Assembly: GCA_016125215.1 (NCBI GenBank)
Contig: WGMF01000024.1
Span: 1-64,000, forward strand
From: Phycisphaera sp.
GTDB taxonomy: Bacteria > Planctomycetota > Phycisphaerae > Phycisphaerales > Phycisphaeraceae
Direction: 5' to 3'
Length of the DNA stretch: 64,000 nucleotides
Shown: piece by piece, positions 1 to 64,000 of the stretch
How the letters are laid out: each line of letters begins with the position of its first letter
How positions within the stretch are numbered: the first letter of the stretch is position 1
Notes under the pieces: generated by a model
What the model was told of the DNA's origin: nothing
The model's input: only the letters and a program-made list of their open reading frames with translations
Database searches by the model: none
Program-made: the position numbers and the translations under genes

Positions 1-1
1 A

Positions 2-121
2 ATCCTCCAGGTTTTAAGCGTCTCGCTTTTCGAAAAAACCCCGCTTTTACAGGCGTTTTCGAGACAAAACGAAAATACCAAGACCGACCCATTCGCTAAC
101 CAGTTGTCGCTGTTCGAGTAA
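2..121 (+). CDS. IS4-type transposase, C-terminal fragment (5' end outside window)
   Basis: An open frame enters from the left edge and stops at TAA 119-121, giving 39 residues that begin ILQVLSVSLFEKTPLLQAF and end NQLSLFE. The phrase Leu-Gln-Val-Leu-Ser-x-x-Leu-Phe-Glu-Lys-Thr-Pro followed by a short tail ending in Leu-Phe is how I remember the C-terminus of IS4-family DDE transposases. The catalytic residues would lie outside the window, so it cannot be judged whether the element is intact. It ends 60 bases before the murQ start, so an insertion sequence directly abuts the murQ leader. The family call is from memory; the open frame itself is seen directly. Confidence 0.65.
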   Translation: MLQVLSVSLFEKTPLLQAFSRQNENTKTDPFANQLSLFE

Positions 122-137
122 TGTTGGGACAGTAGTG
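122..137. repeat. possible terminal inverted repeat of the IS element
   Basis: Directly after the transposase stop is TGTTGGGACAGTAGTG. IS4-group elements often end a few tens of bases after the transposase stop with a repeat containing a similar core (a C/A-rich half followed by GTCC-type sequence). The matching left end is outside the window, so this is inference only. Confidence 0.25.
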
Positions 138-224
138 ATGATTTATCATTGATGATCGTAGAAGAAGATCAGGACGCGGTTATGACTTCATCAAATCATC
201 AATCATCAAACATCAATCATCAAT
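135..224. repeat. ATCATCAA-type inverted repeat overlapping the murQ start
   Basis: The left arm (135-157) carries GATGAT..CATTGATGAT and the right arm (about 186-224) is a run of ATCATCAA/ATCAATC units that is roughly its reverse complement; the spacer holds the murQ start codon. The same unit occurs at 52199-52232, 56583-56612 and 59231-59261. The right arm is translated as the Ser/Asn/His/Gln-rich MurQ N-terminus. Confidence 0.6.
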
Positions 225-1144
225 TGCCCCCATTCCCCCCCAACCGCGGCCACCTGCTGACGGAAAAGCATCTTCACGCCTCGGCGGGGCTGGACGCGAT
301 GAGCGTGCGGGACGTGCTGACGACGATCAACGACCAGGACGCGCTGGTGGCGGCGGTGGTTCGCCGGGCGATCCCCGAGATCGAAAAACTTGTCGAACAC
401 ATCGCAAGCCAGATGGAACACGGCGGCCGCCTTGTTTACTTCGGCGCGGGCACGTCGGGTCGGCTGGGTGTGCTCGACGCCAGCGAGTGTCCGCCGACGT
501 TCTGCGTCGATCCAGGAGAAGTGGTCGGCATCATTGCGGGTGGTGACGGCGCACTGCGTAAGAGCAGCGAGGGGGCGGAGGACAACCCGGACGGCGTCGA
601 TCCCGAATGGGGTCGGCTCAAGATCGGCGAGCAAGACACGGCGGTCGGCATCGCGGCGGGGGGCACGACGCCCTACGTGCTCGGTGGCCTGCGATTGGCC
701 AAGCTGCGCGGCGCGACGACCGCGCTGGTGACGTGCGTCGAAGGTGTGGAGAAAACTCTTGCGGACCACGTCATCGCGCTGCCGGTCGGCCCCGAGGTGT
801 TGACCGGCTCGACCCGCATGAAAGCCGGCACCGCGACCAAGATGGCGCTGAACATGCTCACCACCGCCGTGATGGTCCGCCGCGGCAAGGCGTGGGGCAA
901 CCTCATGGTCGACCTGCGCGCAAGCAACGCCAAACTCATCGACCGGGCATTACGCATGTTGCAGACCCAGTGCGGCCTGGACCGCCCATCCGCCGGCAGG
1001 CTCCTCGAACAAGCCCACGGTCATGTGAAGCTTGCCATCGTGATGCACAAGCGCGGGGTCGATGCGTCACAGGCACAAAAGCTGCTGGAAGAACACGGCC
1101 AGCGGCTGCGTGAAGTCGTGGGGCCGCCGGTGGCGGGCGTATAA
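182..1144 (+). CDS. murQ: N-acetylmuramic acid 6-phosphate etherase (MurQ)
   Basis: MurQ cleaves the lactyl ether of MurNAc-6-phosphate to give GlcNAc-6-phosphate and D-lactate in cytoplasmic cell-wall recycling. The frame carries the sugar-isomerase (SIS) fold with the phosphate-binding stretch RLVYFGAGTSGRLGVLDASE and the later Gly-Ser-Thr-Arg-Met-Lys-Ala-Gly-Thr-Ala-Thr-Lys motif, both typical of MurQ. From ATG 182, preceded by AGGA at a good distance, it is 320 aa, about 20 longer than usual. The surplus is residues 2-20 (Ser/Asn/His/Gln), translated from an ATCATCAA repeat. An in-frame TTG/ATG at 149/152 is possible but has no better ribosome site. No murNAc kinase or PTS gene is visible nearby; a NfeD protease gene follows almost at once on the same strand. 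Confidence 0.95.
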   Translation: MTSSNHQSSNINHQLPPFPPNRGHLLTEKHLHASAGLDAMSVRDVLTTINDQDALVAAVVRRAIPEIEKLVEHIASQMEHGGRLVYFGAGTSGRLGVLDASECPPTFCVDPGEVVGIIAGGDGALRKSSEGAEDNPDGVDPEWGRLKIGEQDTAVGIAAGGTTPYVLGGLRLAKLRGATTALVTCVEGVEKTLADHVIALPVGPEVLTGSTRMKAGTATKMALNMLTTAVMVRRGKAWGNLMVDLRASNAKLIDRALRMLQTQCGLDRPSAGRLLEQAHGHVKLAIVMHKRGVDASQAQKLLEEHGQRLREVVGPPVAGV

Positions 1145-1177
1145 TTGTTTCCCGGAAAGTTCTCCCCGAGGCTTGTG

Positions 1178-2878
1178 ATGTCACTCCGCAATCACACCCA
1201 TCACCGCTCCCCGTGGCGGGGCCTGTTGTGCCTGATCGGCGCGGTCGCGCTGCTCACGGTCGGGCAGAGCACGCCCAATACCCCCACCAAAACAGCCGCA
1301 GGAGCGCAACCCGGTCCCGCCATCACCTACCCCGGCGCGGTCAGTGGCGCACGCGTGGCCATCATCCCGATCACAGGTGATATCCAGCCCTTCGTGCTCG
1401 AAAGCCTGCAACGCCGAACCGACGACGCCATGGCCAACGGGGCGACGTGGATCGTCTACGAACTCGACACCTATGGCGGGGAACTCACCACCGCGCTGGA
1501 GACGAGCAAATACATCAAGGCCCTGCCCGTGCCGACGCTGGCCTGGGTCAACAACAAGGCTTACTCCGCAGGCTCGCTCATCGCCGCGGCCTGCAACGGG
1601 ATCGTCATGTCGCCCGCCTCGGCCATGGGGGATTGTGCCCCGATCATCCCCGGCGTATCGATGGCCCCGACCGAGCGTGCCAAACGCCTAAGCCCGCTGC
1701 TGGCCGAGTTCCGCGACAGCGCCCGACAGAACGGATACGACTTTGCCCTCTTCCAGGCCTACTGCGTGCTGGGCATCGAGGTCTACGAGGTCAAGAACAA
1801 AGACACCGGGCAGGTCCGTTACGTCAACCAGGCGGACTACAAGGTCATGGTGCAGAATGAAGACCCGGCAAGCATTACCACCGCGACCAACCCGGATACC
1901 CGTCCACTTGAGCCCGGCCTCGACCTGGGCACCGACCAAGAGCGAGGCAAGTGGGAACTGGTCCGCCGCGTCCACGACGGCAATACGCTGCTCACGCTCC
2001 ACCAGGACGAAGCCCACGGGATCGGCCTGTGCATCAACGACCCGCACAAGACGCCTTTGGCCAACGACCAGAACCTCAGCGCTTATCTCATGGCACAGAG
2101 CGTCACGCGGATGCCCCAGCACTGGACGGTGGGCGTGGCCTACTTCCTCTGCCAGCAGTGGGTGCGGGCGATCCTCTTTCTGCTCATGCTCATCGGCGGC
2201 TACCTCGAAGCGCACGCGCCGGGCATGAGCGTGCCGGGGCTGGTGGCGTTTGTGTCACTGGTCTTATTAGTGGTCGCGCCGTTCCTCGTGGGCATCGGCG
2301 AGGTCTGGCATCTGGTCCTCCTGGCGCTGGGTGTCGTCCTGCTGGGCGTCGAACTCTTCGTGATCCCCGGCTTCGGGATCGTCGGCGTATCGGGCATCGT
2401 GGCGATCTTCGTGTCGCTCGTGCTGATGGCCATCCCCACCACCAACAGCGGCTGGCTACCCTTGCCCGCCGCGGGCACAGCGGGACTCGTGCGCGAGTCC
2501 TTTGCCTGGTTCGTCGTCGCGATGATGCTCGCCGGCGTGGCGTTCTACTTCATCACCAAACACTTCGGCTCACTGCCCATGCTCAACCGACTCGTCCTGC
2601 AATCGCCCCGGCCACGCATGGCGGTTTCCTCGACCGGTGAACTCGTGAACATCCCCGATGAACCCTCGACCCTCAGCGGTCAGGAAGTCGTCGGCTCGGG
2701 ATGGGTCAAGGTCGGCATGGTGGGACGATCGGCGACCATGCTCCGCCCCTCGGGCAGGATCGACATCGATGGCCGTGTGGTCGACGCTGTGAGCATCGGC
2801 AACTGGATCGAACCGGGCAAAACCGTGCGCGTCACCGAGGTCACAGGCAACCGCGTGGTCGTGGACCACAATGAGTGA
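1178..2878 (+). CDS. long-form NfeD membrane-bound serine protease (ClpP class)
   Basis: Long NfeD proteins combine an extracytoplasmic ClpP-like protease with a membrane block and a C-terminal OB-fold domain; the family is linked to membrane protein quality control and lipid-raft partners. From ATG 1178 (GAGG just upstream) the product is 566 aa. Residues 15-30 form a signal or anchor helix; about 57-300 are the protease-like domain with DTYGGEL (near 97-103) and NNKAYSAGSL, whose Ser130 fits the nucleophile of the Ser/Lys dyad. About 335-475 hold several hydrophobic helices. About 500-566 are the NfeD OB domain with repeated Gly-Arg/Val patterns. It follows murQ by 33 bases and probably shares its transcript. 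A TTG at 1145 would extend it by 11 residues. Confidence 0.88.
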   Translation: MSLRNHTHHRSPWRGLLCLIGAVALLTVGQSTPNTPTKTAAGAQPGPAITYPGAVSGARVAIIPITGDIQPFVLESLQRRTDDAMANGATWIVYELDTYGGELTTALETSKYIKALPVPTLAWVNNKAYSAGSLIAAACNGIVMSPASAMGDCAPIIPGVSMAPTERAKRLSPLLAEFRDSARQNGYDFALFQAYCVLGIEVYEVKNKDTGQVRYVNQADYKVMVQNEDPASITTATNPDTRPLEPGLDLGTDQERGKWELVRRVHDGNTLLTLHQDEAHGIGLCINDPHKTPLANDQNLSAYLMAQSVTRMPQHWTVGVAYFLCQQWVRAILFLLMLIGGYLEAHAPGMSVPGLVAFVSLVLLVVAPFLVGIGEVWHLVLLALGVVLLGVELFVIPGFGIVGVSGIVAIFVSLVLMAIPTTNSGWLPLPAAGTAGLVRESFAWFVVAMMLAGVAFYFITKHFGSLPMLNRLVLQSPRPRMAVSSTGELVNIPDEPSTLSGQEVVGSGWVKVGMVGRSATMLRPSGRIDIDGRVVDAVSIGNWIEPGKTVRVTEVTGNRVVVDHNE

Positions 2879-2899
2879 ACTATTCCAGTCCCGCCACGG

Positions 2900-3625
2900 T
2901 CAGAGCATCGTCATGTCGTCTTGCGACCTGGGGACAGCCGTGAGGACATGGGCAACCTGACCGCTTGGGTCTTGAGCCTGAGCCGACTCGTAAGCGGGCG
3001 TGTGGGGCAGAGTCGGTCGGGGCTTGCGTGTCCGCGACGTGGCCAGGGCGGTGAGCGAATCGATAATTGCCGAGCCCGTGCGACCCAGCAGGATCGATCC
3101 GTGCAACAGCGTCCAGCACTCACGCGCCAGTTCCGCATCACCCAGCGACCGCGCCCAGCCTGTCAACATTCGGCTGACCACCGTGGGCACGCCCGTGGGG
3201 TTGTTCGGGTCCAGCGACGCCAACCAGAACATCAGGCGGTAGCTCTGCTGCGCCTCGGTGGCACGCTGCTGGTACATCCGCACCGCCGCCTCGAACGACC
3301 CGCCGGCCTCCGCCAATTCGGCGATCGGCTCGAAGCGCTGCTGCGTCACCGCGTAGAGTAGCTCACGCTTGTCGGTGAAGTAGCGGTAGATCGAGCCGAC
3401 GGCACAGTTCAATCGACCGGCGATGCGACGGATCGTCGTCGCGTCGTAACCGTCCTGCTGGAGGACCTCGGTCGTGGCGGCAATGATCTGTCGCCGGGAC
3501 AGCGGGGTGGGGGCCTGTGCAGCCTCCGAAACCGGGGAAGGCGACATAGGGGTCTGCACCTCGTCCGGTGTCGTCTGGTCTATGTCTGTTCGGCCCGCAT
3601 CCGTGGGGGAATCTTGAAGGGTCAT
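2900..3625 (-). CDS. TetR/AcrR family transcriptional regulator
   Basis: Predicted repressor of 241 aa. After a Pro/Thr/Ser-rich 40-residue N-terminal extension comes a classic TetR helix-turn-helix (about residues 45-90; TTIRRIAGRLNCAVGSIYRY, then Phe-x-Asp-Lys), and then an all-helical ligand domain. The ATG at 3625 has a strong GGAGGTG site. It is convergent with the NfeD gene (21-base gap) and divergent from pcm. A perfect palindrome overlaps its ribosome site (3628-3645), which suggests autoregulation. The ligand and target genes are unknown; no efflux pump is next to it. Confidence 0.88.
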   Translation of the reverse strand: MTLQDSPTDAGRTDIDQTTPDEVQTPMSPSPVSEAAQAPTPLSRRQIIAATTEVLQQDGYDATTIRRIAGRLNCAVGSIYRYFTDKRELLYAVTQQRFEPIAELAEAGGSFEAAVRMYQQRATEAQQSYRLMFWLASLDPNNPTGVPTVVSRMLTGWARSLGDAELARECWTLLHGSILLGRTGSAIIDSLTALATSRTRKPRPTLPHTPAYESAQAQDPSGQVAHVLTAVPRSQDDMTML

Positions 3626-3627
3626 GT

Positions 3628-3645
3628 GTTCACCTCCCTGTGAAC
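3628..3645. promoter_or_regulatory. palindrome overlapping the TetR ribosome-binding site (candidate operator)
   Basis: GTTCACCTCCCTGTGAAC: arms GTTCAC and GTGAAC around a 6-base centre, lying immediately before the TetR start. Position and symmetry fit an autoregulatory TetR operator; the assignment is inference. Confidence 0.45.
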
Positions 3646-3661
3646 GATTAGGTATGGGGTC

Positions 3662-3690
3662 AGTTTGAATCGTTATCGGTCGCTTGTCAA
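3662..3690 (-). promoter_or_regulatory. possible sigma-70 promoter of the TetR gene
   Basis: On the minus strand TTGACA (3690-3685) is followed after 17 bases by CAAACT (3667-3662). The -35 is perfect and the -10 is weak (3 of 6). The candidate operator lies just downstream. Confidence 0.35.
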
Positions 3691-3781
3691 GTGTGGCTGA
3701 AAAAACCCACGGTTTTCCACAGCAACACGCGATGCATTATCGTGGTTTGTCATCTTCACAGGGTTTGCAACGGATTTATCC

Positions 3782-4426
3782 GTGTGTGAAAACTATTCAG
3801 ACCGGGCCTTGAAGATGGTGCAGACGCAGTTGCGCCCGCGCGGCATCCACGACGAAGCGGTGCTCCGTGTCATGAGCACGATCCCAAGGCATTTCTTTGT
3901 GCCGCACGCCGACCTCGACGACGCCTACTCCGACCGCGCCCTGCCCACACACGAGGGGCAGACGATCTCGCAGCCTTACGTCGTCGCACTCATGACGCAA
4001 TTGTTAGAGGCTCAACCGGGCGTGCGCGTGCTGGAGGTCGGCACGGGCAGCGGGTACCAGACCGCCATCCTTGCGAGCCTTGGTGCGCAGGTCGTCACCG
4101 TCGAACGCAGCCGATGGCTCTCGCAGGAGGCGCGGGGCAACCTCGAAAAACTCAAGCTCGCGGGCAGCGTGGTCTTCATCGTGGGCGATGGTTCGCTTGG
4201 TGAGCCGACACTCGGTCCCTACGACCGCATCCTCGTCACCGCCGCAGCCCCGCGCTTGCCAAAGTGTTACCTCGACCAGCTCAAAACCGGCGGTCGCATC
4301 GTCATCCCCGTCGGCGACCACGAAACACAGACGCTCATGAGCTATGACTTCGACGGCCAGAAAGTCACCGCTCAAGAACACATCGCGGTCCGCTTCGTGC
4401 CGCTCGTCGGCGAGCAGGGGTTTTAG
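3782..4426 (+). CDS. pcm: protein-L-isoaspartate O-methyltransferase
   Basis: Repairs isoaspartyl residues in damaged proteins using S-adenosylmethionine, in the cytoplasm. The 214 aa product carries the family signature GQTISQPYVVALMTQLLE, the SAM motif LEVGTGSGYQTAIL and the post-motif pattern Pro-Tyr-Asp-Arg-Ile-Leu-Val-Thr-Ala-Ala, and it ends in Val-Arg-Phe-Val-Pro-Leu-Val as E. coli Pcm does. The chosen start is GTG 3782; ATG 3812 would remove residues that still align with the family. The stop codon is the first base pair of a repeat element (4426-4590). It is divergent from the TetR gene with about 150 bases between. Confidence 0.93.
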   Translation: MCENYSDRALKMVQTQLRPRGIHDEAVLRVMSTIPRHFFVPHADLDDAYSDRALPTHEGQTISQPYVVALMTQLLEAQPGVRVLEVGTGSGYQTAILASLGAQVVTVERSRWLSQEARGNLEKLKLAGSVVFIVGDGSLGEPTLGPYDRILVTAAAPRLPKCYLDQLKTGGRIVIPVGDHETQTLMSYDFDGQKVTAQEHIAVRFVPLVGEQGF

Positions 4427-4590
4427 CCGCAGATGAACGCGGATGAACGCGGATGGGAAAAGAGTTCAATGATGTGAGTGCTGCGCACTCACCACCGATC
4501 ACAAGCGTTTGGGTTGCCTGCGTGTGGATTGATGTTGGCACATGATCCGGCTTTCTGATCTTTCTGCGTTCATCTGCGTCTATCTGCGGC
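4426..4590. repeat. intergenic inverted repeat, CAGATG type, with an inner palindrome
   Basis: Left arm 4426-4455 is three units of (CC)GCAGATGAAC/GCGGATGAAC; right arm 4564-4590 is the complement CTGCGTTCATCTGCGTC.. ending CTGCGGC. Inside is a perfect palindrome GTGAGTGC-TGC-GCACTCAC (4474-4492). It starts on the pcm stop codon and ends nine bases before the ilvD stop, filling the whole convergent gap. Confidence 0.8.
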
Positions 4591-4599
4591 TACATGGCT

Positions 4600-6303
4600 T
4601 CACGCATCGGTGACGCAGCCCTCGCTCGCGGTCTTCACGAGCTTGATGTATTTCCACAGCGTGCCGCGCGTGGCTTTGTAGGGTGGCATCTTCCACGCGG
4701 CTTTGCGTTGGGATAATTCGTCGTCGCTGACCGCCATCGAGATCGTGCCCGTCGTGTCGTTGATGGTGATGACATCGCCGGTCTTGACCAGAGCGATCGG
4801 GCCACCCTCCTGCGCCTCGGGGACGACGTGGCCGATGATAAACCCGTGCGACCCGCCGGAGAATCGGCCGTCGGTGATGAGCGCAACGGAATCGATGAAC
4901 CCCGCGCCGGCCAGGGCGCTGGTGGGGGTGAGCATCTCGGGCATGCCGGGGCCACCTTTGGGGCCTTCGTAGCGGATGACGATCACGTCGCCGTGCTTGA
5001 TCTCGTTGTTCTCGAGGCCCTTGAGCATGTCCTCTTCGCAATCGTAGACCCGCGCGGGTCCTTGGAAGTGAAGACCTTGTTTGCCGGTGATCTTGCCGAC
5101 CGCGCCGCCGGGGGCCAGGTTGCCCTTGAGGATGGAGATGTGGCCGGTCTTTTTCAGGGGCGATTCAAGCGGCGCGATGACTTTCTGGCCCGGGGCCATG
5201 TCGGGGACGCCGGCCAGGTTTTCACTGACCGTCTTGCCAGTGACGGTCATGCACGAGCCGTCGAGCAGGCCTTTACCGAGCAGGTACTTCATCACCGCGG
5301 GGACGCCGCCGATCTTGTGGATGTCTTCCATGACGAACTTGCCCGAGGGCTTGAGGTCCGCCAGGAGCGGGATGCGCTGCTGCACCGCGTGGAAGTCGTC
5401 GATGGTGAGTCTGAGGCCAAAGGCGTCGGCCATGGCGATCAGGTGCAACACGAGATTAGTCGACCCGCCCATCGCCATCGCCAGGACCATGGCGTTTTCA
5501 ATGCTCTTGCGTGTGACGATGTCGCGTGGCTTGAGGTCCAGTTCAAGGAGCGTGCGCATCATCCGACCGGCCTCAACACATTCCTCCAATTTCCGGGGGT
5601 CGGTCGCGGGGGTCGAGGAGGAGTAGGGCAGGCTCATGCCCAGGGCTTCGATGGCGCTGGCCATCGTGTTGGCGGTATACATCCCGCCGCACGCACCGGC
5701 CCCGGGGCAGCTCTTGGCAACAATGTCCTTGCGTTCGGCTTCGGTGATTTTTTTCGTAAGCGCCTCACCGTAGCTCTGGAATGCGCTGACGATGTCAAGC
5801 ACGCGGTCCTGGCCCTGCACCGTGGTGCAGCCGGGCTTGATGGTGCCGCCATAGACCATGATCGCGGGGCGGTTGAGCCTGCCCATGGCAATGAGGCAAC
5901 CGGGCATGTTCTTGTCGCACCCGGGCAGAGCGACGAGCGCGTCGTACCACTGCGCGCCCATGACGGTCTCGATCGAGTCGGCAATCAGGTCGCGTGACTG
6001 CAATGAAAACGACATCCCGTCGGTGCCCATCGAGATGCCGTCGGAGACGCCGATTGTGTTGAAACGCATCCCGACCATGCCCGCGCCGAGCGCGCCCTCG
6101 CGGACCTTGGCAGCCAGGTCGTTGAGGTGCATGTTGCAGGTGTTGCCCTCGAACCAGTTGGCACAGATGCCGACCTGCGGTTTGTCGAGGTCGTCGAGCG
6201 ACAGGCCGGTGCCCAGGAGCATGGCCTGCGAGGCGCCCTGACTTTTGGGCTGCGTGATGTGGCTGGAATACTTGTTGAGGGGTTTGGTCGTGGTGGTGCT
6301 CAT
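4600..6303 (-). CDS. ilvD: dihydroxy-acid dehydratase
   Basis: Iron-sulfur dehydratase that makes 2-keto acids from 2,3-dihydroxy acids in valine/isoleucine and CoA-precursor synthesis. The product is 567 aa, the usual length. Visible family motifs: [19 protein letters not shown] near residue 120, the second cysteine motif [16 protein letters not shown] near 190, and the C-terminal [11 protein letters not shown] and DGRFSGG stretches. The ATG at 6303 is preceded by GAGG at a good distance, so I prefer it to the in-frame upstream starts (to 6333). No other ilv gene is adjacent; it stands alone between two repeat elements. Confidence 0.96.
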
Positions 6304-6367
6304 AGGGTGCCTCATGGAATAAAGTCGAGCCACACAGTTTAGCGGATGCGGGGAGTGGACGGGAAAA

Positions 6368-6676
6368 CAGGATTGAGGGGATCAACCGGATCAGAGCCGG
6401 AGGTTTCAACACAGAGGGCGCAGAGGACACAGAGAAGAAGATAAGAGTGATCCACAGATGGCGCAGATAAGAGGGGTTTGAATGGGTTATTGAAAGCTCG
6501 TCGCACCTCTTCATCCGAAAGACGGGTACGAAAGGATCGATTGAACCCGTTAGCGATTCGTTTTGTTTTCATCTGCGTCATCTGCGGATGGTTCTCTGCC
6601 TTGATCTCTGTGTGCTCTGTGTCCTCTGTGGTGATCTCAGAATCCCGTCGATCCGGTCGATCCTGTTATCCTGTCA
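6368..6676. repeat. three-level nested intergenic inverted repeat (GATCC / CAGAG / CAGATG types)
   Basis: Three arm pairs are nested. Outermost: 6368-6400 (units AGGATT, GGATCAACC, GGATCAG) against 6640-6676 (CGATCCGGT, CGATCCTGT, TATCCTGTC). Middle: 6410-6437 (ACAGAGGGCGCAGAGGACAC) against 6606-6633 (CTCTGTGTGCTCTGTGTCC). Inner: 6449-6471 (CCACAGATGGCGCAGAT) against 6567-6589 (CATCTGCGTCATCTGCGG). It fills most of the 396-base gap between divergent ilvD and the kinase gene. Apparent reading frames through it (Cys/Val/Ser-rich) are artefacts of the repeats. Confidence 0.85.
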
Positions 6677-6699
6677 AACTCTTCTTGAAAGGTACCGAC

Positions 6700-7374
6700 A
6701 TGCCGAATGAACTCACCCGATCGCTTGACGACGCCACGATCGACGCCTTGGCGCTTGAACTGATCGAGCGCTCGAAGTACGACATCCTTCACCGCTACAT
6801 CGTCGGTATCGCGGGCATCCCCGGGGCGGGGAAGACGACGCTGGCCCACCGACTTTACGCGCACATCGTCGGGCGTGACACGGAGCTTTGCCGGGTCGTG
6901 AGCATGGATGGTTTTCACTTTACGAACCACCGCCTCGAAATGGAGGGCCTGACGCCGTACAAGGGCGCGCCGCAGACATTTGACGCCCACGCCTACACCG
7001 GCTTTCTTTACGCCCTTCACGATGCGACGCGCACCTTCCACGCACCCATTTACGACCGCAACACCCACGACCCCGTGATCGGCCTGGACAAAGATTGCAC
7101 CATCGGGCCACGCTGCCGGATCATCATCACCGAGGGCAATTACCTGCTTCTGGATCAGGAGCCGTGGAGCGACCTTGAGGAAATCCTGCACGAGTGCTGG
7201 CTGCTGGAGACGCCCGAAGAGACCGCGAAGAAGCGGCTCATTGCCCGGCACATCGCTGGGGGCAGGACGCAACATAGCGCGGAAGAACATTACGCAAACG
7301 TCGATGCCCAGAACACACGGCTGGTCGAGAGCCAGATGCGTGAGCCGGATTTGCGGTTGCGCTGGCCAATGTAA
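6700..7374 (+). CDS. P-loop kinase of the pantothenate kinase/uridine kinase-like superfamily
   Basis: Soluble 224 aa protein with Walker A GIAGIPGAGKTTLA (residues 37-50), the substrate-binding stretch VSMDGFHF, the Tyr-Asp-Arg-x-x-His-Asp-Pro motif and ITEGNYLLLD. This pattern fits the nucleoside/nucleotide kinase group that includes YggC-like and fructose-kinase-like (FrcK) proteins, which phosphorylate a small molecule or sugar with ATP. The substrate cannot be read from the sequence. ATG 6700 has AAAGG upstream; longer in-frame starts run through repeat sequence and are rejected. Confidence 0.82.
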   Translation: MPNELTRSLDDATIDALALELIERSKYDILHRYIVGIAGIPGAGKTTLAHRLYAHIVGRDTELCRVVSMDGFHFTNHRLEMEGLTPYKGAPQTFDAHAYTGFLYALHDATRTFHAPIYDRNTHDPVIGLDKDCTIGPRCRIIITEGNYLLLDQEPWSDLEEILHECWLLETPEETAKKRLIARHIAGGRTQHSAEEHYANVDAQNTRLVESQMREPDLRLRWPM

Positions 7375-7427
7375 TTCAACCTGACACGTACCGAGGAAAA
7401 CTTCCGGGGGCGGGGTTTCTGGGAGGG

Positions 7428-8738
7428 TCAGGCCGACATGATGTGGTGGCGTGGGCCGGTGACATGTGACATCGCGTTGCGGGTATCGACGATGAGCCTG
7501 GCGTGGTCGGCCACCATCTGCCAGTCGTAGACTTTGTGATTGGTGGCAATGAGCACGCAGTCGTAGCCCGCGAGCATCTTGGGTGAGAGATCGACGCTGG
7601 TCATTTGAAGGTCGTAGCGGCGCATGCGGTGCGTCGCGGGGACGTGGGGGTCGTTGTAGTCCACCTCCGCGCCGAGGGCTTCGAGTTTTTCGATCAGCTC
7701 AAAGCTCGGGCTTTCGCGCACGTCATCGACATTGGGCTTATAAGCCAACCCCATGACGAGCACCTTGGCCCCTTTGACCGCCTTGCCCGCGTTGTTGAGC
7801 GCCAGCGTCACGCGCTGCACGACATAGTCCGGCATGGCGTGGTTCACCTGGCCGGCCAGCTCGATGAACTTCGTCGGCAATCCCACCTCGCGTGCCTTCC
7901 ACGTCAGGTAGAACGGATCGATGGGGATGCAGTGCCCGCCAAGTCCGGGGCCGGGGTAGAACGCCTGGAACCCGAACGGTTTGGTGCTGGCCGCCTCGAT
8001 CACTTCCCACACGTCGATGCCCATCTCGGTGAGCACGAGCTTCATCTCGTTGACCAGCGCGATGTTGACGGCACGATAGATATTCTCCAAGAGCTTGGCG
8101 GCCTCGGCGACCTCGGCTGTGGAGACGGGGATCACCTTCTCGACCGCGCGACGGTAGAGCGCCAGCGCCAACTCGCCCGACAGTTTGTCGATGCCGCCGA
8201 CGAGCTTGGGGATCGTTCGTGTGTTGTGGTCCTTTCGGCCGGGGTCTTCTCGCTCCGGGGAATAAGCGAGATAGAAATCCTCGCCACACTTCATGCCTTT
8301 GGCCTCGAAGCGCGGCAGCATGATCTCGCGGGTGGTGCGCGGGTAGGTCGTCGATTCGAGCACGATGAGCTGTCCCTTGCGCAGCGTCCGGGCAATCGCG
8401 TCCGAGGTGTTTTCGACATAGGAAAGGTCGGGTTCGAGGTGCTTGCCCAACGGCGTCGGCACACACACGATCACCGCGTCGGGCTCGCCTAACCGCTCAA
8501 AGTCGCATGTCACGTCAAAACGCCCGCCCTCGAGCATCGGGCTGACAAGGTCCTCGCCGAGGTGTTTGAGGTAGCTCTTGCCCTGTTGCAAAAGCTCGAT
8601 CTTCCGGGGGTCGATGTCGAAACCCATCACGGGCAAGCCGGCGTTCCAGAAGGCGCGCAACAGCGGCAGCCCGACGTAACCCAGCCCGATGACGCCGACG
8701 CGTGCCTTGCCGTGATCGAAAAGTTCTTGGGGGTTCAA
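7428..8738 (-). CDS. UDP-sugar 6-dehydrogenase (UDP-glucose/UDP-ManNAc dehydrogenase family)
   Basis: NAD-dependent oxidation of a nucleotide sugar to the uronic acid, supplying precursors for surface polysaccharide. Rossmann motif VGVIGLGYVGLPL (about residues 14-26), the middle domain, and active-site Cys270 in PGPGLGGHCIPIDPFYL are all present; length about 436 aa. The closest remembered relatives are WecC/WbpA/TviB-type enzymes rather than the shorter UDP-glucose enzymes, but substrate is uncertain. I chose TTG 8738 because CGGAG lies eight bases upstream. No ATG is available, and the longer open frame (to 8876) would overlap the divergent TauE gene. Confidence 0.9.
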   Translation of the reverse strand: MNPQELFDHGKARVGVIGLGYVGLPLLRAFWNAGLPVMGFDIDPRKIELLQQGKSYLKHLGEDLVSPMLEGGRFDVTCDFERLGEPDAVIVCVPTPLGKHLEPDLSYVENTSDAIARTLRKGQLIVLESTTYPRTTREIMLPRFEAKGMKCGEDFYLAYSPEREDPGRKDHNTRTIPKLVGGIDKLSGELALALYRRAVEKVIPVSTAEVAEAAKLLENIYRAVNIALVNEMKLVLTEMGIDVWEVIEAASTKPFGFQAFYPGPGLGGHCIPIDPFYLTWKAREVGLPTKFIELAGQVNHAMPDYVVQRVTLALNNAGKAVKGAKVLVMGLAYKPNVDDVRESPSFELIEKLEALGAEVDYNDPHVPATHRMRRYDLQMTSVDLSPKMLAGYDCVLIATNHKVYDWQMVADHARLIVDTRNAMSHVTGPRHHIMSA

Positions 8739-8861
8739 GCCGATCGCTCCGTGGGGAGGAAGAGTGTTGACATTACTTCGGCCCGAAAGGTCAGGCAACT
8801 GCAACGGCGTTTTGCGTTGTGTCGTCCTGCAAGGCCAATCGTTTGCGATTACGCTTGAGAC

Positions 8862-9716
8862 ATGACGTTCACGCAAGGCATCCTCGTCCTCGTCATCGGC
8901 CTATTGGGCGGCGTGCTCGGCGGGATGCTAGGCGTAGGCGGGAGCGTCATCATGATCCCCGGCTTGACCATGGCGCTGGGGCCGAACCAGCATCTTTATC
9001 AGGCCGCCGCCATGATTGCCAACGTCGCGGTCTCGATCCCCGCTGCGCTGCGGCATCGGAGGTCGGGCATGATGCTGCCTCATGTTCTCAAATGGATGCT
9101 CCCCGCCGCGGTAGTGTTCATCCTCGTCGGCGTGTGGGCAAGCAATCTCGAACTCTTCCGCTCTTCATCGGGCGAGCAGCGGCTGAGGCGGGTTTTTGCG
9201 CTCTTTCTGGTCTATGTGATCTATGTCAACGTGGTGCGTTTGGTCCGTCCGCGATCATCGAGTGACAGCGACCTGACACTTGATCCCGTCGAAGTCCGTG
9301 AAAACACACGCAAGACCGCAACACCTGTGCGCTGCGGGGTCGTCGGCTCGGTGATGGGCACGATCGGCGGCTTACTGGGCATCGGCGGTGGGGCGGTCGC
9401 GGTGCCGATGCAACAGGTCTTGCTCCGCTTGCCCCTGCGTTCGTGCATTGCCAACAGTTCGATGGTGATCTGCGTCAGCGCAGCGATTGGCGCGATCTAC
9501 AAAAACATGACGCTCGGTCAGCACGTTGTCCCCAGCGAGCCGGCGTCGGTTCTGAGCTGGTCCGACAGCGTGATGATCGCGGCGGTGCTTGCGCCCACGG
9601 CGTGGGTCGGCGGGCGACTGGGCGCATCGCTCACGCACCGGCTGCCGCTTCGCGTCGTGCGCATCGCGTTTGTCGTGCTCATGATCGTCGCGGCCTGGAA
9701 GATGGCGGGACTGTGA
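8862..9716 (+). CDS. TauE/SafE (DUF81) family membrane transporter
   Basis: Inner-membrane protein of 284 aa with two Gly-rich repeats, GLLGGVLGGMLGVGGSVIMIPGL at the start and GTIGGLLGIGGGAVAVPM in the middle, the hallmark of the TauE/SafE family. These move small organic or sulfur anions such as sulfite or sulfoacetate outward, or act as permeases. Seven or eight hydrophobic segments are visible. It is divergent from the sugar-nucleotide dehydrogenase. A sulfatase gene lies convergently next door, so a sulfur-export role is plausible but is only inferred. Confidence 0.9.
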   Translation: MTFTQGILVLVIGLLGGVLGGMLGVGGSVIMIPGLTMALGPNQHLYQAAAMIANVAVSIPAALRHRRSGMMLPHVLKWMLPAAVVFILVGVWASNLELFRSSSGEQRLRRVFALFLVYVIYVNVVRLVRPRSSSDSDLTLDPVEVRENTRKTATPVRCGVVGSVMGTIGGLLGIGGGAVAVPMQQVLLRLPLRSCIANSSMVICVSAAIGAIYKNMTLGQHVVPSEPASVLSWSDSVMIAAVLAPTAWVGGRLGASLTHRLPLRVVRIAFVVLMIVAAWKMAGL

Positions 9717-9727
9717 CGGTTTGTTTT

Positions 9728-11137
9728 TTAAGTTAACGCCGGCACGATCTCGCACGCCGGCTCACCGATGCGACGCATCCGTTCCTTGATCCGTGAGGCA
9801 AGCTCTGCACGCACCGTGGCCAGTGACGGTTCACCGACAAGATTGTTCAATTCGTAAGGGTCGTTCTCAAGGTCGTAGAGCACCGCTTCGGTGTATCTCG
9901 CTGCGCAGCCGGGTGCTGCGTCGATCCAGTCTTTCTCGGGAGCAGCGATCCCGTACTTCCATCTCGCGGTCCTCAGCGCACGGCCGGTCTGCGATTCACT
10001 GATCTGGGCGTAGACGTCATCGGGCCAGGGATGGTCACATCGTGCCGCGCCGGTGAGTTGCTGCAGCGGTCTGCCTGCGAAGTTACCCGGCACCACCACA
10101 CCCGCCGCGTGCAGGACCGTAGCCGGCAGGTCGATCAGGCTCACGAGTTCATCCACGACACCCGGGCCTTGCGAGCCGGCTCCGCGATGGGGTCCCGTGA
10201 AGCCCGGCCCCTGAATAATCAGCGGGATGCGCAGAGAGGCTTCGTGGGGCGAGCGTTTGTATTCGCCGTTGCGCGTGCAGAAGTGGCAGCCGTGGTCGGT
10301 GGTGTAGATCACCAGCGTGTTGTCGGACAGGCCGAGCATGTCCAGTTCGTGGAAGATCGTGCCCATCGCGCGGTCGAGCGCATCGCAGCAGCCCAGGTAG
10401 TCGGGCAGGTGGCGTGGCCAATCGCCTTTTCCGCCATTGATCTTTGTTGCTCCGATCAAGTCGCCCGGCACGCGGTGTTGGGCAAAGCGTTGTTTGGAGC
10501 CGATCGGTCCGACGTATCGGTTCAGGTCGTTCTGCTGGTGCGGTTCGATGAAACTGGCAAACATGAAGAACGGCTTGCCGCTGCGTCGGGTGTGGTATTG
10601 ACGCAGGTACTCCAGCACGAAGTGCGTCGTGGCCTCGACGCGGTAGCCCTCCCAGTCCACACGCCTGTTGTCTTTGTCGAAGTAGTAACCCTCGTAACCG
10701 TGGCTGGTGAACTCGAGCACGTCGGCCGCCATCCAATAGTCGCGGTATCCGCCGCGGCGTTCGGCTGGAACGGGGCGCGTGCGGAAGTTGTCCTGTCCAT
10801 CCGACGCCAGGTGCCACTTGCCGACGTAAGCCGTTTCGTAACCAGCCGCGCCGAGCAGCTTGGCAATCGTCGGTTGATCGATCGGCAGTGAACGGTTGTT
10901 TACGACACAACCGGTCTGCGTGGCGTACAACCCCGACTGCAGACATGACCGAGCCGGCCCACACACGGGCTGCATCGTAAAGGTATGACGGAACCGCACC
11001 CCTCTGGCCGCCATCGCGTCGAGGTTCGGCGTCAGGCCATCGACAAACCCCGGGAAGTTCGGCTCACGGTAACAGTTGATGGTATCAAATCTTTGCTGGT
11101 CGGAAAGGACAAAGAGGATGTTGGGGGGGATAGACAT
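9728..11137 (-). CDS. type I sulfatase (arylsulfatase/choline-sulfatase-like)
   Basis: Hydrolyses a sulfate ester. The N-terminus PPNILFVLSDQQRFDT supplies metal-binding Asp residues, and Cys59-Gly-Pro-Ala-Arg63 is the Cys-x-Pro-x-Arg formylglycine motif that needs the maturation enzyme. The C-terminal subdomain and the His/Lys residues of the family follow; length about 469 aa is normal. No signal peptide is visible from ATG 11137, so it would be cytoplasmic unless the start is wrong. A GTG three codons upstream is an alternative. Substrate unknown; sulfatase richness is usual in planctomycetes that use sulfated algal polysaccharides. Confidence 0.93.
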   Translation of the reverse strand: MSIPPNILFVLSDQQRFDTINCYREPNFPGFVDGLTPNLDAMAARGVRFRHTFTMQPVCGPARSCLQSGLYATQTGCVVNNRSLPIDQPTIAKLLGAAGYETAYVGKWHLASDGQDNFRTRPVPAERRGGYRDYWMAADVLEFTSHGYEGYYFDKDNRRVDWEGYRVEATTHFVLEYLRQYHTRRSGKPFFMFASFIEPHQQNDLNRYVGPIGSKQRFAQHRVPGDLIGATKINGGKGDWPRHLPDYLGCCDALDRAMGTIFHELDMLGLSDNTLVIYTTDHGCHFCTRNGEYKRSPHEASLRIPLIIQGPGFTGPHRGAGSQGPGVVDELVSLIDLPATVLHAAGVVVPGNFAGRPLQQLTGAARCDHPWPDDVYAQISESQTGRALRTARWKYGIAAPEKDWIDAAPGCAARYTEAVLYDLENDPYELNNLVGEPSLATVRAELASRIKERMRRIGEPACEIVPALT

Positions 11138-11357
11138 GATCTGCACTCTATCGGGACACGATAGACCGATGCAAATGAGTCACACAGTCCCGGGTGATCA
11201 CGTTCTGGTATGTAGTTGCGTGTCGATGATTGAGATCGTTATACTGCTTCATATCAAGTTCGCGATGTTTAAGGGGGATTCAAGCCGATCGCGCAAGGTT
11301 GGCTGATGAGTAGTTACATTCAATCAAGATGAAGTTTGGTTTTAGAATTTATCGACA

Positions 11358-12026
11358 ATGACGACTCCCAGCACGCTCCGCCAGGGCGACACCGTGTACC
11401 ATGTCCTCAGGCCCGAATGGGGAAAGGGCACGGTCAACCAGGCCGCCCGCATCACGCACGAGGGCAAGCCCGCCCAGCGTGTGGTCATCACCTTTGCCAA
11501 CCACGGTCGCGTCACGCTCAACACCGCAATTGCCAGCCTTGTCACACAGGAACCCACACCCACCGTCATGAACACGCCCAACACCGAACGTTCGTTCCCC
11601 TCATCAGCAGGCCATCCATCTAAAAACGCACCCGGTTCCGTCGGCGGCGGCTGGCTCGGGTCGCTGGGTGAGAAGTCCCACGACGCAGCCGAACTCTACA
11701 GACTGCCCGAAGCGATGACCGACCCCTTTGCCTCGCAGGAGAGCCGACTTGTCGCCACGCTTTCGAGCTACCGTTTCAGCACCGAGCCACGAAGCCTCAT
11801 CGAATGGGCGGTGGCACAGACCCACCTCGATGACCCGTTAAGCAAATACACAAGGCCCGTGCTCGAACAGGGCTTTTACCGTTTCTGCCGTGACCGCGAC
11901 AACCACCTGCTCGATATGGTGCGCAACCTCAAACGCAACAACCAGCACGCCATGCTCCACCAGATTGCCCACAAAACAGCCCTCCCCGCCGCACGCAACG
12001 CCCTTGCCAAAGCCATGAAGGCGTAA
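11358..12026 (+). CDS. DUF3553-like N-terminal domain protein, function unknown
   Basis: A 222 aa soluble protein. Residues 6-60 (RQGDTVYHVLRPEWGKGTV.. then VVITFANHGRVTLN) look like the small beta-barrel DUF3553/CarD-like module that often sits in nucleic-acid-associated proteins. A low-complexity linker (about 62-95) follows, and then an unrecognised helical domain rich in Arg, His and Asn (about 110-222). No strong ribosome site precedes ATG 11358. It runs into ligA on the same strand with a 101-base gap, so a DNA-related role is possible but not shown. Confidence 0.75.
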   Translation: MTTPSTLRQGDTVYHVLRPEWGKGTVNQAARITHEGKPAQRVVITFANHGRVTLNTAIASLVTQEPTPTVMNTPNTERSFPSSAGHPSKNAPGSVGGGWLGSLGEKSHDAAELYRLPEAMTDPFASQESRLVATLSSYRFSTEPRSLIEWAVAQTHLDDPLSKYTRPVLEQGFYRFCRDRDNHLLDMVRNLKRNNQHAMLHQIAHKTALPAARNALAKAMKA

Positions 12027-12043
12027 ATCTTAGATCTCAATAA

Positions 12044-14224
<2,181 letters not shown>

Positions 14225-14247
14225 TTGGGCCATCACGTCTACGCCGG

Positions 14248-15330
14248 TCAAGCCGGCAGGTTGCGCTTCCAGAACTCAAGCCAGTTATCGTAGAGCACGC
14301 CGTGGATGTCCGTGTCACTGAAGCCACGATTGGCCATCGCATCGCCGATCCTTCCGAGGTCGGCAATCGTGTCCAAACCCTCGGGGATATCCGCCCGGCC
14401 AAACCCGCCGTCGAGGTCGGAGCCTATCGCCACGTGCCCCGCACTGCCCGCGACGCTACAAAGGTGCGCGACATGGTCCACGACCCCATCCAACGGCGGC
14501 CGCCGACGGGTGTCTGATGTGAGGAACCTGTTGTAGAGCGGGACCCCCACGACACCTTTGCGTTCAAAGATCGACTTGAGCTGCGCATCGCTGTGGTTGC
14601 GCGGGATGTCGCACAAGGACCGGCAGGCGGTGTGGCTGGAGTAGATTGCACCGCCAAAGTATTCCACCGCGTCGGCGAAGGTGCGGTCGCTGGTGTGCGT
14701 CAGGTCCAGCGGCATGTCGAGCTTACGCATTTCATCGAGCAACTCTTGCCCCATCGGTGAAAGCGGGCCATCGACATCGTGTTCGTTAGCCTGACCCGCC
14801 GGTGCGGGTGTACCGTGGGCGTAGTGGCTCTTGCCGAAGTGCGCGAGCATGAGCGAGCGCAACCCGACCTTATGCCACGATTTCAAATCCTCTGGTTCAA
14901 CGATAGGGTCAGCCCCTTCCATCGTGAGGATCACACCGGGCGACCGCGAGTCGGCACAACTTAGAAGGCTCAGCCGATCCTTCACGATCAGCAGGTGTCC
15001 CGCCGCCTGCAGTTCCCGGTAATACGCCAACTGTCCGTGTGCGACCGCTGCCGCCATTTCCCGCGTCGGCCAGTCGAGGCTTGAAGCCGACAGCGATTTC
15101 TCCTGCGTGACCCACGGCTTGGCTCGCGCGATGAGCGTGCTCACACACACACGCACGCCGCCGCGACGCATTTCATCCAGCGTCACGGTGCAGAATCCCC
15201 GGTCGTCGAGTTCGGTACCCGCCTCGCGTTGCCGGATGGATACGATGGGTTGCGTGAGGTCTCGCCGATAACACAGGGCGTTCATGGCCAGGTCGAGGTG
15301 GCCGTCGAAGATCGGGGGAGAGGGTTTCAC
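14248..15330 (-). CDS. membrane dipeptidase, peptidase family M19 (renal dipeptidase-like)
   Basis: Zinc dipeptidase of 360 aa. Metal ligands expected in the family are visible: His-x-Asp in IFDGHLDLAMN (residues 7-17), the Glu in ILTMEGADPI, and later His residues in LDLTHTSD and YSSHTACRSL; AIGSDLDGG closes the site. There is no signal peptide or anchor, so bacterial cytoplasmic use is likely (dipeptides or small cyclic amides). It starts at GTG 15330 inside the stop region of the upstream esterase gene (GTGA overlap), so the two are translationally coupled. Confidence 0.9.
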   Translation of the reverse strand: MKPSPPIFDGHLDLAMNALCYRRDLTQPIVSIRQREAGTELDDRGFCTVTLDEMRRGGVRVCVSTLIARAKPWVTQEKSLSASSLDWPTREMAAAVAHGQLAYYRELQAAGHLLIVKDRLSLLSCADSRSPGVILTMEGADPIVEPEDLKSWHKVGLRSLMLAHFGKSHYAHGTPAPAGQANEHDVDGPLSPMGQELLDEMRKLDMPLDLTHTSDRTFADAVEYFGGAIYSSHTACRSLCDIPRNHSDAQLKSIFERKGVVGVPLYNRFLTSDTRRRPPLDGVVDHVAHLCSVAGSAGHVAIGSDLDGGFGRADIPEGLDTIADLGRIGDAMANRGFSDTDIHGVLYDNWLEFWKRNLPA

Positions 15331-16130
15331 GCGAATCGCTGCTCAAGCCAATCGAGCATCAGGCCGGTCCAGGCTTTGGTAACAGGGATGTCTTGTGCCA
15401 GCCCGACGCCGTGGCGGCCGTGTTGGAAGACATGCAGGTCGCAGGGGACCTTGTTGTGGTGACAGGCGTCTGCAAACATCATGCTGTTGGCCACAGGCAC
15501 CCCACCGTCCTCGGCGGTGTGCCAGATGAAGATCGGGGGCGTATCGGGAGAGACCTGTCTGTGTGTGCTCAGTTCCTCAGCCAGTGCTTCGGGTGCGTCT
15601 GGCCCAAGCAGATTTCTGCGTGACCCCATGTGAGCCGACGGTCCGGTGAGTGTGATGACGGGGTAACACAGGACCGCGGCGTCGGGGCGGGCGCTGTGGC
15701 GTGGGGCGAGGTCGTCATCGACGCTTGTGAAACGGTCAAATAAAACAGTGAGCGACGAGACCAGGTGCCCGCCGGCCGAGAACCCGATGATCGCAATCTT
15801 CCGGGGGTCGATGCCCCATTGGTCGGCGTGTTCTCGCACGATGCGGACCGCGCGCTGCGCGTCGTTGAGCATCTCGGGGTGGCGGTGGGGGTGTTTCATC
15901 CCAAGGCGGTAACTCAGCACCGCGGAGGGGTAGCCGTGCGCGTTGAAAAACTCGGCGATCACAGGCCCCTCGTGTGGCGCGTGCCCCCCGTAGCCCCCGC
16001 CCGGGCACACGATCACGAAGCCCGGCTTGGTGGGCTTGTCGAGCAGGTAGGGCGTGAGTTTAGGCGGCGGGTCTTCCGGGGCGAGGGGTTTAAAGTTCGG
16101 CCAAAGCGGGATGGGGGGGTGGCTGGGCAT
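15327..16130 (-). CDS. alpha/beta hydrolase, acetyl-xylan-esterase/BD-FAE-like
   Basis: Predicted carboxyl esterase of 267 aa. The oxyanion stretch VIVCPGGGYGGHAPHEG and the nucleophile elbow IIGFSAGGHLVSSL (Ser about 118) match small sugar-acetyl esterases. WHTAEDGGVP supplies the acid and HGRHGVGLA the His. No signal peptide is visible. Proteins of this type usually deacetylate plant or algal oligosaccharides. The stop overlaps the start of the M19 dipeptidase by four bases. The upstream neighbour is the AraC regulator on the same strand, 54 bases away, so all three could form one unit. Confidence 0.87.
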   Translation of the reverse strand: MPSHPPIPLWPNFKPLAPEDPPPKLTPYLLDKPTKPGFVIVCPGGGYGGHAPHEGPVIAEFFNAHGYPSAVLSYRLGMKHPHRHPEMLNDAQRAVRIVREHADQWGIDPRKIAIIGFSAGGHLVSSLTVLFDRFTSVDDDLAPRHSARPDAAVLCYPVITLTGPSAHMGSRRNLLGPDAPEALAEELSTHRQVSPDTPPIFIWHTAEDGGVPVANSMMFADACHHNKVPCDLHVFQHGRHGVGLAQDIPVTKAWTGLMLDWLEQRFA

Positions 16131-16184
16131 GGGGGTTGGATGGGGTAGAGTAAGGATTATAAATACTTCCCGGATGCACGGCGT

Positions 16185-17021
16185 TTAGTTTATCGAGAGG
16201 TGTTGTTGTCGGCGGTAATCGGCGGGTGATCGGCCAACGATCTGCCTGAACACGCGGTGGAACTGGGGGTAGCTGCCGAAGCCCGACCGCAGCGCCGCTT
16301 CGATCATGGTGTACTTGCGTCCCGAGCCGTAGAGGTCGAGGAAGCGTTCGATCCGGCGACGGTTGCGGAAGTCGACGAGAGACACGCCGGTCTGTTGCTT
16401 GAACAGTCGGCTCAGTCGGCTCGGGCTCAACCCACAGCGCTTCGAGAGTGTTTCGAGGTCGGTCAGTTCGTGTTCATCACGGAGGATCAACGCGGCGCGT
16501 TCCACCGCGGGGTGAACGTCCGAGGCGTCTTCGAGTGAATCGGCTGCCAGGTGGTCGTGCCACGCACTGAGCAAAGCGTGTGTCAGCGCCGCGTTGCCCA
16601 GCACGGTGTCGCGGTCAAAGCTGTTACGCGTGGTCCCACAGAGTTGTCCGAGATGCGAGTAGGCCTGTTCGGACAACCGTGAGACCAGCACGCGACCGGG
16701 GTCGAAAGCATTGAGTGTAGGGCCCCGTGACGTGGAAGCCAGCGACCGCACACGTTCGGGTTTGATGACGGCGATCCACATGGAGAACTCGGGCGACATG
16801 TCGAGGAGGACGTGCTCCTGTCCGGGAAAGAGCCAGAGCAGGACCCGCCGACGAATGGTGACGCGTTGATCGGTGACAAGATAACGGGCGGTGCCGCTGA
16901 CGACGAGGTTGAACTCCAGCTCTCGGTGTCGGTGCGTGCGGCTCAGACCGGACGAGCCGGGCTCGAGCATCCAGATGTTTCCGTCGTGATCGCCGGGGAG
17001 GTGTAATTTTTCCTCAGCCAT
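16185..17021 (-). CDS. AraC family transcriptional regulator with cupin-like sensor domain
   Basis: A 278 aa regulator. Residues 1-150 form a cupin-like sensor (HRHRELEFNLVVSGTARYLV). About 180-278 hold the two AraC helix-turn-helix motifs (DLETLSKRCGLSPSRLSRLF and Phe-Gly-Ser-Tyr-Pro-Gln-Phe-His-Arg-Val-Phe-Arg). I set the start at ATG 17021 (MAEEKLHLPG), because the longer frame passes through hydrophobic codons that are not part of the family. It is divergent from the phyH gene across a 196-base AT-richer gap; control of that gene is the simplest reading. Confidence 0.9.
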   Translation of the reverse strand: MAEEKLHLPGDHDGNIWMLEPGSSGLSRTHRHRELEFNLVVSGTARYLVTDQRVTIRRRVLLWLFPGQEHVLLDMSPEFSMWIAVIKPERVRSLASTSRGPTLNAFDPGRVLVSRLSEQAYSHLGQLCGTTRNSFDRDTVLGNAALTHALLSAWHDHLAADSLEDASDVHPAVERAALILRDEHELTDLETLSKRCGLSPSRLSRLFKQQTGVSLVDFRNRRRIERFLDLYGSGRKYTMIEAALRSGFGSYPQFHRVFRQIVGRSPADYRRQQHLSIN

Positions 17022-17143
17022 GACAAAATATGATAACAGATAGCCAAAAGATAAGAAGATATGGGCTGGTATCAGTGTGATAATGATATCCATGAAGTAA
17101 GGGAGGCTGGCGGGTTTTATGGCTGCGCCTCCGTTCCACCCCC

Positions 17144-17178
17144 CCCCGGAAGTTAACCCGGAAGTTAACCCGGAGTAT
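17144..17178. repeat. direct repeat of CCGGAAGTTAAC upstream of phyH
   Basis: CCGGAAGTTAAC occurs at 17147-17158 and 17159-17170 and starts a third time at 17171 (CCGGAGT). The first copy begins with CCCCCGGAAG, the word that recurs through the window. It lies 40-75 bases before the phyH start, a plausible activator site for the AraC protein, or a duplicated copy of the recurring word. Confidence 0.5.
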
Positions 17179-17217
17179 CCCCGCAAGCTTTCCGGATTCC
17201 ACCCATCAGGAGACGCC

Positions 17218-18051
17218 ATGTCCGCCACCGCAACACTCTCGACCGTCATCACCGATGAACTCAAAGAACAGTACCGCGAAGAAGGTTACATGATCCTTCC
17301 CGCTGTGATCCCGCAGGACATGATTGACATGCTCCGTGAAGAGTGCTCGTACTTCCTCGGGTACTACGACGCACAGATGGACATGCGCGGCAGCAAGACC
17401 GAGGGCATCAACCACCGCTCCAAGCGGTACTTCATCAGCAACATGTACCGGCTCTCGCCGCGGCTGTGGCAATTCATCTTCAGCGACCTGATGGCCCAGA
17501 TCGCGCAGGCGACGCTGGGCCCGGAGGTTTACCTCTTCCACGAGCAGTGGGTCGTCAAGGGCGCGGAGCAGGGCATGAAGTTCGCCTGGCACCAGGACTC
17601 GGGCTACGTCAAGCACGGCGACCGCATGACCAAGCACAAGCCCTACCTCACCTGCTGGTGTCCGCTCGACGACGTCGATGAACGCAACGGTTCGGTCTAC
17701 CTCCTGCCCCACTCGCGTGGCGGAACGAAGGACTACATCTACGACCACGACCAGGAACAGGTCAGCAATGACCTCATCGGTTACAAGGGTGAAGACCCCG
17801 GCATCCCCATCAAGTGCCCCGCGGGCTCGATCGTCGCCTTCACCAGCTACAACTTCCACCGCTCCGGCGCCAACACCACCAGCAAAATGCGCCGCGTCTA
17901 TCTTCCGCAGTATTCATGCGAAGTGATCCATAACACCAACGGCCAACGCTGGGCGTATGGAGTGCCCTTTGTGAAGGACGGCAGAAACATCTACGACCAC
18001 GCCACCGACACAGCCGCCAAATGGGGCGGGCACCCGGGTTTGAACGAATAA
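17218..18051 (+). CDS. phytanoyl-CoA dioxygenase (PhyH) family Fe(II)/2-oxoglutarate enzyme
   Basis: Non-haem iron oxygenase of 277 aa. The His-x-Asp iron ligands are in KFAWHQDSGYVKH (about residue 125) and the distal His is in YNFHRSGANTT; the family double-stranded beta-helix surrounds them. ATG 17218 follows AGGAG. Planctomycetes carry many PhyH paralogues of unknown substrate. The URO-D-like gene follows on the same strand and the AraC gene is divergent, so the trio is likely a small catabolic or demethylation unit. Confidence 0.9.
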   Translation: MSATATLSTVITDELKEQYREEGYMILPAVIPQDMIDMLREECSYFLGYYDAQMDMRGSKTEGINHRSKRYFISNMYRLSPRLWQFIFSDLMAQIAQATLGPEVYLFHEQWVVKGAEQGMKFAWHQDSGYVKHGDRMTKHKPYLTCWCPLDDVDERNGSVYLLPHSRGGTKDYIYDHDQEQVSNDLIGYKGEDPGIPIKCPAGSIVAFTSYNFHRSGANTTSKMRRVYLPQYSCEVIHNTNGQRWAYGVPFVKDGRNIYDHATDTAAKWGGHPGLNE

Positions 18052-18170
18052 TTCGGCTCCATGATTGAGGTCAGGCCATGTGCGTGATGGATGACAACAA
18101 GAATACCTGCGATGCGTGCGGCTTGTGTGTACCCAAATACAGACGACAGGGGGGCACCCCGGAGTCCGTG

Positions 18171-19256
18171 ATGACCACCCAGACCTTGTGGAAGGACAGC
18201 CTCGACACAGCCTTGAAACACCACCTCGAATGGTGGGACCACAAGAGCCTTGTGCTCTGGCTGACCTCACCGGCTGACCGGCCTTTGGCTGACGTGACCA
18301 AGCCGGCCACGCCCGATTCACTCCGCAACCGCTGGTTTGATCCTGTGTATTGCGCCCGGGCTGCGCTATACACCGTGAGCCACACCTACTGGGGCGGGGA
18401 TTCCCTTCCGATGGGGGGTGTGTGGAAGGCTGCTGGAGACCTCGGGCCGATGCTCGGTGCCCCGGTGGAACTCTCACCCAACACAATCTGGATGAATCCG
18501 ATCATCACCAAGCCGGAAGGCGCGGACGACAGGCCGCTGCGGTTTGATCCCGACAACGCTTACGTATGCACACTCATGGCGATCGCGCGGGAGATGGTCC
18601 GCGTCAGTGAAGGTCGGTTCATGGTGGCATTCCCCGATCTTGTCGAGAATATCGACGTCCTCGCGAGCCTGCGAGGGACCGAGGACCTGCTCATGGACAT
18701 GGTCGAGCGACCGGAGTGGGTCGAGCGTAAGGTGTGGGAAATCAACCGGGCTTTCTACGAGGCTTTTGACTTCTTCCTTGAGGTGCTCAAGGACGACCGC
18801 GGCGGTAACATCTTCGTCTTCAGCGTGTGGGGGCTCGGCAAAACCGCCAAGGTGCAGTGCGACGCCTGCTCGATGTTCGGCCCGGAGATGTTCCGGCGCT
18901 TCGTCTCGCCCGCGTTGACCGAACAGTGCGATTGGCTCGATTACGCCCTTTACCACCTCGACGGCGAGACCTGCCTTTCCAACCTCGACGCGCTGCTGGA
19001 GATCGAACCGCTGCAGGCTATCGAGTGGACGCCGATGTTTGCCTACTCCACCGAGGGCGGGGGCCACCCGAAGTGGTACGACCTCTACCGCCGGATCAAA
19101 AAAGCCGGCAAAAGCGTGCAGGCGATCTGCGTGAAGCCAAACGAGGTCATCCCGCTGCTCGACGCCGTCGGCCCGGAGGGGATGTTCATCACGTGCGCCG
19201 CAACAAGCGAAAGCGAAGCCCGGGCGCTGGAGGAAAAGGTCGCGGCCTACCGTTAA
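18171..19256 (+). CDS. uroporphyrinogen decarboxylase-like (URO-D/MtaA superfamily) protein
   Basis: A 361 aa protein with the URO-D TIM-barrel pattern (RFMVAFPDLVENIDVLASLRG, then DAxSMFGPEMFRRFVSP and an ending in GMFITCAATSE). It is shorter on conserved haem-pathway residues than HemE and resembles the corrinoid-dependent methyltransferase branch, where a Cys or His binds zinc. It is not expected to act in haem synthesis. ATG 18171 has GGAG seven bases upstream; an in-frame extension to 18078 contains a Cys-x2-Cys-x2-Cys stretch but has no ribosome site. Probably co-transcribed with phyH. Confidence 0.8.
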   Translation: MTTQTLWKDSLDTALKHHLEWWDHKSLVLWLTSPADRPLADVTKPATPDSLRNRWFDPVYCARAALYTVSHTYWGGDSLPMGGVWKAAGDLGPMLGAPVELSPNTIWMNPIITKPEGADDRPLRFDPDNAYVCTLMAIAREMVRVSEGRFMVAFPDLVENIDVLASLRGTEDLLMDMVERPEWVERKVWEINRAFYEAFDFFLEVLKDDRGGNIFVFSVWGLGKTAKVQCDACSMFGPEMFRRFVSPALTEQCDWLDYALYHLDGETCLSNLDALLEIEPLQAIEWTPMFAYSTEGGGHPKWYDLYRRIKKAGKSVQAICVKPNEVIPLLDAVGPEGMFITCAATSESEARALEEKVAAYR

Positions 19257-19358
19257 TCGGGTGTGCCACTGGCGGGCCAGGTGTTGGTGGCTATGCACTT
19301 GACGATGCTTCAAGATAAATCAGAATGTCCCCTTATCCGGGGACCTTATCCGGGGCAA

Positions 19359-20966
19359 TCATTGTACACCGGCGGTTATCGCTCCGGCTGTGACCAGCGA
19401 GCCGAAGAGCGCCAGAGGCGCGCTTGAATCGACCCGCACCTCGACGATCGAGCCGATCAGGCTTTCTTTGCCCTCGAACATGACGATCAGGTCGCTGTCG
19501 GTGCGGCCGGTCAGTTGCGTGACCTCACGCGGTTGTTCCCATGCGAGTGATACAGCGGCACTTCCGGGGGCGGCTGCGTTGGATTCTTTGCGGGACTTGG
19601 CACTGACCGACTCGACGAAGACGCGCACCGTTTTGCCGACGTAATCCGCGTGGATTTGCGATGAGACTTGGGCTTGTACGGAGAGCAGCTCGTTGTTTCG
19701 GCGTTTCTTAACATCCGGGGCTACGTCGTCGGGCAGGCGGTCGTAGGCGGCCGTGCCGGGGCGGGGGGAGTATTTGAAGATGAACGCGTTCTTGCATCGC
19801 GACTCACGCAACAAGTTCATCGTGGCAAGATGATCTCCCTCGGTCTCGGTGGGGAAGCCACAGATGATGTCGGTGGCCAGTTCGACCCCCGGAAGATGAT
19901 CGCGTACACGGCAGAGCAATTCCCGGTATTCCGCGACGGTGTAGTCCCGGTTCATCATCTTGAGCAGGCGGTCGGAACCCGACTGCACGGGCAGGTGGAG
20001 GTACCGGCAGATGCGGGGCGAATCGCGCATCACTTCGAGGATGTCGTTGCCAAAGTCACGGGGGAAATTGGTGACGAATCGCAGGCGCTGGAGCGCAGGG
20101 ACCTCTTCGTGGATACGGCGGAGCAGGTCGGCAAAAGTGGTGACGCGCTGCGACGTGCCTGTCAAGACCGAGCCTTTGACCGCCACGCCGACCTGGGGCT
20201 GCTGGACGCCGTTGATGAGGACCGCGGCCCCGTGGTCGTAGTGGTAGTGGTTGACGGTCTGGCCCAGGAGCGTGACCTCGACAACGCCGGCGTCGACGAG
20301 GCGTTTGACCTCATCGACGATGTGATCGGGCGGGCGGTGGACCTCGGCCCCGCGTGTATGGGGGACGACGCAGTAGGTGCAGAACTTGTTGCAGCCGCGC
20401 GTGATGCGGACGTAGGCTGAGCCGTTGTGGTCGTCGGGTGAGAAGACGCGCGCCAGGTCGAGCATTTCGAGCTGGTCCTCAGCCGCGGCGAGAGTGCCCG
20501 ATCGGCGGTGGGAGTTGCCCTGCAACGCGGACTGGACGGAGCGTTTCCCGCCGCGCTCTTCCAGAGTGGTGCGGATGACGTTGTCGATGAGCATGGGGAC
20601 CTTGTCGAGCTCGCCGGGCCCGCAGAGGAAATCGACCTGTGGGTGGCGCTGGGCCATCGCCTCGCCCTCGCGTTCAGCCATGCAGCCGATGACGCCGAGC
20701 ACGATGTTGCCCCGGACGTATTTTTTGTGGACGCCGACCTCACCGACCCGGCTCCAGACTTTCTGCTCTGCATGCTCACGGACGGAGCAGGTGTTGTAGA
20801 TCACCACGTCCGCGTTGCGCCAGTCGCTGACAAAGCCGTACCCCAGCGCGAGCAGTTGGCCCCGCACGAGCTGGGAGTCGAGCTCGTTCATCTGGCAGCC
20901 GAAGGTCTCGAGGTAGACCTTTCGACCGTCGTGCATAGAATGGTCTTGTGAGTGCTCGGTGTCCAT
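19359..20966 (-). CDS. miaB: tRNA-2-methylthio-N6-dimethylallyladenosine synthase (MiaB)
   Basis: Radical-SAM methylthiotransferase that modifies A37 of tRNAs reading UNN codons. The N-terminal MTTase domain has its three cysteines (YLETFGCQMNELDS, then NTCSVREHAEQ and GVIGCMAERE). The radical SAM Cys-x3-Cys-x2-Cys is in RGCNKFCTYCVVPHTRG, and a TRAM domain ends the protein. At 535 aa it is longer than typical (about 440-480) because of extra loops after the MTTase domain and before the ADLLRRIHEEV stretch. The start could be 20966 or ATG 20936; neither has a strong ribosome site. Two CTTCCGGGGG-word copies lie inside. Confidence 0.93.
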   Translation of the reverse strand: MDTEHSQDHSMHDGRKVYLETFGCQMNELDSQLVRGQLLALGYGFVSDWRNADVVIYNTCSVREHAEQKVWSRVGEVGVHKKYVRGNIVLGVIGCMAEREGEAMAQRHPQVDFLCGPGELDKVPMLIDNVIRTTLEERGGKRSVQSALQGNSHRRSGTLAAAEDQLEMLDLARVFSPDDHNGSAYVRITRGCNKFCTYCVVPHTRGAEVHRPPDHIVDEVKRLVDAGVVEVTLLGQTVNHYHYDHGAAVLINGVQQPQVGVAVKGSVLTGTSQRVTTFADLLRRIHEEVPALQRLRFVTNFPRDFGNDILEVMRDSPRICRYLHLPVQSGSDRLLKMMNRDYTVAEYRELLCRVRDHLPGVELATDIICGFPTETEGDHLATMNLLRESRCKNAFIFKYSPRPGTAAYDRLPDDVAPDVKKRRNNELLSVQAQVSSQIHADYVGKTVRVFVESVSAKSRKESNAAAPGSAAVSLAWEQPREVTQLTGRTDSDLIVMFEGKESLIGSIVEVRVDSSAPLALFGSLVTAGAITAGVQ

Positions 20967-21045
20967 CCAATGGGTCCGTGTTCCGGTGCGATAACGCCAG
21001 AAGATGATAGTCGATTCACGCAATCGGACCCGGAGGGTCGATAAC

Positions 21046-21615
21046 ATGAGCGTCATGGCACTGTCCAAGCTCCAGACCGGGCCGACTTTGGCTGACCACG
21101 CGACGGGCTACCTCCTGATAGCGGGAGGCTTTGCCCTGGTGGCAATGGCGATGCTTGTGCCGATCAACCTGGAAGTGCGTGACCTGCGATGGCAGCGGGA
21201 TTTGATGTCGCAGCAGTCCGCCAACCTGGCCCAGCAACAGCAGGGCTACCGTGAGTTCAGCAGCGCCCTGGCGCACGGCGACGAACAGCTTCTCCAGCGT
21301 CTGGCGCTTACCCAATTCCGTCTCAAACCGACCGGCTCCGTTGCACTGACGGGCATGGCGGACAAGTCTGGCATCATCCCCGCCACTCCCGGGACGGACA
21401 GTCTGCACAGCACGGTCGAGTCCTGGCTGCACCGGCCTCTACCCATGTTGGGTGTGGACGTGACCCCGCCGCCGCGTATTCAATCGCAGCTTGTCCGGAT
21501 GACCACCGGGCCTCTTCGACCGTGGGTCCTTCTTGTCGGTTTTGTGGCAATGGGCTTCGGTGTGGCCGTGCCCCGTTCCGGTGGCGATCGCGACAAACCC
21601 ACAGTCACCGATTGA
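21046..21615 (+). CDS. small two-helix membrane protein, function unknown
   Basis: A 189 aa protein not recognised. ATG 21046 follows GGAGG. Residues about 17-38 (GYLLIAGGFALVAMAMLVPI) and about 157-176 (PWVLLVGFVAMGFGVAVP) are membrane helices. Between them is a Gln/Leu-rich, coiled-coil-like segment (DLRWQRDLMSQQSANLAQQ..) and then a Pro/Thr-rich stretch. The topology places the middle loop on one side of the membrane. It is divergent from miaB with an 80-base gap. Confidence 0.7.
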   Translation: MSVMALSKLQTGPTLADHATGYLLIAGGFALVAMAMLVPINLEVRDLRWQRDLMSQQSANLAQQQQGYREFSSALAHGDEQLLQRLALTQFRLKPTGSVALTGMADKSGIIPATPGTDSLHSTVESWLHRPLPMLGVDVTPPPRIQSQLVRMTTGPLRPWVLLVGFVAMGFGVAVPRSGGDRDKPTVTD

Positions 21616-21639
21616 GCTAATCAGCGCATCGACAAAGCC

Positions 21640-22104
21640 TCAATCCGAAACCTGGGCTTGCCCCTCGGTCTTTTGACCGTCGGCGATCCACGCCTCCAGG
21701 CCGCCGCGGAAGTCATGGATATTTTTGTAACCCAGAGCGATGAGCTTCTTGGCCGCCGCGGGTGATCGGTAATCGTTCCAGCCGCCGGCATAAACCACGA
21801 GGGCACCCGATCCGCTCAGGCGCATGTCGCCCGACGTGATGTCCGGCAGGTGGATGTTGATTGCGCCGGGGATGTGCGCAGCCTTGTATTGCACAGCGGG
21901 GCGGACATCCACCACCGTCACCTTGCTCGAATTGCCGCTCAACCAGCCGAAGCTCGACTGGCTCTCACTCTTGTTGAGCAGAGCGACGAGGCCTTTGGCG
22001 TCGATCAACTGGATGTCTTTGTCACTGGTCTTGGTCTGCGAATGGCAAGCGGCCAGCGAAAGCAACAGGCAACCCATCACGGTCCAGCTTGAAATCTTGG
22101 TCAT
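21640..22104 (-). CDS. rhodanese-like lipoprotein lacking the catalytic cysteine
   Basis: A 154 aa lipoprotein: the signal MTKISSWTVMGCLLLSLAAC puts the lipidated Cys at residue 20. A single rhodanese domain follows (VTVVDVRPAVQYKAAHIPGA, later GYKNIHDFRGGLEAW). At the active-site loop, where sulfurtransferases have Val-Tyr-Cys, this has VVYAGGWNDY, so Cys is replaced by Ala. It is therefore likely a binding or sensing domain rather than an enzyme. It is convergent with the small membrane protein gene upstream. Confidence 0.85.
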   Translation of the reverse strand: MTKISSWTVMGCLLLSLAACHSQTKTSDKDIQLIDAKGLVALLNKSESQSSFGWLSGNSSKVTVVDVRPAVQYKAAHIPGAINIHLPDITSGDMRLSGSGALVVYAGGWNDYRSPAAAKKLIALGYKNIHDFRGGLEAWIADGQKTEGQAQVSD

Positions 22105-22276
22105 GATTTTGCACCGTTTAGAAGAGAATCACTTTACATTACGGCACCTTGATTCCGGGATCAAACCGATGCTTAAGCGAGGGGGGTTCCTGACCGATGG
22201 TGTGGGTGAGGAGAAACCAAACGGGCCGAGTTTTTACAGGCCCGGACCAACGGGGCGGAGCGGGAGTCAAAGCCAC

Positions 22277-22567
22277 ATGAACAAGCCCCAACGTGGGCCG
22301 ACCGGGGCGGGCGGATCGAACGGTTTGCCCCATCACCCCCACCGTCGGCAGCACAATAAACCGGATAAAACGGATCGTCCATCGCGGGGCAACGCCCTGA
22401 ATGACGCCCGGATCGCCTGGTGCCTGTTTCAGTCGGGCCTCTACCGGTCGTGGGCAAGCGTCAGGGCAATAAAAAGTCAACGGGACGTGATCGCACGGTA
22501 TGACGCGCAAGGCCTGATGACCTTGACCGCCGAAGCGATGAGGCGTCTGGCGGAACAATCCGTTTGA
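22277..22567 (+). CDS. possible small basic protein, function unknown
   Basis: A 96 aa frame from ATG 22277 with GGGAG upstream. The first 40 residues are Gly/His/Pro/Arg-rich and low in complexity; the last 58 (GNALNDARIAWCLFQSGLYR to LAEQSV) look like a real helical protein. It fits the gap between the rhodanese lipoprotein and nuoF, with its end 15 bases from the nuoF stop. An antisense frame (22139-22558) exists and looks less protein-like. Bases 22105-22276 hold nothing I can assign. Confidence 0.4.
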   Translation: MNKPQRGPTGAGGSNGLPHHPHRRQHNKPDKTDRPSRGNALNDARIAWCLFQSGLYRSWASVRAIKSQRDVIARYDAQGLMTLTAEAMRRLAEQSV

Positions 22568-22582
22568 GATGGGTCTAGAGAT

Positions 22583-23944
22583 TTATCTCGTGCCAGCCAC
22601 GGCCAGTGAGACATAGCGTTCTTTCTTCACGCGCGACTCGAACTCGCCCCAGAACTTGTTGACGATCGTGCGCACCGCCCAGTTGGTGCCGTCAGCCAAA
22701 CCGCAGATCGTCGTGCCGGGCATCGCGCCCATCGAACCGGAGAGTTCGAGCAGCATGTCGAGGTCACGTGTGGTCCCGTCGCCGCGCTCGATGCGCGAGA
22801 GCACCTTGTAGATCCACGACGACCCCTCACGGCAGGGCGTGCATTGGCCACAGGACTCGTGCGAGAAAAACCTTGCCACGTTGCGAGCGACCGCGACCAT
22901 GTCGGTCTCTTCGTCCATCACGATCACGCCGGCCGTGCCCAGGCCCAGGCAGGCGTATTTCTTGCCGATGTCAAAGTCCAACTCCGCGTCGTACTGGTCG
23001 GTCGAGAGCACCCCCATCGAGATCCCGCCGGGGACTGCGGCCTTGAACTTCTTGCCGTTGCGCATCCCGCCGCCGAGGCGTTCGATCAGCTCCGACATCT
23101 TGATGCCGAGGTTTTCTTCGTACACACCCGGACGGTTGACGTGGCCCGAGATGCCGAACAACTTCGGACCAAAGCTCGCGGGCACGCTTGCGGGCACGCC
23201 CTCCGCGCGGCCCTTGCCCATGCCTTTGAACCAGTCCGCCCCATTAAGCACGATCGGCCCGACCATGGCCAGGGTCTCGACGTTGTTAATAATCGTTGGC
23301 CTCCCGAACGCGCCGGCCACGGCGGGGAAGGGGGGTTTGATGCGAGGCCAGCCACGCTTGCCCTCGAGCGATTCGAGCAGCCCCGTTTCCTCGCCACAGA
23401 TATACGCCCCCGCGCCGCGGTGGATGTAGCAGTTGGGTGAAAGTTCGTTGATCTTGCCGAGCATCGAGCCGTCGCCGAAAATCTTGTGCTCGTAGGCTTC
23501 CTTGAGCGCGTGCTCGAGGACCTCGCGCTGGTGGTGGTACTCACCACGGATGTAGATATAAGCCGTGTCGAGTCGGCAGGCGTGCATGCAGATCGCAATG
23601 CCCTCCAGCAAAACGTGCGGGTCGAAGTCGATGAGCATCCGGTCCTTGAAAGTGCCCGGCTCGGATTCGTCAGCATTGACCGCGAGGAACCGTCGCTTGC
23701 CGTCTTCCGGGGGGAGGAAGCTCCACTTCAATCCCGCGGGGAAACCGGCTCCGCCGCGCCCACGCAGCTCACTGGCCTTGACCAGATCGACCACCTCTTT
23801 GGGGGTCATCGACAGTGCACGGTGCAGCCCCTTGTAACCGTCGCTGGCCACGAATTGCTCGTACGACACGGTCTTGCGGTCGGCCATGTTGCCGAACGGG
23901 GGCGTGGGGATGCGCTTGGTTAATACCGGTTGAGCAAGGGCCAT
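22583..23944 (-). CDS. nuoF: NADH-quinone oxidoreductase subunit F
   Basis: NADH- and FMN-binding subunit of complex I, 453 aa. Visible: the NADH-binding stretch ELRGRGGAGFPAGLKWSF, FMN-binding AVNADESEPGTFKDR, the GAGAYICGEETGLLESLEG motif, and the 4Fe-4S cluster motif SCGQCTPCREG (about residues 363-373). It is the last of three genes (nuoD, nuoE, nuoF) on this strand, three bases after nuoE, so expression is coupled. The remaining nuo genes are not in the window. A CTTCCGGGGG copy lies at 23704-23713. Confidence 0.96.
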   Translation of the reverse strand: MALAQPVLTKRIPTPPFGNMADRKTVSYEQFVASDGYKGLHRALSMTPKEVVDLVKASELRGRGGAGFPAGLKWSFLPPEDGKRRFLAVNADESEPGTFKDRMLIDFDPHVLLEGIAICMHACRLDTAYIYIRGEYHHQREVLEHALKEAYEHKIFGDGSMLGKINELSPNCYIHRGAGAYICGEETGLLESLEGKRGWPRIKPPFPAVAGAFGRPTIINNVETLAMVGPIVLNGADWFKGMGKGRAEGVPASVPASFGPKLFGISGHVNRPGVYEENLGIKMSELIERLGGGMRNGKKFKAAVPGGISMGVLSTDQYDAELDFDIGKKYACLGLGTAGVIVMDEETDMVAVARNVARFFSHESCGQCTPCREGSSWIYKVLSRIERGDGTTRDLDMLLELSGSMGAMPGTTICGLADGTNWAVRTIVNKFWGEFESRVKKERYVSLAVAGTR

Positions 23945-23947
23945 GCG

Positions 23948-24472
23948 TCACTTCGTTTCGTCAAGGATTTTGGCAAAGCTTTCGGGGGTCAGGCACTCGT
24001 GGAGCTTTTCACCCACCAGCGCACAAGGGGCGGTCCCGCACGAGCCGAGGCACTCGACGTGCATCAGCGTGAACTTCCCGTCAGGCGTCGTCTGGCCCGG
24101 CTCGATACCGAGCTTGTCCTGCGCAGCCCGGAGAATCTTGTCCTGCCCCATCAACTCACAACTGATCGATCGGCAGACCCAGACCGTGTATTCCCCGCGC
24201 GGTTCGAGGAAGAACTCTTCATAGAACGTCGCGGTGTCGAGCACCTGCGAGGCGCTCAGTTCAAGATACGCCGCGAGCTCTTCGATGGCCTGCATCGGGA
24301 TCCAGTTGTAGGCGTGCTGGATTTCGTGGAGCAGGGGGATCGTCGCGGCCTGCTTCGTCGGGAAGCGGGGGAGGATTTCACGCTCCGCCTTGGCCTTCAT
24401 CTCGTCGGTGAGGTAAGGCTCGTCGCGTCGTGCGACGGTGGCGCTGCCGGAGTTCTTGGTGATCCAGGCCAT
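23948..24472 (-). CDS. nuoE: NADH-quinone oxidoreductase subunit E
   Basis: The 2Fe-2S subunit of the peripheral NADH-oxidising arm, 174 aa. Cluster ligands are Cys-x4-Cys in VWVCRSISCELMG and Cys-x3-Cys in VECLGSCGTAPC, as in the thioredoxin-like NuoE fold. The N-terminal helical bundle has the usual IPLLHEIQHAYNWIP and ASQVLDTATFYEEF stretches. Thirteen bases separate it from nuoD and three from nuoF. Confidence 0.95.
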   Translation of the reverse strand: MAWITKNSGSATVARRDEPYLTDEMKAKAEREILPRFPTKQAATIPLLHEIQHAYNWIPMQAIEELAAYLELSASQVLDTATFYEEFFLEPRGEYTVWVCRSISCELMGQDKILRAAQDKLGIEPGQTTPDGKFTLMHVECLGSCGTAPCALVGEKLHECLTPESFAKILDETK

Positions 24473-24485
24473 GGGACCCTTGCTC

Positions 24486-25775
24486 CTATCGGTCGAGTTC
24501 CGCCGCGATGATGTTGATCGACCCGAGGATGGCCACCACGTCCGACAAGAGGTGGCCCTCCATCATCTTCGGGAAGGTCTGGTAATTGATAAAGCTCGGC
24601 GCCCGTGTGTGGACCCGCCACGCACGCGGCCCGCCGTCGCTCACGACAAAATACCCAAGCTCGCCGTTGGCGGTCTCCTGGCAGCCGTAAACTTCGCCGA
24701 TCGGTGCCTTCCATCCGCGGTTGGTCATGGTCAGCTCGAACTGCTGGATCACACCCTCGATCGAGCCATACACATCCGCCTTGTCGGGCTTGTTGAGCTT
24801 GGCGTCGTCGTCGGTGTTGATGGAACCGCCGGGGATGCGGTCGATGAGCTGTTCGATGATGGCGCTTGATTGCTTGACCTCTTCGACGCGCACGAGGTAT
24901 CGCGAGTACACATCCCCGCCGTGCGCGATGGGGACCTTGAACTTCACAGGCTCCGCACCTTGTCCGTCCCAGTTCGGGGCGTAGCACAGGTAGGGTTCGT
25001 CTTTGCGTACATCGCGTTTGACGCCGGCCGATCTTGCAAGCGGTCCGGAGAGCGACCAGGCAACGGCCTCGTCGTGCGTGATGACCCCGATGCCCTCGGT
25101 GCGGTCACGGAAGATGCGGTTACGGTTGAGCAGGCCCTCGATGTCGGCTATCGCGGGGGCGAGTTGGTCGTGAAGGAACGTCTTGACCATCTTCTTGAAA
25201 AGTTCATCGTCCGGGATGTCGCGCATGGCCCCACCGACGCGCGTCCAGTCCGGGTGGAAGCGCTGGCCGGAGAGGTATTCGACGATGTCGTAGATGCGTT
25301 CGCGTTCGTTGAAGCCGTAGAGAAACCCGGTGAACGCGCCGAGGTCCAGCGCCGCGGCACCGATACACAACAGGTGGTCCTGGATGCGGCCGAGCTCCGC
25401 CATGATCGTGCGGACGACCTTGCAGCGGGGCGTGAGGTCGATGTCGAAGATTTTCTCAACCACGTGGTGCCAGCAGATGTCGTTGGCAATGGGCGAGACG
25501 TAATTCATTCGGCTGACGGTGCAGACATACTGGTTGTAGTCGTGGTGTTCGCCGAGTTTTTCAAAGCCCGAGTGGAGGTAGCCGATGTGGGGTGTGGCCC
25601 GGGCGACGCGTTCGCCGTCGAGTTCAAGAACGAGGCGAAGCGTCGTGTGCGTGGCCGGGTGTTGCGGGCCGAAGTTGAGCACCCAGTGGTCGCTGCGCTC
25701 GGGGTTATCGCGGACCGCCTTGGTGTAAGGGGTCGTTTCGATATCCACGTCGAGCGGCTGAAGGTCAAAGGGCAT
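24486..25775 (-). CDS. nuoD: NADH-quinone oxidoreductase subunit D
   Basis: The 49-kDa quinone-site subunit of complex I. The core is complete: LNFGPQHPATHTTLRLVLELDGE near the N-terminus, HIGYLHSGFEKLGEH, the nickel-hydrogenase-like fold, and a C-terminus ending LGSINIIAAELDR. From ATG 25775 it is 429 aa. The frame stays open to a TTG at 25895 and would add 40 residues containing four Pro-Pro-Glu-x-Lys-like pentapeptides encoded by a 15-bp repeat. ATG 25775 lacks a good ribosome site, so the longer form cannot be excluded. First gene of nuoD-E-F, divergent from queG. Confidence 0.93.
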   Translation of the reverse strand: MPFDLQPLDVDIETTPYTKAVRDNPERSDHWVLNFGPQHPATHTTLRLVLELDGERVARATPHIGYLHSGFEKLGEHHDYNQYVCTVSRMNYVSPIANDICWHHVVEKIFDIDLTPRCKVVRTIMAELGRIQDHLLCIGAAALDLGAFTGFLYGFNERERIYDIVEYLSGQRFHPDWTRVGGAMRDIPDDELFKKMVKTFLHDQLAPAIADIEGLLNRNRIFRDRTEGIGVITHDEAVAWSLSGPLARSAGVKRDVRKDEPYLCYAPNWDGQGAEPVKFKVPIAHGGDVYSRYLVRVEEVKQSSAIIEQLIDRIPGGSINTDDDAKLNKPDKADVYGSIEGVIQQFELTMTNRGWKAPIGEVYGCQETANGELGYFVVSDGGPRAWRVHTRAPSFINYQTFPKMMEGHLLSDVVAILGSINIIAAELDR

Positions 25776-25777
25776 GG

Positions 25778-25837
25778 GTTTTGCGTCCGGGGATTTCGCT
25801 TCCGGGGGTTTTGCTTCCGGGGGTTTTACTTCCGGGG
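25778..25837. repeat. four tandem 15-bp units carrying CTTCCGGGGG, upstream of nuoD
   Basis: Units begin at 25778, 25793, 25808 and 25823; the last two are GTTTTGCTTCCGGGG and GTTTTACTTCCGGGG. Read on the minus strand in the nuoD frame they encode Pro-Pro-Glu-Val/Ala-Lys and Ser-Pro-Asp-Ala-Lys. They occupy the nuoD leader or its N-terminal codons, between the divergent nuoD and queG starts, and contain three exact copies of the recurring 10-mer. Confidence 0.85.
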
Positions 25838-25905
25838 GTTCGCGTCTGGTCTGGTGTAAGGGCACAATTGTAGGAAGACCCCGGGAAAGTTCCAATTGAG
25901 GTTGT

Positions 25906-27102
25906 ATGGCCGCGACAGATTTTCATCCCGAATCGCCCCGAGCACGGACGGTACACGACCTGGCCGAGCGTCTAGGCTTTGCCTTCTGCGGGATCGCCCC
26001 CGCCAATGAAAGCAAGTACGCGGTCCACGTGCGAGAGTGGTTGGCAAACGCTCGGCACGGCGAGATGGCGTTCATGGCCGAGGACGTGGACGTGCGTGTG
26101 GACCCCCGTAAGTTGGTGCCTGGAGCGACGGCCGTCATTGTCGTGGGGGATGGGTATGGGGGAAGTGGCCGAATGGGAAGAAGTGGCCGAGTGACCGAGT
26201 GGTCCAGTGACCAAGTGAAAGGCAAAGAAGCCGACTCCGATTCTGCACAGTCGGCCACTGGGCCACTTGACCACTCGGCCACTTCGCCTTCTGGGCGCAT
26301 CGCCGCCTACGCGCAATCGAAGGACTACCACGCGCGCATGAAAAAGCGCATGCACCGTCTGTCTGACGAACTGCGCATCCGCTGGCCGGGGTATGCGTAT
26401 CGTTCGTGCGTGGATTCGGCCCCGATCCTCGAGCGCGAGCAGGCGCTGCGGGCGGGTCTGGGATGGATCGGCAAGAACACCATGCTCATCTCACCGAGCA
26501 AGGGTTCCTGTTTCACACTCGGGTGCATCGTGACGACACTTCCGATACAGACCTTCGACGGGCCGGTTGTGGCCGACCACTGCGGCACGTGTACCCGTTG
26601 TATCGACGCCTGCCCGACGAGGTGTATCTCGCCGGAGGGTTATCACCTCGACGCGACACGTTGCATCAGCTACCTCACCATTGAACACCGAAGCGCCATC
26701 GCACCCGACCTGCACGAGCCGATGGGCGAATGGCTAGCGGGCTGCGACGTGTGTCAGAAGGTCTGTCCATACAACGAGTCACCGTCGTTACCTCATGCAG
26801 CACGTCACCCCGTTTTGAAATCGCGCTTCAATCTGCTCGATATCCTCCACTGGACCCCCGAACGGAGGCAAAATGCTCTGGTCAACTCTCCGCTCAAGCG
26901 CATCCGTCTGGACATGTGGAAACGCAACGCCCTGATCGCGGCGGGCAATCACCTTTTGGATCACACCGATGCCGCGCTGCTGTCACGCATCCGGGAACTC
27001 TCCACCGACGAAACAGAATCCGTGCTTGTCCGTGTCACCGCGCAACAGACTCTTGAGCGATTGACGGGACGGTGGCACAGGTTTCATCCGAGCAAAGAGT
27101 GA
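25906..27102 (+). CDS. queG: epoxyqueuosine reductase QueG (with in-frame repeat insertion)
   Basis: Last enzyme of queuosine tRNA modification; a cobalamin and 2x4Fe-4S protein. The 398 aa product has the catalytic Asp in YRSCVDSAPILERE, GWIGKNTMLI, the cluster motif CGTCTRCIDACPTRCI and the second motif CDVCQKVCPYNE, then HEAT-like C-terminal helices. Residues about 86-130 (Gly/Ser/Arg/Asp-rich) are not part of the family. They are the translation of an inverted repeat between the conserved strand VIVVGDGYG and RIAAYAQSKDYHARM, and they keep the frame. The stop codon abuts a further repeat element. Confidence 0.93.
   Translation: MAATDFHPESPRARTVHDLAERLGFAFCGIAPANESKYAVHVREWLANARHGEMAFMAEDVDVRVDPRKLVPGATAVIVVGDGYGGSGRMGRSGRVTEWSSDQVKGKEADSDSAQSATGPLDHSATSPSGRIAAYAQSKDYHARMKKRMHRLSDELRIRWPGYAYRSCVDSAPILEREQALRAGLGWIGKNTMLISPSKGSCFTLGCIVTTLPIQTFDGPVVADHCGTCTRCIDACPTRCISPEGYHLDATRCISYLTIEHRSAIAPDLHEPMGEWLAGCDVCQKVCPYNESPSLPHAARHPVLKSRFNLLDILHWTPERRQNALVNSPLKRIRLDMWKRNALIAAGNHLLDHTDAALLSRIRELSTDETESVLVRVTAQQTLERLTGRWHRFHPSKE
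26161..26289. repeat. inverted repeat inserted in frame within queG (GTGGCCGAGTG type)
   Basis: Left arm 26162-26219 repeats GAAGTGGCCGA.., GTGACCGAG, TGGTCCAG, TGACCAAG at 8-9 bp spacing; right arm 26250-26288 has CGGCCACTGGGCCACTTGAC and ends CTCGGCCACTTC, its complement. The inserted length (about 135 bases, 45 codons) is a multiple of three and has no stop in the queG frame. Confidence 0.85.
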
Positions 27103-27256
27103 TCCGCAGATGACGCGGATGTTATCAAGTCGAATAAAACCACCGAGACACCGAGCACACCGAGAAAGACATGCGTCAAGGCTTCCTCTCGGTGTGCTCG
27201 GTGTCTCGGTGGCTATACATGGATCGAATCTGCGTCATCGACGTCATCTGCGGATC
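27101..27256. repeat. two-level nested intergenic inverted repeat (CAGATG outer, CACCGAG inner)
   Basis: Outer arms: 27101-27120 (GATCCGCAGATGACGCGGAT) and 27228-27256 (ending GTCATCTGCGGATC). Inner arms: 27140-27164 (CCACCGAGACACCGAGCACA..) and 27188-27212 (CTCGGTGTGCTCGGTGTCTC..), which are perfect complements. The left end is the queG stop codon itself and the right end lies 11 bases from the plsC stop. Confidence 0.88.
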
Positions 27257-27267
27257 ACACCCTCTGC

Positions 27268-27924
27268 TCAACCCCCCGAGACCCGCATCTGTTCGATCAT
27301 GTTCCGAAGGTTTGACAGTGCCTCTTCGGTTGGGGATGTCAAAAGCTTCTCCGCCGGGATGGGTTTGCCGAACCGCACGTGGACCCTGCCGTGAAGCCCG
27401 GGTTTTTTCATGTGGCGTGACCAGACGCCGAACGTCCCATCGATGGCGACCGGGATCACCGTCGGTTTGGCCCGTCGGACCAGCAGCATCACGCCCGGCT
27501 GAAGCTCCAGCACTTTCCCGTCGCCCGTGCGTGTGCCCTCCGGGAAAACAAGCAGCGCGTGGCCCTTCTTCATCACGTCGATGCACGTGCGGATCGCCCC
27601 GATCTCGGCCGCCTCCCTGTCTACGGGCAGGGCGTTGAGCGAATCGATGACGATGGCTAACAATCTGTTATTCCACAGCGTCGAGCGTGCCATGGCGTAA
27701 AACTGCCTGCGGTGTGCGCCAAGACCCACCGCGATGGGGTCGAGGAACGACTGGTGGTTGCTCAGGAACAACACGGGCCCCTCGCGGGGGATGTTCTCCT
27801 GACCGGATGCCCTGTACCGGTAGCACAGCTTGAACCACACAAGGCACAACGACCACAGCGCATACCACCACAGGATGCGGAAGAGCGACCGCCCGGGTTG
27901 TCGTTGTCGCAGGGATTTGAACAT
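27268..27924 (-). CDS. plsC: 1-acyl-sn-glycerol-3-phosphate acyltransferase (PlsC family)
   Basis: Membrane-associated acyltransferase of phospholipid synthesis, 218 aa. The catalytic His-x4-Asp is in FLSNHQSFLDPIA (about residue 57) and the glycerol-3-phosphate binding motif is FPEGTRT (about 128). A hydrophobic N-terminal helix (ILWWYALWSLCLVWF) anchors it to the inner membrane. It sits 30 bases downstream of speA on the same strand, probably one transcript. Confidence 0.92.
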   Translation of the reverse strand: MFKSLRQRQPGRSLFRILWWYALWSLCLVWFKLCYRYRASGQENIPREGPVLFLSNHQSFLDPIAVGLGAHRRQFYAMARSTLWNNRLLAIVIDSLNALPVDREAAEIGAIRTCIDVMKKGHALLVFPEGTRTGDGKVLELQPGVMLLVRRAKPTVIPVAIDGTFGVWSRHMKKPGLHGRVHVRFGKPIPAEKLLTSPTEEALSNLRNMIEQMRVSGG

Positions 27925-27954
27925 CGAGATGCAGTCGGACCCGTTGCCGCGTGG

Positions 27955-29964
27955 CTATTCGAGGTAGGTGTAGCCTTCCAGGCCGGACTCATAAAACTTC
28001 AGCAGCGTTCGGCTCTCTTCCACGCTCATCTTCGAGAGCTTGAGCGCGTTCTCGACACGCTTGCGCATGGTGCGTTTGAGTTCGTCCGCTGAAAACTGGA
28101 CGTAGTGCAGCACCTCTCGGACGGTGTCGCCCTCGATGACTTCGTCGATCGAGGCCTGGCCGTTCTCGTCGAGCGTGACGTGGACGGCATTCGTATCCCC
28201 CAGCAGGTTGTGCAGGTCGCCGAGGATCTCCTGGTAGGCCCCGACGAGGAACGCGCCAAGGTAATACTCCTCGCCCGTGTAGGGGTGGAGTTCGAGGACG
28301 CTCTTGACGTCACGGCGGTCGATGAAGCGGTCGATCTTGCCGTCCGAGTCGCAACTGATGTCTGCCAGCGTGCCGCGTGAGGTCGGGGGTTCGAGCAGTC
28401 GGTGGATCGGCATGATCGGGAAGAGCTGGTCGATGGCCCAACTGTCGGGCATGGACTGGAAGACCGAGAAGTTGCAGAAGTAGGTGTCCGAGAGCGTGAG
28501 TTCGAGGTCGGCAAACTCGTCGGGGACGTAGTCGAGCTTCCGGATGATCTCGAGCACCTTGGAACAGACGCCGAAGAAAAGCCTCTCCGCGAGGCTGCGG
28601 TCTTCGAGCGAGCAGTACCCGAGGTTGAAGAGGTGGAAGGTTTCGTCGCGTGCCAGCAGGGCGTCGTGGTAATACTCGGCGTAGTTGGTGTCGGTCAGTT
28701 CGTAGTACGCATCGAGGAGGTTGACCACCGGCCTGGGCAGGTTCTTGCGTTTTTCGGGTGGGAAGTTGGCCGGCACCTCGAAACGCTTGAAGCCGCTCCA
28801 TCCCAGGACGTTGAAGATCAGCACGCTGTGGTAGGCGACCATGGCCCGGCCGGACTCGCTGATGATCGTCGGGTGGCCGACGCCCGAACGGTCGCAGACC
28901 TCCTTGATGTGGTAGATCACGTCGTTGGCGTATTCCTGGAGCGAGTAGTTGATGCTCGACTCGAAGTTGGTCTTCGAGCCGTCGTAGTCCACGCCCAACC
29001 CGCCGCCGACGTCGATGTATTGCAGCCCCGCGCCGGCGCGTTGAAGTTCGACGTAGACGCGGGCCAGTTCGATGATCGCGCTCTTGATGTTACGGATGTT
29101 GTTGATCTGCGAGCCTAGGTGGAAGTGCAGGAGGTTCAGGCAATCGCCCATGTCGTTGCGACGCAGGTAATCGAGCGCCTCGACGACCTCGCTGACGAAC
29201 AGACCGAACTTGGACCGCACGCCACCGGACTGTTCCCAACGTCCCGCGCCGCGGGCCGCCAGTTTGACGCGGATGCCGATCGAGGGCTTGACGTTGTGCA
29301 GCTTGGCGTACTTGGCAATCAGCTCCATCTCGCTGAACTTCTCGACGACCGGGATGATGTTCTTGCCCATCTTGGTCGCCAGGATCACCGCCTCGATGAA
29401 TTCGTCGTCCTTGAAACCGTTGCAGATGATGGGGGTGGTGTCGTCATCGACCAGCGCCATGACCGCGAGCAGCTCGGGCTTGGAGCCGGCTTCGAGGCCA
29501 AAGCCGTAGGGCCTGCCGAAGTCGAGGATCTCCTCCACGACGTGGCGTTGCTGGTTGACCTTGATCGGGTAGACGCATCGGTAACCGCCTTTGAAGTTCT
29601 GTTCCTGGATGGCCTGGTGAAACGCGCGGTGGACGGCGTTGACGCGGTCTTTGAGGATATCGGTGAAGCGCAGGAGGATCGGGGGGTTGATGTCACGGAT
29701 CCGCAGGTCGTCCACGAGTTTTTTCAGGTCGATGCCGAGCTTGGGGTCGTGCGTGGGGTAGACGGTGACGTGGCCCTGTTCGTTGACGCCGAAGTACCCC
29801 TGGCCCCAGTCACGTATGCCGTAGAGTTGTGCGGCCTGGTCGACCGACCACTGCACATCGGGCGACAAGGGCCCGCGTGAATGGCCGTTGGAGGGTTTGC
29901 CCTCGTTCTGAGAGACGGACCCCGTCCCCACAGCAGGATTCACACGGACGGTCGTAGTTTGCAT
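27955..29964 (-). CDS. speA: biosynthetic arginine decarboxylase
   Basis: PLP enzyme converting arginine to agmatine for polyamine synthesis; 669 aa, close to the family's 630-660. Visible: the PLP lysine region CVYPIKVNQQRHVVEE, the HFHLGSQINNIR and YIDVGGGLGVDYDGS stretches, and the second active-site segment with YNEFALLD-like residues near the C-terminus. I start at ATG 29964 (GGA seven bases upstream); ATG 29976 and a longer frame to 30018 are alternatives. The first 40 residues are low in complexity. Cytoplasmic; plsC follows. Confidence 0.95.
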   Translation of the reverse strand: MQTTTVRVNPAVGTGSVSQNEGKPSNGHSRGPLSPDVQWSVDQAAQLYGIRDWGQGYFGVNEQGHVTVYPTHDPKLGIDLKKLVDDLRIRDINPPILLRFTDILKDRVNAVHRAFHQAIQEQNFKGGYRCVYPIKVNQQRHVVEEILDFGRPYGFGLEAGSKPELLAVMALVDDDTTPIICNGFKDDEFIEAVILATKMGKNIIPVVEKFSEMELIAKYAKLHNVKPSIGIRVKLAARGAGRWEQSGGVRSKFGLFVSEVVEALDYLRRNDMGDCLNLLHFHLGSQINNIRNIKSAIIELARVYVELQRAGAGLQYIDVGGGLGVDYDGSKTNFESSINYSLQEYANDVIYHIKEVCDRSGVGHPTIISESGRAMVAYHSVLIFNVLGWSGFKRFEVPANFPPEKRKNLPRPVVNLLDAYYELTDTNYAEYYHDALLARDETFHLFNLGYCSLEDRSLAERLFFGVCSKVLEIIRKLDYVPDEFADLELTLSDTYFCNFSVFQSMPDSWAIDQLFPIMPIHRLLEPPTSRGTLADISCDSDGKIDRFIDRRDVKSVLELHPYTGEEYYLGAFLVGAYQEILGDLHNLLGDTNAVHVTLDENGQASIDEVIEGDTVREVLHYVQFSADELKRTMRKRVENALKLSKMSVEESRTLLKFYESGLEGYTYLE

Positions 29965-30104
29965 GGGGTGTTCCATAGCCGGGCGTTGGACTCGACGCGG
30001 TGACTGTGAACGAATCACAATCGTAACTTCCCTGTTGCGTGTTGCAATGGGCAGCGCGTGAAAAAATCAGACAAGGTCGTTTGCGGGACGAAATACCGTC
30101 CAAG

Positions 30105-30138
30105 AAAAAAGCCACCCTGGACTTCCATCCGGGGTGGC
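30105..30138 (-). terminator. Rho-independent terminator of the PEP-CTERM gene
   Basis: Read on the minus strand: GCCACCC (30138-30132), 14-base loop, GGGTGGC (30117-30111), then six T (30110-30105). It lies 80 bases past the stop of the 30218-31084 gene. A GA-repeat purine tract (30139-30168) sits between. Confidence 0.75.
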
Positions 30139-30217
30139 CCGAGAGAGAGAGAAAAAAGAGAGAGAGAATCGTTAGGCTCGTGGTTCGGCTCATGGCCGAA
30201 GCGAGCGCGGTGTTCGG

Positions 30218-31084
30218 TCAGGCGGCCCGGCGAGGTCGGCGGCGGCCGGCGACGAGCATCATGCACATGCCCAGCAGGCCGAAGGTTCCGGGTTCGGGGA
30301 GCAGTTCGGTGCGGCTGTTCACGTCGGAGCGGGCGACGAGGTCGTTGCTGCCGGCGACGTAGGGCACCGTGGACTGGTTGAGCGTGTCGAACAGTGTGCC
30401 GTTTTTCACCTGGCCGAAGTCCTGCACCGTGCCCGCACTGGTGAGCATCAGGTCGTTGACGGAGAGGTTCGGGAAGAAGTCGGCGTGAAGGAAGCTGGCC
30501 TGAGCGGTGATGTTGAACGCGCCCTTGTTGGTGTCGGGGTTGTTGAGGTTGATGGTGGTGTGGCCGGAGACGGGGGCACCGTCGAAGATCAGCGTGCCGT
30601 CCGAGAAGCCCAGGCCGGTGTTGGGCTGGGAGTAGGTGGTGGCACCGCCGCTTGTGCTCCAGGAGTCGAAGTAGATGCGGACGAAGTTATCGGCGTCGTT
30701 GACCACTTCGATGACAGCCGAGCTGCGGTCTGCGGAGAGGAAGGAGACCTTCTCCTTGAAGCCCGCGACGACCGTGATCTCGCTGCCGATGGGCAGGCCT
30801 GCGCCACCGCTGGAGTTGCCGCCGGGGAGCTGGTAGCCCTGGAGTTTGGCCTGGTAATAGACGGTGAATTCCGAGCCGACCGGCTTGAGCGAACCACCGG
30901 GGGATTCCAGCGCGTTCTTGGCCAGGATGCTGCCCACGCCCCAGTCGAACTCCTGGATATCAATCGCGGATGCGAAGTTATTGGAGCCATCGGGGTCGAA
31001 CGAGAGGACTCCCGCTCGGGCAACCGCAGCCAGGAAGGCGACGGTCAGGATTGTGATTACGGTGTTGAACTTCTTGGGTTGCAT
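30218..31084 (-). CDS. PEP-CTERM sorting domain protein
   Basis: Secreted protein of 288 aa with a signal peptide (residues 1-27, ..TILTVAFLAAVARA) and a C-terminal PEP-CTERM signal: LPEPGTFGLLGMCMMLVAG, then Arg-Arg-Arg-Pro-Arg-Arg. Such proteins are processed by an exosortase and displayed or released with exopolysaccharide. The middle is beta-rich and Gly/Ser/Asn-rich with no recognised domain (LSFDPDGSNNFASAIDIQEF at the start). ATG 31084 has GGAG seven bases upstream. No exosortase gene lies in the window. Confidence 0.9.
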   Translation of the reverse strand: MQPKKFNTVITILTVAFLAAVARAGVLSFDPDGSNNFASAIDIQEFDWGVGSILAKNALESPGGSLKPVGSEFTVYYQAKLQGYQLPGGNSSGGAGLPIGSEITVVAGFKEKVSFLSADRSSAVIEVVNDADNFVRIYFDSWSTSGGATTYSQPNTGLGFSDGTLIFDGAPVSGHTTINLNNPDTNKGAFNITAQASFLHADFFPNLSVNDLMLTSAGTVQDFGQVKNGTLFDTLNQSTVPYVAGSNDLVARSDVNSRTELLPEPGTFGLLGMCMMLVAGRRRPRRAA

Positions 31085-31266
31085 GGTTCTCTCCATCTCT
31101 GGCTAAGGGCTCTCTCTGGGAAAATCGGTAGGACTCGGGGGCTGCTTAACGCGTCTCTCGGTGCGTTAACTTGTTCGGGCAAAAAATCGGGGTTGCGTCT
31201 ATCGGACTCGTTGTTTGCGGTCGGGTCATACACCGGCGACTTGCGACGGTCGTGGCTTGTTCGGGC

Positions 31267-31725
31267 TTATGCGTGTCCACCGCCGTGGTCGAATCGCACA
31301 CGGTCGAAGCTCGTGCTCGAAGCGGGTTGCGGTGCGCCGGCGGGCTGGCGTTCGGCGGCGAGCATGGCGTTGACGTAGCGGGTGATCGCCACGCCCGATT
31401 CACCATCGGGGACATAGCAGTTGGCACCGGCCAGGCGTGCCTCGCGCTCGATGTCGTCCGTGTGCAGCTTGGCGGTCACGAGAAGCGAAACCTTCCGCCA
31501 ACTGTTCTTGAGCATGCGGACGAGCTGCAACGCGGCGTCCGTCGCCTTGGAGACCTGCACGATCACGATGCGGGGCTGACACGACATCACCTGCTTCATG
31601 GCCGCCTTGAGCGAGGGCACACGGAACAAGGCCCAACCGTTGCGGTCGGCTGTGAGTTCCAGGTCGCCGCTGATCGCGTCGTCAATCGCAACAACCATCA
31701 CATCAAGTGTCATTGAGTAGGTCAT
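31267..31725 (-). CDS. degenerate receiver-like protein
   Basis: A 152 aa cytoplasmic protein with the alternating beta/alpha pattern of a response-regulator receiver: VMVVAIDDA at the first strand, RIVIVQVSKATDA at the third, KVSLLVTAK at the fourth, and GANCYVPDGESG at the fifth. The phospho-acceptor Asp expected at the end of strand three is replaced in IVQVSK, and the strand-five Lys is not obvious, so phosphorylation is unlikely. It has a disordered tail of about 25 residues. It lies between a PEP-CTERM gene and a sigma-54 activator that has no receiver of its own; a partner role is possible but speculative. Confidence 0.6.
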   Translation of the reverse strand: MTYSMTLDVMVVAIDDAISGDLELTADRNGWALFRVPSLKAAMKQVMSCQPRIVIVQVSKATDAALQLVRMLKNSWRKVSLLVTAKLHTDDIEREARLAGANCYVPDGESGVAITRYVNAMLAAERQPAGAPQPASSTSFDRVRFDHGGGHA

Positions 31726-31910
31726 GTCAGTTCACTCTCTTGTGTTGAGGTCTTTCTCTCCGCGGTGCACCATGCACACGCAAGGGACCGTATAGCGATG
31801 GCGGTGCCATGCCAGGAAGCAGACGCGCAGCAGGAGCTAACCATCTATTTCAAAGGGGATTACGCGAGAGAGGCTCAAATGCCCCGGGTCGATCGCGCAG
31901 GTCTGGGGCC

Positions 31911-32004
31911 GGTACATACCATTCCCGTGTGTACCGTCGGGTTGAATAAAGATTCATTTTCAGTGGGTTTACGGTTCGGCGGTGCGGTGTGTACCACGGG
32001 TACA
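31911..32004. promoter_or_regulatory. paired GGTACA/TGTACC inverted half-sites in a 705-base gap
   Basis: Half-sites GGTACA (31911-31916) and TGTACC (31930-31935) form one inverted pair; TGTACC (31990-31995) and GGTACA (31999-32004) form a second in the opposite order. They lie 185-280 bases upstream of the receiver-like gene in a gap (31726-32430) with no coding sequence I accept. This looks like a cluster of regulator sites. Confidence 0.35.
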
Positions 32005-32061
32005 AAGTGGCCCTGAATGAGCCCGTGGGGACGCATTGCCGTACCAGGAAAAGCATGTGGC

Positions 32062-32103
32062 GGAAAAAAATTTTTGAAAAAAAAGCAAAAAAAAATTTCC
32101 GTG
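32062..32103. other. A-tract cluster bounded by CGGAAA/TTTCCG
   Basis: Runs of A7-T5, A8 and A9 (32064-32070, 32071-32075, 32077-32084, 32087-32095) at about one-helical-turn spacing, enclosed by CGGAAA and TTTCCG. In a GC-rich genome this stands out and predicts curved DNA, for example a nucleoid-protein site or an upstream element. Confidence 0.5.
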
Positions 32104-32344
32104 CGACATCGGACGGCCGGCACGCACCCATACCCGTCGAGATATCTACAACTGGCGGTGATATCCGCAGCCGCTTCAATGACACGGGGTATCTCCAGCG
32201 GGCGAGCTGGCTGTGGTCCCCTTTAACCGATAGCGTGGCAACGGGATCGTGATGCCGGTCAAAACAAGACCTTTCACCACAAGGTCACAGTCGCCGTTTC
32301 ATTTCATGACTCCGGTACCCCCATGCGGGTGACTTTGTGCCATG

Positions 32345-32371
32345 AAAAAAACGCCACCGGTCGGGTGGCGT
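32345..32371 (-). terminator. Rho-independent terminator of the sigma-54 activator gene
   Basis: Perfect 8-bp stem ACGCCACC (32351-32358) with GGTGGCGT (32364-32371) and a 5-base loop; on the minus strand it is followed by a T run (32350-32345). It lies 60 bases past the stop at 32431. Confidence 0.8.
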
Positions 32372-32430
32372 TTCGTGTGGGATTGAATTGTCGTGCGCGT
32401 TGTCTCGGGAGGCCATAGCCTTCCAGAGAT

Positions 32431-33459
32431 TCAGGCCTTGGTCATGAGCACGTCGAGGTTGTGCCTGCGGACCATGCGGTAGAAGCGGTGACGCTCGATG
32501 TTAAGCATCCGGGCTGCAAGGGCCTGATTGCCCTTGGTGGCACGCAGCGCCCGCATGAGCAGGTTGCGTTCCGCGGAGGCCAGTGTGGGGATCTCGTCGC
32601 TTGTGGGCATCTTGATCTGGCTGGCGCTGCTGCGGACCACTTCGGGCAGGTCGCGGACGGTCAGTTCGTCGTGGTCGGAAAGGACGTAGGCGTGTTCGAC
32701 GGCGTTGGCCAGTTCACGGACGTTGCCGGGCCAGTCGTAAGATTCGAGGGCTTCGATCGCCTCGTCGTTGAAGAACTTCGTCGGCTCCTGGTACATCCGG
32801 CTCATCTCGCCGAGGAAGTGGTCCGTGAGTTGACGGATCTCTTCGCGGCGTTCACGGAGCGGGGGCACGACGAGGGTCACGACGTTGAGGCGATAGAAAA
32901 GGTCTTCACGGAACTCGCCGTCACGGACCATCTTCTTGAGGTCGCGGTGGGTGGCGGCCAGGATGCGGATGTCTACGGGGATGGGTTCGGTCCCACCCAG
33001 CGGCACCACGCAGCGTTCCTGGATCACTCGCAGGAGCTTGGCCTGGACCTGCGGGGAAAGCTCGCCGATCTCGTCAAGGAAAAGCGTGCCACCCTCGGCT
33101 GCACGGATAAAGCCCATCGTGGCTTTGTCCGCACCGGTGAAGGCGCCCTTGACGTGGCCGAACAACTGCGACTCGAGCAGCGTGTCTCGCAGCGTGGTGC
33201 AGTCAACCGGGATGAAGGGACGGTTGCTGCGGGCGCTGAGGCTGTGGACCTTGCGGGCCATCAGCTCTTTGCCCGAGCCCGACTCGCCGTTGATCAGCAC
33301 GGTGCAGTTACGCCGTGCGACGGAATCGACAATCTCCTCAAGTCGATTCATCGCACCGCTGGAACCGCTTGTTCCTGCGGATCGATTGATGATGGCTGGT
33401 CGGGGAACGGGACGGCGAGTGGGCGCAGCCTGAGAAGGCAAACCGGTCAACTCGATCAT
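32431..33459 (-). CDS. sigma-54-dependent transcriptional activator without receiver domain
   Basis: Bacterial enhancer-binding protein of 342 aa. After a 35-residue Pro/Ser-rich head the AAA+ domain begins: Walker [10 protein letters not shown] (57-65), GAFTGA (105-110, the sigma-54 contact loop), Walker [12 protein letters not shown] (123-133) and the arginine-finger region. The Fis-type helix-turn-helix ends the protein ([20 protein letters not shown]). With no N-terminal sensor it must be controlled by level or by a partner. Neighbours are a degenerate receiver protein, a PEP-CTERM gene and an AsnB-type amidotransferase. This setting resembles the PrsR-type regulators of exosortase/exopolysaccharide systems (inference). 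A GTG three codons upstream (33468) is an alternative start. Confidence 0.9.
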
Positions 33460-33648
33460 GATGGACACTCTCTCTCTCGGTGTTTTTCAGTGTTTCAGGC
33501 TGGACGCATCCATGCGGCCGAACTCACCCAGAACACTGGTCTCTCGTAACCGCCGAGGCACATACCTCGTAGACGGCTTGTTCAGGCAGGAACCGATTGA
33601 ACCGTGGGTCTCTCATCCCGCAGTCCGACCTACTTGAACATAGTGACG

Positions 33649-33677
33649 AGTTTATTTGATGATTGCTTGTAATGCAA
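33649..33677 (-). promoter_or_regulatory. possible promoter of the sigma-54 activator in an AT-rich gap
   Basis: Minus strand TTGCAT (33677-33672), 17-base spacer, TAAACT (33654-33649), about 190 bases before the start. The whole gap 33460-33806 is much more AT-rich than its surroundings from 33640 on and holds no accepted gene. The match is modest. Confidence 0.3.
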
Positions 33678-33806
33678 GGGTTTTTTGTAAAATCACTCGT
33701 AAATTGTCGTTCCAACTCAAAAATATCAGGGGTTTAATCACGTAAACATAATAATATCAATGGCATAAGCAATCTAAAATTTATGGTGTTAAAGTCGCGT
33801 TCAGGT

Positions 33807-35699
33807 TCATTTTTGTCGCTTATGATTTATAGAAATTATCCAATTGTGCCAGATCGAAAGCGTCAATAACCCGAACAACCTGTGTGTGTGGCTGCGTTGC
33901 TCCGACATGTGCTCGTTGTAACACTTCTCAATGAATGATTTTGTAAGGCCGTAGGTTTCTAATCCCCCGGAGAGTAAGTAATTCCCAAGCGGTTCCCTCA
34001 GCACGCCGCGCAGCCAGGCCCCGATCGGGAGAGCAAACCCTTTCTTTTGGCGGTGAACTATTTTCGAGGGCAACCAGTCCACAGCGACCTGACGCAATAA
34101 CCCTTTGCCCCGGCCATCGGGCATCAGCACGGAAGTCGGCAGGTGGCCGGCCAGGTCGAGCACCTGCGTGTCGAGCATCGGACAGCGCACTTCGAGCGAT
34201 ACCGCCATCGATGCACGATCGATCTTGCGCAGCAGGTCGTAACGCAGGTAGTGCTCGAGGTCCCAGCGCATCGCCGCCTGCTCCGGCGCTTCGTCACCGA
34301 GCCAATCTTCTAATATCACCTGATCCGCAAAGTGCGCGTGCAAGTCGGGCGCAAGCTGTCTTAAGCCCTCACTGTCGAACAGGTGGACCATGCGCAGGTA
34401 ACGGTCGGCTGAACCCTCCGCCTCGGCGGCGTGGAGAAGGCGACGCAACCGTGCCCGGACCGACCGATCCGAAGCGCTGGGTAGAAGTGTCTTGGGCATC
34501 GCACGCATCCACCACGCGTGACGTTCGAGCGTGCGCATGGCCCGGTAACGGTCGTACCCACCGAACAACTCGTCACCGCCATCGCCCGAGAGCACCGCTT
34601 TGACGTGTTCGCGTGTGGTCTTGCTCAACCAATACGTGGGCAGGATCGAGCTGTCGGCTGTGGGTTCGCCCGAGTGGTGGATCAGGGTCTTGAGGTCGTC
34701 AATGACGTTGGGGTGGGGCTGGGCCACAAGCTCGGTGTGCCGGCTGCCGATGTGCTGGGCAACCATACGGGCGTAAGGGCTTTCGTCGTAGTGCAGGTCG
34801 TTCATCGCCACGCTGAACGTGTGCAACGGGCCTTTGCCCGACTGTGTCAATTTCTTCTGCGCGATCGCAGCGATGAGGGAGGAATCGATCCCGCCGGAGA
34901 GAAAACACCCCAGCGGCACGTCGGCTTCCAACCGCTTGGCCACCGCTTCGCTGAGCACTTCCCGCGTGGCCTCGGCTGCGCCCAGGGACGTGCTCGTGCG
35001 TGAGATGGGTGGGGTCCGCCAGTATCGCTCGGTCTTGTTTTTCCCGTGGGAATCAAACCGAACCCAGTGGGCTGCGGGCACCTCGACGACGCCTTCCAGG
35101 AGGCTGTTTTCAAAGGTGAAACCCAGGTTCAGGTATTGCCACAACGCCGACGGTCTGACCTTGACCTCACAGCCCGGACCAAGCCCACTGACCACCGTCG
35201 CCGCTGTGCTGCCGAAGACCAGTTCGCCCTGACGCTGCGAGTAATACAACGGCTTCTTCCCCGCCCGGTCCCGGCTGAGGAACAGCGAACGTTCGAGGTT
35301 GTCCCAGATCGCAAACGCGAACATCCCGTGCAGGTGTTTGGGCAGCTCCGTCCCCCATTGGCGGTAGCCGTGCAACAGCACCTCGGTGTCGCAATGATCC
35401 GACATGAAGCGGTGCCCGAGGGCTTCGAGTTGTTTGCGCAACGCGCGGTGGTTGTAGACCTCGCCGTTGAAGATCAGCGTCAGCTCGCCCGACTCGCCGT
35501 GCTGGGGCACGTGCATCGGCTGGTTCCCGCTGAACAGGTCGATGATCGACAGGCGCGTATGCACAAACACGCAGCGATCGTGGACGCTCTGCCCCTGCCC
35601 GTCCGGCCCACGGTGACGCAACTGGTCCCGCATCGCCACCGCCCGCCCCAGGTCGATCGGCTGGTCATCAAACCGCACTATTCCAGCAATACCACACAT
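33807..35699 (-). CDS. asparagine synthase-type glutamine amidotransferase (exopolysaccharide-associated type)
   Basis: A 630 aa AsnB-family protein. The N-terminal nucleophile is Cys2 in MCGIAGIV, which fixes the start at ATG 35699 despite an open frame upstream. The glutaminase domain (RHRGPDGQG, LTLIFNGEVYNH) runs to about 210. The synthetase domain has the pyrophosphate loop CFLSGGIDSSLIAAIA (about 262) and SGDGGDELFGGYDRY. The Asn-synthase fold is standard, but relatives with this length and context, next to PEP-CTERM and sigma-54 genes, are often annotated as exosortase-system amidotransferases that modify sugars or lipids. Free asparagine synthesis remains possible. Confidence 0.88.
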   Translation of the reverse strand: MCGIAGIVRFDDQPIDLGRAVAMRDQLRHRGPDGQGQSVHDRCVFVHTRLSIIDLFSGNQPMHVPQHGESGELTLIFNGEVYNHRALRKQLEALGHRFMSDHCDTEVLLHGYRQWGTELPKHLHGMFAFAIWDNLERSLFLSRDRAGKKPLYYSQRQGELVFGSTAATVVSGLGPGCEVKVRPSALWQYLNLGFTFENSLLEGVVEVPAAHWVRFDSHGKNKTERYWRTPPISRTSTSLGAAEATREVLSEAVAKRLEADVPLGCFLSGGIDSSLIAAIAQKKLTQSGKGPLHTFSVAMNDLHYDESPYARMVAQHIGSRHTELVAQPHPNVIDDLKTLIHHSGEPTADSSILPTYWLSKTTREHVKAVLSGDGGDELFGGYDRYRAMRTLERHAWWMRAMPKTLLPSASDRSVRARLRRLLHAAEAEGSADRYLRMVHLFDSEGLRQLAPDLHAHFADQVILEDWLGDEAPEQAAMRWDLEHYLRYDLLRKIDRASMAVSLEVRCPMLDTQVLDLAGHLPTSVLMPDGRGKGLLRQVAVDWLPSKIVHRQKKGFALPIGAWLRGVLREPLGNYLLSGGLETYGLTKSFIEKCYNEHMSEQRSHTHRLFGLLTLSIWHNWIISINHKRQK

Positions 35700-35721
35700 G
35701 GATATGAACCAGACGGGATTC

Positions 35722-35887
35722 AACACAGAGTTCACAGACGACACAGAGCAAGACAGATAGAAGAATATCCACAGAGGCTGAGATTTGCGCAGATTCAGAA
35801 CATGGCGGAGGGTGTCTGTTTGAGATCATCAATCCTCATACTCTTTCCCCTCAGTGCTCTCTGTGTCCTCTGTGTCCTCTGCGTTTC
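35722..35887. repeat. intergenic inverted repeat, CAGAG type
   Basis: Left arm 35722-35748 (AACACAGAGTTCACAGACGA..) and right arm 35854-35887 (CTCTGTGTCCTCTGTGTCC..). Inside are a CACAGAGG/GCGCAGATT half-element (35770-35797) and an ATCATCAATCC copy. The right end is six bases from the aspS stop. Confidence 0.8.
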
Positions 35888-35892
35888 ATTTC

Positions 35893-37659
35893 TTACTGCC
35901 CCGTCACGCGCAGCGACAGTTCTTTGAGTTGCTTGTCTTCGACTTGCGAGGGCGCTTCGGTCATCAGGTCCGCCCCGTTCTGCGTCTTGGGGAAGGCGAT
36001 CACGTCGCGGATGTTGGTCGTGCCGCACAGGTGCATGATGATGCGGTCGATGCCCAGGGCGATCCCGCCGTGGGGCGGTGCGCCGAACTTGAGGGCGTCG
36101 AGGAGGAACCCGAACTTCTTGCGGGCGTCCTCTTCACTCAGGCCCAAAAGCTTGAAGACCCTTGCCTGCACCTCGGGGTTGTGGATACGGATCGACCCGC
36201 CGCCGAGTTCCGAGCCGTTGCACACCAGGTCGTAAGCCTTGGCAATGCACTCGCCGGGCTTGGCTTCGAGGTTCGGGATATCTTCATCGCGTGGGCTGGT
36301 GAAGGGGTGGTGCAACGCGATCCAGCGCTTAAGCTCGGGGTCGAACTCGAAGCTGGGGAAGTCGATCACCCACAGCCATTTCCACTGACCCTCGGGGATG
36401 AGCTTGCGATCCCGTGCGAGCTTCTGTCGCAGCTCACCAAGCACCTTGAAGACCACCTTTTCCGAATCCGCGGCAAAGCAGATCAGGTCGCCCTCTTTCG
36501 CGCCGGTACGCTCGATCAAATCATCCGCAATCGGTGCGAGGAACTTGGCAATCCCGGTCTCGAGCTTGCCCCCTGCGATCACTTTCGTCACCGCCAACCC
36601 CTTGGCGCCGAAACCCTTGGCCCACTCCGCAAGACCGTCCGTCTCCTTGCGCGTCATGTCTCCGCCCCCCGGAAGGACCACGGTCCGCACGGTCCCGCCT
36701 GCACCAAGCGCCCCCTTGAACACTCCAAAGTCCGTCTTCGCGGCGATGTCGCTGATGTCGGTCAGCTCCATCCCGTACCGCATGTCCGGCCTGTCAATCC
36801 CGAAGCGGTTCATCGCCTCCGCATACCCCATGCGAGGGATCGGGTTGGGCACGTCGATGCCCAGGACCTCTTTCCAGACAATCCGCACGCAGCCCTCGAT
36901 GATGTTCATCACGTCGTCGCGGTCCACAAAGCTCATCTCCATATCGAGCTGCGTGAACTCCGCCTGACGGTCGGCCCGGGGGTCTTCGTCACGGAAGCAC
37001 TTGACGATCTGAACGTACCGCTCCATCCCGCTCATCATCAAAATCTGCTTGAAGAGCTGCGGGCTTTGCGGCAGGGCGTAAAACGAACCCGCGTGGATTC
37101 GGCTGGGCACCAGAAACTCCCTGGCCCCCTCCGGCGTCGACTTGTACAGAAACGGTGTCTCGACCTCGGTGAAGCCCTGTTTCTCAAAATAGTCCCGCAT
37201 GAGCTTGGTCACACGGTAACGGGTCCGAAGCACGTGTTGCATGCGTGGTCGGCGAAGGTCGATGTAGCGATATTTAAGCCTCGTCTCCTCGCTGACCTTG
37301 TCCGCCTCGTCGGGCGAGAAGGGGGGCGTCTGCGACTTGTTGAGGACTGTGACTGCCGACCCCTGTACCTCGATCTCACCGGTCGCCAGCCTGGGGTTGG
37401 TCATCCCCGCCTCACGCGCGACACATTGGCCCGTGACGTGGATCACGTCTTCACTGCGGAGCTTGTTGGCCAGGTCGTGGGCCTCTTTGAACTCGGGGTG
37501 GAAGACCACCTGCGTCAGCCCGTCGCGGTCGCGCAGGTCGATGAAGATCACCCCGCCGTGGTCACGGTAGCCGTTGACCCAGCCGGCGATCTGGACGGTC
37601 TGCGAGACGTGTTCTTTGCGGAGCTGACCGCAGGTGTGCGTTCGGACAATGGTGGCCAT
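35893..37659 (-). CDS. aspS: aspartyl-tRNA synthetase (bacterial type)
   Basis: Class II synthetase of 588 aa, the bacterial length with the GAD insertion domain. The N-terminal OB anticodon domain (residues 1-110) includes GWVNGYRDHGGVIFIDLRDR. Motif 2 is in CFRDEDPRADRQAEFTQLD, and motif 3 is GGIALGIDRIIMHLCG near the C-terminus. Discriminating versus non-discriminating use cannot be decided by eye, and no gatCAB genes are near. Lies between two CAGAG repeat elements. Confidence 0.97.
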   Translation of the reverse strand: MATIVRTHTCGQLRKEHVSQTVQIAGWVNGYRDHGGVIFIDLRDRDGLTQVVFHPEFKEAHDLANKLRSEDVIHVTGQCVAREAGMTNPRLATGEIEVQGSAVTVLNKSQTPPFSPDEADKVSEETRLKYRYIDLRRPRMQHVLRTRYRVTKLMRDYFEKQGFTEVETPFLYKSTPEGAREFLVPSRIHAGSFYALPQSPQLFKQILMMSGMERYVQIVKCFRDEDPRADRQAEFTQLDMEMSFVDRDDVMNIIEGCVRIVWKEVLGIDVPNPIPRMGYAEAMNRFGIDRPDMRYGMELTDISDIAAKTDFGVFKGALGAGGTVRTVVLPGGGDMTRKETDGLAEWAKGFGAKGLAVTKVIAGGKLETGIAKFLAPIADDLIERTGAKEGDLICFAADSEKVVFKVLGELRQKLARDRKLIPEGQWKWLWVIDFPSFEFDPELKRWIALHHPFTSPRDEDIPNLEAKPGECIAKAYDLVCNGSELGGGSIRIHNPEVQARVFKLLGLSEEDARKKFGFLLDALKFGAPPHGGIALGIDRIIMHLCGTTNIRDVIAFPKTQNGADLMTEAPSQVEDKQLKELSLRVTGQ

Positions 37660-37773
37660 GATGGAGAACCTGGGGGTGTGAGGGCGTTGAGTGTGAAAAC
37701 GGGGGATGATACCCGATTCAGCCCGACCGGCACAGGTTCGGAGACATCGGTTAAAATCTCGCTCAAGATATTT

Positions 37774-37858
37774 ACCGCAGAGGACGCAGAGTTCGCAGAG
37801 AGAGCATGAATCACTCTTTGACTCGGTCTTCTCTGCGTCCTCTGCGATCTCTGCGGCT
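37774..37858. repeat. intergenic inverted repeat, CAGAG type (compact)
   Basis: Left arm 37774-37802 is three 9-bp units (CGCAGAGGA, CGCAGAGTT, CGCAGAG); right arm 37830-37858 is CTCTGCGTCCTCTGCGATC.. ending CTGCGG. Only 27 bases separate the arms. The right end is eight bases before the cstA start, so a strong hairpin would sit in the cstA leader. Confidence 0.88.
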
Positions 37859-37866
37859 ATTCACCC

Positions 37867-40227
37867 ATGCCCACACTCTTCATCGCCATCGCGGCCGGCC
37901 TCGGGTTCATCGTCGCCTACCACACCTACGGGCGCTGGCTCGGGGCGAAGATTTTCAACCTCTCCAACGACAATGTCTGCCCGTCGCACCGCCTCCGCGA
38001 TGACACGGATTACGTCCCCACGCCACGCGCCATCGTGTTCGGCCACCACTTCACCTCGATCGCCGGCACGGGTCCGATCGTCGGCCCGGCCATCGCGGTG
38101 ATGTGGGGCTGGCTGCCCGCCTTGCTCTGGGTCGTCTTCGGGTCGATCTTCATCGGCGCGGTGCACGACCTCGGGTCGCTCGCCGTCTCCCTGCGCAACA
38201 ACGGCCAGACCGTCGGTGACATCGCGGGTAGGGTGCTCAACCCGCGCGTGCGGATGTTGTTCCTGCTCGTGCTCTTCATGGCGCTGACCATCGTTCTGGC
38301 CATCTTCGGCCTCGTCATTGCCGTGGTGTTTCGACAGTACCCCTCAGCCATCTTCCCCGTCTGGATTCAGATCCCCATCGCCGTGGCCATCGGCGTCCAC
38401 CTCCACCGCAAGGGCAAGGGGCTGCTCATCCCCTCGATCCTTGCTTTGGCGGTCATGTACCTCACCGTGGTCTTCGGCGACCAGAACTCGCGCGTCGGCA
38501 TCGCATTCTTCGACGACACCATCGGCGGGGCGCTGCACGCTTTTAACATGTGGGCCGCGGGTTTCCCCACAATCGTCTGGGTGATGTTGCTGCTGGTTTA
38601 TTCCTACATCGCCAGCGTGCTGCCGGTCTGGACGCTGCTGCAGCCGCGCGATTACATCAATTCTTTGCAATTGATTAGTGCCCTCGGATTGATCGTGGTG
38701 GGTTTGATCGTCGCGGCGGCGATCGGCGGCGCGCCACCGGTCGAGGGGGCTACGCGCGTGCCGCTTGAGATTGCCGCGCCGATGTGGAACTTCCACCCCA
38801 AGGACGCGCCCGCCATCTTCCCGTTCCTCTTCATCACCGTCGCTTGCGGCGCGATCTCCGGCTTCCACTGCCTGGTCTCCAGCGGCACGAGCAGCAAACA
38901 ACTCGAAAAAGAAACCGACGCCCGCTTCGTAGGCTACGGCTCGATGCTCACCGAGGGTTTCCTCGCCACCCTCGTCATCCTCGCCTGCGTCGCGGGGCTG
39001 GGGTTGGGGGTGAGTGTTGACTTCAGATCATCTCTCGCCGCATATGCCACATCCGAGAATCAACTCGTTGATAATCAGGGGCAGAAGTTCAAGATCCACT
39101 TCACATCGCGAGATCATGCTGTATTTCTTGATAGTGTGATCGATGACATTGCTGTACCTTATGAACAACCGTTATTCGAAACCGACCTCAAATCTGCGAC
39201 TTACATACCTCAAGCGAATCTATGGCTCACTCAACTGCCCGAATTGGAAAAAGTACCCATAATCACATATTTATTTTCCGAACCGCCGCCTGACCCTCTG
39301 TCTAAACTCAAAAATGCGGCTGCGGTAGTATCTGATTCTGCGTGGAAATCACGCTACCAATCTTGGACCGCCTCGGGTGGCTTGGCCCGCACGGTCAGCG
39401 CGTTCGTCGATGGCGCAGCCAACTTCCTCAAGGCTATGGGCTTCCCGGGTGGGGTGGCGACGGCGTTGATGGGCGTGCTCGTCGCGTCGTTTGCGGGGAC
39501 GACGCTGGATACGTCGTGTCGATTGCAACGCTATGTCGTGCAGGAGATCGCTTCGACGTTCGCTCCTCGTGTCTCGCCCACCGCCTGCGCCGCGTGCGGG
39601 TATGACTTATCGTTCAACACGTCGGGTCAGTGCCCCGAGTGCGGGCATCCGATCGATCATAACGTGACTCACACGCTTTCAAGCAGCGAGCCGGGGCGTG
39701 TCGCCCCGCCCCCGGAAGGTAACCACAACCGGCCCGACACGGGTCGGCTCGCTCCCGCGAAGAATATCGCCCGTGGTTTCACATGGAACCCCTTCGTCTG
39801 GCTCACCAACATGCACGGGGCGACGATCTTCGCGGTCGTCATCGCGGCGGCGATGGCGTCGCTGCCGGCCCCCGGAAACGATTGGTCCTGGAAAACGGCC
39901 GGGGGCGGCGGCATGATCCTCTGGCCACTCTTCGGTGCGACGAACCAACTCCTCGGCGGCCTGGCGTTTCTCGTGATCGCCTTCCACCTCTGGCGACGCA
40001 AGAAACCGATCTTCTTCCTCGTGATCCCGCTGGTCTTCATGCTCATCATGCCCGCGTGGGCGATGCTGGTCCAACTGCCGCAGTGGCTGCAGGACGACTC
40101 GAAGAACTGGGCTTTGATCTTCATCGCGGCGGCGACGCTGGCGCTCGAAGCCTGGATGATTATCGAAGCGATCCTGCTCTTCCCCCGGGTGCGGGGCGTC
40201 GTCGAGGCCCGAGCGGTCACTGGATGA
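37867..40227 (+). CDS. cstA: carbon starvation protein CstA-type peptide/pyruvate transporter with zinc-ribbon insertion
   Basis: A 786 aa multi-spanning membrane transporter (E. coli CstA is about 700). Family motifs: VPTPRAIVFGHHFTSIAGTG, GPAIAVMWGW, FGSIFIGAVHDLG and the late stretch FGATNQLLGGLAF. Two oddities. Residues about 387-495 are encoded by clearly AT-richer DNA (39030-39345) and have no family resemblance I recognise. Residues 574-593 (Cys574, Cys577, Cys589, Cys592; CAACGYDLSFNTSGQCPECG) are a planctomycete-type zinc ribbon set in a loop, followed by a Pro/Arg/Gly linker. Both keep the frame. A strong hairpin element lies in the leader. Confidence 0.93.
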   Translation: MPTLFIAIAAGLGFIVAYHTYGRWLGAKIFNLSNDNVCPSHRLRDDTDYVPTPRAIVFGHHFTSIAGTGPIVGPAIAVMWGWLPALLWVVFGSIFIGAVHDLGSLAVSLRNNGQTVGDIAGRVLNPRVRMLFLLVLFMALTIVLAIFGLVIAVVFRQYPSAIFPVWIQIPIAVAIGVHLHRKGKGLLIPSILALAVMYLTVVFGDQNSRVGIAFFDDTIGGALHAFNMWAAGFPTIVWVMLLLVYSYIASVLPVWTLLQPRDYINSLQLISALGLIVVGLIVAAAIGGAPPVEGATRVPLEIAAPMWNFHPKDAPAIFPFLFITVACGAISGFHCLVSSGTSSKQLEKETDARFVGYGSMLTEGFLATLVILACVAGLGLGVSVDFRSSLAAYATSENQLVDNQGQKFKIHFTSRDHAVFLDSVIDDIAVPYEQPLFETDLKSATYIPQANLWLTQLPELEKVPIITYLFSEPPPDPLSKLKNAAAVVSDSAWKSRYQSWTASGGLARTVSAFVDGAANFLKAMGFPGGVATALMGVLVASFAGTTLDTSCRLQRYVVQEIASTFAPRVSPTACAACGYDLSFNTSGQCPECGHPIDHNVTHTLSSSEPGRVAPPPEGNHNRPDTGRLAPAKNIARGFTWNPFVWLTNMHGATIFAVVIAAAMASLPAPGNDWSWKTAGGGGMILWPLFGATNQLLGGLAFLVIAFHLWRRKKPIFFLVIPLVFMLIMPAWAMLVQLPQWLQDDSKNWALIFIAAATLALEAWMIIEAILLFPRVRGVVEARAVTG

Positions 40228-40288
40228 ACGCGGCGCTTTGTCCTATCTTTGACGGCGGAACGGTTGCCCGGTCCACAAGGAACGCCCC

Positions 40289-40777
40289 GTGAAACAAACG
40301 CTTATTGTTTTGTCATTCTTTCTGATGGTCGGTTGCGGGACGATCAAAAAGGTCAAAACCGCGATCACCGATCCGCTGCGGTCGCCGGAGGCCAGTGTGG
40401 TCGATGCCAGCGTGGTGGAGCAGACCGCCGAGGGTGCCCGTGTGGTGATCCGTGTGGCGGTGACCAACCCGAACAACGTGCCGTTGCCCCTGGTCTCCTC
40501 GAGTTACACGCTCGACGTGAACGGCACGAGCTACGCATTTACCCAGCCGCCCAACCACACACTGCCGCGACGCGAAAACTCGGGCGGGAAACAGACGCTC
40601 GAGCTCTACGCGGCCCTGCCGACGAACGGTCAAAACCTCACCGGCGCGGGATACCGTGTCAATGGCTCGGTGACCTACCAGCCGCCGGGCGAGATCCGCA
40701 AGGTGCTCACGGATAGTTACGTCCCCCTGCCGTGGGTGAGCTTCAACGGCGAGGGCACACTGGGAGCGGGGGAGTGA
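40289..40777 (+). CDS. LEA2/WHy-domain lipoprotein
   Basis: A 162 aa lipoprotein with signal MKQTLIVLSFFLMVGC (lipidated Cys16). The rest matches the Water-stress/hypersensitive (WHy) type LEA-14 domain: VVIRVAVTNPNNVPLPLVSSSY, then Tyr-Ala-Phe and the GSVTYQP ending. Such domains are linked to desiccation or envelope stress. The gene starts 61 bases after cstA on the same strand. Downstream is a short GC hairpin (CCGGTCGC-AA-GCGACCGG, 40822-40839) without a T run. Confidence 0.85.
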   Translation: MKQTLIVLSFFLMVGCGTIKKVKTAITDPLRSPEASVVDASVVEQTAEGARVVIRVAVTNPNNVPLPLVSSSYTLDVNGTSYAFTQPPNHTLPRRENSGGKQTLELYAALPTNGQNLTGAGYRVNGSVTYQPPGEIRKVLTDSYVPLPWVSFNGEGTLGAGE

Positions 40778-40860
40778 GCGGGTCGATCTATTGATTATTG
40801 ATGAACTTAATCCGGGTCTCACCGGTCGCAAGCGACCGGGCAAAATGTCTTCTCTGATGC

Positions 40861-40894
40861 GTTCACTCTGTGCCTCTGTGTCTCTGTGGTGAAT
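40861..40894. repeat. single arm of a CAGAG-type element before nadB
   Basis: CACTCTGTGCCTCTGTGTCTCTGTGG reads like the right arm of the 6368 and 35722 elements, but no complementary left arm is visible in the LEA-nadB gap. It ends three bases before the nadB start, which suggests a decayed or half element. Confidence 0.6.
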
Positions 40895-40896
40895 CC

Positions 40897-42591
40897 ATGC
40901 ACGCGCTTTTCGACCAACGCCGATACCTGATCCCGTTCCGTGCGACGTTGTTGCCGCAGATTTTTACGGACGTGCTGGTGATCGGCGCGGGGGTGGCGGG
41001 GTTGCGTGCGGCGATCTCGGTGGCGGAAGAATCAAAAGGCGCAGCGGACGTGATCGTGACCGCCAAGGGCAAGCTCAAGGAATCGAACACCTACTGGGCC
41101 CAGGGTGGCGTGGCGGCGGTGTTGCCCGACGCGGGGTCGGACGAGGATTGTTTTACCTCGCACGTGAAAGACACGATGGTCGCGGGTGCGGATTTGTGCG
41201 ATCTACCCATCGTGAAACTCATCGTGGAGAACGCGCCCAAGCGCATCGCGGAACTTGTGCAGTGGGGCATGCCCTTTGACCACGTGCTCGACGGCTCGGA
41301 CCACGAGACCAGCCGACTGGCGGTCGGGCGTGAGGGGGGCCACTCCTTTGCGCGTATCCTGCACTCCGATGGCGACGCGACGGGCAAACGGCTGCAGATG
41401 ACCCTCGAAGCCAGGGCCAGGGCGTGCGAACACGTGCGCATCTTCGACCAGTGTTTTGTGCTGGACCTGATCACCGTCGAGGGTTCGACGCCGCGCTGCG
41501 TCGGGGCCATCACGCACCACCCCAGGTATGGCCTGCAGGTCATCTGGGCGGCGTCGACGATCCTGGCGTCCGGCGGCGCGGGGCAGGTCTACCGTGAATC
41601 GACCAACCCGAACGTGGCCACCGGCGACGGCCTGGCGATGGCGTACCGGGCCGGGGCGCAGGTTGCGGACCTGGCGTTCATGCAGTTCCACCCCACGACG
41701 TTTTACGTGGCCGGCGCTTCGCGTTCGCTCATCACCGAAGCCGTGCGCGGCGAGGGCGGTCGGCTGATCGACCACACGGGCGAAGCCTTCATGCCCAAGT
41801 ACCACGAATTGGCCGACCTCGCGCCGCGCGACATCGTCTCCCGCGCCATCCTGCAACAGATGGCCGACACGAATGCCTCGCATGTTTATCTTGACTGCCG
41901 TCACTTCGAGCCCGGCCTGTTTGCCCGGCGGTTCCCGAGCATCCACAAACACCTGATCGACTTCGGCGTCGACCCGGAGAAAGCGCCGATCCCGATCCAC
42001 CCCTCGGCCCACTACATGGTCGGCGGCGTGTGGACGGACGAGCACGCGCGTTCGAGTGTGCAGGGCCTCTACGCCGCGGGCGAGGCGTCCTGCACGGGGT
42101 TGCACGGGGCTAACCGTCTGGCCAGTAACAGTCTGTTAGAGGGCCTGGTCATGGGCGAGGTGGCCGGTCGCACCGCGCTCGAACTCGTCGAGGCGGGCAA
42201 GTCGCCGGTGCCCTCGAAGATCGTCAGCGACATCCGTCTGTCCGAGCGGTCGGAGCTGGACCTTGCGGACGTGCGATCGAGCCTGCGGAGCGTGATGTGG
42301 CGGCACGTGGGCATCAACCGCCAGGGCGAACGGCTCGCGGAGGTGGCGGAGATGATCGACTTCTGGGCACGCTACAACCTCGACAAGATCTTCGACGAAC
42401 GGGCCGGCTGGGAGGTGCAGAACCTCCTGCTCATCGGCGCACTGATGACGCGGTCGGCCATGTGGCGCCGGGAGAGCCGGGGCACACACTACCGCATCGA
42501 CCACCCCTTGCCGGACGAGGACTTCAAAGTCCACGACCTGTGGCAACGCGGGTCACATCAACCGAAACTGACCCCTGCACTGGGCGCATAA
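40897..42591 (+). CDS. nadB: L-aspartate oxidase
   Basis: FAD enzyme that oxidises aspartate to iminoaspartate, the first step of NAD synthesis; 564 aa. FAD motif DVLVIGAGVAGLRAA (about residues 26-40), NTYWAQGGVAAVL, GREGGHSFARILHSDGDATG, MQFHPTTFY and HYMVGGVWTDEHARSSVQGLYAAGEASCTGLHGANRLASNSLLEG are all family stretches with catalytic Arg and His residues. Start ATG 40897. No nadA or nadC follows; a convergent PEP-CTERM gene comes next. Confidence 0.95.
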   Translation: MHALFDQRRYLIPFRATLLPQIFTDVLVIGAGVAGLRAAISVAEESKGAADVIVTAKGKLKESNTYWAQGGVAAVLPDAGSDEDCFTSHVKDTMVAGADLCDLPIVKLIVENAPKRIAELVQWGMPFDHVLDGSDHETSRLAVGREGGHSFARILHSDGDATGKRLQMTLEARARACEHVRIFDQCFVLDLITVEGSTPRCVGAITHHPRYGLQVIWAASTILASGGAGQVYRESTNPNVATGDGLAMAYRAGAQVADLAFMQFHPTTFYVAGASRSLITEAVRGEGGRLIDHTGEAFMPKYHELADLAPRDIVSRAILQQMADTNASHVYLDCRHFEPGLFARRFPSIHKHLIDFGVDPEKAPIPIHPSAHYMVGGVWTDEHARSSVQGLYAAGEASCTGLHGANRLASNSLLEGLVMGEVAGRTALELVEAGKSPVPSKIVSDIRLSERSELDLADVRSSLRSVMWRHVGINRQGERLAEVAEMIDFWARYNLDKIFDERAGWEVQNLLLIGALMTRSAMWRRESRGTHYRIDHPLPDEDFKVHDLWQRGSHQPKLTPALGA

Positions 42592-42617
42592 AAAGGCCGG
42601 GCCCCTCCAGCCAGGCC
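42590..42617 (-). terminator. Rho-independent terminator of the second PEP-CTERM gene
   Basis: Minus strand: GGCCTGGC, 7-base loop, GCCCGGCC (one mismatch), then five T (42594-42590). It overlaps the nadB stop codon on the other strand. Confidence 0.6.
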
Positions 42618-42650
42618 GACACAACACGTGTGCATGGGATTCAAGCTTAT

Positions 42651-43379
42651 TCAGGCGCGTCGGCGACGCTGCGCCAGTGCGAACATGCCTGCCCCAAGCA
42701 AGACCACGGACGCGGGCTCGGGGATGTTCTGGCCTAGAAAGCTTTCCAGTGCCAACCCTTTGGGGTGGTATGCCATACCCATCGGCGCAAAGATGGTGTA
42801 GATCGTGCCGCTGGACGCGATGCCCGGCGCGTCTGTCGAAAGGAAACCTTCGAGGACATAAAGATAATCCAGCGGGGCGTCGGTCGGCAGCTTGTCCGGG
42901 CTGCCCTGGTTGTAGTCGAAGGTCAGGTCGACGTGGCCGTGCGCGGGCACCGAGGAGAAGAGTTGGATCGATCCGAGCAGGTCGGTGTTGGTGAATTCAC
43001 CGATGCCTTTGATGACCTGGAGCATCTCGGTGGGGTCGAGCGCTTCGAGCACGGACGTGGGGTTGTTGACGATGTTCCATCGTGTTCCACCGGTGACGGT
43101 GTAGTTGAGTGTGTAGCCCTCGAGGTCTTCCTGGTGCTCGATGTCGTAGCCTGGCAGGTCAGCCGAGGAGGGGCTGCCGGCCCAGTGGGCGTGGACGGCG
43201 TTGAGGTACGGCCGCACGATCCCGTTGCCGTCGTCCACGGGGGTTGTGCCGCTGATGTAACCCTGCGCGTAGAGCTGGCCGTTGATGACCTGCACTTCAA
43301 ATCGTCGGCCGTCGTGCGCCAAGGCGCTGCCGACGACCAGGAAAAGAACTCCGACAAAGGTTGCTGACTTGGTAAACAT
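42651..43379 (-). CDS. PEP-CTERM sorting domain protein
   Basis: Secreted protein of 242 aa: signal peptide FVGVLFLVVGSALA before HDG (cleavage about residue 21), then a beta-rich region without recognised domain, ending in the sorting signal IPEPASVVLLGAGMFALAQ followed by Arg4. The sequence HDGRRFEVQVINGQLYAQGY at the mature N-terminus recurs in planctomycete PEP-CTERM proteins as I remember them, but the role is unknown. It has a good AGGAAGGA ribosome site. Possibly in one transcript with the pseudopilin gene 75 bases upstream. Confidence 0.88.
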   Translation of the reverse strand: MFTKSATFVGVLFLVVGSALAHDGRRFEVQVINGQLYAQGYISGTTPVDDGNGIVRPYLNAVHAHWAGSPSSADLPGYDIEHQEDLEGYTLNYTVTGGTRWNIVNNPTSVLEALDPTEMLQVIKGIGEFTNTDLLGSIQLFSSVPAHGHVDLTFDYNQGSPDKLPTDAPLDYLYVLEGFLSTDAPGIASSGTIYTIFAPMGMAYHPKGLALESFLGQNIPEPASVVLLGAGMFALAQRRRRA

Positions 43380-43453
43380 GCTTCATCCTTCCTGAAATCA
43401 AGTAGGTTTGGAAACGGTTTTAAAAATCGATTTGGCCGAGAACGCACGTGCGC

Positions 43454-44155
43454 TCACTGACCGGTTGAGGGATCGAACGAGTTTTGCGTTCCCGAGTCGT
43501 AGACCCCGGAGAACGCCCTGTTTTCCGCGTGCCCGTCGAGAAAGCCGTAGCCCGCTTTGGATTGGCCATTGGCGGTCGGCCCCCCGTAGGCGTTGATCTG
43601 CACTTCATTTTTTGCCCTTGAGGGGATGACCGATGGGTTGGGGTGCCACCAGAGGTTGGGGTGGACGTGGTCCCTGACCGCACCGTCGCCGAGAAACGCG
43701 GTGATGACAAAGTGAACCCAGTGCGAGGGCTGCTTGACCTGGTCAAGCTTGCCATACGCTTTGGGCAGCCCGTGGGATGTCCCATCGGGCGAGAGATAGA
43801 GGTTGATGCCGTAGCTCGTGTACCGGTAGAGTCCCGAGTTCGGCTCGGGTGTGCCGCCGTCTGAGAAGTAGGGGCTGGTGTCCTGGGGCGAGCGCAGCAG
43901 CAGCGCCGGGTCGTATGAATCGCGCAGGATATCGATCCACGACTTGCTGCTGTGCGTGCTGGGGATCAACCACCCCTGCTGGTCGGTCATGTAATTCCAG
44001 TGCGCCGTCTCCAGACTCCGAAGGTTGACCAGGCAGCGTGTGGAACGTGCCTTCGACCTGGACTCCGTCAACGCGGGGATCAATATCCCCACCAGCACCG
44101 CAATAACCGAAACGACCACCAACAATTCGATAAGCGTAAACGCGCGGCTGCGCAT
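43454..44155 (-). CDS. type II secretion-like pseudopilin (prepilin-type N-terminus)
   Basis: A 233 aa protein starting with a prepilin cleavage/methylation signal, MRSRAFTLIELLVVVSVIAV, cut before Phe-Thr-Leu-Ile-Glu. The typical Ser-Arg-Ser-Lys-Ala-Arg helix continuation and a C-terminal region ending AGYGFLDGHAENRAF follow, as in the large planctomycete pseudopilin families (DUF1559-like). No assembly ATPase or platform protein is near; these orphan pseudopilins are usually abundant in the phylum. ATG 44155 has a poor ribosome site. Confidence 0.87.
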   Translation of the reverse strand: MRSRAFTLIELLVVVSVIAVLVGILIPALTESRSKARSTRCLVNLRSLETAHWNYMTDQQGWLIPSTHSSKSWIDILRDSYDPALLLRSPQDTSPYFSDGGTPEPNSGLYRYTSYGINLYLSPDGTSHGLPKAYGKLDQVKQPSHWVHFVITAFLGDGAVRDHVHPNLWWHPNPSVIPSRAKNEVQINAYGGPTANGQSKAGYGFLDGHAENRAFSGVYDSGTQNSFDPSTGQ

Positions 44156-44236
44156 GGATAGACTCGCTGGATCGACACACCGGTCAAGGGTGCGCGATCG
44201 GGTGACCTGGCTTGGAATGGGGGACACGGAGCTGGG

Positions 44237-44665
44237 CTAGGCCGATTCGGGCGGGTCGCGGCCGCGCAGCGTGTCAACCGAGGCGAGGATATGGATCGAG
44301 ATGAGTTCGGGAAGACGGACTTCCAGAGCGGGCAGCTCGGCGGGTACCGTTGGGGGAACAAAGAACGGCACGTCGAGCTTGCCCACCCACTGGCACACGG
44401 CACAGTTGGCGCTGGAGCGGATGGGGATTCGCTTGGCAGGAGACTTTCGTGTGTTCTGATTGCCCTGGCCAAACGTGACACGGCAGCACGAGGGCACACC
44501 ACTTTCAAGCGTCGGGCCGTAGATCTCGCTGGCCAGCGCAGCACCGTTGACCGCGGGATTGCTACCGGGGGTCTGGATGCGGCCGACCTGGTGGCCCGGG
44601 ACGATCACGAGCATCCACAGGCTCAGCCAGCCCAGCAAAACATAGGATGTCTTCCGCACCCACAT
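44237..44665 (-). CDS. hypothetical exported cysteine-containing protein (DUF2946-like pattern)
   Basis: A 142 aa product with an N-terminal hydrophobic helix (SYVLLGWLSLWMLVIVPGH). It has a Cys-Cys pair in the middle and a Cys-x2-Cys in SSANCAVCQWVGKLDVPFF, followed by a Pro/Leu-rich hydrophobic tail. The Cys-x2-Cys before a proline/alanine-rich stretch recalls DUF2946 proteins associated with metal uptake, but that is weak. The pseudopilin gene follows 81 bases downstream on the same strand. The start faces the gamma carbonic anhydrase gene. Confidence 0.65.
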   Translation of the reverse strand: MWVRKTSYVLLGWLSLWMLVIVPGHQVGRIQTPGSNPAVNGAALASEIYGPTLESGVPSCCRVTFGQGNQNTRKSPAKRIPIRSSANCAVCQWVGKLDVPFFVPPTVPAELPALEVRLPELISIHILASVDTLRGRDPPESA

Positions 44666-44709
44666 ATTTGGGGAGTATAGCGAAACCCATCCACATTACA
44701 ATGCCAGCC

Positions 44710-45231
44710 ATGACCATCACACGCACCGCTCACGCTTATCTTGCCGACACCGCTCGCGTGCTGGGCGAAGTGACGCTCGGCCACGATGTCAACATCTGGT
44801 ACGGCGCATCGATCCGCGGCGACGTGGCACCGGTGAAGATCGGGCGGGCCACCAACGTGCAGGACAACGCGGTCGTCCACTGCGACCACGGCAAGCCCAA
44901 CGTGATCGGCGAGTTGGTCACCATTGGCCACGGCGCGATCGTGCACGGTGTCGAGGTCGGTGACGGGTCACTAATCGGCATGGGGGCGACGTTGCTCGGT
45001 GGAACGAAAATCGGCAAGCGCTGCCTCATCGCCGCTGGCGCGGTGGTCCCGCCGGGGCTGGTCGTGCCCGACGGCATGGTCGTCATGGGCGTGCCGGGCA
45101 AAATCGTGCGTGAAACCAACGACAAGGAAAAAGAATACCTCGCGTGGCTCGCGCCGCACTACGTCGCACTGGCCAAGCGCCACGCCGAGCAACGTGACGA
45201 CCCTCGCGTGAAACCGTGGAGAGGGGAATAG
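44710..45231 (+). CDS. gamma-class carbonic anhydrase family protein (left-handed beta-helix)
   Basis: A 173 aa hexapeptide-repeat protein of the YrdA/PaaY/CamH-like group. The three candidate zinc ligands are in VVHCDH, IGHGAIVHG; the repeat turns (IRGDVAPVKIGRATNVQDNAV, LIGMGATLLGGTKIGK) fit the trimeric left-handed helix. The catalytic activity of this branch is often unproven. ATG 44710 or ATG 44701; neither has a ribosome site, so a leaderless transcript is possible (TATAGC at 44676-44681). Its stop codon is the left edge of a large repeat element. Confidence 0.9.
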   Translation: MTITRTAHAYLADTARVLGEVTLGHDVNIWYGASIRGDVAPVKIGRATNVQDNAVVHCDHGKPNVIGELVTIGHGAIVHGVEVGDGSLIGMGATLLGGTKIGKRCLIAAGAVVPPGLVVPDGMVVMGVPGKIVRETNDKEKEYLAWLAPHYVALAKRHAEQRDDPRVKPWRGE

Positions 45232-45520
45232 TTCACGCGGGGGCCGCGGAGAGCGCGGGGGGGGACCGGTTCACGCCAAGACGCCAAGAGCGCCAAGTTA
45301 TTCAGAGGGAATTGAGAGATATCAACATGAATGTTTAGCGAGTGACGTGAAACGTCCCCAGGCACCTGGGCAAAGGTGTCAATGTTGATAAGACCGATTC
45401 GAGATCATCAATCATCATTCCTCAATCAGCAATGGATCAAACCCTTGCCGTCCTTGGCGACTTGGCGTGAAATATCCTGTATTCTCTCCCCCCTGCGCTC
45501 CCCGCGGCCCCCGCGTGAAC
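45231..45520. repeat. nested intergenic inverted repeat (CGCGG outer, CCAAG inner)
   Basis: Outer arms 45231-45265 (GTTCACGCGGGGGCCGCGG..) and 45483-45520 (..CCGCGGCCCCCGCGTGAAC). Inner arms 45270-45297 (TTCACGCCAAGACGCCAAGA..) and 45444-45471 (..GGCGACTTGGCGTGAA). In the centre ATCAACAT/ATGTTGAT form a third small hairpin and an ATCATCAATC copy lies at 45402-45412. It spans the whole gap from the carbonic anhydrase stop to the hisA ribosome site, whose GGAAG belongs to a CCCCCGGAAG copy at 45520-45529. Confidence 0.88.
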
Positions 45521-45536
45521 CCCCGGAAGTTTAACC

Positions 45537-46265
45537 ATGTACCTCTTCCCCGCGATCGATCTGCGTGACGGCAAGGTGGTCCGCCTTCTCAAGGGGGACT
45601 ACGGCAAGCAAACCACGTACGGCGACGACCCGTTGGCGCAGGCGCAACAGTTCGCCGACGCGGGGGCGACGTGGCTGCACCTTGTCGATCTTGACGGCGC
45701 ACGGTCGGGGCGGATGACGCATGTCGAGGTGATCGAGCGCATCTGCAAGCAGACGAAGCTCAAGGTCGAGGTCGGCGGGGGGGTGCGGTCGGAGGGGGCG
45801 ATTAACAGGTTGTTAGGCGCGGGGGTCGAGCGCGTGGTGCTCGGGACGGCGGCGCTGGAGAACTGGGACTGGTTCGAGGGGCTCATGGGCAACCCGACCT
45901 ACCGCGGCCGACTCGTGCTCGGCCTGGACGGACGCAAGGGCAAGGCGGCGGTGGGGGGCTGGGAAAAAACCACCGAGGCTTCCGTGGTTGAGATTGCAAA
46001 GCGCGTCAGCGACTGGCCCCTGGCGGCGATCGTCTACACCGACATCGCCACCGACGGCACGCTAGCAGGGCCGAACGTCGAAGCGACACGCGAGATGGCC
46101 GAGGCCACGCACACCCCCGTCGTGGCTTCCGGGGGCGTGGGCACGCTCGACCACCTGCGCGTGCTGCGCGACCTGCCCATACAGGGTGCGATCGTCGGCA
46201 GGGCGATTTATGAAGGCGCGTTTACCGTCAAAGAGGCGCTTGCGGTGCTGGAAGACGGTGAATGA
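45537..46265 (+). CDS. hisA: phosphoribosylformimino-5-aminoimidazole carboxamide ribotide isomerase
   Basis: Fourth histidine-pathway enzyme, a TIM barrel of 242 aa. Catalytic Asp8 is in FPAIDLRDGKVVRL and the second in VLGLDGRKG (about 130). Phosphate-binding motifs VEVGGGVRS and VVASGGVGT and the ending in AIVGRAIYEGAFT are typical. The ribosome site GGAAG is the end of a CCCCCGGAAG word. A second copy of the word is at 46127-46136. No other his genes are in the window. Confidence 0.96.
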   Translation: MYLFPAIDLRDGKVVRLLKGDYGKQTTYGDDPLAQAQQFADAGATWLHLVDLDGARSGRMTHVEVIERICKQTKLKVEVGGGVRSEGAINRLLGAGVERVVLGTAALENWDWFEGLMGNPTYRGRLVLGLDGRKGKAAVGGWEKTTEASVVEIAKRVSDWPLAAIVYTDIATDGTLAGPNVEATREMAEATHTPVVASGGVGTLDHLRVLRDLPIQGAIVGRAIYEGAFTVKEALAVLEDGE

Positions 46266-46289
46266 AAAACCCCGCATATTCATGCGGGG
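46265..46289 (-). terminator. Rho-independent terminator of mscL
   Basis: Perfect 8-bp stem CCCCGCAT (46270-46277) and ATGCGGGG (46282-46289) with a 4-base loop. On the minus strand five T follow (46269-46265). It sits 40 bases past the mscL stop, touching the hisA stop on the other strand. Confidence 0.85.
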
Positions 46290-46331
46290 CTGAAAAAGAC
46301 GACAGAGGGAATCGATCGTGAGGTGGGCGGA

Positions 46332-46685
46332 TTACTTCGCTTCGGCTTCGCGCTTCTTGATGAGTTTGTTCATGAACTTCACGATGCAGAAGACCGAGAA
46401 AGCGACGATGAGGAACTCGATCACGATGTTGATGGTCATGCCGTAGCGGATGGCGACCTCGGCGACGGCGGGGCCTGCGTCGGAGGCCTCGACACCCTGC
46501 TTGAGGACGAGCTTGAGGTTCTTGAAGTCGACGCCGCCGATCATCAGGCCGATGGGCGGCATGATGAGGTCGTTGACGATGGACTGCACAACCTTGTTGA
46601 AGGCGGCACCGAGGATGATACCGACAGCCATGTCGAGCGCGTTGCCCTTGACAGCGAACTCTTTGAACTCCTGGATGAAGCCCAT
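46332..46685 (-). CDS. mscL: large-conductance mechanosensitive channel MscL
   Basis: Inner-membrane emergency release valve for osmotic downshock. The 117 aa sequence starts MGFIQEFKEFAVKGNALDMA and has the first pore helix AVGIILGAAFNKVVQSIVND and a second helix INIVIEFLIVAFSVFCIV, ending with a charged C-terminus. Length is slightly short of E. coli (136), normal for the family. AAAGGGG lies upstream. It is co-directional with shc (27-base gap). Confidence 0.96.
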   Translation of the reverse strand: MGFIQEFKEFAVKGNALDMAVGIILGAAFNKVVQSIVNDLIMPPIGLMIGGVDFKNLKLVLKQGVEASDAGPAVAEVAIRYGMTINIVIEFLIVAFSVFCIVKFMNKLIKKREAEAK

Positions 46686-46712
46686 GACGTACCCCTTTCT
46701 TGAGAGATGAGA

Positions 46713-48800
46713 CTACTCCGAGGTGTTGTGGCCCGGCTGCGCGTGCAGCCAGCGGCCGAGGCACATGATCGGGAAGTAGAGCCGATACATGTGGTATTTG
46801 AGGTAGAAGACACGGGGGAAGCCCGTGCCTGTGAAGTGGGGCTCTTCCCAACTGCCCTTGCCGTAGGTCGATCCGAAGACGCCGGGGTTGCCCGGTGCGC
46901 AGTCGGCCTGGCCCTCTAACAGTTGGTTATCACAGAGCCATTGGATGCCCCTGTCCACGGCGGGGTCCTGGGCGCCGTAGACGGCCATCATCGCCATGAC
47001 GCCCCAGGCGGTCTGGCTGGCGGTGGAGGGGCCTTGGCCCATGAGGGCGCGGTCTTCGTAGGAGTTGGCACTTTCCCCGAACGAGCCGTCGGGCTTCTGG
47101 ACACGTTTGAGCCACTTGCCCGCGGCCTCGACCCACGGCGCGGTCATGTCCTGCCCGATGTTGCGCAGGCCGCAGAGCACCTGCCACGTGCCGTAGATGT
47201 AATTGACGCCCCATCGCCCGAACCAGCAGCCCTCGGGTTCCTGTTTGGAACGGATGAACTTGATGGCTTTCTGCACCGCGGCGTGATCGGGGAGGTAGCC
47301 CAGGTGGCCCAGGCATTCGAGCGTGCGTCCGGTGATGTCGGGGCAGGAGGGGTCCTGGATCGCGTTGTGGTCGGCAAAGGGGACGTGTTCGAGGATGGGC
47401 CTTTCGACGGTGCGGTCGAACGCGGCCCACCCGCCGTCCTCGTTCTGCATGGCAAAGATCCACTCGACGCCACGCTTGGCGGAGTTGACTGCTTCCTCGC
47501 CGCCGATGCGCTGCAGCGCCATGGCGACCATCGCGGTGTCGTCCACATCGGGGTAGAAGCCGTTGTTGAATTCGAAGTACCACCCGGACGGCGCGACGGG
47601 GTGACGGACGTTGGCCACCCAGTCGCCGGGGTGTCGGCATTCTTTCGAGACGAGCCAGTCGGCACAGCGTCGGACGGGTTCGCTTTCGTTGTGCAGGCCC
47701 GCCTCGGTCAGGGCATAGGCGGCGATGCCGGTGTCCCAGATCGGCGAGAAGCAAGGTTGGATGCGGATTTCGTTGTTCTTGGGGTCGTCGATCATCAGGT
47801 CGTCGAGGTGCTTGTGAGCCTCGCGGACCTTGGGGTGGGATTCGGAGTAGCCCAGGCAGCGCAGGGCAATGAGGATATAGACCATCGGCGGGAAGATGGC
47901 CCCGAGGCCGTCGCTGCGGTCGGTGTGGTCGATGAGCCAATCTTCGATGCGTTGGAGGGCACGCTTGCGCAGCGGGGTCATGCCGACGCGGTCGACGAGC
48001 TTGAGCACCCGGTCGAGCGAGGTGAAGATCGTGGACCACGTGCGGTGCGCATCGCCGTTAGGCATCAGGCGGTGGCGGTATTTCTTTTTGACGTAGAGTT
48101 CGTCGATACCCAGGTCCGGGGGCAGGCGACGGATGGGGCGGTGGGTGGTGACGATCGACAGGGGCGTGATCATCGTGCGTGTCCACGCCGAGACCTTGTC
48201 GAGGTTGAAGTAAAACCACTTGGGGAGGTAGACGATTTCCGGTGGGATCGAGGGGACCGCGCTGTAGCTGACCTGGCCGAGGGCGGCGAGATAGAACTTG
48301 GTGAAGCTGTTGCAGCGTTCAGCCCCGCCGTTGGCGCGGATCAGCTCGCGGGCGCGCACCATGTGCGGCGCGTCCGCGGGATCGCCCATGAGCTTGAGGG
48401 CAAAGTACCCCTTCACCGTGGCCGCGAGGTCGAGCCTGGCTCCCGGGAACTGCACCCAAGCCCCATCGGGTTGTTGAAGGCGACGCAGGTAGTTGGCGAT
48501 CTTCGGCAGGCGGTCGTCTTTTTCCTGACCGATGATCCACTTGAGCAGGATGTATTCACTTTCGAGGATCGAGTCGCCCTGAAGCTCGGCACACCAATAC
48601 CCTTCGGGGTGCTGTTGCTTGAGCAGGCATTGGACCGCGAGGTCGAGGTGTCGGTGGGCGGTCTGGGTCAAGCCATCCGGTTGTCCAGCCATCGCGGGGG
48701 TGTGTTGCGGAGTCGCCATGCTGCGGTGGACGGAGGCCCCGTGGGGTCTGTGAGGTTCGGCGCTTGTTCCACGGCTGTGGGGGAGGGTCGTGGGGTTCAT
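46713..48800 (-). CDS. shc: squalene-hopene cyclase
   Basis: Membrane-bound triterpene cyclase making hopene for hopanoid lipids; 695 aa. The protonating motif is DVDDTAM (Asp-x-Asp-Asp-Thr-Ala), and several QW-type repeats (QNEDGGWAAFDR, KPDGSFGESANSYED) with aromatic residues line the cavity. The last block SYRDRAL-like/EPHFTGTGFPRVFYLKYHMYRLYFPI is typical. The N-terminal 60 residues from ATG 48800 are Pro/His/Ser-rich and not conserved; ATG codons further in are possible starts. No hpn genes adjoin it. The mscL gene downstream may be co-transcribed. Confidence 0.95.
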   Translation of the reverse strand: MNPTTLPHSRGTSAEPHRPHGASVHRSMATPQHTPAMAGQPDGLTQTAHRHLDLAVQCLLKQQHPEGYWCAELQGDSILESEYILLKWIIGQEKDDRLPKIANYLRRLQQPDGAWVQFPGARLDLAATVKGYFALKLMGDPADAPHMVRARELIRANGGAERCNSFTKFYLAALGQVSYSAVPSIPPEIVYLPKWFYFNLDKVSAWTRTMITPLSIVTTHRPIRRLPPDLGIDELYVKKKYRHRLMPNGDAHRTWSTIFTSLDRVLKLVDRVGMTPLRKRALQRIEDWLIDHTDRSDGLGAIFPPMVYILIALRCLGYSESHPKVREAHKHLDDLMIDDPKNNEIRIQPCFSPIWDTGIAAYALTEAGLHNESEPVRRCADWLVSKECRHPGDWVANVRHPVAPSGWYFEFNNGFYPDVDDTAMVAMALQRIGGEEAVNSAKRGVEWIFAMQNEDGGWAAFDRTVERPILEHVPFADHNAIQDPSCPDITGRTLECLGHLGYLPDHAAVQKAIKFIRSKQEPEGCWFGRWGVNYIYGTWQVLCGLRNIGQDMTAPWVEAAGKWLKRVQKPDGSFGESANSYEDRALMGQGPSTASQTAWGVMAMMAVYGAQDPAVDRGIQWLCDNQLLEGQADCAPGNPGVFGSTYGKGSWEEPHFTGTGFPRVFYLKYHMYRLYFPIMCLGRWLHAQPGHNTSE

Positions 48801-48999
48801 CGCACTGGCGCCTGGTGCCCGAAGGTCGGATGACGAAACTTTAAGATTAGCACATGGCGGGGGGGGCATCAACACACAGCGGGTCGGTTCAATCATCAGC
48901 CCGGATTGGTTCTCCCATGCGATGCGGGGACCCGTGAGGATAAAAGGACCGACCCCCCGCCGTTGCCCGACGCGGCAAGCTCCCTAAGATATCGCGGTC

Positions 49000-50067
49000 A
49001 TGGATAAACAAGATTCTCCCAACCCGAACAACGACACCCCATCCACGAAGACAGAGGGTGCCCCCGGACAATCCGCCGATGCCGGGCTCACGCAACCCGT
49101 CACGATCGAGCCGCCGGTTTCGTTCGGTCGGCAGATGGCGCAACTGGTCATCATCCCCGCGGTGATCGTGGTGGCGGTGCTGGGGGTGATGGCGATATTT
49201 GCGGTGTTTGCCGGTCGCAGCGACACACTCGAAGACCAGCTTGCCCGGCTGGCCCAACCCAGCGGTTCGGGCCGACTGCCGATGGGTTTTCAGGACCCCC
49301 GCTACAAAGACCGCAGCCTTGCGGCGATGAACGTGGCCACGATGCTCACGCAGGTCAAGGACCAGAAGAAGCGTTTCGAGGTCAGCGAGCAACTCGGGCA
49401 GGTTCTGACCACGGGTGTCAGCGAAGACGAAGAGATGCTGCGGGCCTACCTGCTCATTGCGATCGGGCAGATCGGTCGGCCGGAGGAGTTCCCATTGATT
49501 GTCAAAGCGCTGGCCGACCCAAGCCCGACGGTCAAACAGGGGGCCCTGCGTGGGCTGGTGAGCTGGCCCGAACGGCAGAGGGTCGTCTCGGTAACGGGTG
49601 ACGTGGTGAAGCTGCTCACGGACAGCGACACACAGGTGCGCGCGGTGGCGGCGATGGCGCTGGGGGAATATGCGGCACCGGGGGATGACACGGTGATCCA
49701 AGCCCTGCGCGGGGCAATGGATTCGCAGGATTCGCCCGACCGCGAAGCGATCTGGAACAGTGCGGTGGCCCTGGCGCGATTGGGGGATGAACGGGGCAGC
49801 CGGTATGTCGCCACGGTGCTCCTGGATCGGGAAGCGCTGTCGAAACTCCCCGATGGCAACACGTCCAACACCGGCAAGACACTGGGCGTACACGCGGTGG
49901 ACCGCATCCTGTTGAGCACGCTCGCGGCCGCCGCTAAGATGAAGAGTCCACTTGTTTGGGACAAGGTGCGTCAGATCGCGGACCACGACCCCAGCCTCGG
50001 TGTCCGTAAGATGGCATTGGAACTGGTCCAGAATCCGTCACAGCCCGACACGCCCGCCGACCGATAA
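49000..50067 (+). CDS. membrane-anchored HEAT-repeat protein upstream of the bc complex
   Basis: A 355 aa protein with a disordered 40-residue head and one membrane helix (about 46-72, AQLVIIPAVIVVAVLGVMAI). The remaining domain of helical HEAT-like repeats (LRAYLLIAIGQIGRPEEFP, VRAVAAMALGEYAAPGD, RKMALELVQ) would lie outside the membrane face. It is the first gene of a five-gene run with the ferredoxin-Rieske protein and cytochrome b, so it probably helps assemble or scaffold that complex. Function not shown. Confidence 0.8.
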   Translation: MDKQDSPNPNNDTPSTKTEGAPGQSADAGLTQPVTIEPPVSFGRQMAQLVIIPAVIVVAVLGVMAIFAVFAGRSDTLEDQLARLAQPSGSGRLPMGFQDPRYKDRSLAAMNVATMLTQVKDQKKRFEVSEQLGQVLTTGVSEDEEMLRAYLLIAIGQIGRPEEFPLIVKALADPSPTVKQGALRGLVSWPERQRVVSVTGDVVKLLTDSDTQVRAVAAMALGEYAAPGDDTVIQALRGAMDSQDSPDREAIWNSAVALARLGDERGSRYVATVLLDREALSKLPDGNTSNTGKTLGVHAVDRILLSTLAAAAKMKSPLVWDKVRQIADHDPSLGVRKMALELVQNPSQPDTPADR

Positions 50068-50119
50068 GACCCAAGCCCCGTAACGTTAACAATCCCACAA
50101 GCTCCCGGTTGAACAAACG

Positions 50120-51193
50120 ATGGCCGAAACACACAAGGAAATCACAAAGGTCTGGATCGCGCCCGGCTGCATCGTGTGCGATGCGTGCGAGACCGACTGC
50201 CCCGAGGTCTTTGACGTGCAGGAAGAGACCTGCGTCATCCGACCCCAGGCCAACAATGCGGACTTCACCAAGCCGTTGACGCCGTCGATCATCACCGCGG
50301 CCGAGGGCTGCCCGGTTGAGGTCATCAAGTTCGAGACGATCGACGTGGAAGGCCCCGAACCTTGGGCGGGCAAAGAGGCTGAGGGCGCGGGTGCGGGTTC
50401 ATCGGGCGCAGCATCGGGCAAGGCTTCTGGGGGAACCAAGAAAGCCGCATGGACCCCGCCGGAGGGTCCGCCCGATCCCAAGTGGGCCGGCCTGTTGGCC
50501 AATGCGTACACCAGCCGAGACCCCAACGCCAGGCGCAGCTCGGAACCCCTGACCGCCAAGGCCCCACCCGAAGCGATCAAGAGAGCCTTACCCAAAGGCG
50601 CGCCGCCCGACGCGATCGAAGCCGCGATGGTCGGCTCGGGTTTTGCCAAGCCCCGTCCGGGTGTGGTTCAAAAGATCCGGGAGAAGACCGCGGGCATGTC
50701 GAGGCGCGAAGCTCTGGCCGCCGGCATCAGCGCGGTGCTGCTCGTAGCGTGGGGGTCGCTCGCCGTCGCATTTGCCAACGGCCTGGGCATGCTCCAGAAC
50801 TACCTCGTGCCCAAGGTCATCAACGAACCCCCCAGCGTCTTCCGTGCCGGCAAGATCAGCGACTACGCCGAGGTCGGCGTCTACGAACAATACAAAGGGT
50901 CCAACGGCGTGTGGATCGTCCACGAACACGACGGCACACTCGTGGCGTTGAGCGATATCTGCACACACCTGGGCTGCATCCCCAACTGGCTTCCCGCCGA
51001 CCAGAAGTTCAAGTGCCCCTGCCACGGGTCGGGCTACTACATGACCGGCGTCAACTTCGAGGGACCCGCGCCCCGACCGCTCGAACGCTTCAAGATCTAC
51101 CTCGATGGCGAGTTCGTCTTCGTGGACAAATCCGTCAAGTACCGGCAGGAACTCAAGCAGTGGGGCCTGCCCGGTTCGGAGATCGCGGTTTGA
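50120..51193 (+). CDS. ferredoxin-Rieske iron-sulfur fusion protein of the cytochrome bc complex
   Basis: A 357 aa fusion. Residues 1-75 are a ferredoxin-like domain with Cys17-x2-Cys20-x2-Cys23-x3-Cys27-Pro and a remote Cys64-Pro, enough for one 4Fe-4S cluster. About 76-195 are a Gly/Ala/Pro-rich linker. About 202-222 form a membrane helix. About 243-345 are a Rieske domain with CTHLGC (281-286) and CPCHGSGY (299-306), which bind the 2Fe-2S cluster. The order N-ferredoxin, helix, Rieske would place the two clusters on opposite membrane sides if the topology is standard. The gene follows the HEAT gene by 52 bases and precedes the cytochrome b genes. Confidence 0.93.
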   Translation: MAETHKEITKVWIAPGCIVCDACETDCPEVFDVQEETCVIRPQANNADFTKPLTPSIITAAEGCPVEVIKFETIDVEGPEPWAGKEAEGAGAGSSGAASGKASGGTKKAAWTPPEGPPDPKWAGLLANAYTSRDPNARRSSEPLTAKAPPEAIKRALPKGAPPDAIEAAMVGSGFAKPRPGVVQKIREKTAGMSRREALAAGISAVLLVAWGSLAVAFANGLGMLQNYLVPKVINEPPSVFRAGKISDYAEVGVYEQYKGSNGVWIVHEHDGTLVALSDICTHLGCIPNWLPADQKFKCPCHGSGYYMTGVNFEGPAPRPLERFKIYLDGEFVFVDKSVKYRQELKQWGLPGSEIAV

Positions 51194-51202
51194 CACGTAA
51201 GA

Positions 51203-51375
51203 GTGAACCGCCAAGACGCCAAGAGCGCCAAGGCCGGAACAAGTTATGAACCTGAGAATTGATCCGGCCTGACTTTCTTGATATCAACTAACGCCACCAC
51301 CCTTGTTCATTATTTGAATCAGTATCGATCTATGACTCTTTCTTAACTTCGCGTCCTCGGCGTCTTGGCGGTTAA
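51203..51375. repeat. intergenic inverted repeat, CCAAG type
   Basis: Left arm 51203-51235 (GTGAACCGCCAAGACGCCAA..) and right arm 51348-51375 (..CTCGGCGTCTTGGCGGTTAAC). It fills the gap between the Rieske stop and the cytochrome b start (ATG 51382), splitting an otherwise tight operon. Confidence 0.85.
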
Positions 51376-51381
51376 CCCCAC

Positions 51382-52161
51382 ATGATCTCATCCGTCTTCG
51401 ATTACATCCGTAACTCACAGGTCTGGAACTCGATCTTCCGTCACGGCATCCCGCGCGACCGGCGCACCCGTGTCATGGCCGTGATGAGCAACGTCTTCCT
51501 CCACCTGCACCCCGTGGCCGTGCGCAAGTCGGGCATCCGACTATCCTTCACCTGGTGCATGGGCGGGCTGACGTTCTTCCTCTTCCTGGCTGAGGCGATC
51601 ACAGGCGTGCTCCTGATGTTCTACTACCGCCCCGTACCCGAGCGGGCGTTCATGGACATCATCGCCCTGCGTTCGCACGTGACGCTCGGCCTCCTGCGTG
51701 AGATCCACCGCTGGGGTGCCCACGCCATGATTATTGCCATCTGGCTCCACATGATGCGCGTCTTCCTCACCGGCTCCTACAAACCGCCACGCGAGTTCAA
51801 CTGGGGCGTCGGCGTCATCCTCCTGGTCATCACCATGCTGCTATCCTTCACCGGCTACCTCCTGCCGTGGGACCAGCTCGCCATCTGGGCCATCACCGTC
51901 GGGTCCAACATGGGCAAGGCCACACCGGGCTTCGGCATGCAGGGACCGCTGACCGACTTCGTCAAGATCGGCGGGATCCCCTTCGTCACACCGAGGTCCG
52001 ACGCAGCGTTCATCCTCCTGGCCGGCACAAGCGTCGGCGAGAACGCGCTCTTGCGCTTCTACGTCCTGCACTGCATCGCGCTGCCCCTGGCCGCCGCGGT
52101 CCTCATCGCCATCCACTTCTGGCGCATCCGAAAAGATGGCGGCATCAGTGGCCCGATGTAA
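51382..52161 (+). CDS. cytochrome b, N-terminal part (cytochrome b6-like)
   Basis: A 259 aa haem-binding membrane subunit. Four hydrophobic helices; haem-ligating His residues in SHVTLGLLREIHRWGAHAMI and LHCIALPLAAAVLIAIHFW; GYLLPWDQLAIWAITVGSNM is the conserved quinol-site stretch. The C-terminal half is on a separate gene 74 bases downstream, as in b6/subunit IV-type complexes. Confidence 0.93.
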   Translation: MISSVFDYIRNSQVWNSIFRHGIPRDRRTRVMAVMSNVFLHLHPVAVRKSGIRLSFTWCMGGLTFFLFLAEAITGVLLMFYYRPVPERAFMDIIALRSHVTLGLLREIHRWGAHAMIIAIWLHMMRVFLTGSYKPPREFNWGVGVILLVITMLLSFTGYLLPWDQLAIWAITVGSNMGKATPGFGMQGPLTDFVKIGGIPFVTPRSDAAFILLAGTSVGENALLRFYVLHCIALPLAAAVLIAIHFWRIRKDGGISGPM

Positions 52162-52198
52162 TCCCAATGTAAACCCAGAACGACCCATCGTGTTCTGA

Positions 52199-52232
52199 GA
52201 TCATCATTCATCAATCATCAATCATCAATCTC
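52199..52232. repeat. ATCATCAATC tandem in the cytochrome b operon
   Basis: AGATCATCATTCATCAATCA followed by further ATCATCAATC units, ending three bases before the start of the next gene. Same unit as in the murQ, sppA and 59231 regions; here no complementary arm is visible. Confidence 0.7.
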
Positions 52233-52235
52233 CCC

Positions 52236-53381
52236 ATGACTTCACTCCTGCTCAACACCCTCGCCATGGCCGGCAAGGCCCCGATGGAGTCGCCCGCATG
52301 GGACGGCTTTAAGAACCTCGTCAACGCCCTGAGCGTGCCCGAAGTCAGCCTGCCACTGATCTTCTTCCTGGTCTTCATCCCGATGTTTGTGTTCTACAAG
52401 TGGTGGACCAAGCCCGCGGTGGCTGCGCTGCTGGGCATCGTCTTCTGCATCTTCTATTTCGGGTCGATGCTCATTGACTACGACTACCTCCTGATCGTCA
52501 CCAAAGCCGACAACGTGCCGATCACCATCATGCTCGTGGGCGTGGGCGTGACACTCTGGGTCGCCTTCCGCCGGGCCGCCATCAACGACACCGCCCTCGC
52601 GCAGGGCAAACCGCTGCCCGTGGAAGGCAAGGACGACAAAGTCCTCGTCTGGCCCGACCTGGTCTACACCGAAATGCTCTGCCTCATCCTCGGGTCGATC
52701 ATCCTTGTCGTCTGGTCGATCCTGCTCCGCGCACCGCTCGAATCGCCCGCCAACCCGCTCGGCCCGCCCAACCCATCCAAGGCCCCGTGGTACTTCCTCG
52801 GACTCCAGGAGATGCTCGTCTACTTCGACCCCTGGATGGCAGGCGTCATCCTCCCCGGTATGATCGTCTCCGGGCTGATCGGCATGCCTTACTTCGACAC
52901 CAACCCCAAGGGCAACGGGTACTACACCATCAAGGAACGCCCTTTTGCCATCTTCACCTGGCTCCTGGGCTTCATCATCCTCTGGGTCGTGCTCATCATC
53001 TTCGGCACCTTCCTGCGCGGGCCCAACTGGAACTTCTTCGGACCATACCAATACTGGGACTCGCACCTCTCCGTCCCGCTGACCAACATCAACCTCAGCG
53101 ACTACGTCTGGGTCTTCGGTCTCAAACAACCCCTGCCCGACAACCCGTTCGTGCGTGAGATGCCCGGCATCATCTTCGTCATCTTCTGGGTCTGCGTCCT
53201 CCCCGTCATCCTTGCCAAAACCATCATGCGGAAGATGTACAACCAGATGGGTATGCTCCGCTTTGCCTACATGGCGCTGCACCTGGTCATCATGGGCATG
53301 ATGCCCCTCAAGATGGTCCTCCGCTGGGTATTCACCCTCAAATACTTCATCTACCTCCCCGAATTCAACCTCAACCTCTAA
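52236..53381 (+). CDS. cytochrome b C-terminal subunit (subunit IV-like, extended)
   Basis: A 381 aa membrane protein, much longer than PetD (about 160). Extra N-terminal helices (about 36-105: SLPLIFFLVFIPMFVFYKWW and more) precede the conserved quinone-site part PDLVYTEMLCLIL, then SPANPLGPPNPSKAPWYFLG (the PEWY-like position reads Ala-Pro-Trp-Tyr) and more helices to the end. It likely pairs with the 51382 gene. No cytochrome c1 or f gene is present downstream; the operon seems to stop here. Confidence 0.88.
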   Translation: MTSLLLNTLAMAGKAPMESPAWDGFKNLVNALSVPEVSLPLIFFLVFIPMFVFYKWWTKPAVAALLGIVFCIFYFGSMLIDYDYLLIVTKADNVPITIMLVGVGVTLWVAFRRAAINDTALAQGKPLPVEGKDDKVLVWPDLVYTEMLCLILGSIILVVWSILLRAPLESPANPLGPPNPSKAPWYFLGLQEMLVYFDPWMAGVILPGMIVSGLIGMPYFDTNPKGNGYYTIKERPFAIFTWLLGFIILWVVLIIFGTFLRGPNWNFFGPYQYWDSHLSVPLTNINLSDYVWVFGLKQPLPDNPFVREMPGIIFVIFWVCVLPVILAKTIMRKMYNQMGMLRFAYMALHLVIMGMMPLKMVLRWVFTLKYFIYLPEFNLNL

Positions 53382-53444
53382 TCCCCCCGGAAGTTCGTCT
53401 TTAAGACCTTGCACGTGGGGGTGACGGCAGCGCAGACCCGCACC

Positions 53445-54419
53445 ATGCCCAAGACCGCGCTCATCACCGGCATCACCGGGCAGGACGGCTCGTACCTAGC
53501 CGAACACCTGCTTGCACAAGGCTACGAGGTCCACGGCATCGTCCGACGGGTCGCACTCGAAGACCCCAGCCACCGCCTCGTCCGCATCGCCCCCTTCATC
53601 GACCGCATCCACCTTCACTCCGCGACGCTCGAAAACTACCCGAGCCTCTGCGAAGCCATGCGCGTTGTCAAACCCGACGAGGTCTACCATCTCGCCGCGC
53701 AGAGCTTCGTGGCCGAGTCTTTCGACGACTCCTTCTCCACGCTCAGCACCAACATCAACGGCACGCACTTCATCCTCTCGGCCCTCAAGGCCTACGCCCC
53801 CGAGGCGCGCATGTATTTTGCCGGCACCAGCGAGATGTTCGGCAAGGTCGTCGAATCGCCCCAGCGCGAGACCACGCCCTTCCGCCCACGCTCACCCTAC
53901 GGCATCTCCAAACTCGCGGGCTACGAACTCGTCCGCAACTACCGCGAGGCCTACGGCCTGTTTGCCTGCTCGGGGATCCTCTTCAACCACGAGTCCCCCC
54001 GGCGTGGATACGAGTTCGTTACACGCAAGGTCACGAGCCACGCCGCGAAGATCAAACTCGGTAAAGCCGACAGACTCGAACTGGGCAACCTCGACGCCCT
54101 GCGCGACTGGGGCCACGCCAAAGACTACGTCGTCGCCATGCACCTCATGCTCCTGCAGGACCAGCCGGACGATTACGTCATTGCCACCGGCAAACCCCAC
54201 AGCGTGCGAGACATGGTGAAGCTCGCGTTCGACCGTGTCGGCCTTGACTGGGAAAAGTATGTCGTCATCAACCCACGCTTCGTCAGGCCGGCCGAGGTCG
54301 ACGTGCTCAAGGGCGACCCGAGCAAAGCCAAGGCCCAGCTCGGATGGACCGCCACCACCACGTTCGAGCAACTGGTCCACGAAATGGTCGACTCCGACCT
54401 CGCAGCCTTGTCACGATGA
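53445..54419 (+). CDS. GDP-mannose 4,6-dehydratase-like SDR enzyme
   Basis: Extended short-chain dehydrogenase of 324 aa that acts on a nucleotide sugar. NAD(P) motif ALITGITGQDGSYLAEHLL, GTSEMFGKV and the catalytic Tyr-x3-Lys in RPRSPYGISKLAGYELV are those of Gmd (GDP-mannose to GDP-4-keto-6-deoxymannose), as are VRRVALEDPSHRL and FNHESPRRG. Start ATG 53445; the open frame back to 53409 has no ribosome site. It is co-directional with the cytochrome genes but functionally belongs with surface-sugar synthesis. Confidence 0.92.
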   Translation: MPKTALITGITGQDGSYLAEHLLAQGYEVHGIVRRVALEDPSHRLVRIAPFIDRIHLHSATLENYPSLCEAMRVVKPDEVYHLAAQSFVAESFDDSFSTLSTNINGTHFILSALKAYAPEARMYFAGTSEMFGKVVESPQRETTPFRPRSPYGISKLAGYELVRNYREAYGLFACSGILFNHESPRRGYEFVTRKVTSHAAKIKLGKADRLELGNLDALRDWGHAKDYVVAMHLMLLQDQPDDYVIATGKPHSVRDMVKLAFDRVGLDWEKYVVINPRFVRPAEVDVLKGDPSKAKAQLGWTATTTFEQLVHEMVDSDLAALSR

Positions 54420-54454
54420 TGTGAAGCTGTTTGCCGACGTGTGCCACGCGGCGG

Positions 54455-55561
54455 TCACCGCATCCACACCCGCAGGTCCGAGCTGTTGATGAATGTCACA
54501 CTGGATCGTTCGGACCCCGGCACCGGTGTCGGGTCAGCGGGATCGATCACGACCAGATCGACCCGCAGCCACTTGTGACCGTCAAGGGCCGACTTGATCA
54601 CATCCTGCGTCGCACTGTCCACCGCGCCATTTGTCACCACAATCACCTGGTCCGGCTGGGCATTCGCGGCTTCGCTGATCGCTTTGCCAAGGTCGGCTTC
54701 CCCCTTGGTTTTGGCGTTCTCGGCCGTCTCGGCCATCGTCAAACGATTTTTCTCATTGATGTCCTGTAAACCGCTGGTCGGAACCCGCGTGATGCCGTCG
54801 CCATTGCACAAGACCACCTGCGCCCTCGTGCCGGGGTAGACGTGTTCGAGCCCTTTGTTCAGCGCGGTCTTGTAGGCTTTGAGGTAGCCCGATGAACCCG
54901 ACCCGGTGTCGAGCACGATCACCACGCTGTCCTTGAGCAGCACCCCGAAGCAGTTGCCCGCCTGGATGTCGAACGGGCTGGGTTTGGTGTTTTGAGTGCC
55001 CGATGGCCCGCTCTCCATCATCACGATCACCGCGACCGCGCCGCCTACCATCAGAAGCATGGCCACGATAAACGCCGCGATGACGCCAGCCTTGATTGCG
55101 GCGCGCTTGACCTTCCTCGCCGTCGGGATGCCCTTGCGTGTGCTGACGGTAATGACGCGACCGGACTCGGTGGTGAAGTATTCGACACCTTTCTGGGGCG
55201 GGGGCAGCACGGGCTTCTTCGCGACTGGGGTCGGCACGGTCGGCTCGGCAGGCCTGCTCGTCCCACCCGGGGGTCTCTGCGCACTGGGCGCGTTCGGCCG
55301 CGGCGACTCGGGCCGACCGGTTGCCGTTGTTTGTATCGGTGCGCCGGTTTGGGCCTGCGGGCTGAGCGATGGGTTTGCGGGGGATGGGCTTCCGGGGGCG
55401 TCGGGGCGTGAGACACGCTCGACTTTCTCGGTGCGCGGGTCGTTGGGCACGGTCATGAGTGTGCCGCAGCTCGAACACCGACAGACCCCTCCGGCAAAGC
55501 CGATGTCGATCTCGAGGTTGTCGGTGCAACTCGGGCACTGCAGCGTAAGCGTGTCAGACAT
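54455..55561 (-). CDS. zinc-ribbon, membrane-anchored protein with VWA-like C-terminal domain
   Basis: A 368 aa protein with four parts. Residues 1-37 are a zinc ribbon (Cys9, Cys12, Cys29, Cys32; CPSCTDNLEID.. then CRCSSCG). About 40-160 are disordered, rich in Pro/Ser/Thr/Arg. About 163-188 form a membrane helix (AGVIAAFIVAMLLMVGGAVAVIV). About 200-368 form a von Willebrand A-like domain (VVIVLDTGSGSSGYLKAYKT, later QVIVVTNGAVDS, VDLVVIDPAD), where Asp-x-Ser-x-Ser would be the metal site; here it reads Asp-Thr-Gly-Ser-Gly. The ribbon-TM-VWA layout is common in planctomycetes; function unknown. Confidence 0.82.
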   Translation of the reverse strand: MSDTLTLQCPSCTDNLEIDIGFAGGVCRCSSCGTLMTVPNDPRTEKVERVSRPDAPGSPSPANPSLSPQAQTGAPIQTTATGRPESPRPNAPSAQRPPGGTSRPAEPTVPTPVAKKPVLPPPQKGVEYFTTESGRVITVSTRKGIPTARKVKRAAIKAGVIAAFIVAMLLMVGGAVAVIVMMESGPSGTQNTKPSPFDIQAGNCFGVLLKDSVVIVLDTGSGSSGYLKAYKTALNKGLEHVYPGTRAQVVLCNGDGITRVPTSGLQDINEKNRLTMAETAENAKTKGEADLGKAISEAANAQPDQVIVVTNGAVDSATQDVIKSALDGHKWLRVDLVVIDPADPTPVPGSERSSVTFINSSDLRVWMR

Positions 55562-55617
55562 ATCGGTGTTCCGGTGGAGGGTTCCTAATCATCTGTATGG
55601 GTAACGGCCCGTGCGAT

Positions 55618-56631
55618 CTAAGGCTGGCCGGGCTGCCAAAGATAATAAAACGTCGCCCCGGGTGTCGGCAGGTCGAGGTCCACCCGCACCTGTGCCCCGT
55701 GGTCGGGCTGCATCGGCGAGGCCGCGTAAGGGGAGTTCACAAATTTCGTCGGGCGGTGATACAACGTCAGGTTGGCGTGATCGATCCCAGCCAGCTTCTT
55801 GGCTGTTGTCCAGGCGTCGTAAACATCGCCCAGTTGATCGACGATCCCCAGCGACAGCGCCTCGTCCCCCGTGAAGACCCGGCCATCGGTGATGTAAGCC
55901 AGCTTGTCCGTCGCAAGATTGGGCCGGTTCTCCGTCACAATGGCCTTGAAACGTCCGTAAAAATTATCCACGATCGACTGCAACACCTGCCGCTGGCTCT
56001 CCGTCATCACCGTCAGGGGCGAACCCGTCTCCTTGTTTGGCCCGGAGACAATCGCCTCCGCCTTCACCCCCCAACGCTCGAGCGCCGGTTTGATACTCAC
56101 CGTCTGCACGATGACGCCGATCGACCCCGTCACGGAAGTGGGATACGCCACGATCCTGTCCGCGGCACAAGCCAGGTAATACCCTCCACTGGCCGTCACG
56201 TCCATGCACAGCGCCACCACGGGCTTGTGCGTCTGCTGCTTGAATCGCATCACTTCACGGTACATCGCATCGCTCGCGGTCACGGTCCCGCCGGGCGTGT
56301 TGAGCCGAAGGATCACCGATTTGATATGGACATCTTTTGCGGCGAGTTCAAGTTTCTCGTGTAGCGTCCCGACCGGGTTCTCGCCGCTGCCGAGCAACCC
56401 GGATTCGCTGGAGTTGTAAATCATCCCCGACACGTCGATGATCGCCACCTCGTCCGAAGTCCACCCCGTGTCGTGTGAAACGACTTTCTTTTCCAACACA
56501 TTGTGCAACGGGTCGCCACCGATGGTGAAGGTGATCGGCGAACAGGCGGCGGCGAAGGCGAGGAAGAACGATAGCAGAAAACCATTGATGATTGATGATT
56601 GATGATTGATGATGTCAGAGGTTTTTCGCAT
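55618..56631 (-). CDS. sppA: signal-peptide-peptidase A-like (S49) lipoprotein protease
   Basis: A 337 aa protein of the SppA/SohB group. The lipoprotein signal ends ..FFLAFAAAC with Cys30. The S49 core has ILRLNTPGGTVTAS, the nucleophile Ser148 in DVTASGGYYLAC, and the general-base Lys200 in PNKETGSPLT, followed by a typical VFTGDEALSLGIVD. Residues 6-18 of the signal peptide (DIINHQSSIING) are translated from an ATGATTGATGATTG repeat. ATG 56631 has AGG upstream. Confidence 0.9.
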   Translation of the reverse strand: MRKTSDIINHQSSIINGFLLSFFLAFAAACSPITFTIGGDPLHNVLEKKVVSHDTGWTSDEVAIIDVSGMIYNSSESGLLGSGENPVGTLHEKLELAAKDVHIKSVILRLNTPGGTVTASDAMYREVMRFKQQTHKPVVALCMDVTASGGYYLACAADRIVAYPTSVTGSIGVIVQTVSIKPALERWGVKAEAIVSGPNKETGSPLTVMTESQRQVLQSIVDNFYGRFKAIVTENRPNLATDKLAYITDGRVFTGDEALSLGIVDQLGDVYDAWTTAKKLAGIDHANLTLYHRPTKFVNSPYAASPMQPDHGAQVRVDLDLPTPGATFYYLWQPGQP

Positions 56632-56671
56632 GGTGATGACCTGCTTGGCAATCTTGGCGGGCTTGGCGTGA
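56583..56671. repeat. ATCATCAA tandem inside sppA plus a single CCAAG arm
   Basis: 56583-56612 is four units of GATGATT on the plus strand, within the sppA signal-peptide codons. 56643-56671 (CTTGGCAATCTTGGCGGGC..) is one arm of the CCAAG type with no partner before lon; its only complement nearby is the left inner arm at 59191 on the far side of lon. Confidence 0.7.
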
Positions 56672-56695
56672 ATGAATCTATGGCTTGTGTGCTTC

Positions 56696-59131
56696 TTACC
56701 GTCTTAAACCTAATGCTTGATGCAACACCTCGTCGACGGTTTCGACCAACACGAACTTGAGTTTCTTGCGTACGACTGGATCGATCTCTTCGAGGTCGCT
56801 TTCGTTTTTCTTCGGGAGCAGGACGGTCTGGATGCCCGCGCGTTGGGCGGCGAGGGTTTTTTCTTTGACGCCGCCGATGGGGAGCACGAGGCCGCGCAGG
56901 GTGACTTCACCGGTCATGGCCAGGTGTTTTTTCACGGGTTTACCCAAGAGCAGCGAGGCAATCGCGGTGTACATGGCGATGCCCGCGGAGGGACCGTCTT
57001 TGGGCACGGCACCGGCGGGGACGTGGATGTGGATGTCGAGGTCGTTGAGTTTGGTCTCGTCGTATTTGATCGAGACCGCGCGGGATTTGAAGAGACTCAT
57101 GGCGGCGGTGGCGGACTCTTTCATCACGTCGCCGATCTGCCCGGTGAGCGTGACCTTGCCTTTGCCGGGGTAACTCGTGGCTTCGATGAAGAGAATCTCA
57201 CCGCCGACGGGCGTGTAGGCCAGGCCCGTCACGACCCCCGGAAGTTGTGCCCTCGATTCGATTTCGCGCGTGTATTTTTCGGGGCCGAGCAGCCGGCGGA
57301 CGGTGGCAGGATCGACGTTCCATTTTTTGTTGTTGCGTTTGTGCGTAGCGACCTCGGCGGCAATGCCACGACAGACCGAACCGACCTGGCGTTCGAGTTC
57401 GCGTACGCCGGCTTCGCGGGTGTAGTCGTTGATGGTCTTGTGGATGGCGGGCAAGGCCCACTTGACGTGCGATTTCTTCAGGCCGTTCTCTTTGAGCTGG
57501 CGGGGGACGAGGTACCGCCGGGCGATCTGGGCCTTGTCGTGGTCGGTATAACCGGGGATCGTGATGACCTCCATGCGGTCCTGCAGCGCGGGGGGGACGT
57601 TGCCGATGTAGTTGGCGGTGGCGATGAAGAGGACCTGCGAGAGATCGAAGGGCACGTCGAGGTAGCGGTCGACGAAGGCGTTGTTCTGGCGCGGGTCGAG
57701 CACTTCGAGCAGCGCGCTGGAGGGGTCACCCCGGAAGTCGGTACCAAGTTTGTCGACTTCATCAAGCATCATCACAGGATTGTTCGTCCCGGCCCGACGG
57801 ATTTCCTGGATGATGCGGCCGGGCATGGCGCCGATGTAGGTGCGCCGGTGGCCTCGCACTTCGGCTTCGTCACGGATGCCGCCGAGGCTCATGCGTGCGA
57901 ACTGTCTGCCCAGGGCGTCGGCGACACTCTGGCCCAGCGAGGTTTTACCCACGCCGGGCGGTCCGACGAGGCACAGGATCGGCCCGCGCCCCTCGGGGTT
58001 GAGCTTGCGCACCGCGAGGTATTCGATGAGCCTGCGTTTGACTTTGTCGAGGTCGAAGTGGTCGCGGTCGAGGATCTTGCGTGCGCGTTCGAGGTCGAGG
58101 TTGTCATCGCTGCGTTTGTTCCATGGCAGATCAGCCAGCAGTTCGAGGTAGGTGAGGATCAGCGAGTATTCGGGGCTGGCGGGGGGGATGGAGGCGAGGC
58201 GTTTGAGTTCACGCTGGGCCTCGGTCATGACTTTTTCAGGCGGGTTGGCTTTCTCGAGGCGTTCACGGAGTTGTTCGACAGCCTGGTCGCCGGGGTCTTC
58301 GCTTTCGCCCAGTTCCTTCTGGATCGCCTTGAGTTGTTCGCGCAGGTAGTAGCGGCGCTGCGAGTCGCTGATGGTCGCCTGCACGTCGCTCTGGATTTTC
58401 TGTTGGAGCTTGGCAATCTCGAGTTGCGTCGAGACGTGCTGGTGGACGCGGCGCAACCGTTTGGCCACGTCGAGTTCTTCGAGCAGGTCTTGTTTCTGTT
58501 GCACGTCGAGGTTGAGGTTCGAAGTGAGGAAGTCCGAGAGGGCGCTGGGCCCCTCGATGTTCATGAGGATCGTCACCGCCTGCTCGGGGGCGTTGGGGGA
58601 GAGTTCGATGAGTTGCCTGGCCTGATCGCGGACCTGGGCCTCGGCCGCCTCGAAGCGTTTGCCACCGCCGGGAATCTCATCGAGCGTCTGGAGTTCGATC
58701 CGGGGGTAGGGCTTGAGTTGGAGAAACTTCTTCACACGGATACGGCGCAGGCAGTGGACGATGATCGAGACGGTCTCGTCGGGTTGACGCACGAGCTTGA
58801 GCACCACAGCGGCGCAGCCAATGGTGTAGAGGTCGTCAGCCCCGGGTTCTTCGATGTCTTCGTCGCGCTGGGTGAGCAGCGCGATCATCTTGGATTGCGG
58901 GAGCGATTCGTCGAGCATCCGCCTGCTGTTTGGCCGACCGACGCCCAGGGGCATGACGGTGCCGGGGAAGGCGACCGTGCCGCGCAACGGCAGCACGGGC
59001 AGCACCGGGGGGATGTTCGGCTTACCCGGCATGAGTTCTTCGCCCGTGGGTTGCAAGTCACCGGGGGCGACAACGACTTCGCCGTTGGGCTCGGGGGTTT
59101 GATTCTGGGGTGATTTCTTTTCTTCAGGCAT
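56696..59131 (-). CDS. lon: ATP-dependent protease Lon (La)
   Basis: An 811 aa AAA+ serine protease that degrades damaged and regulatory proteins. The N-terminal substrate domain begins [18 protein letters not shown] after a disordered 40-residue head. Walker [19 protein letters not shown] (about residue 395), [10 protein letters not shown] and the sensor arginines follow. The C-terminal protease has the Ser in [14 protein letters not shown] (about 715) and Lys in [13 protein letters not shown]. Length and order are standard for LonA. CCCCCGGAAG lies at 57235-57244. A single-arm repeat lies between it and sppA. Confidence 0.97.
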
Positions 59132-59167
59132 CAGGGGCTTTCATGGTGTCTGACTGGGGAAGGGGAT

Positions 59168-59386
59168 GTCTCGCGAAGAACGCGAAGGGGTTCACGCCAA
59201 GCCCGCCAAGGGGGGAGGGGGTCAATCCATAGATGATTGATGATTGATTATTGATGATCTCAAACATGGGTCTACGGAGGATTTCCTATTGCTTACTCTC
59301 TTGTTTTCAATCTTGGCGTCCTTGGCGGGCTTGGCGAGAAACTTTTTGCTCTCTCTTCTTCGCGTCCTTCGCGAGCTTCGCGAGAC
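59168..59386. repeat. nested intergenic inverted repeat (CGAAG outer, CCAAG inner) with ATCATCAA core
   Basis: Outer arms 59168-59188 (GTCTCGCGAAGAACGCGAAGG) and 59358-59386 (CTTCGCGTCCTTCGCGAGC..). Inner arms 59191-59211 (TTCACGCCAAGCCCGCCAAG) and 59312-59338 (CTTGGCGTCCTTGGCGGGC..). The loop contains GATGATTGATGATTGATTAT (59231-59261). It occupies the gap between lon and hsp20, both leftward. Confidence 0.88.
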
Positions 59387-59399
59387 ATCGGATTCATTT

Positions 59400-59819
59400 T
59401 TATCCTTCGGGTCGCAGGGGCAGGCGGACCCATAAGAGACCATGGACGTATTCACTGGCGACTCGTGTGAGGTCTACGCGGTCGGGCAGGGGGATCGTGC
59501 GACAAAACGGGCCGTGGTTGATTTCCATGTTGACGATGCGCATGGGTTGGTCGGGCTGGTGGGAGGGTTCGGGCGGTTGACGGACGCCGCGGACCATGAG
59601 TTGGCCGGGCTTGACGTGGACTTCGAGCTTGGTGCGGTCGACGCCGGCAAGGTCGACGCAGATTTCGATCCGCGTGGGCAAGGTGTAGACGTTGATCGAA
59701 GGGGTCCACGCCTCGGCGGGGCAGAAGTCGGAGTAGTGCCACTGCCAGAGTTGGTTGAGCACGTGCCCGAGCTGGTGCGAGTGCTGATCGAAGTCTTCGG
59801 ATCGTGCGGTTTTGAGCAT
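59400..59819 (-). CDS. Hsp20 family small heat-shock protein
   Basis: A 139 aa chaperone with an alpha-crystallin domain: SINVYTLPTRIEICVDLAGV at its start, KLEVHVKPGQLMVRGVRQ, and the closing GLLWVRLPL (Ile-x-Ile/Val-type tail motif weakly kept). The N-terminal arm has a His/Gln/Trp-rich stretch. It prevents aggregation of unfolding proteins in the cytoplasm and is upstream of lon on the same strand, a plausible stress pair, although a repeat element separates them. Confidence 0.88.
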   Translation of the reverse strand: MLKTARSEDFDQHSHQLGHVLNQLWQWHYSDFCPAEAWTPSINVYTLPTRIEICVDLAGVDRTKLEVHVKPGQLMVRGVRQPPEPSHQPDQPMRIVNMEINHGPFCRTIPLPDRVDLTRVASEYVHGLLWVRLPLRPEG

Positions 59820-59927
59820 GGCTAAGCTCCATGTCGAAACAGTGGGATAGGCGTCCCGGTTGCTTAAAGAATCATAACGCGGCGGCGCGTGGAGTGAAGC
59901 GTTGTGAGCGGGAGTGGGGGATAACGA

Positions 59928-61295
59928 TCACGTGTTGGTGTCGATCCATTGCCGACACGCCCGGGCAAGTTGCGCGACATGGTCCTCGGCCATGTCGCTG
60001 CGCAGACTGATGCGTACACGGCTACTCCCCGGGGCCACGGTGGGCGGTCGGATGGCAGGGGCAAGGAAGCCGTGCTTTTCGAGGTGCGACGCAATTGAGA
60101 GGGCGGCTTCCGGGCTGCCGACGATCAGGGGGATGATGGGAGTCGCCACGGCGGTTGGTCCCAGCATGTCATGGCGGAAAGCGGGGGGTAAATCGCTCAA
60201 AGCCTCACGCAATGTCCGGGAAAGCCGGGACAGCCGTTGCCGACGCTGGGGTTCGCGTTCGAGGATATCGAGCGCCGCATCGACGGCGGCGGCCTGGCCG
60301 GGTGGGACGGCTGTGGTGTAGATCAACGAACGGGCACGGTTGATGATCGTGTCGATCACGGTGCGTGATGACGTGACGATCCCGCCAAGTGAGCCGAGCG
60401 CTTTGCTTGCGGTGCTGACGGTGACATCGACTCGGTGTGTGACGCCCTGTAACTCGCTCAGCCCTGCGCCGGTTTCGCCGAGCACACCGGTGGCGTGGGC
60501 TTCGTCGACGATGAGGATTGCGTCGTACCGGTCGGCAAGGTCACAGAGTCTGACAAGGTCAGCCACATCGCCGTCCATGGAGAAGACGGAGTCGGTCAGG
60601 ATGATTCGACGGGGGGGCGTCACGGATTGACGGGTGTCGGGATCGATCCGCAGATTACGCAGATTTCGCAGATTGGGGACATGTTCCTTCTCATGTCCCG
60701 ATCCATCCGGACCTGCGTCAGTTTCATCGGCCTTAAAATCTGCGTCATCTGCGCAACCTGCGGATAACTCCCCTCTCTCGTTTGAGACCGACTCAACATG
60801 TTTTTGAAGCAGCCGTTCGAGCTTGTCGTATTTCAGGTGCGGGTAGACGCGGACGGTCGCACCGGAGAGTCGCGCAGCGTCGATGAGGCTGGCGTGGCAG
60901 AGCTTGTCGAGAAAGACCACGTCACGTCCGTCACGCACAAGCGACGTGACCACGGCTAGGTTGGCCATGTACCCCGTCGGGCAGAGCAGCGCAGCCGCGG
61001 CGTGTTTGAAGCGGGCTAAGCGCGACTCAACCTGTTCGTGGATGTCGAGCGTGCCGCAAGTGAGTCGGCTGGCGGTCGAGCCGGTGCCGAAGCGCTCGAT
61101 CGCCTTGACCACGGCTTGGCGCATGTGCGGGTGTGACGCCAGGCCGAGGTAGTCGTTGCCAGCCAGGTTGACCAGCCTCTGGTTGCGACGCTGGACATAC
61201 AGACCTGCGGTGTCGGATGACCGTAAGACCCTTCGCATGTGCGCACGACCAAGGTTGGCAAGTTCGCTGTCGAGTTCATCAAGCCAACGGTCCAT
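59928..61295 (-). CDS. bioF: 8-amino-7-oxononanoate synthase (BioF) with in-frame repeat insertion
   Basis: PLP-dependent alpha-oxoamine synthase joining pimeloyl-thioester and alanine in biotin synthesis; 455 aa, about 70 longer than E. coli BioF. Visible: LAGNDYLGLASHP, GSTASRLTCGTL, TDSVFSMDGDVADL, VDEAHATGVLGETGAG, PLP Lys about 298 in VSTASKALGSLGG, and the BioF-like ending IRPPTVAPGSSRVRI. Kbl-like activity is less likely. Residues about 178-220 (Asp/Glu/Arg-rich, with NLRNLRNLR) are not conserved and translate an inverted repeat. Start ATG 61295. Confidence 0.9.
   Translation of the reverse strand: MDRWLDELDSELANLGRAHMRRVLRSSDTAGLYVQRRNQRLVNLAGNDYLGLASHPHMRQAVVKAIERFGTGSTASRLTCGTLDIHEQVESRLARFKHAAAALLCPTGYMANLAVVTSLVRDGRDVVFLDKLCHASLIDAARLSGATVRVYPHLKYDKLERLLQKHVESVSNERGELSAGCADDADFKADETDAGPDGSGHEKEHVPNLRNLRNLRIDPDTRQSVTPPRRIILTDSVFSMDGDVADLVRLCDLADRYDAILIVDEAHATGVLGETGAGLSELQGVTHRVDVTVSTASKALGSLGGIVTSSRTVIDTIINRARSLIYTTAVPPGQAAAVDAALDILEREPQRRQRLSRLSRTLREALSDLPPAFRHDMLGPTAVATPIIPLIVGSPEAALSIASHLEKHGFLAPAIRPPTVAPGSSRVRISLRSDMAEDHVAQLARACRQWIDTNT
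60645..60766. repeat. CAGATG-type inverted repeat inserted in frame within bioF
   Basis: Outer arms 60645-60678 (GATCCGCAGATTACGCAGAT..) and 60735-60766 (..TCTGCGCAACCTGCGGAT); inner palindrome GGGACATG (60676-60683) and CATGTCCC (60692-60699). It is open in the bioF frame and lies exactly where the protein has extra residues. Confidence 0.87.
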
Positions 61296-61519
61296 GCTTA
61301 CAGAGCATACCCGTAGGCGGGAATGAACGTTTATGAAAGCCGAGTGCGTGTTAATCTGGGTTATTTGTGTAGTTATTCCGACATGTAATTCAAAAAAAAT
61401 GTTGCCAAATGCCAATAAGCCCCTTCCATCTCGGGATACTTGCAATTATAATTCGCACCATAATCAGGTAGCACGCCCAACCGATGTGGCCCGAGAGAGT
61501 AGAGACTTGGAGAGCTTTT

Positions 61520-62635
61520 ATGAAACCGGATCGGCGTGTAGATGCTGTCGCTTTGCCCGTGCTTTTGTTGTTCCTGGCGGCGATGGGGGGTGTGACTCGC
61601 CCCGTCTTGGCCGTCCTGGTCAATGACTCGGGCAGCTTTGTGACCTATTCCAACAGCATCGAAGCCTTGGCGCTGGCATCGGGTTCCTATGACTACGACC
61701 AGCCCGATCCTGGCGAACTGAGCGCGTTCCATACGCTTGCGTCAAACCTGTGGACCGCATCAAGCCCAACCGATCTTCAGGTACTCGTGGCACCCGCCGA
61801 TGCGCTGGGTTACGACGTGGTCAACTTCACCGACGGTCAGACCACGTACTTCGGTCTGCGGGAGCAATTGACCAACAACGTGCAGACCAAAGGCTGGGGC
61901 AGCTTTTTCGTTCGGCAAGGCGACAGTCGGCTGGCGCTGGTCGAAGTGCCCCACGTGATCGCGGACGGTTACACCCACGACATCGGCGCCAAGGCGTTCG
62001 TGCAAAGCGAGGCGCGTGGGTTCATCATGGCCGGTGCTCACCGCAACGCCAACGGGTCGGGCACCGCCGACGTGGCACACCACACCGATTCAATCTTCCA
62101 CGAAGTCCACACCGCATGGAGCGGCGCACAGAGCGAGAACACCGCCTGGCAGGTCCACGGCTTTGACCTTGCCAATCACCAGGACTTCCCCGTTGACTGC
62201 GATGCGGTGCTCAGCAATGGGACGGGTGGCGTCAGCCCGGAGATCGTCGCGCTCGACGCCGCGATCCAGAGCCTCGACAACCAGGGCACCTGGGTCGGTT
62301 ACGCTTACAACACGCTCAACGTCAACGACCCGCTCAACGTCACCGTCAACGGCAATGTGCCCGGGTCAACATTTGGCGGGCCGGACGGGTTGGCCGCGAC
62401 GACCAATGTCCAGAAAATCTATTCGGTCAACCTCGGTGGGACGTTCGTCCACATCGAACTCGAACAGAGCTTCCGCCTCAACGGGGCCAGCAACCGACAG
62501 CTCGCCGCCGATGCGATCGCCAGCGCCATCATCAGCACCACACCGTTGACGCCCGTTCCCGAGCCGGCGTCGCTCGTGCTCCTGCTGGGTTTGATCCTCT
62601 CAATACGGCGTCACCGCCCGCGCATCGGCGGGTGA
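61520..62635 (+). CDS. PEP-CTERM sorting domain protein
   Basis: Secreted protein of 371 aa. Signal peptide VALPVLLLFLAAMGGVTRPVLA (cleavage about 33), a long beta-rich region with GDSRLALVEVPHVIADGYTH, and the C-terminal sorting signal VPEPASLVLLLGLILS followed by Ile-Arg-Arg-His-Arg-Pro-Arg. No known domain recognised in the middle. ATG 61520 follows GGAGAG. Its last 25 bases overlap the end of the convergent DUF1566 gene. The 224-base gap upstream is AT-rich (TATAAT at 61446-61451) with no clear -35. Confidence 0.88.
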   Translation: MKPDRRVDAVALPVLLLFLAAMGGVTRPVLAVLVNDSGSFVTYSNSIEALALASGSYDYDQPDPGELSAFHTLASNLWTASSPTDLQVLVAPADALGYDVVNFTDGQTTYFGLREQLTNNVQTKGWGSFFVRQGDSRLALVEVPHVIADGYTHDIGAKAFVQSEARGFIMAGAHRNANGSGTADVAHHTDSIFHEVHTAWSGAQSENTAWQVHGFDLANHQDFPVDCDAVLSNGTGGVSPEIVALDAAIQSLDNQGTWVGYAYNTLNVNDPLNVTVNGNVPGSTFGGPDGLAATTNVQKIYSVNLGGTFVHIELEQSFRLNGASNRQLAADAIASAIISTTPLTPVPEPASLVLLLGLILSIRRHRPRIGG

Positions 62636-64000
62636 GACGGCGCTTCTTCCGCGGTGATGTAGCCGTCGTGGTTGCGGTCGAAATCATTGAAGTGGTCGCT
62701 CGGACCGTCGAACTCTTTACGCGAGACTTTGTTGTCCTTGTCCCGGTCGAGGCGACGGACCCAGTCATCACCCGACGGCGCTGCGGTGTTTCGATTCCCG
62801 GGTTGATCGGCTGGTTGTCCCTGATCGGCCCGGCCGAGCTGGCCCCCCTGGTCATCGGGCATCTGTGGATGCTCACGGTAGACCATCGCCACGGCGGGGC
62901 CTGAGGTGCGGGGTTGCGCCTCGCCGCCACGGACACAGCGAACAAGATTAACGATGCGCATCACGTCGCCCTGCGGGCCGCGCCCCTGCGGGATTTTCGA
63001 GGGGTCTCCGGTCTTGAAGTCCGCGCGTTGTGCGCCGGCCCCGTGGACATCTAACAGTTGCTTAGCACCGTTCTGCGAACCGGGCGGGGCCATGAACCCC
63101 AGTGCGCGGCCGAACGCGATGTAGACCGCTTGCGTTGCGGAGTTCACCTGGCAGTGTGAGGTGCTTGTCCAGTACTGCCCGAAGTCCGTCTGGCCGCCCT
63201 CGTTGGTGATGGGCGAGGCCTCGAAGATCGGGTCGATCGCGGCGCTGCGCGTGGTGTCGGGCGAACGGGTGTAGTCGACGATGCTGTGCAGTTCCTTGGC
63301 GTTGGGCAGTCGCCAATCGTCGTGGCCGGCGTAATCCAGGTCCTCCGCCCACGCGAGCGCTTCGGGCCAGTTGAGCTTGCCGTCGTGATTCCTTCCCGCT
63401 TTAAGCGATGCGCTGTCGACCCGCATCCACATCAGACCCGTGGCGCGGTCGGTCACGGTGCCGTCGCCGTTGTCCACGAAATCGTTCCTGCCGTAGGCCG
63501 GGTTGTCACGGACGTAAAGGACGTAAAAAGTCTTCGTGCGCCCGCGCGGGTCTTGGCCGACGGGGTAGCCCTTGATGCGGCCGTCCGCAAAATTGACGCC
63601 GAACATCGCCTGCTGGCCGTGCATCACCTTGCCGACGTAGAGCGTGCTCGTGGCCCACTGCGAATCGATGACGCGGTCGCCGTCGGCAGGATTCCCGTAG
63701 CGGAACTTGAAGTGGTGCGTGTCGATGAAAGGCGTCTGGCTTGAGGCGTTCTGGCTGCGCGGGTCGGGGTCGGTGCCGGTGAAGAGGATGAGCGAGTAGA
63801 GTTCCTTGATGGTGGGCAAACGCCAGTCGTGGTAGCCCCCGGTGTCACACGCCGCGACCCCCGCGACCGCCTGGGCGTAGGACTTTTTCGATCCGGGGTC
63901 GGCTTGCCACATCAAACCGGTGTTGAGGTCGGTCACCGTGCCGTCGCCGTTGTCACGGTAACTCGGTTCGTTGCCCCGGTACTGGGCGTCCTGACCGGAG
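62611..64000 (-). CDS. Lcl/DUF1566 double-domain protein with C-terminal EF-hands (5' end outside window)
   Basis: Partial frame of at least 462 codons, open through the right edge (residues before the GTG at 63936 read SYRDNGDGT, a repeat-like lead-in). Two Lcl/DUF1566 copies: TGLMWQADPGSKKSYAQAV.. with YHDWRLPTIKELYSL, and TGLMWMRVDSAS.. with HDDWRLPNAKELHSI. After a Gln/Asp-rich linker come two EF-hand-like calcium loops, DRDKDNKVSRKEF and DRNHDGYITAEEA. Such proteins are usually exported, with adhesion-type or unknown roles. Its 3' end overlaps the PEP-CTERM gene. Confidence 0.87.
   Translation of the reverse strand, partial: SGQDAQYRGNEPSYRDNGDGTVTDLNTGLMWQADPGSKKSYAQAVAGVAACDTGGYHDWRLPTIKELYSLILFTGTDPDPRSQNASSQTPFIDTHHFKFRYGNPADGDRVIDSQWATSTLYVGKVMHGQQAMFGVNFADGRIKGYPVGQDPRGRTKTFYVLYVRDNPAYGRNDFVDNGDGTVTDRATGLMWMRVDSASLKAGRNHDGKLNWPEALAWAEDLDYAGHDDWRLPNAKELHSIVDYTRSPDTTRSAAIDPIFEASPITNEGGQTDFGQYWTSTSHCQVNSATQAVYIAFGRALGFMAPPGSQNGAKQLLDVHGAGAQRADFKTGDPSKIPQGRGPQGDVMRIVNLVRCVRGGEAQPRTSGPAVAMVYREHPQMPDDQGGQLGRADQGQPADQPGNRNTAAPSGDDWVRRLDRDKDNKVSRKEFDGPSDHFNDFDRNHDGYITAEEAPSHPPMRGR

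Follow-up and report, generated by a model that had tools for sequence, protein, structure and literature searches.

In the known REPtrons and TIRtrons, RAYT genes are flanked by REPs or long TIRs, and the repeat-flanked gene copy is accompanied by many gene-less intergenic palindromes presumed to be moved in trans (PMC3733652). The elements described below share this arrangement, but the REPtron and TIRtron enzyme is an HUH tyrosine transposase, whereas here the enclosed gene encodes a PD-(D/E)XK protein and the arms, which nest, are built of repeated 7-bp cores and free spacers. In Geobacter metallireducens, repeats of 7-8 nt were reported to form paired arrays on opposite strands with a variable gap (Aklujkar 2009; PMC2700814), classes 1-3 comprising octamers and heptamers; they resemble the present elements in their short tandem units and, in the excerpts of that paper that were available, are described as predicted global-regulator sites of the IHF/HU type, with no mention of a linked gene or of nesting. 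Eukaryotic foldback transposons, such as Tetris and Galileo, also have terminal inverted repeats that are internally repetitive, but, according to the accessible parts of their descriptions, they lack a PD-(D/E)XK protein, Galileo having a P-type transposase (PMC4079207, PMC3573991). The IVS of 23S rRNA, as portrayed in the available sections of its source, is a selfish element with a terminal stem that replaces the hairpin loops of rRNA helices and encodes the four-helix-bundle protein S23 (PMC4990558), a layout that resembles the TIGR02436 elements discussed below, although the IVS is confined to rRNA, has no tandem-unit arms and encodes a protein different from GxxExxY. The TAACTGA repeats of Beggiatoaceae are, like the arrays studied here, intergenic heptamer arrays suspected of being mobile or protein-bound, but almost all are direct rather than inverted and no enzyme has been named for them (PMC4679880). 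In the literature searched, whose scope excluded most subscription papers and all preprints, no description of elements like ours was found, GxxExxY is mentioned only in passing, and six arm strings are absent from the relevant papers.

The structure in question lies in a 64,000-nt window, the whole stretch of Phycisphaera sp. DNA that was analysed, in the gap between ilvD (4600-6333, minus strand) and a kinase-like gene (about 6700-7374, plus strand), the latter found in 21 of 60 relatives with at most 51% identity. The sequence-only reading had claimed a three-level nested inverted repeat here, and direct inspection of 6367-6674 bears this out: three inverted pairs of arms lie one inside another, with the cores, outermost first, A[CG][ACG]GGAT (ACRGGAT), CRCAGAG and CRCAGAT. 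The outer pair, of the so-called GATCC type, has a left arm at 6367-6391 on the plus strand (ACAGGAT-TG-AGGGGAT-CA-ACCGGAT, with 2-nt spacers) and a right arm at 6642-6674 on the minus strand (reverse complement ACAGGAT-A-ACAGGAT-CG-ACCGGAT-CG-ACGGGAT). The middle pair comprises 6410-6434 (plus; CACAGAG-GG-CGCAGAG-GA-CACAGAG, with the head TTTCAA at 6404-6409) and 6606-6630 (minus; reverse complement CACAGAG-GA-CACAGAG-CA-CACAGAG, head ATCAC), and the inner pair 6453-6468 (plus; CACAGAT-GG-CGCAGAT, head GATC) and 6571-6586 (minus; reverse complement CGCAGAT-GA-CGCAGAT). Each arm holds two to four inward-pointing copies of a 7-bp core; the units are indeed repeated, as that reading had it, but most are a core plus a 2-nt spacer rather than plain 8-10-bp units. 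The gaps between successive arms, left/right, are 18/11 nt from outer to middle and 18/19 nt from middle to inner, short and nearly symmetric, placing each inner element near the centre of what would otherwise be an outer loop of ~30-37 nt. The innermost loop (6469-6570, about 102 nt) has no GxxExxY remnant, and a profile search of the whole window, this loop included, detected no GxxExxY gene. The region of the middle right arm (6554-6634) is 82% identical to another element (L238:13513-13588), and inverted pairs with ACAGGAT/ACGGGAT units, resembling the outer type, occur in L226 and L237. We interpret 6367-6674, with a probability of roughly 0.65, as three copies of a single kind of mobile element, all of them gene-less (MITE-like) and lodged one in the loop of the next, for which a GxxExxY nuclease is the candidate mover.

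In a 418-kb sample of the source genome, mostly picked around CRCAGAG matches and hence not an estimate of whole-genome copy number, 128 inverted-repeat pairs were found, 59 of them with periodic arms, versus 34 pairs and no periodic ones in three shuffles together, while across the 4.04-Mb genome the dimer CRCAGAGN{0,4}CRCAGAG occurs 252 times, and never when read backwards; the arm units therefore withstand both the comparison with shuffled DNA and the genome search that the sequence-only reading had put forward as checks. The unit families comprise CRCAGAG (periods of 9 and 8 bp), CGCAGAT (9 bp), CGCAGATGAA (10 bp), CGCCAAG, CGCGAAG, CRCCGAG, ACRGGAT and the 8-bp CGAGTGGC; their commonest heads are TCAC, GAAC, TAAC and AAAC, and the loops mostly measure 21-208 nt. 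Among all unique loci in the dataset, opposite-strand arrays point inwards in 104 cases and outwards in 4; rare outward pairs whose heads face each other (CTCTGTGGTTAATAAATAAAATAACCACAGAG), as at L160 (Parachlamydiaceae) and L114, are perhaps the junction of two elements. When 127 unique three-unit pairs are compared, cores agree at 96% between the arms of one element and at 87% between arms of different elements, and spacers at 41% versus 35%; since cores agree far more than spacers, the core, and not the duplex, is the conserved feature. This bears on an RNA-level explanation, in which the hairpin would do no harm because RNase III excises it from transcripts, and the element would spread by rare recombination or reverse transcription, as might be imagined for an element like the IVS with its terminal stem and four-helix-bundle protein (PMC4990558, in the sections available). 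It would fit the predicted RNA fold of 6340-6700, which, as a further check proposed for 6368-6676, proved much stronger than that of shuffles (-174.9 kcal/mol against -117.5 +/- 6.0; z = -9.6), but spacers that pair little above chance imply that duplex RNA is not what is conserved, and the elements are intergenic and occur in all orientations, 39 of the 41 sampled lying between predicted protein genes rather than in 23S rRNA helices; we give this explanation hardly any credence. A structured RNA was rejected on the same spacer pairing and the lack of any Rfam match in the window.

Composites have been copied within the source genome: over about 258 bp, L224:13283-13541 matches L226:12115-11856 at 90% identity, L223:13921-14149 matches 5820-5601 of the same locus at 88%, and L225:9250-9432 matches L237:7886-7697 at 82%. 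In these pairs homology spans outermost arm to outermost arm, with its limits at or within ~10 nt of those arms and the nested inner element included, whereas the sequences on either side are unrelated; nested composites were thus copied whole. Two 160-bp composite repeats (L241:8513-8672 and 9713-9872), 93% identical and inverted, flank a single gene and are likely a recent duplication. Presence also differs within genera. Among species of one genus, the gap between groEL and dnaJ is occupied by a GxxExxY element in two genomes (G042 and G046) and is a plain 71-bp gap in a third (G037), with flanks 91-93% identical, and in another genus a gap has a 167-bp element in G303 and none in G242. Neither L224/L226 nor the groEL-dnaJ gap shows a target-site duplication, and no base-exact empty site was found, the compared gaps, groEL-dnaJ included, differing beyond the element itself. 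Nesting occurs both ways, CAGAT inside CAGAG and CAGAG inside CAGAT, and inner elements mostly sit near the centre of an outer loop of ~30 nt. In ten nested pairs, the gaps to either side tend to be short and of similar length (15/15, 16/15, 16/17, 19/9, 10/19), which suggests hairpin loops as insertion targets. Of the earlier proposal that the modules insert into, or grow inside, one another, insertion gains from the two nesting orders, the central position and the arm-to-arm duplications, while growth from within found no support. The same observations weigh on the view that the arms are host regulatory or nucleoid-protein sites, or transcription terminators, to which a nuclease gene is merely adjacent. 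Free spacers are compatible with recognition by a protein, and the available excerpts on G. metallireducens take its paired arrays as IHF/HU-type sites (PMC2700814), but patchy presence among congeners, duplicated composites amid unrelated flanks and arms that follow the nuclease (see below) make this view improbable. Terminators in particular were rejected because convergent gaps are not favoured, the elements lying in 25 codirectional, 6 divergent and 5 convergent contexts against a background of 106, 47 and 26.

These arms also enclose genes. In related planctomycetes, the arms of two 450-bp elements (L206 and L217) enclose a TIGR04256 GxxExxY gene, with proteins scoring 136-137 bits against the TIGR04256 cut-off of 35 and 135-137 against the PF13366 (PDDEXK_3) cut-off of 22. 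The source genome has five GxxExxY genes (profile scores of 133-147 bits), and tandem-unit arms surround every one of them, the unit family differing from gene to gene: CGCAGATGAA (L427), CGCAGAG (L428), CGCCAAG (L429), CGCAGAT (L430) and CGCGAAG (L431, which has an internal TAG). Gene-carrying copies of the outer ACRGGAT and CACCGAG families were not found in this genome. The final arm unit directly adjoins an ATG in L428, L429 and L431, so that the purine-rich arm may serve as a ribosome site. A test for arms that is blind to unit sequences, with reversed flanks as the control, was passed by 19 of 25 GxxExxY loci of Planctomycetota (control 2/25; kinase genes 0/20) and by 24 of 30 in other phyla (control 1/30), including Chlamydiae, cyanobacteria, Bacteroides finegoldii and two archaeal (Methanosarcinales) genomes; 10 of 288 genes of the source genome (1 of 85 short ones) also passed, through chance, REPs or neighbouring elements. 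Across planctomycete genomes, GxxExxY is present in 49 of the 56 that are element-rich, being undetected in seven, versus 89 of 238 others (Fisher p = 5e-12), and it is present in 43 of 50 genomes of many phyla chosen by their arms. Distribution is sharply patchy in one genus (g126; G303, G242, G294, G230, G202 and G139): CRCAGAG dimers number 79-100 in two species, both with GxxExxY, and 25 in another, where we found no such gene, while the remaining three have neither. B. finegoldii DSM 17565 carries GxxExxY between arms and, in addition, a copy that lacks the gene. Plasmids, considered as a source of empty sites, were set aside, only 6 of 72,556 records carrying GxxExxY, one of them a B. 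finegoldii locus with the order radA, GxxExxY, FAD gene; a phage origin was rejected, GxxExxY occurring in none of 50,697 phage records and at one viral-contig locus, although arm patterns do occur in IMG/VR contigs. In one genus, two GxxExxY genes (G107:C21:9880-10322 and G177:C1:295140-295573) are flanked by direct, not inverted, arrays. GxxExxY is the sole gene in the gene-carrying copies studied, with no known transposon enzyme (DDE, HUH, Tyr/Ser recombinase) inside the arms. The gene and its arms are inherited as a single unit, and very probably move as one.

The window holds gene-less copies of the arm families that surround GxxExxY genes of its own genome, some with the same head. Recurrence of the arms at 4426, 27101, 35722, 37774, 45231, 51203 and 59168, noted in the sequence-only reading, is real at every position, as single or nested elements. 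The element at 4424-4592, with 10-bp CGCAGATGAA units, has the arm type and the head (TAGC) of L427; 51203-51376, a CGCCAAG element, has the arm type of L429; and 60646-60765, a CGCAGAT element of 9-bp period, that of L430. At 59165-59389, CGCGAAG outer arms with the head TCTCGCGAAG, as in L431, enclose CGCCAAG arms. Outer CAGAT arms enclose CACCGAG arms at 27099-27258, and at 45231-45520 outer arms of CGCGGGG type enclose a CGCCAAG element, with a 7-bp TGATTGA-type array also in the loop; a CACAGAG element lies at 35722-35885 and a CGCAGAG element with a short loop at 37775-37856. Like MITEs, these copies have terminal inverted repeats, no transposase and ends in common with a gene-carrying element. 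A further inverted element, of 8-bp units (GTGGCCGA/GAGTGGCC), lies at 26164-26290, in frame within a QueG gene (25906-27102), where alignment to the QueG of the PDB places ~30 extra residues, and resembles palindromic elements tolerated within genes. Because positions 21-148 are 98% identical to the end of another contig (C5; L227:13757-13884), the contig boundary may fall at a repeat.

A tyrosine transposase (Y1_Tnp) of the RAYT or TIRYT kind, moving REP/REPIN- or TIR-type elements, would be the conventional agent, and Y1_Tnp is indeed found in 47 of the 56 element-rich genomes versus 137 of the 238 others (p = 2e-4), with six to seven such genes in the source genome. RAYTs are nevertheless unlikely movers because those of the source genome carry other REPs: where repeats are seen at their flanks they are other palindromes (AAACGGTGTCGG, GTGCCACTGGCGGC), never tandem-unit arms. 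Such arms occur at none of six Y1_Tnp loci of the phylum, and GxxExxY is present in eight of the nine element-rich genomes without Y1_Tnp (G170, G204, G216, G232, G244, G321, G331 and G335), the exception being G148, which has neither. The arms are 7 + 2 arrays, with no GTAG/CGTC tag beside a 20-40-nt palindrome, and no Y1_Tnp gene was found flanked by the same tandem-unit arms. We consider a role for these transposases very improbable. REP-like palindromes AAACGGTGTCGGATACCGTTT and GTGCCACTGGCGGCTTGCCCGCCAGTG flank RAYT genes of the source genome and are also dispersed alone (L270, L273, L225:249-439 and L223:15018-15090).

GxxExxY (TIGR04256/PF13366) belongs to the PD-(D/E)XK nuclease superfamily and has RecB/Cas4-like motifs, D71, E81, K83, Q95 and Y99 (D...ExK, QxxxY) being invariant in 13 sequences. 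The gene is under purifying selection, with a dN/dS of 0.067 between G042 and G046, equal to that of groEL, and of 0.070 between two copies on one Omnitrophota contig. Its AlphaFold model, of modest quality (pLDDT 77), yields Foldseek matches no better than E 0.03, all weak, the nearest being Cas4 (4ic1), tRNA-splicing endonuclease, alkaline exonuclease and lambda exonuclease, and a PDB sequence search returned no credible relative. At 56 GxxExxY loci of many phyla, arm core and nuclease co-vary in sequence (Mantel rho 0.37, p = 0.0003), and the last core base is that of the nearest protein neighbour at 54 of 56, versus 45 expected. For example, L427 and a locus of the unclassified bacterium SZUA-191 (L457) belong to one protein subfamily and carry CAGATGAA-like arms of 10-bp units, and both L430 and a Chloroflexi locus (L453) have 9-bp CGCAGAT arms. 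Such co-variation points to the GxxExxY nuclease as probably the mobility enzyme of the elements, though it could also arise if the linked gene and arms are simply inherited together, with no recognition involved.

The specificity of the arm link was examined with genes for TIGR02436, a four-helix bundle unrelated to the nuclease. They lie within inverted arrays in 20 of 30 cases (control 2), with a period of 7 bp in 16 of the 20, whereas GxxExxY arms mostly have periods of 8-10 bp and never 7. The source genome has one such gene (L505), flanked by 7-bp ATTGATG arrays, and arrays matching its arms, some inverted, occur in the window at 136-222, 45405-45431 and 59229-59256. Because TIGR02436 genes are enclosed as well, but by 7-bp arrays, at least two element classes have a common layout; a link of the Beggiatoaceae TAACTGA repeats to the TIGR02436 elements is only a guess. 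The result strengthens the notion of a protein matched to its arm and yet keeps alive the view that both proteins are cargo, the arms being moved by another function of host or element, or arising from replication template switching. That two unrelated small proteins have one layout suits this view, as do the ratio of about one gene to many gene-less copies, the lack of a visible target-site duplication, and a 518-bp arm-flanked element of G242 (L202:2782-3300) with a 143-aa ORF without NCBIfam or Pfam match, which is possibly cargo or a third enzyme. Against it stand the arm period, which is specific to the protein family, and the arm core, which follows the nuclease subfamily across phyla, and we judge the cargo view unlikely, if the likeliest of the alternatives.

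A complete element, of ~450-550 bp, consists of a single GxxExxY gene, encoding about 120 aa, with an inverted arm on either side; an arm has a short head (often TAAC, TCAC or TAGC) and about three inward 7-bp cores separated by free spacers of 1-3 nt. If the GxxExxY nuclease is the mover, its molecules would bind the repeated cores and unite the arms, perhaps on an extruded hairpin, and would cut, after which host repair would copy the element to a new site; that the nuclease binds the cores and drives copying is what we infer from the patterns above. Hairpin loops would be favoured as targets, giving rise to nesting, and gene-less copies would depend on the nuclease of the same arm family acting in trans. 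In the wider formulation, to which we assign about even odds, a stand-alone RecB/Cas4-like PD-(D/E)XK nuclease would be the sole enzyme of a class of bacterial and archaeal transposons, recognising inverted arms made of repeated 7-bp cores and inserting preferentially into hairpin loops, with the four-helix-bundle proteins defining a parallel class of 7-bp units.

The CACAGAG-, CAGATG- and CCAAG-type intergenic strings of many phyla are now tied to a curated, uncharacterised protein family, and the GxxExxY link offers a candidate function for elements that the sequence-only reading had left without one. Intergenic repeats that lacked an explanation become an element open to testing, for which an enzyme and a recognition sequence can be proposed, and B. 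finegoldii DSM 17565, a cultured host with both gene-carrying and gene-less copies, makes the proposal directly testable. Heptamer arrays taken elsewhere as regulatory sites may have a possible origin here. If the nuclease does move these elements, it would be an enzyme type new to bacterial and archaeal DNA mobility.
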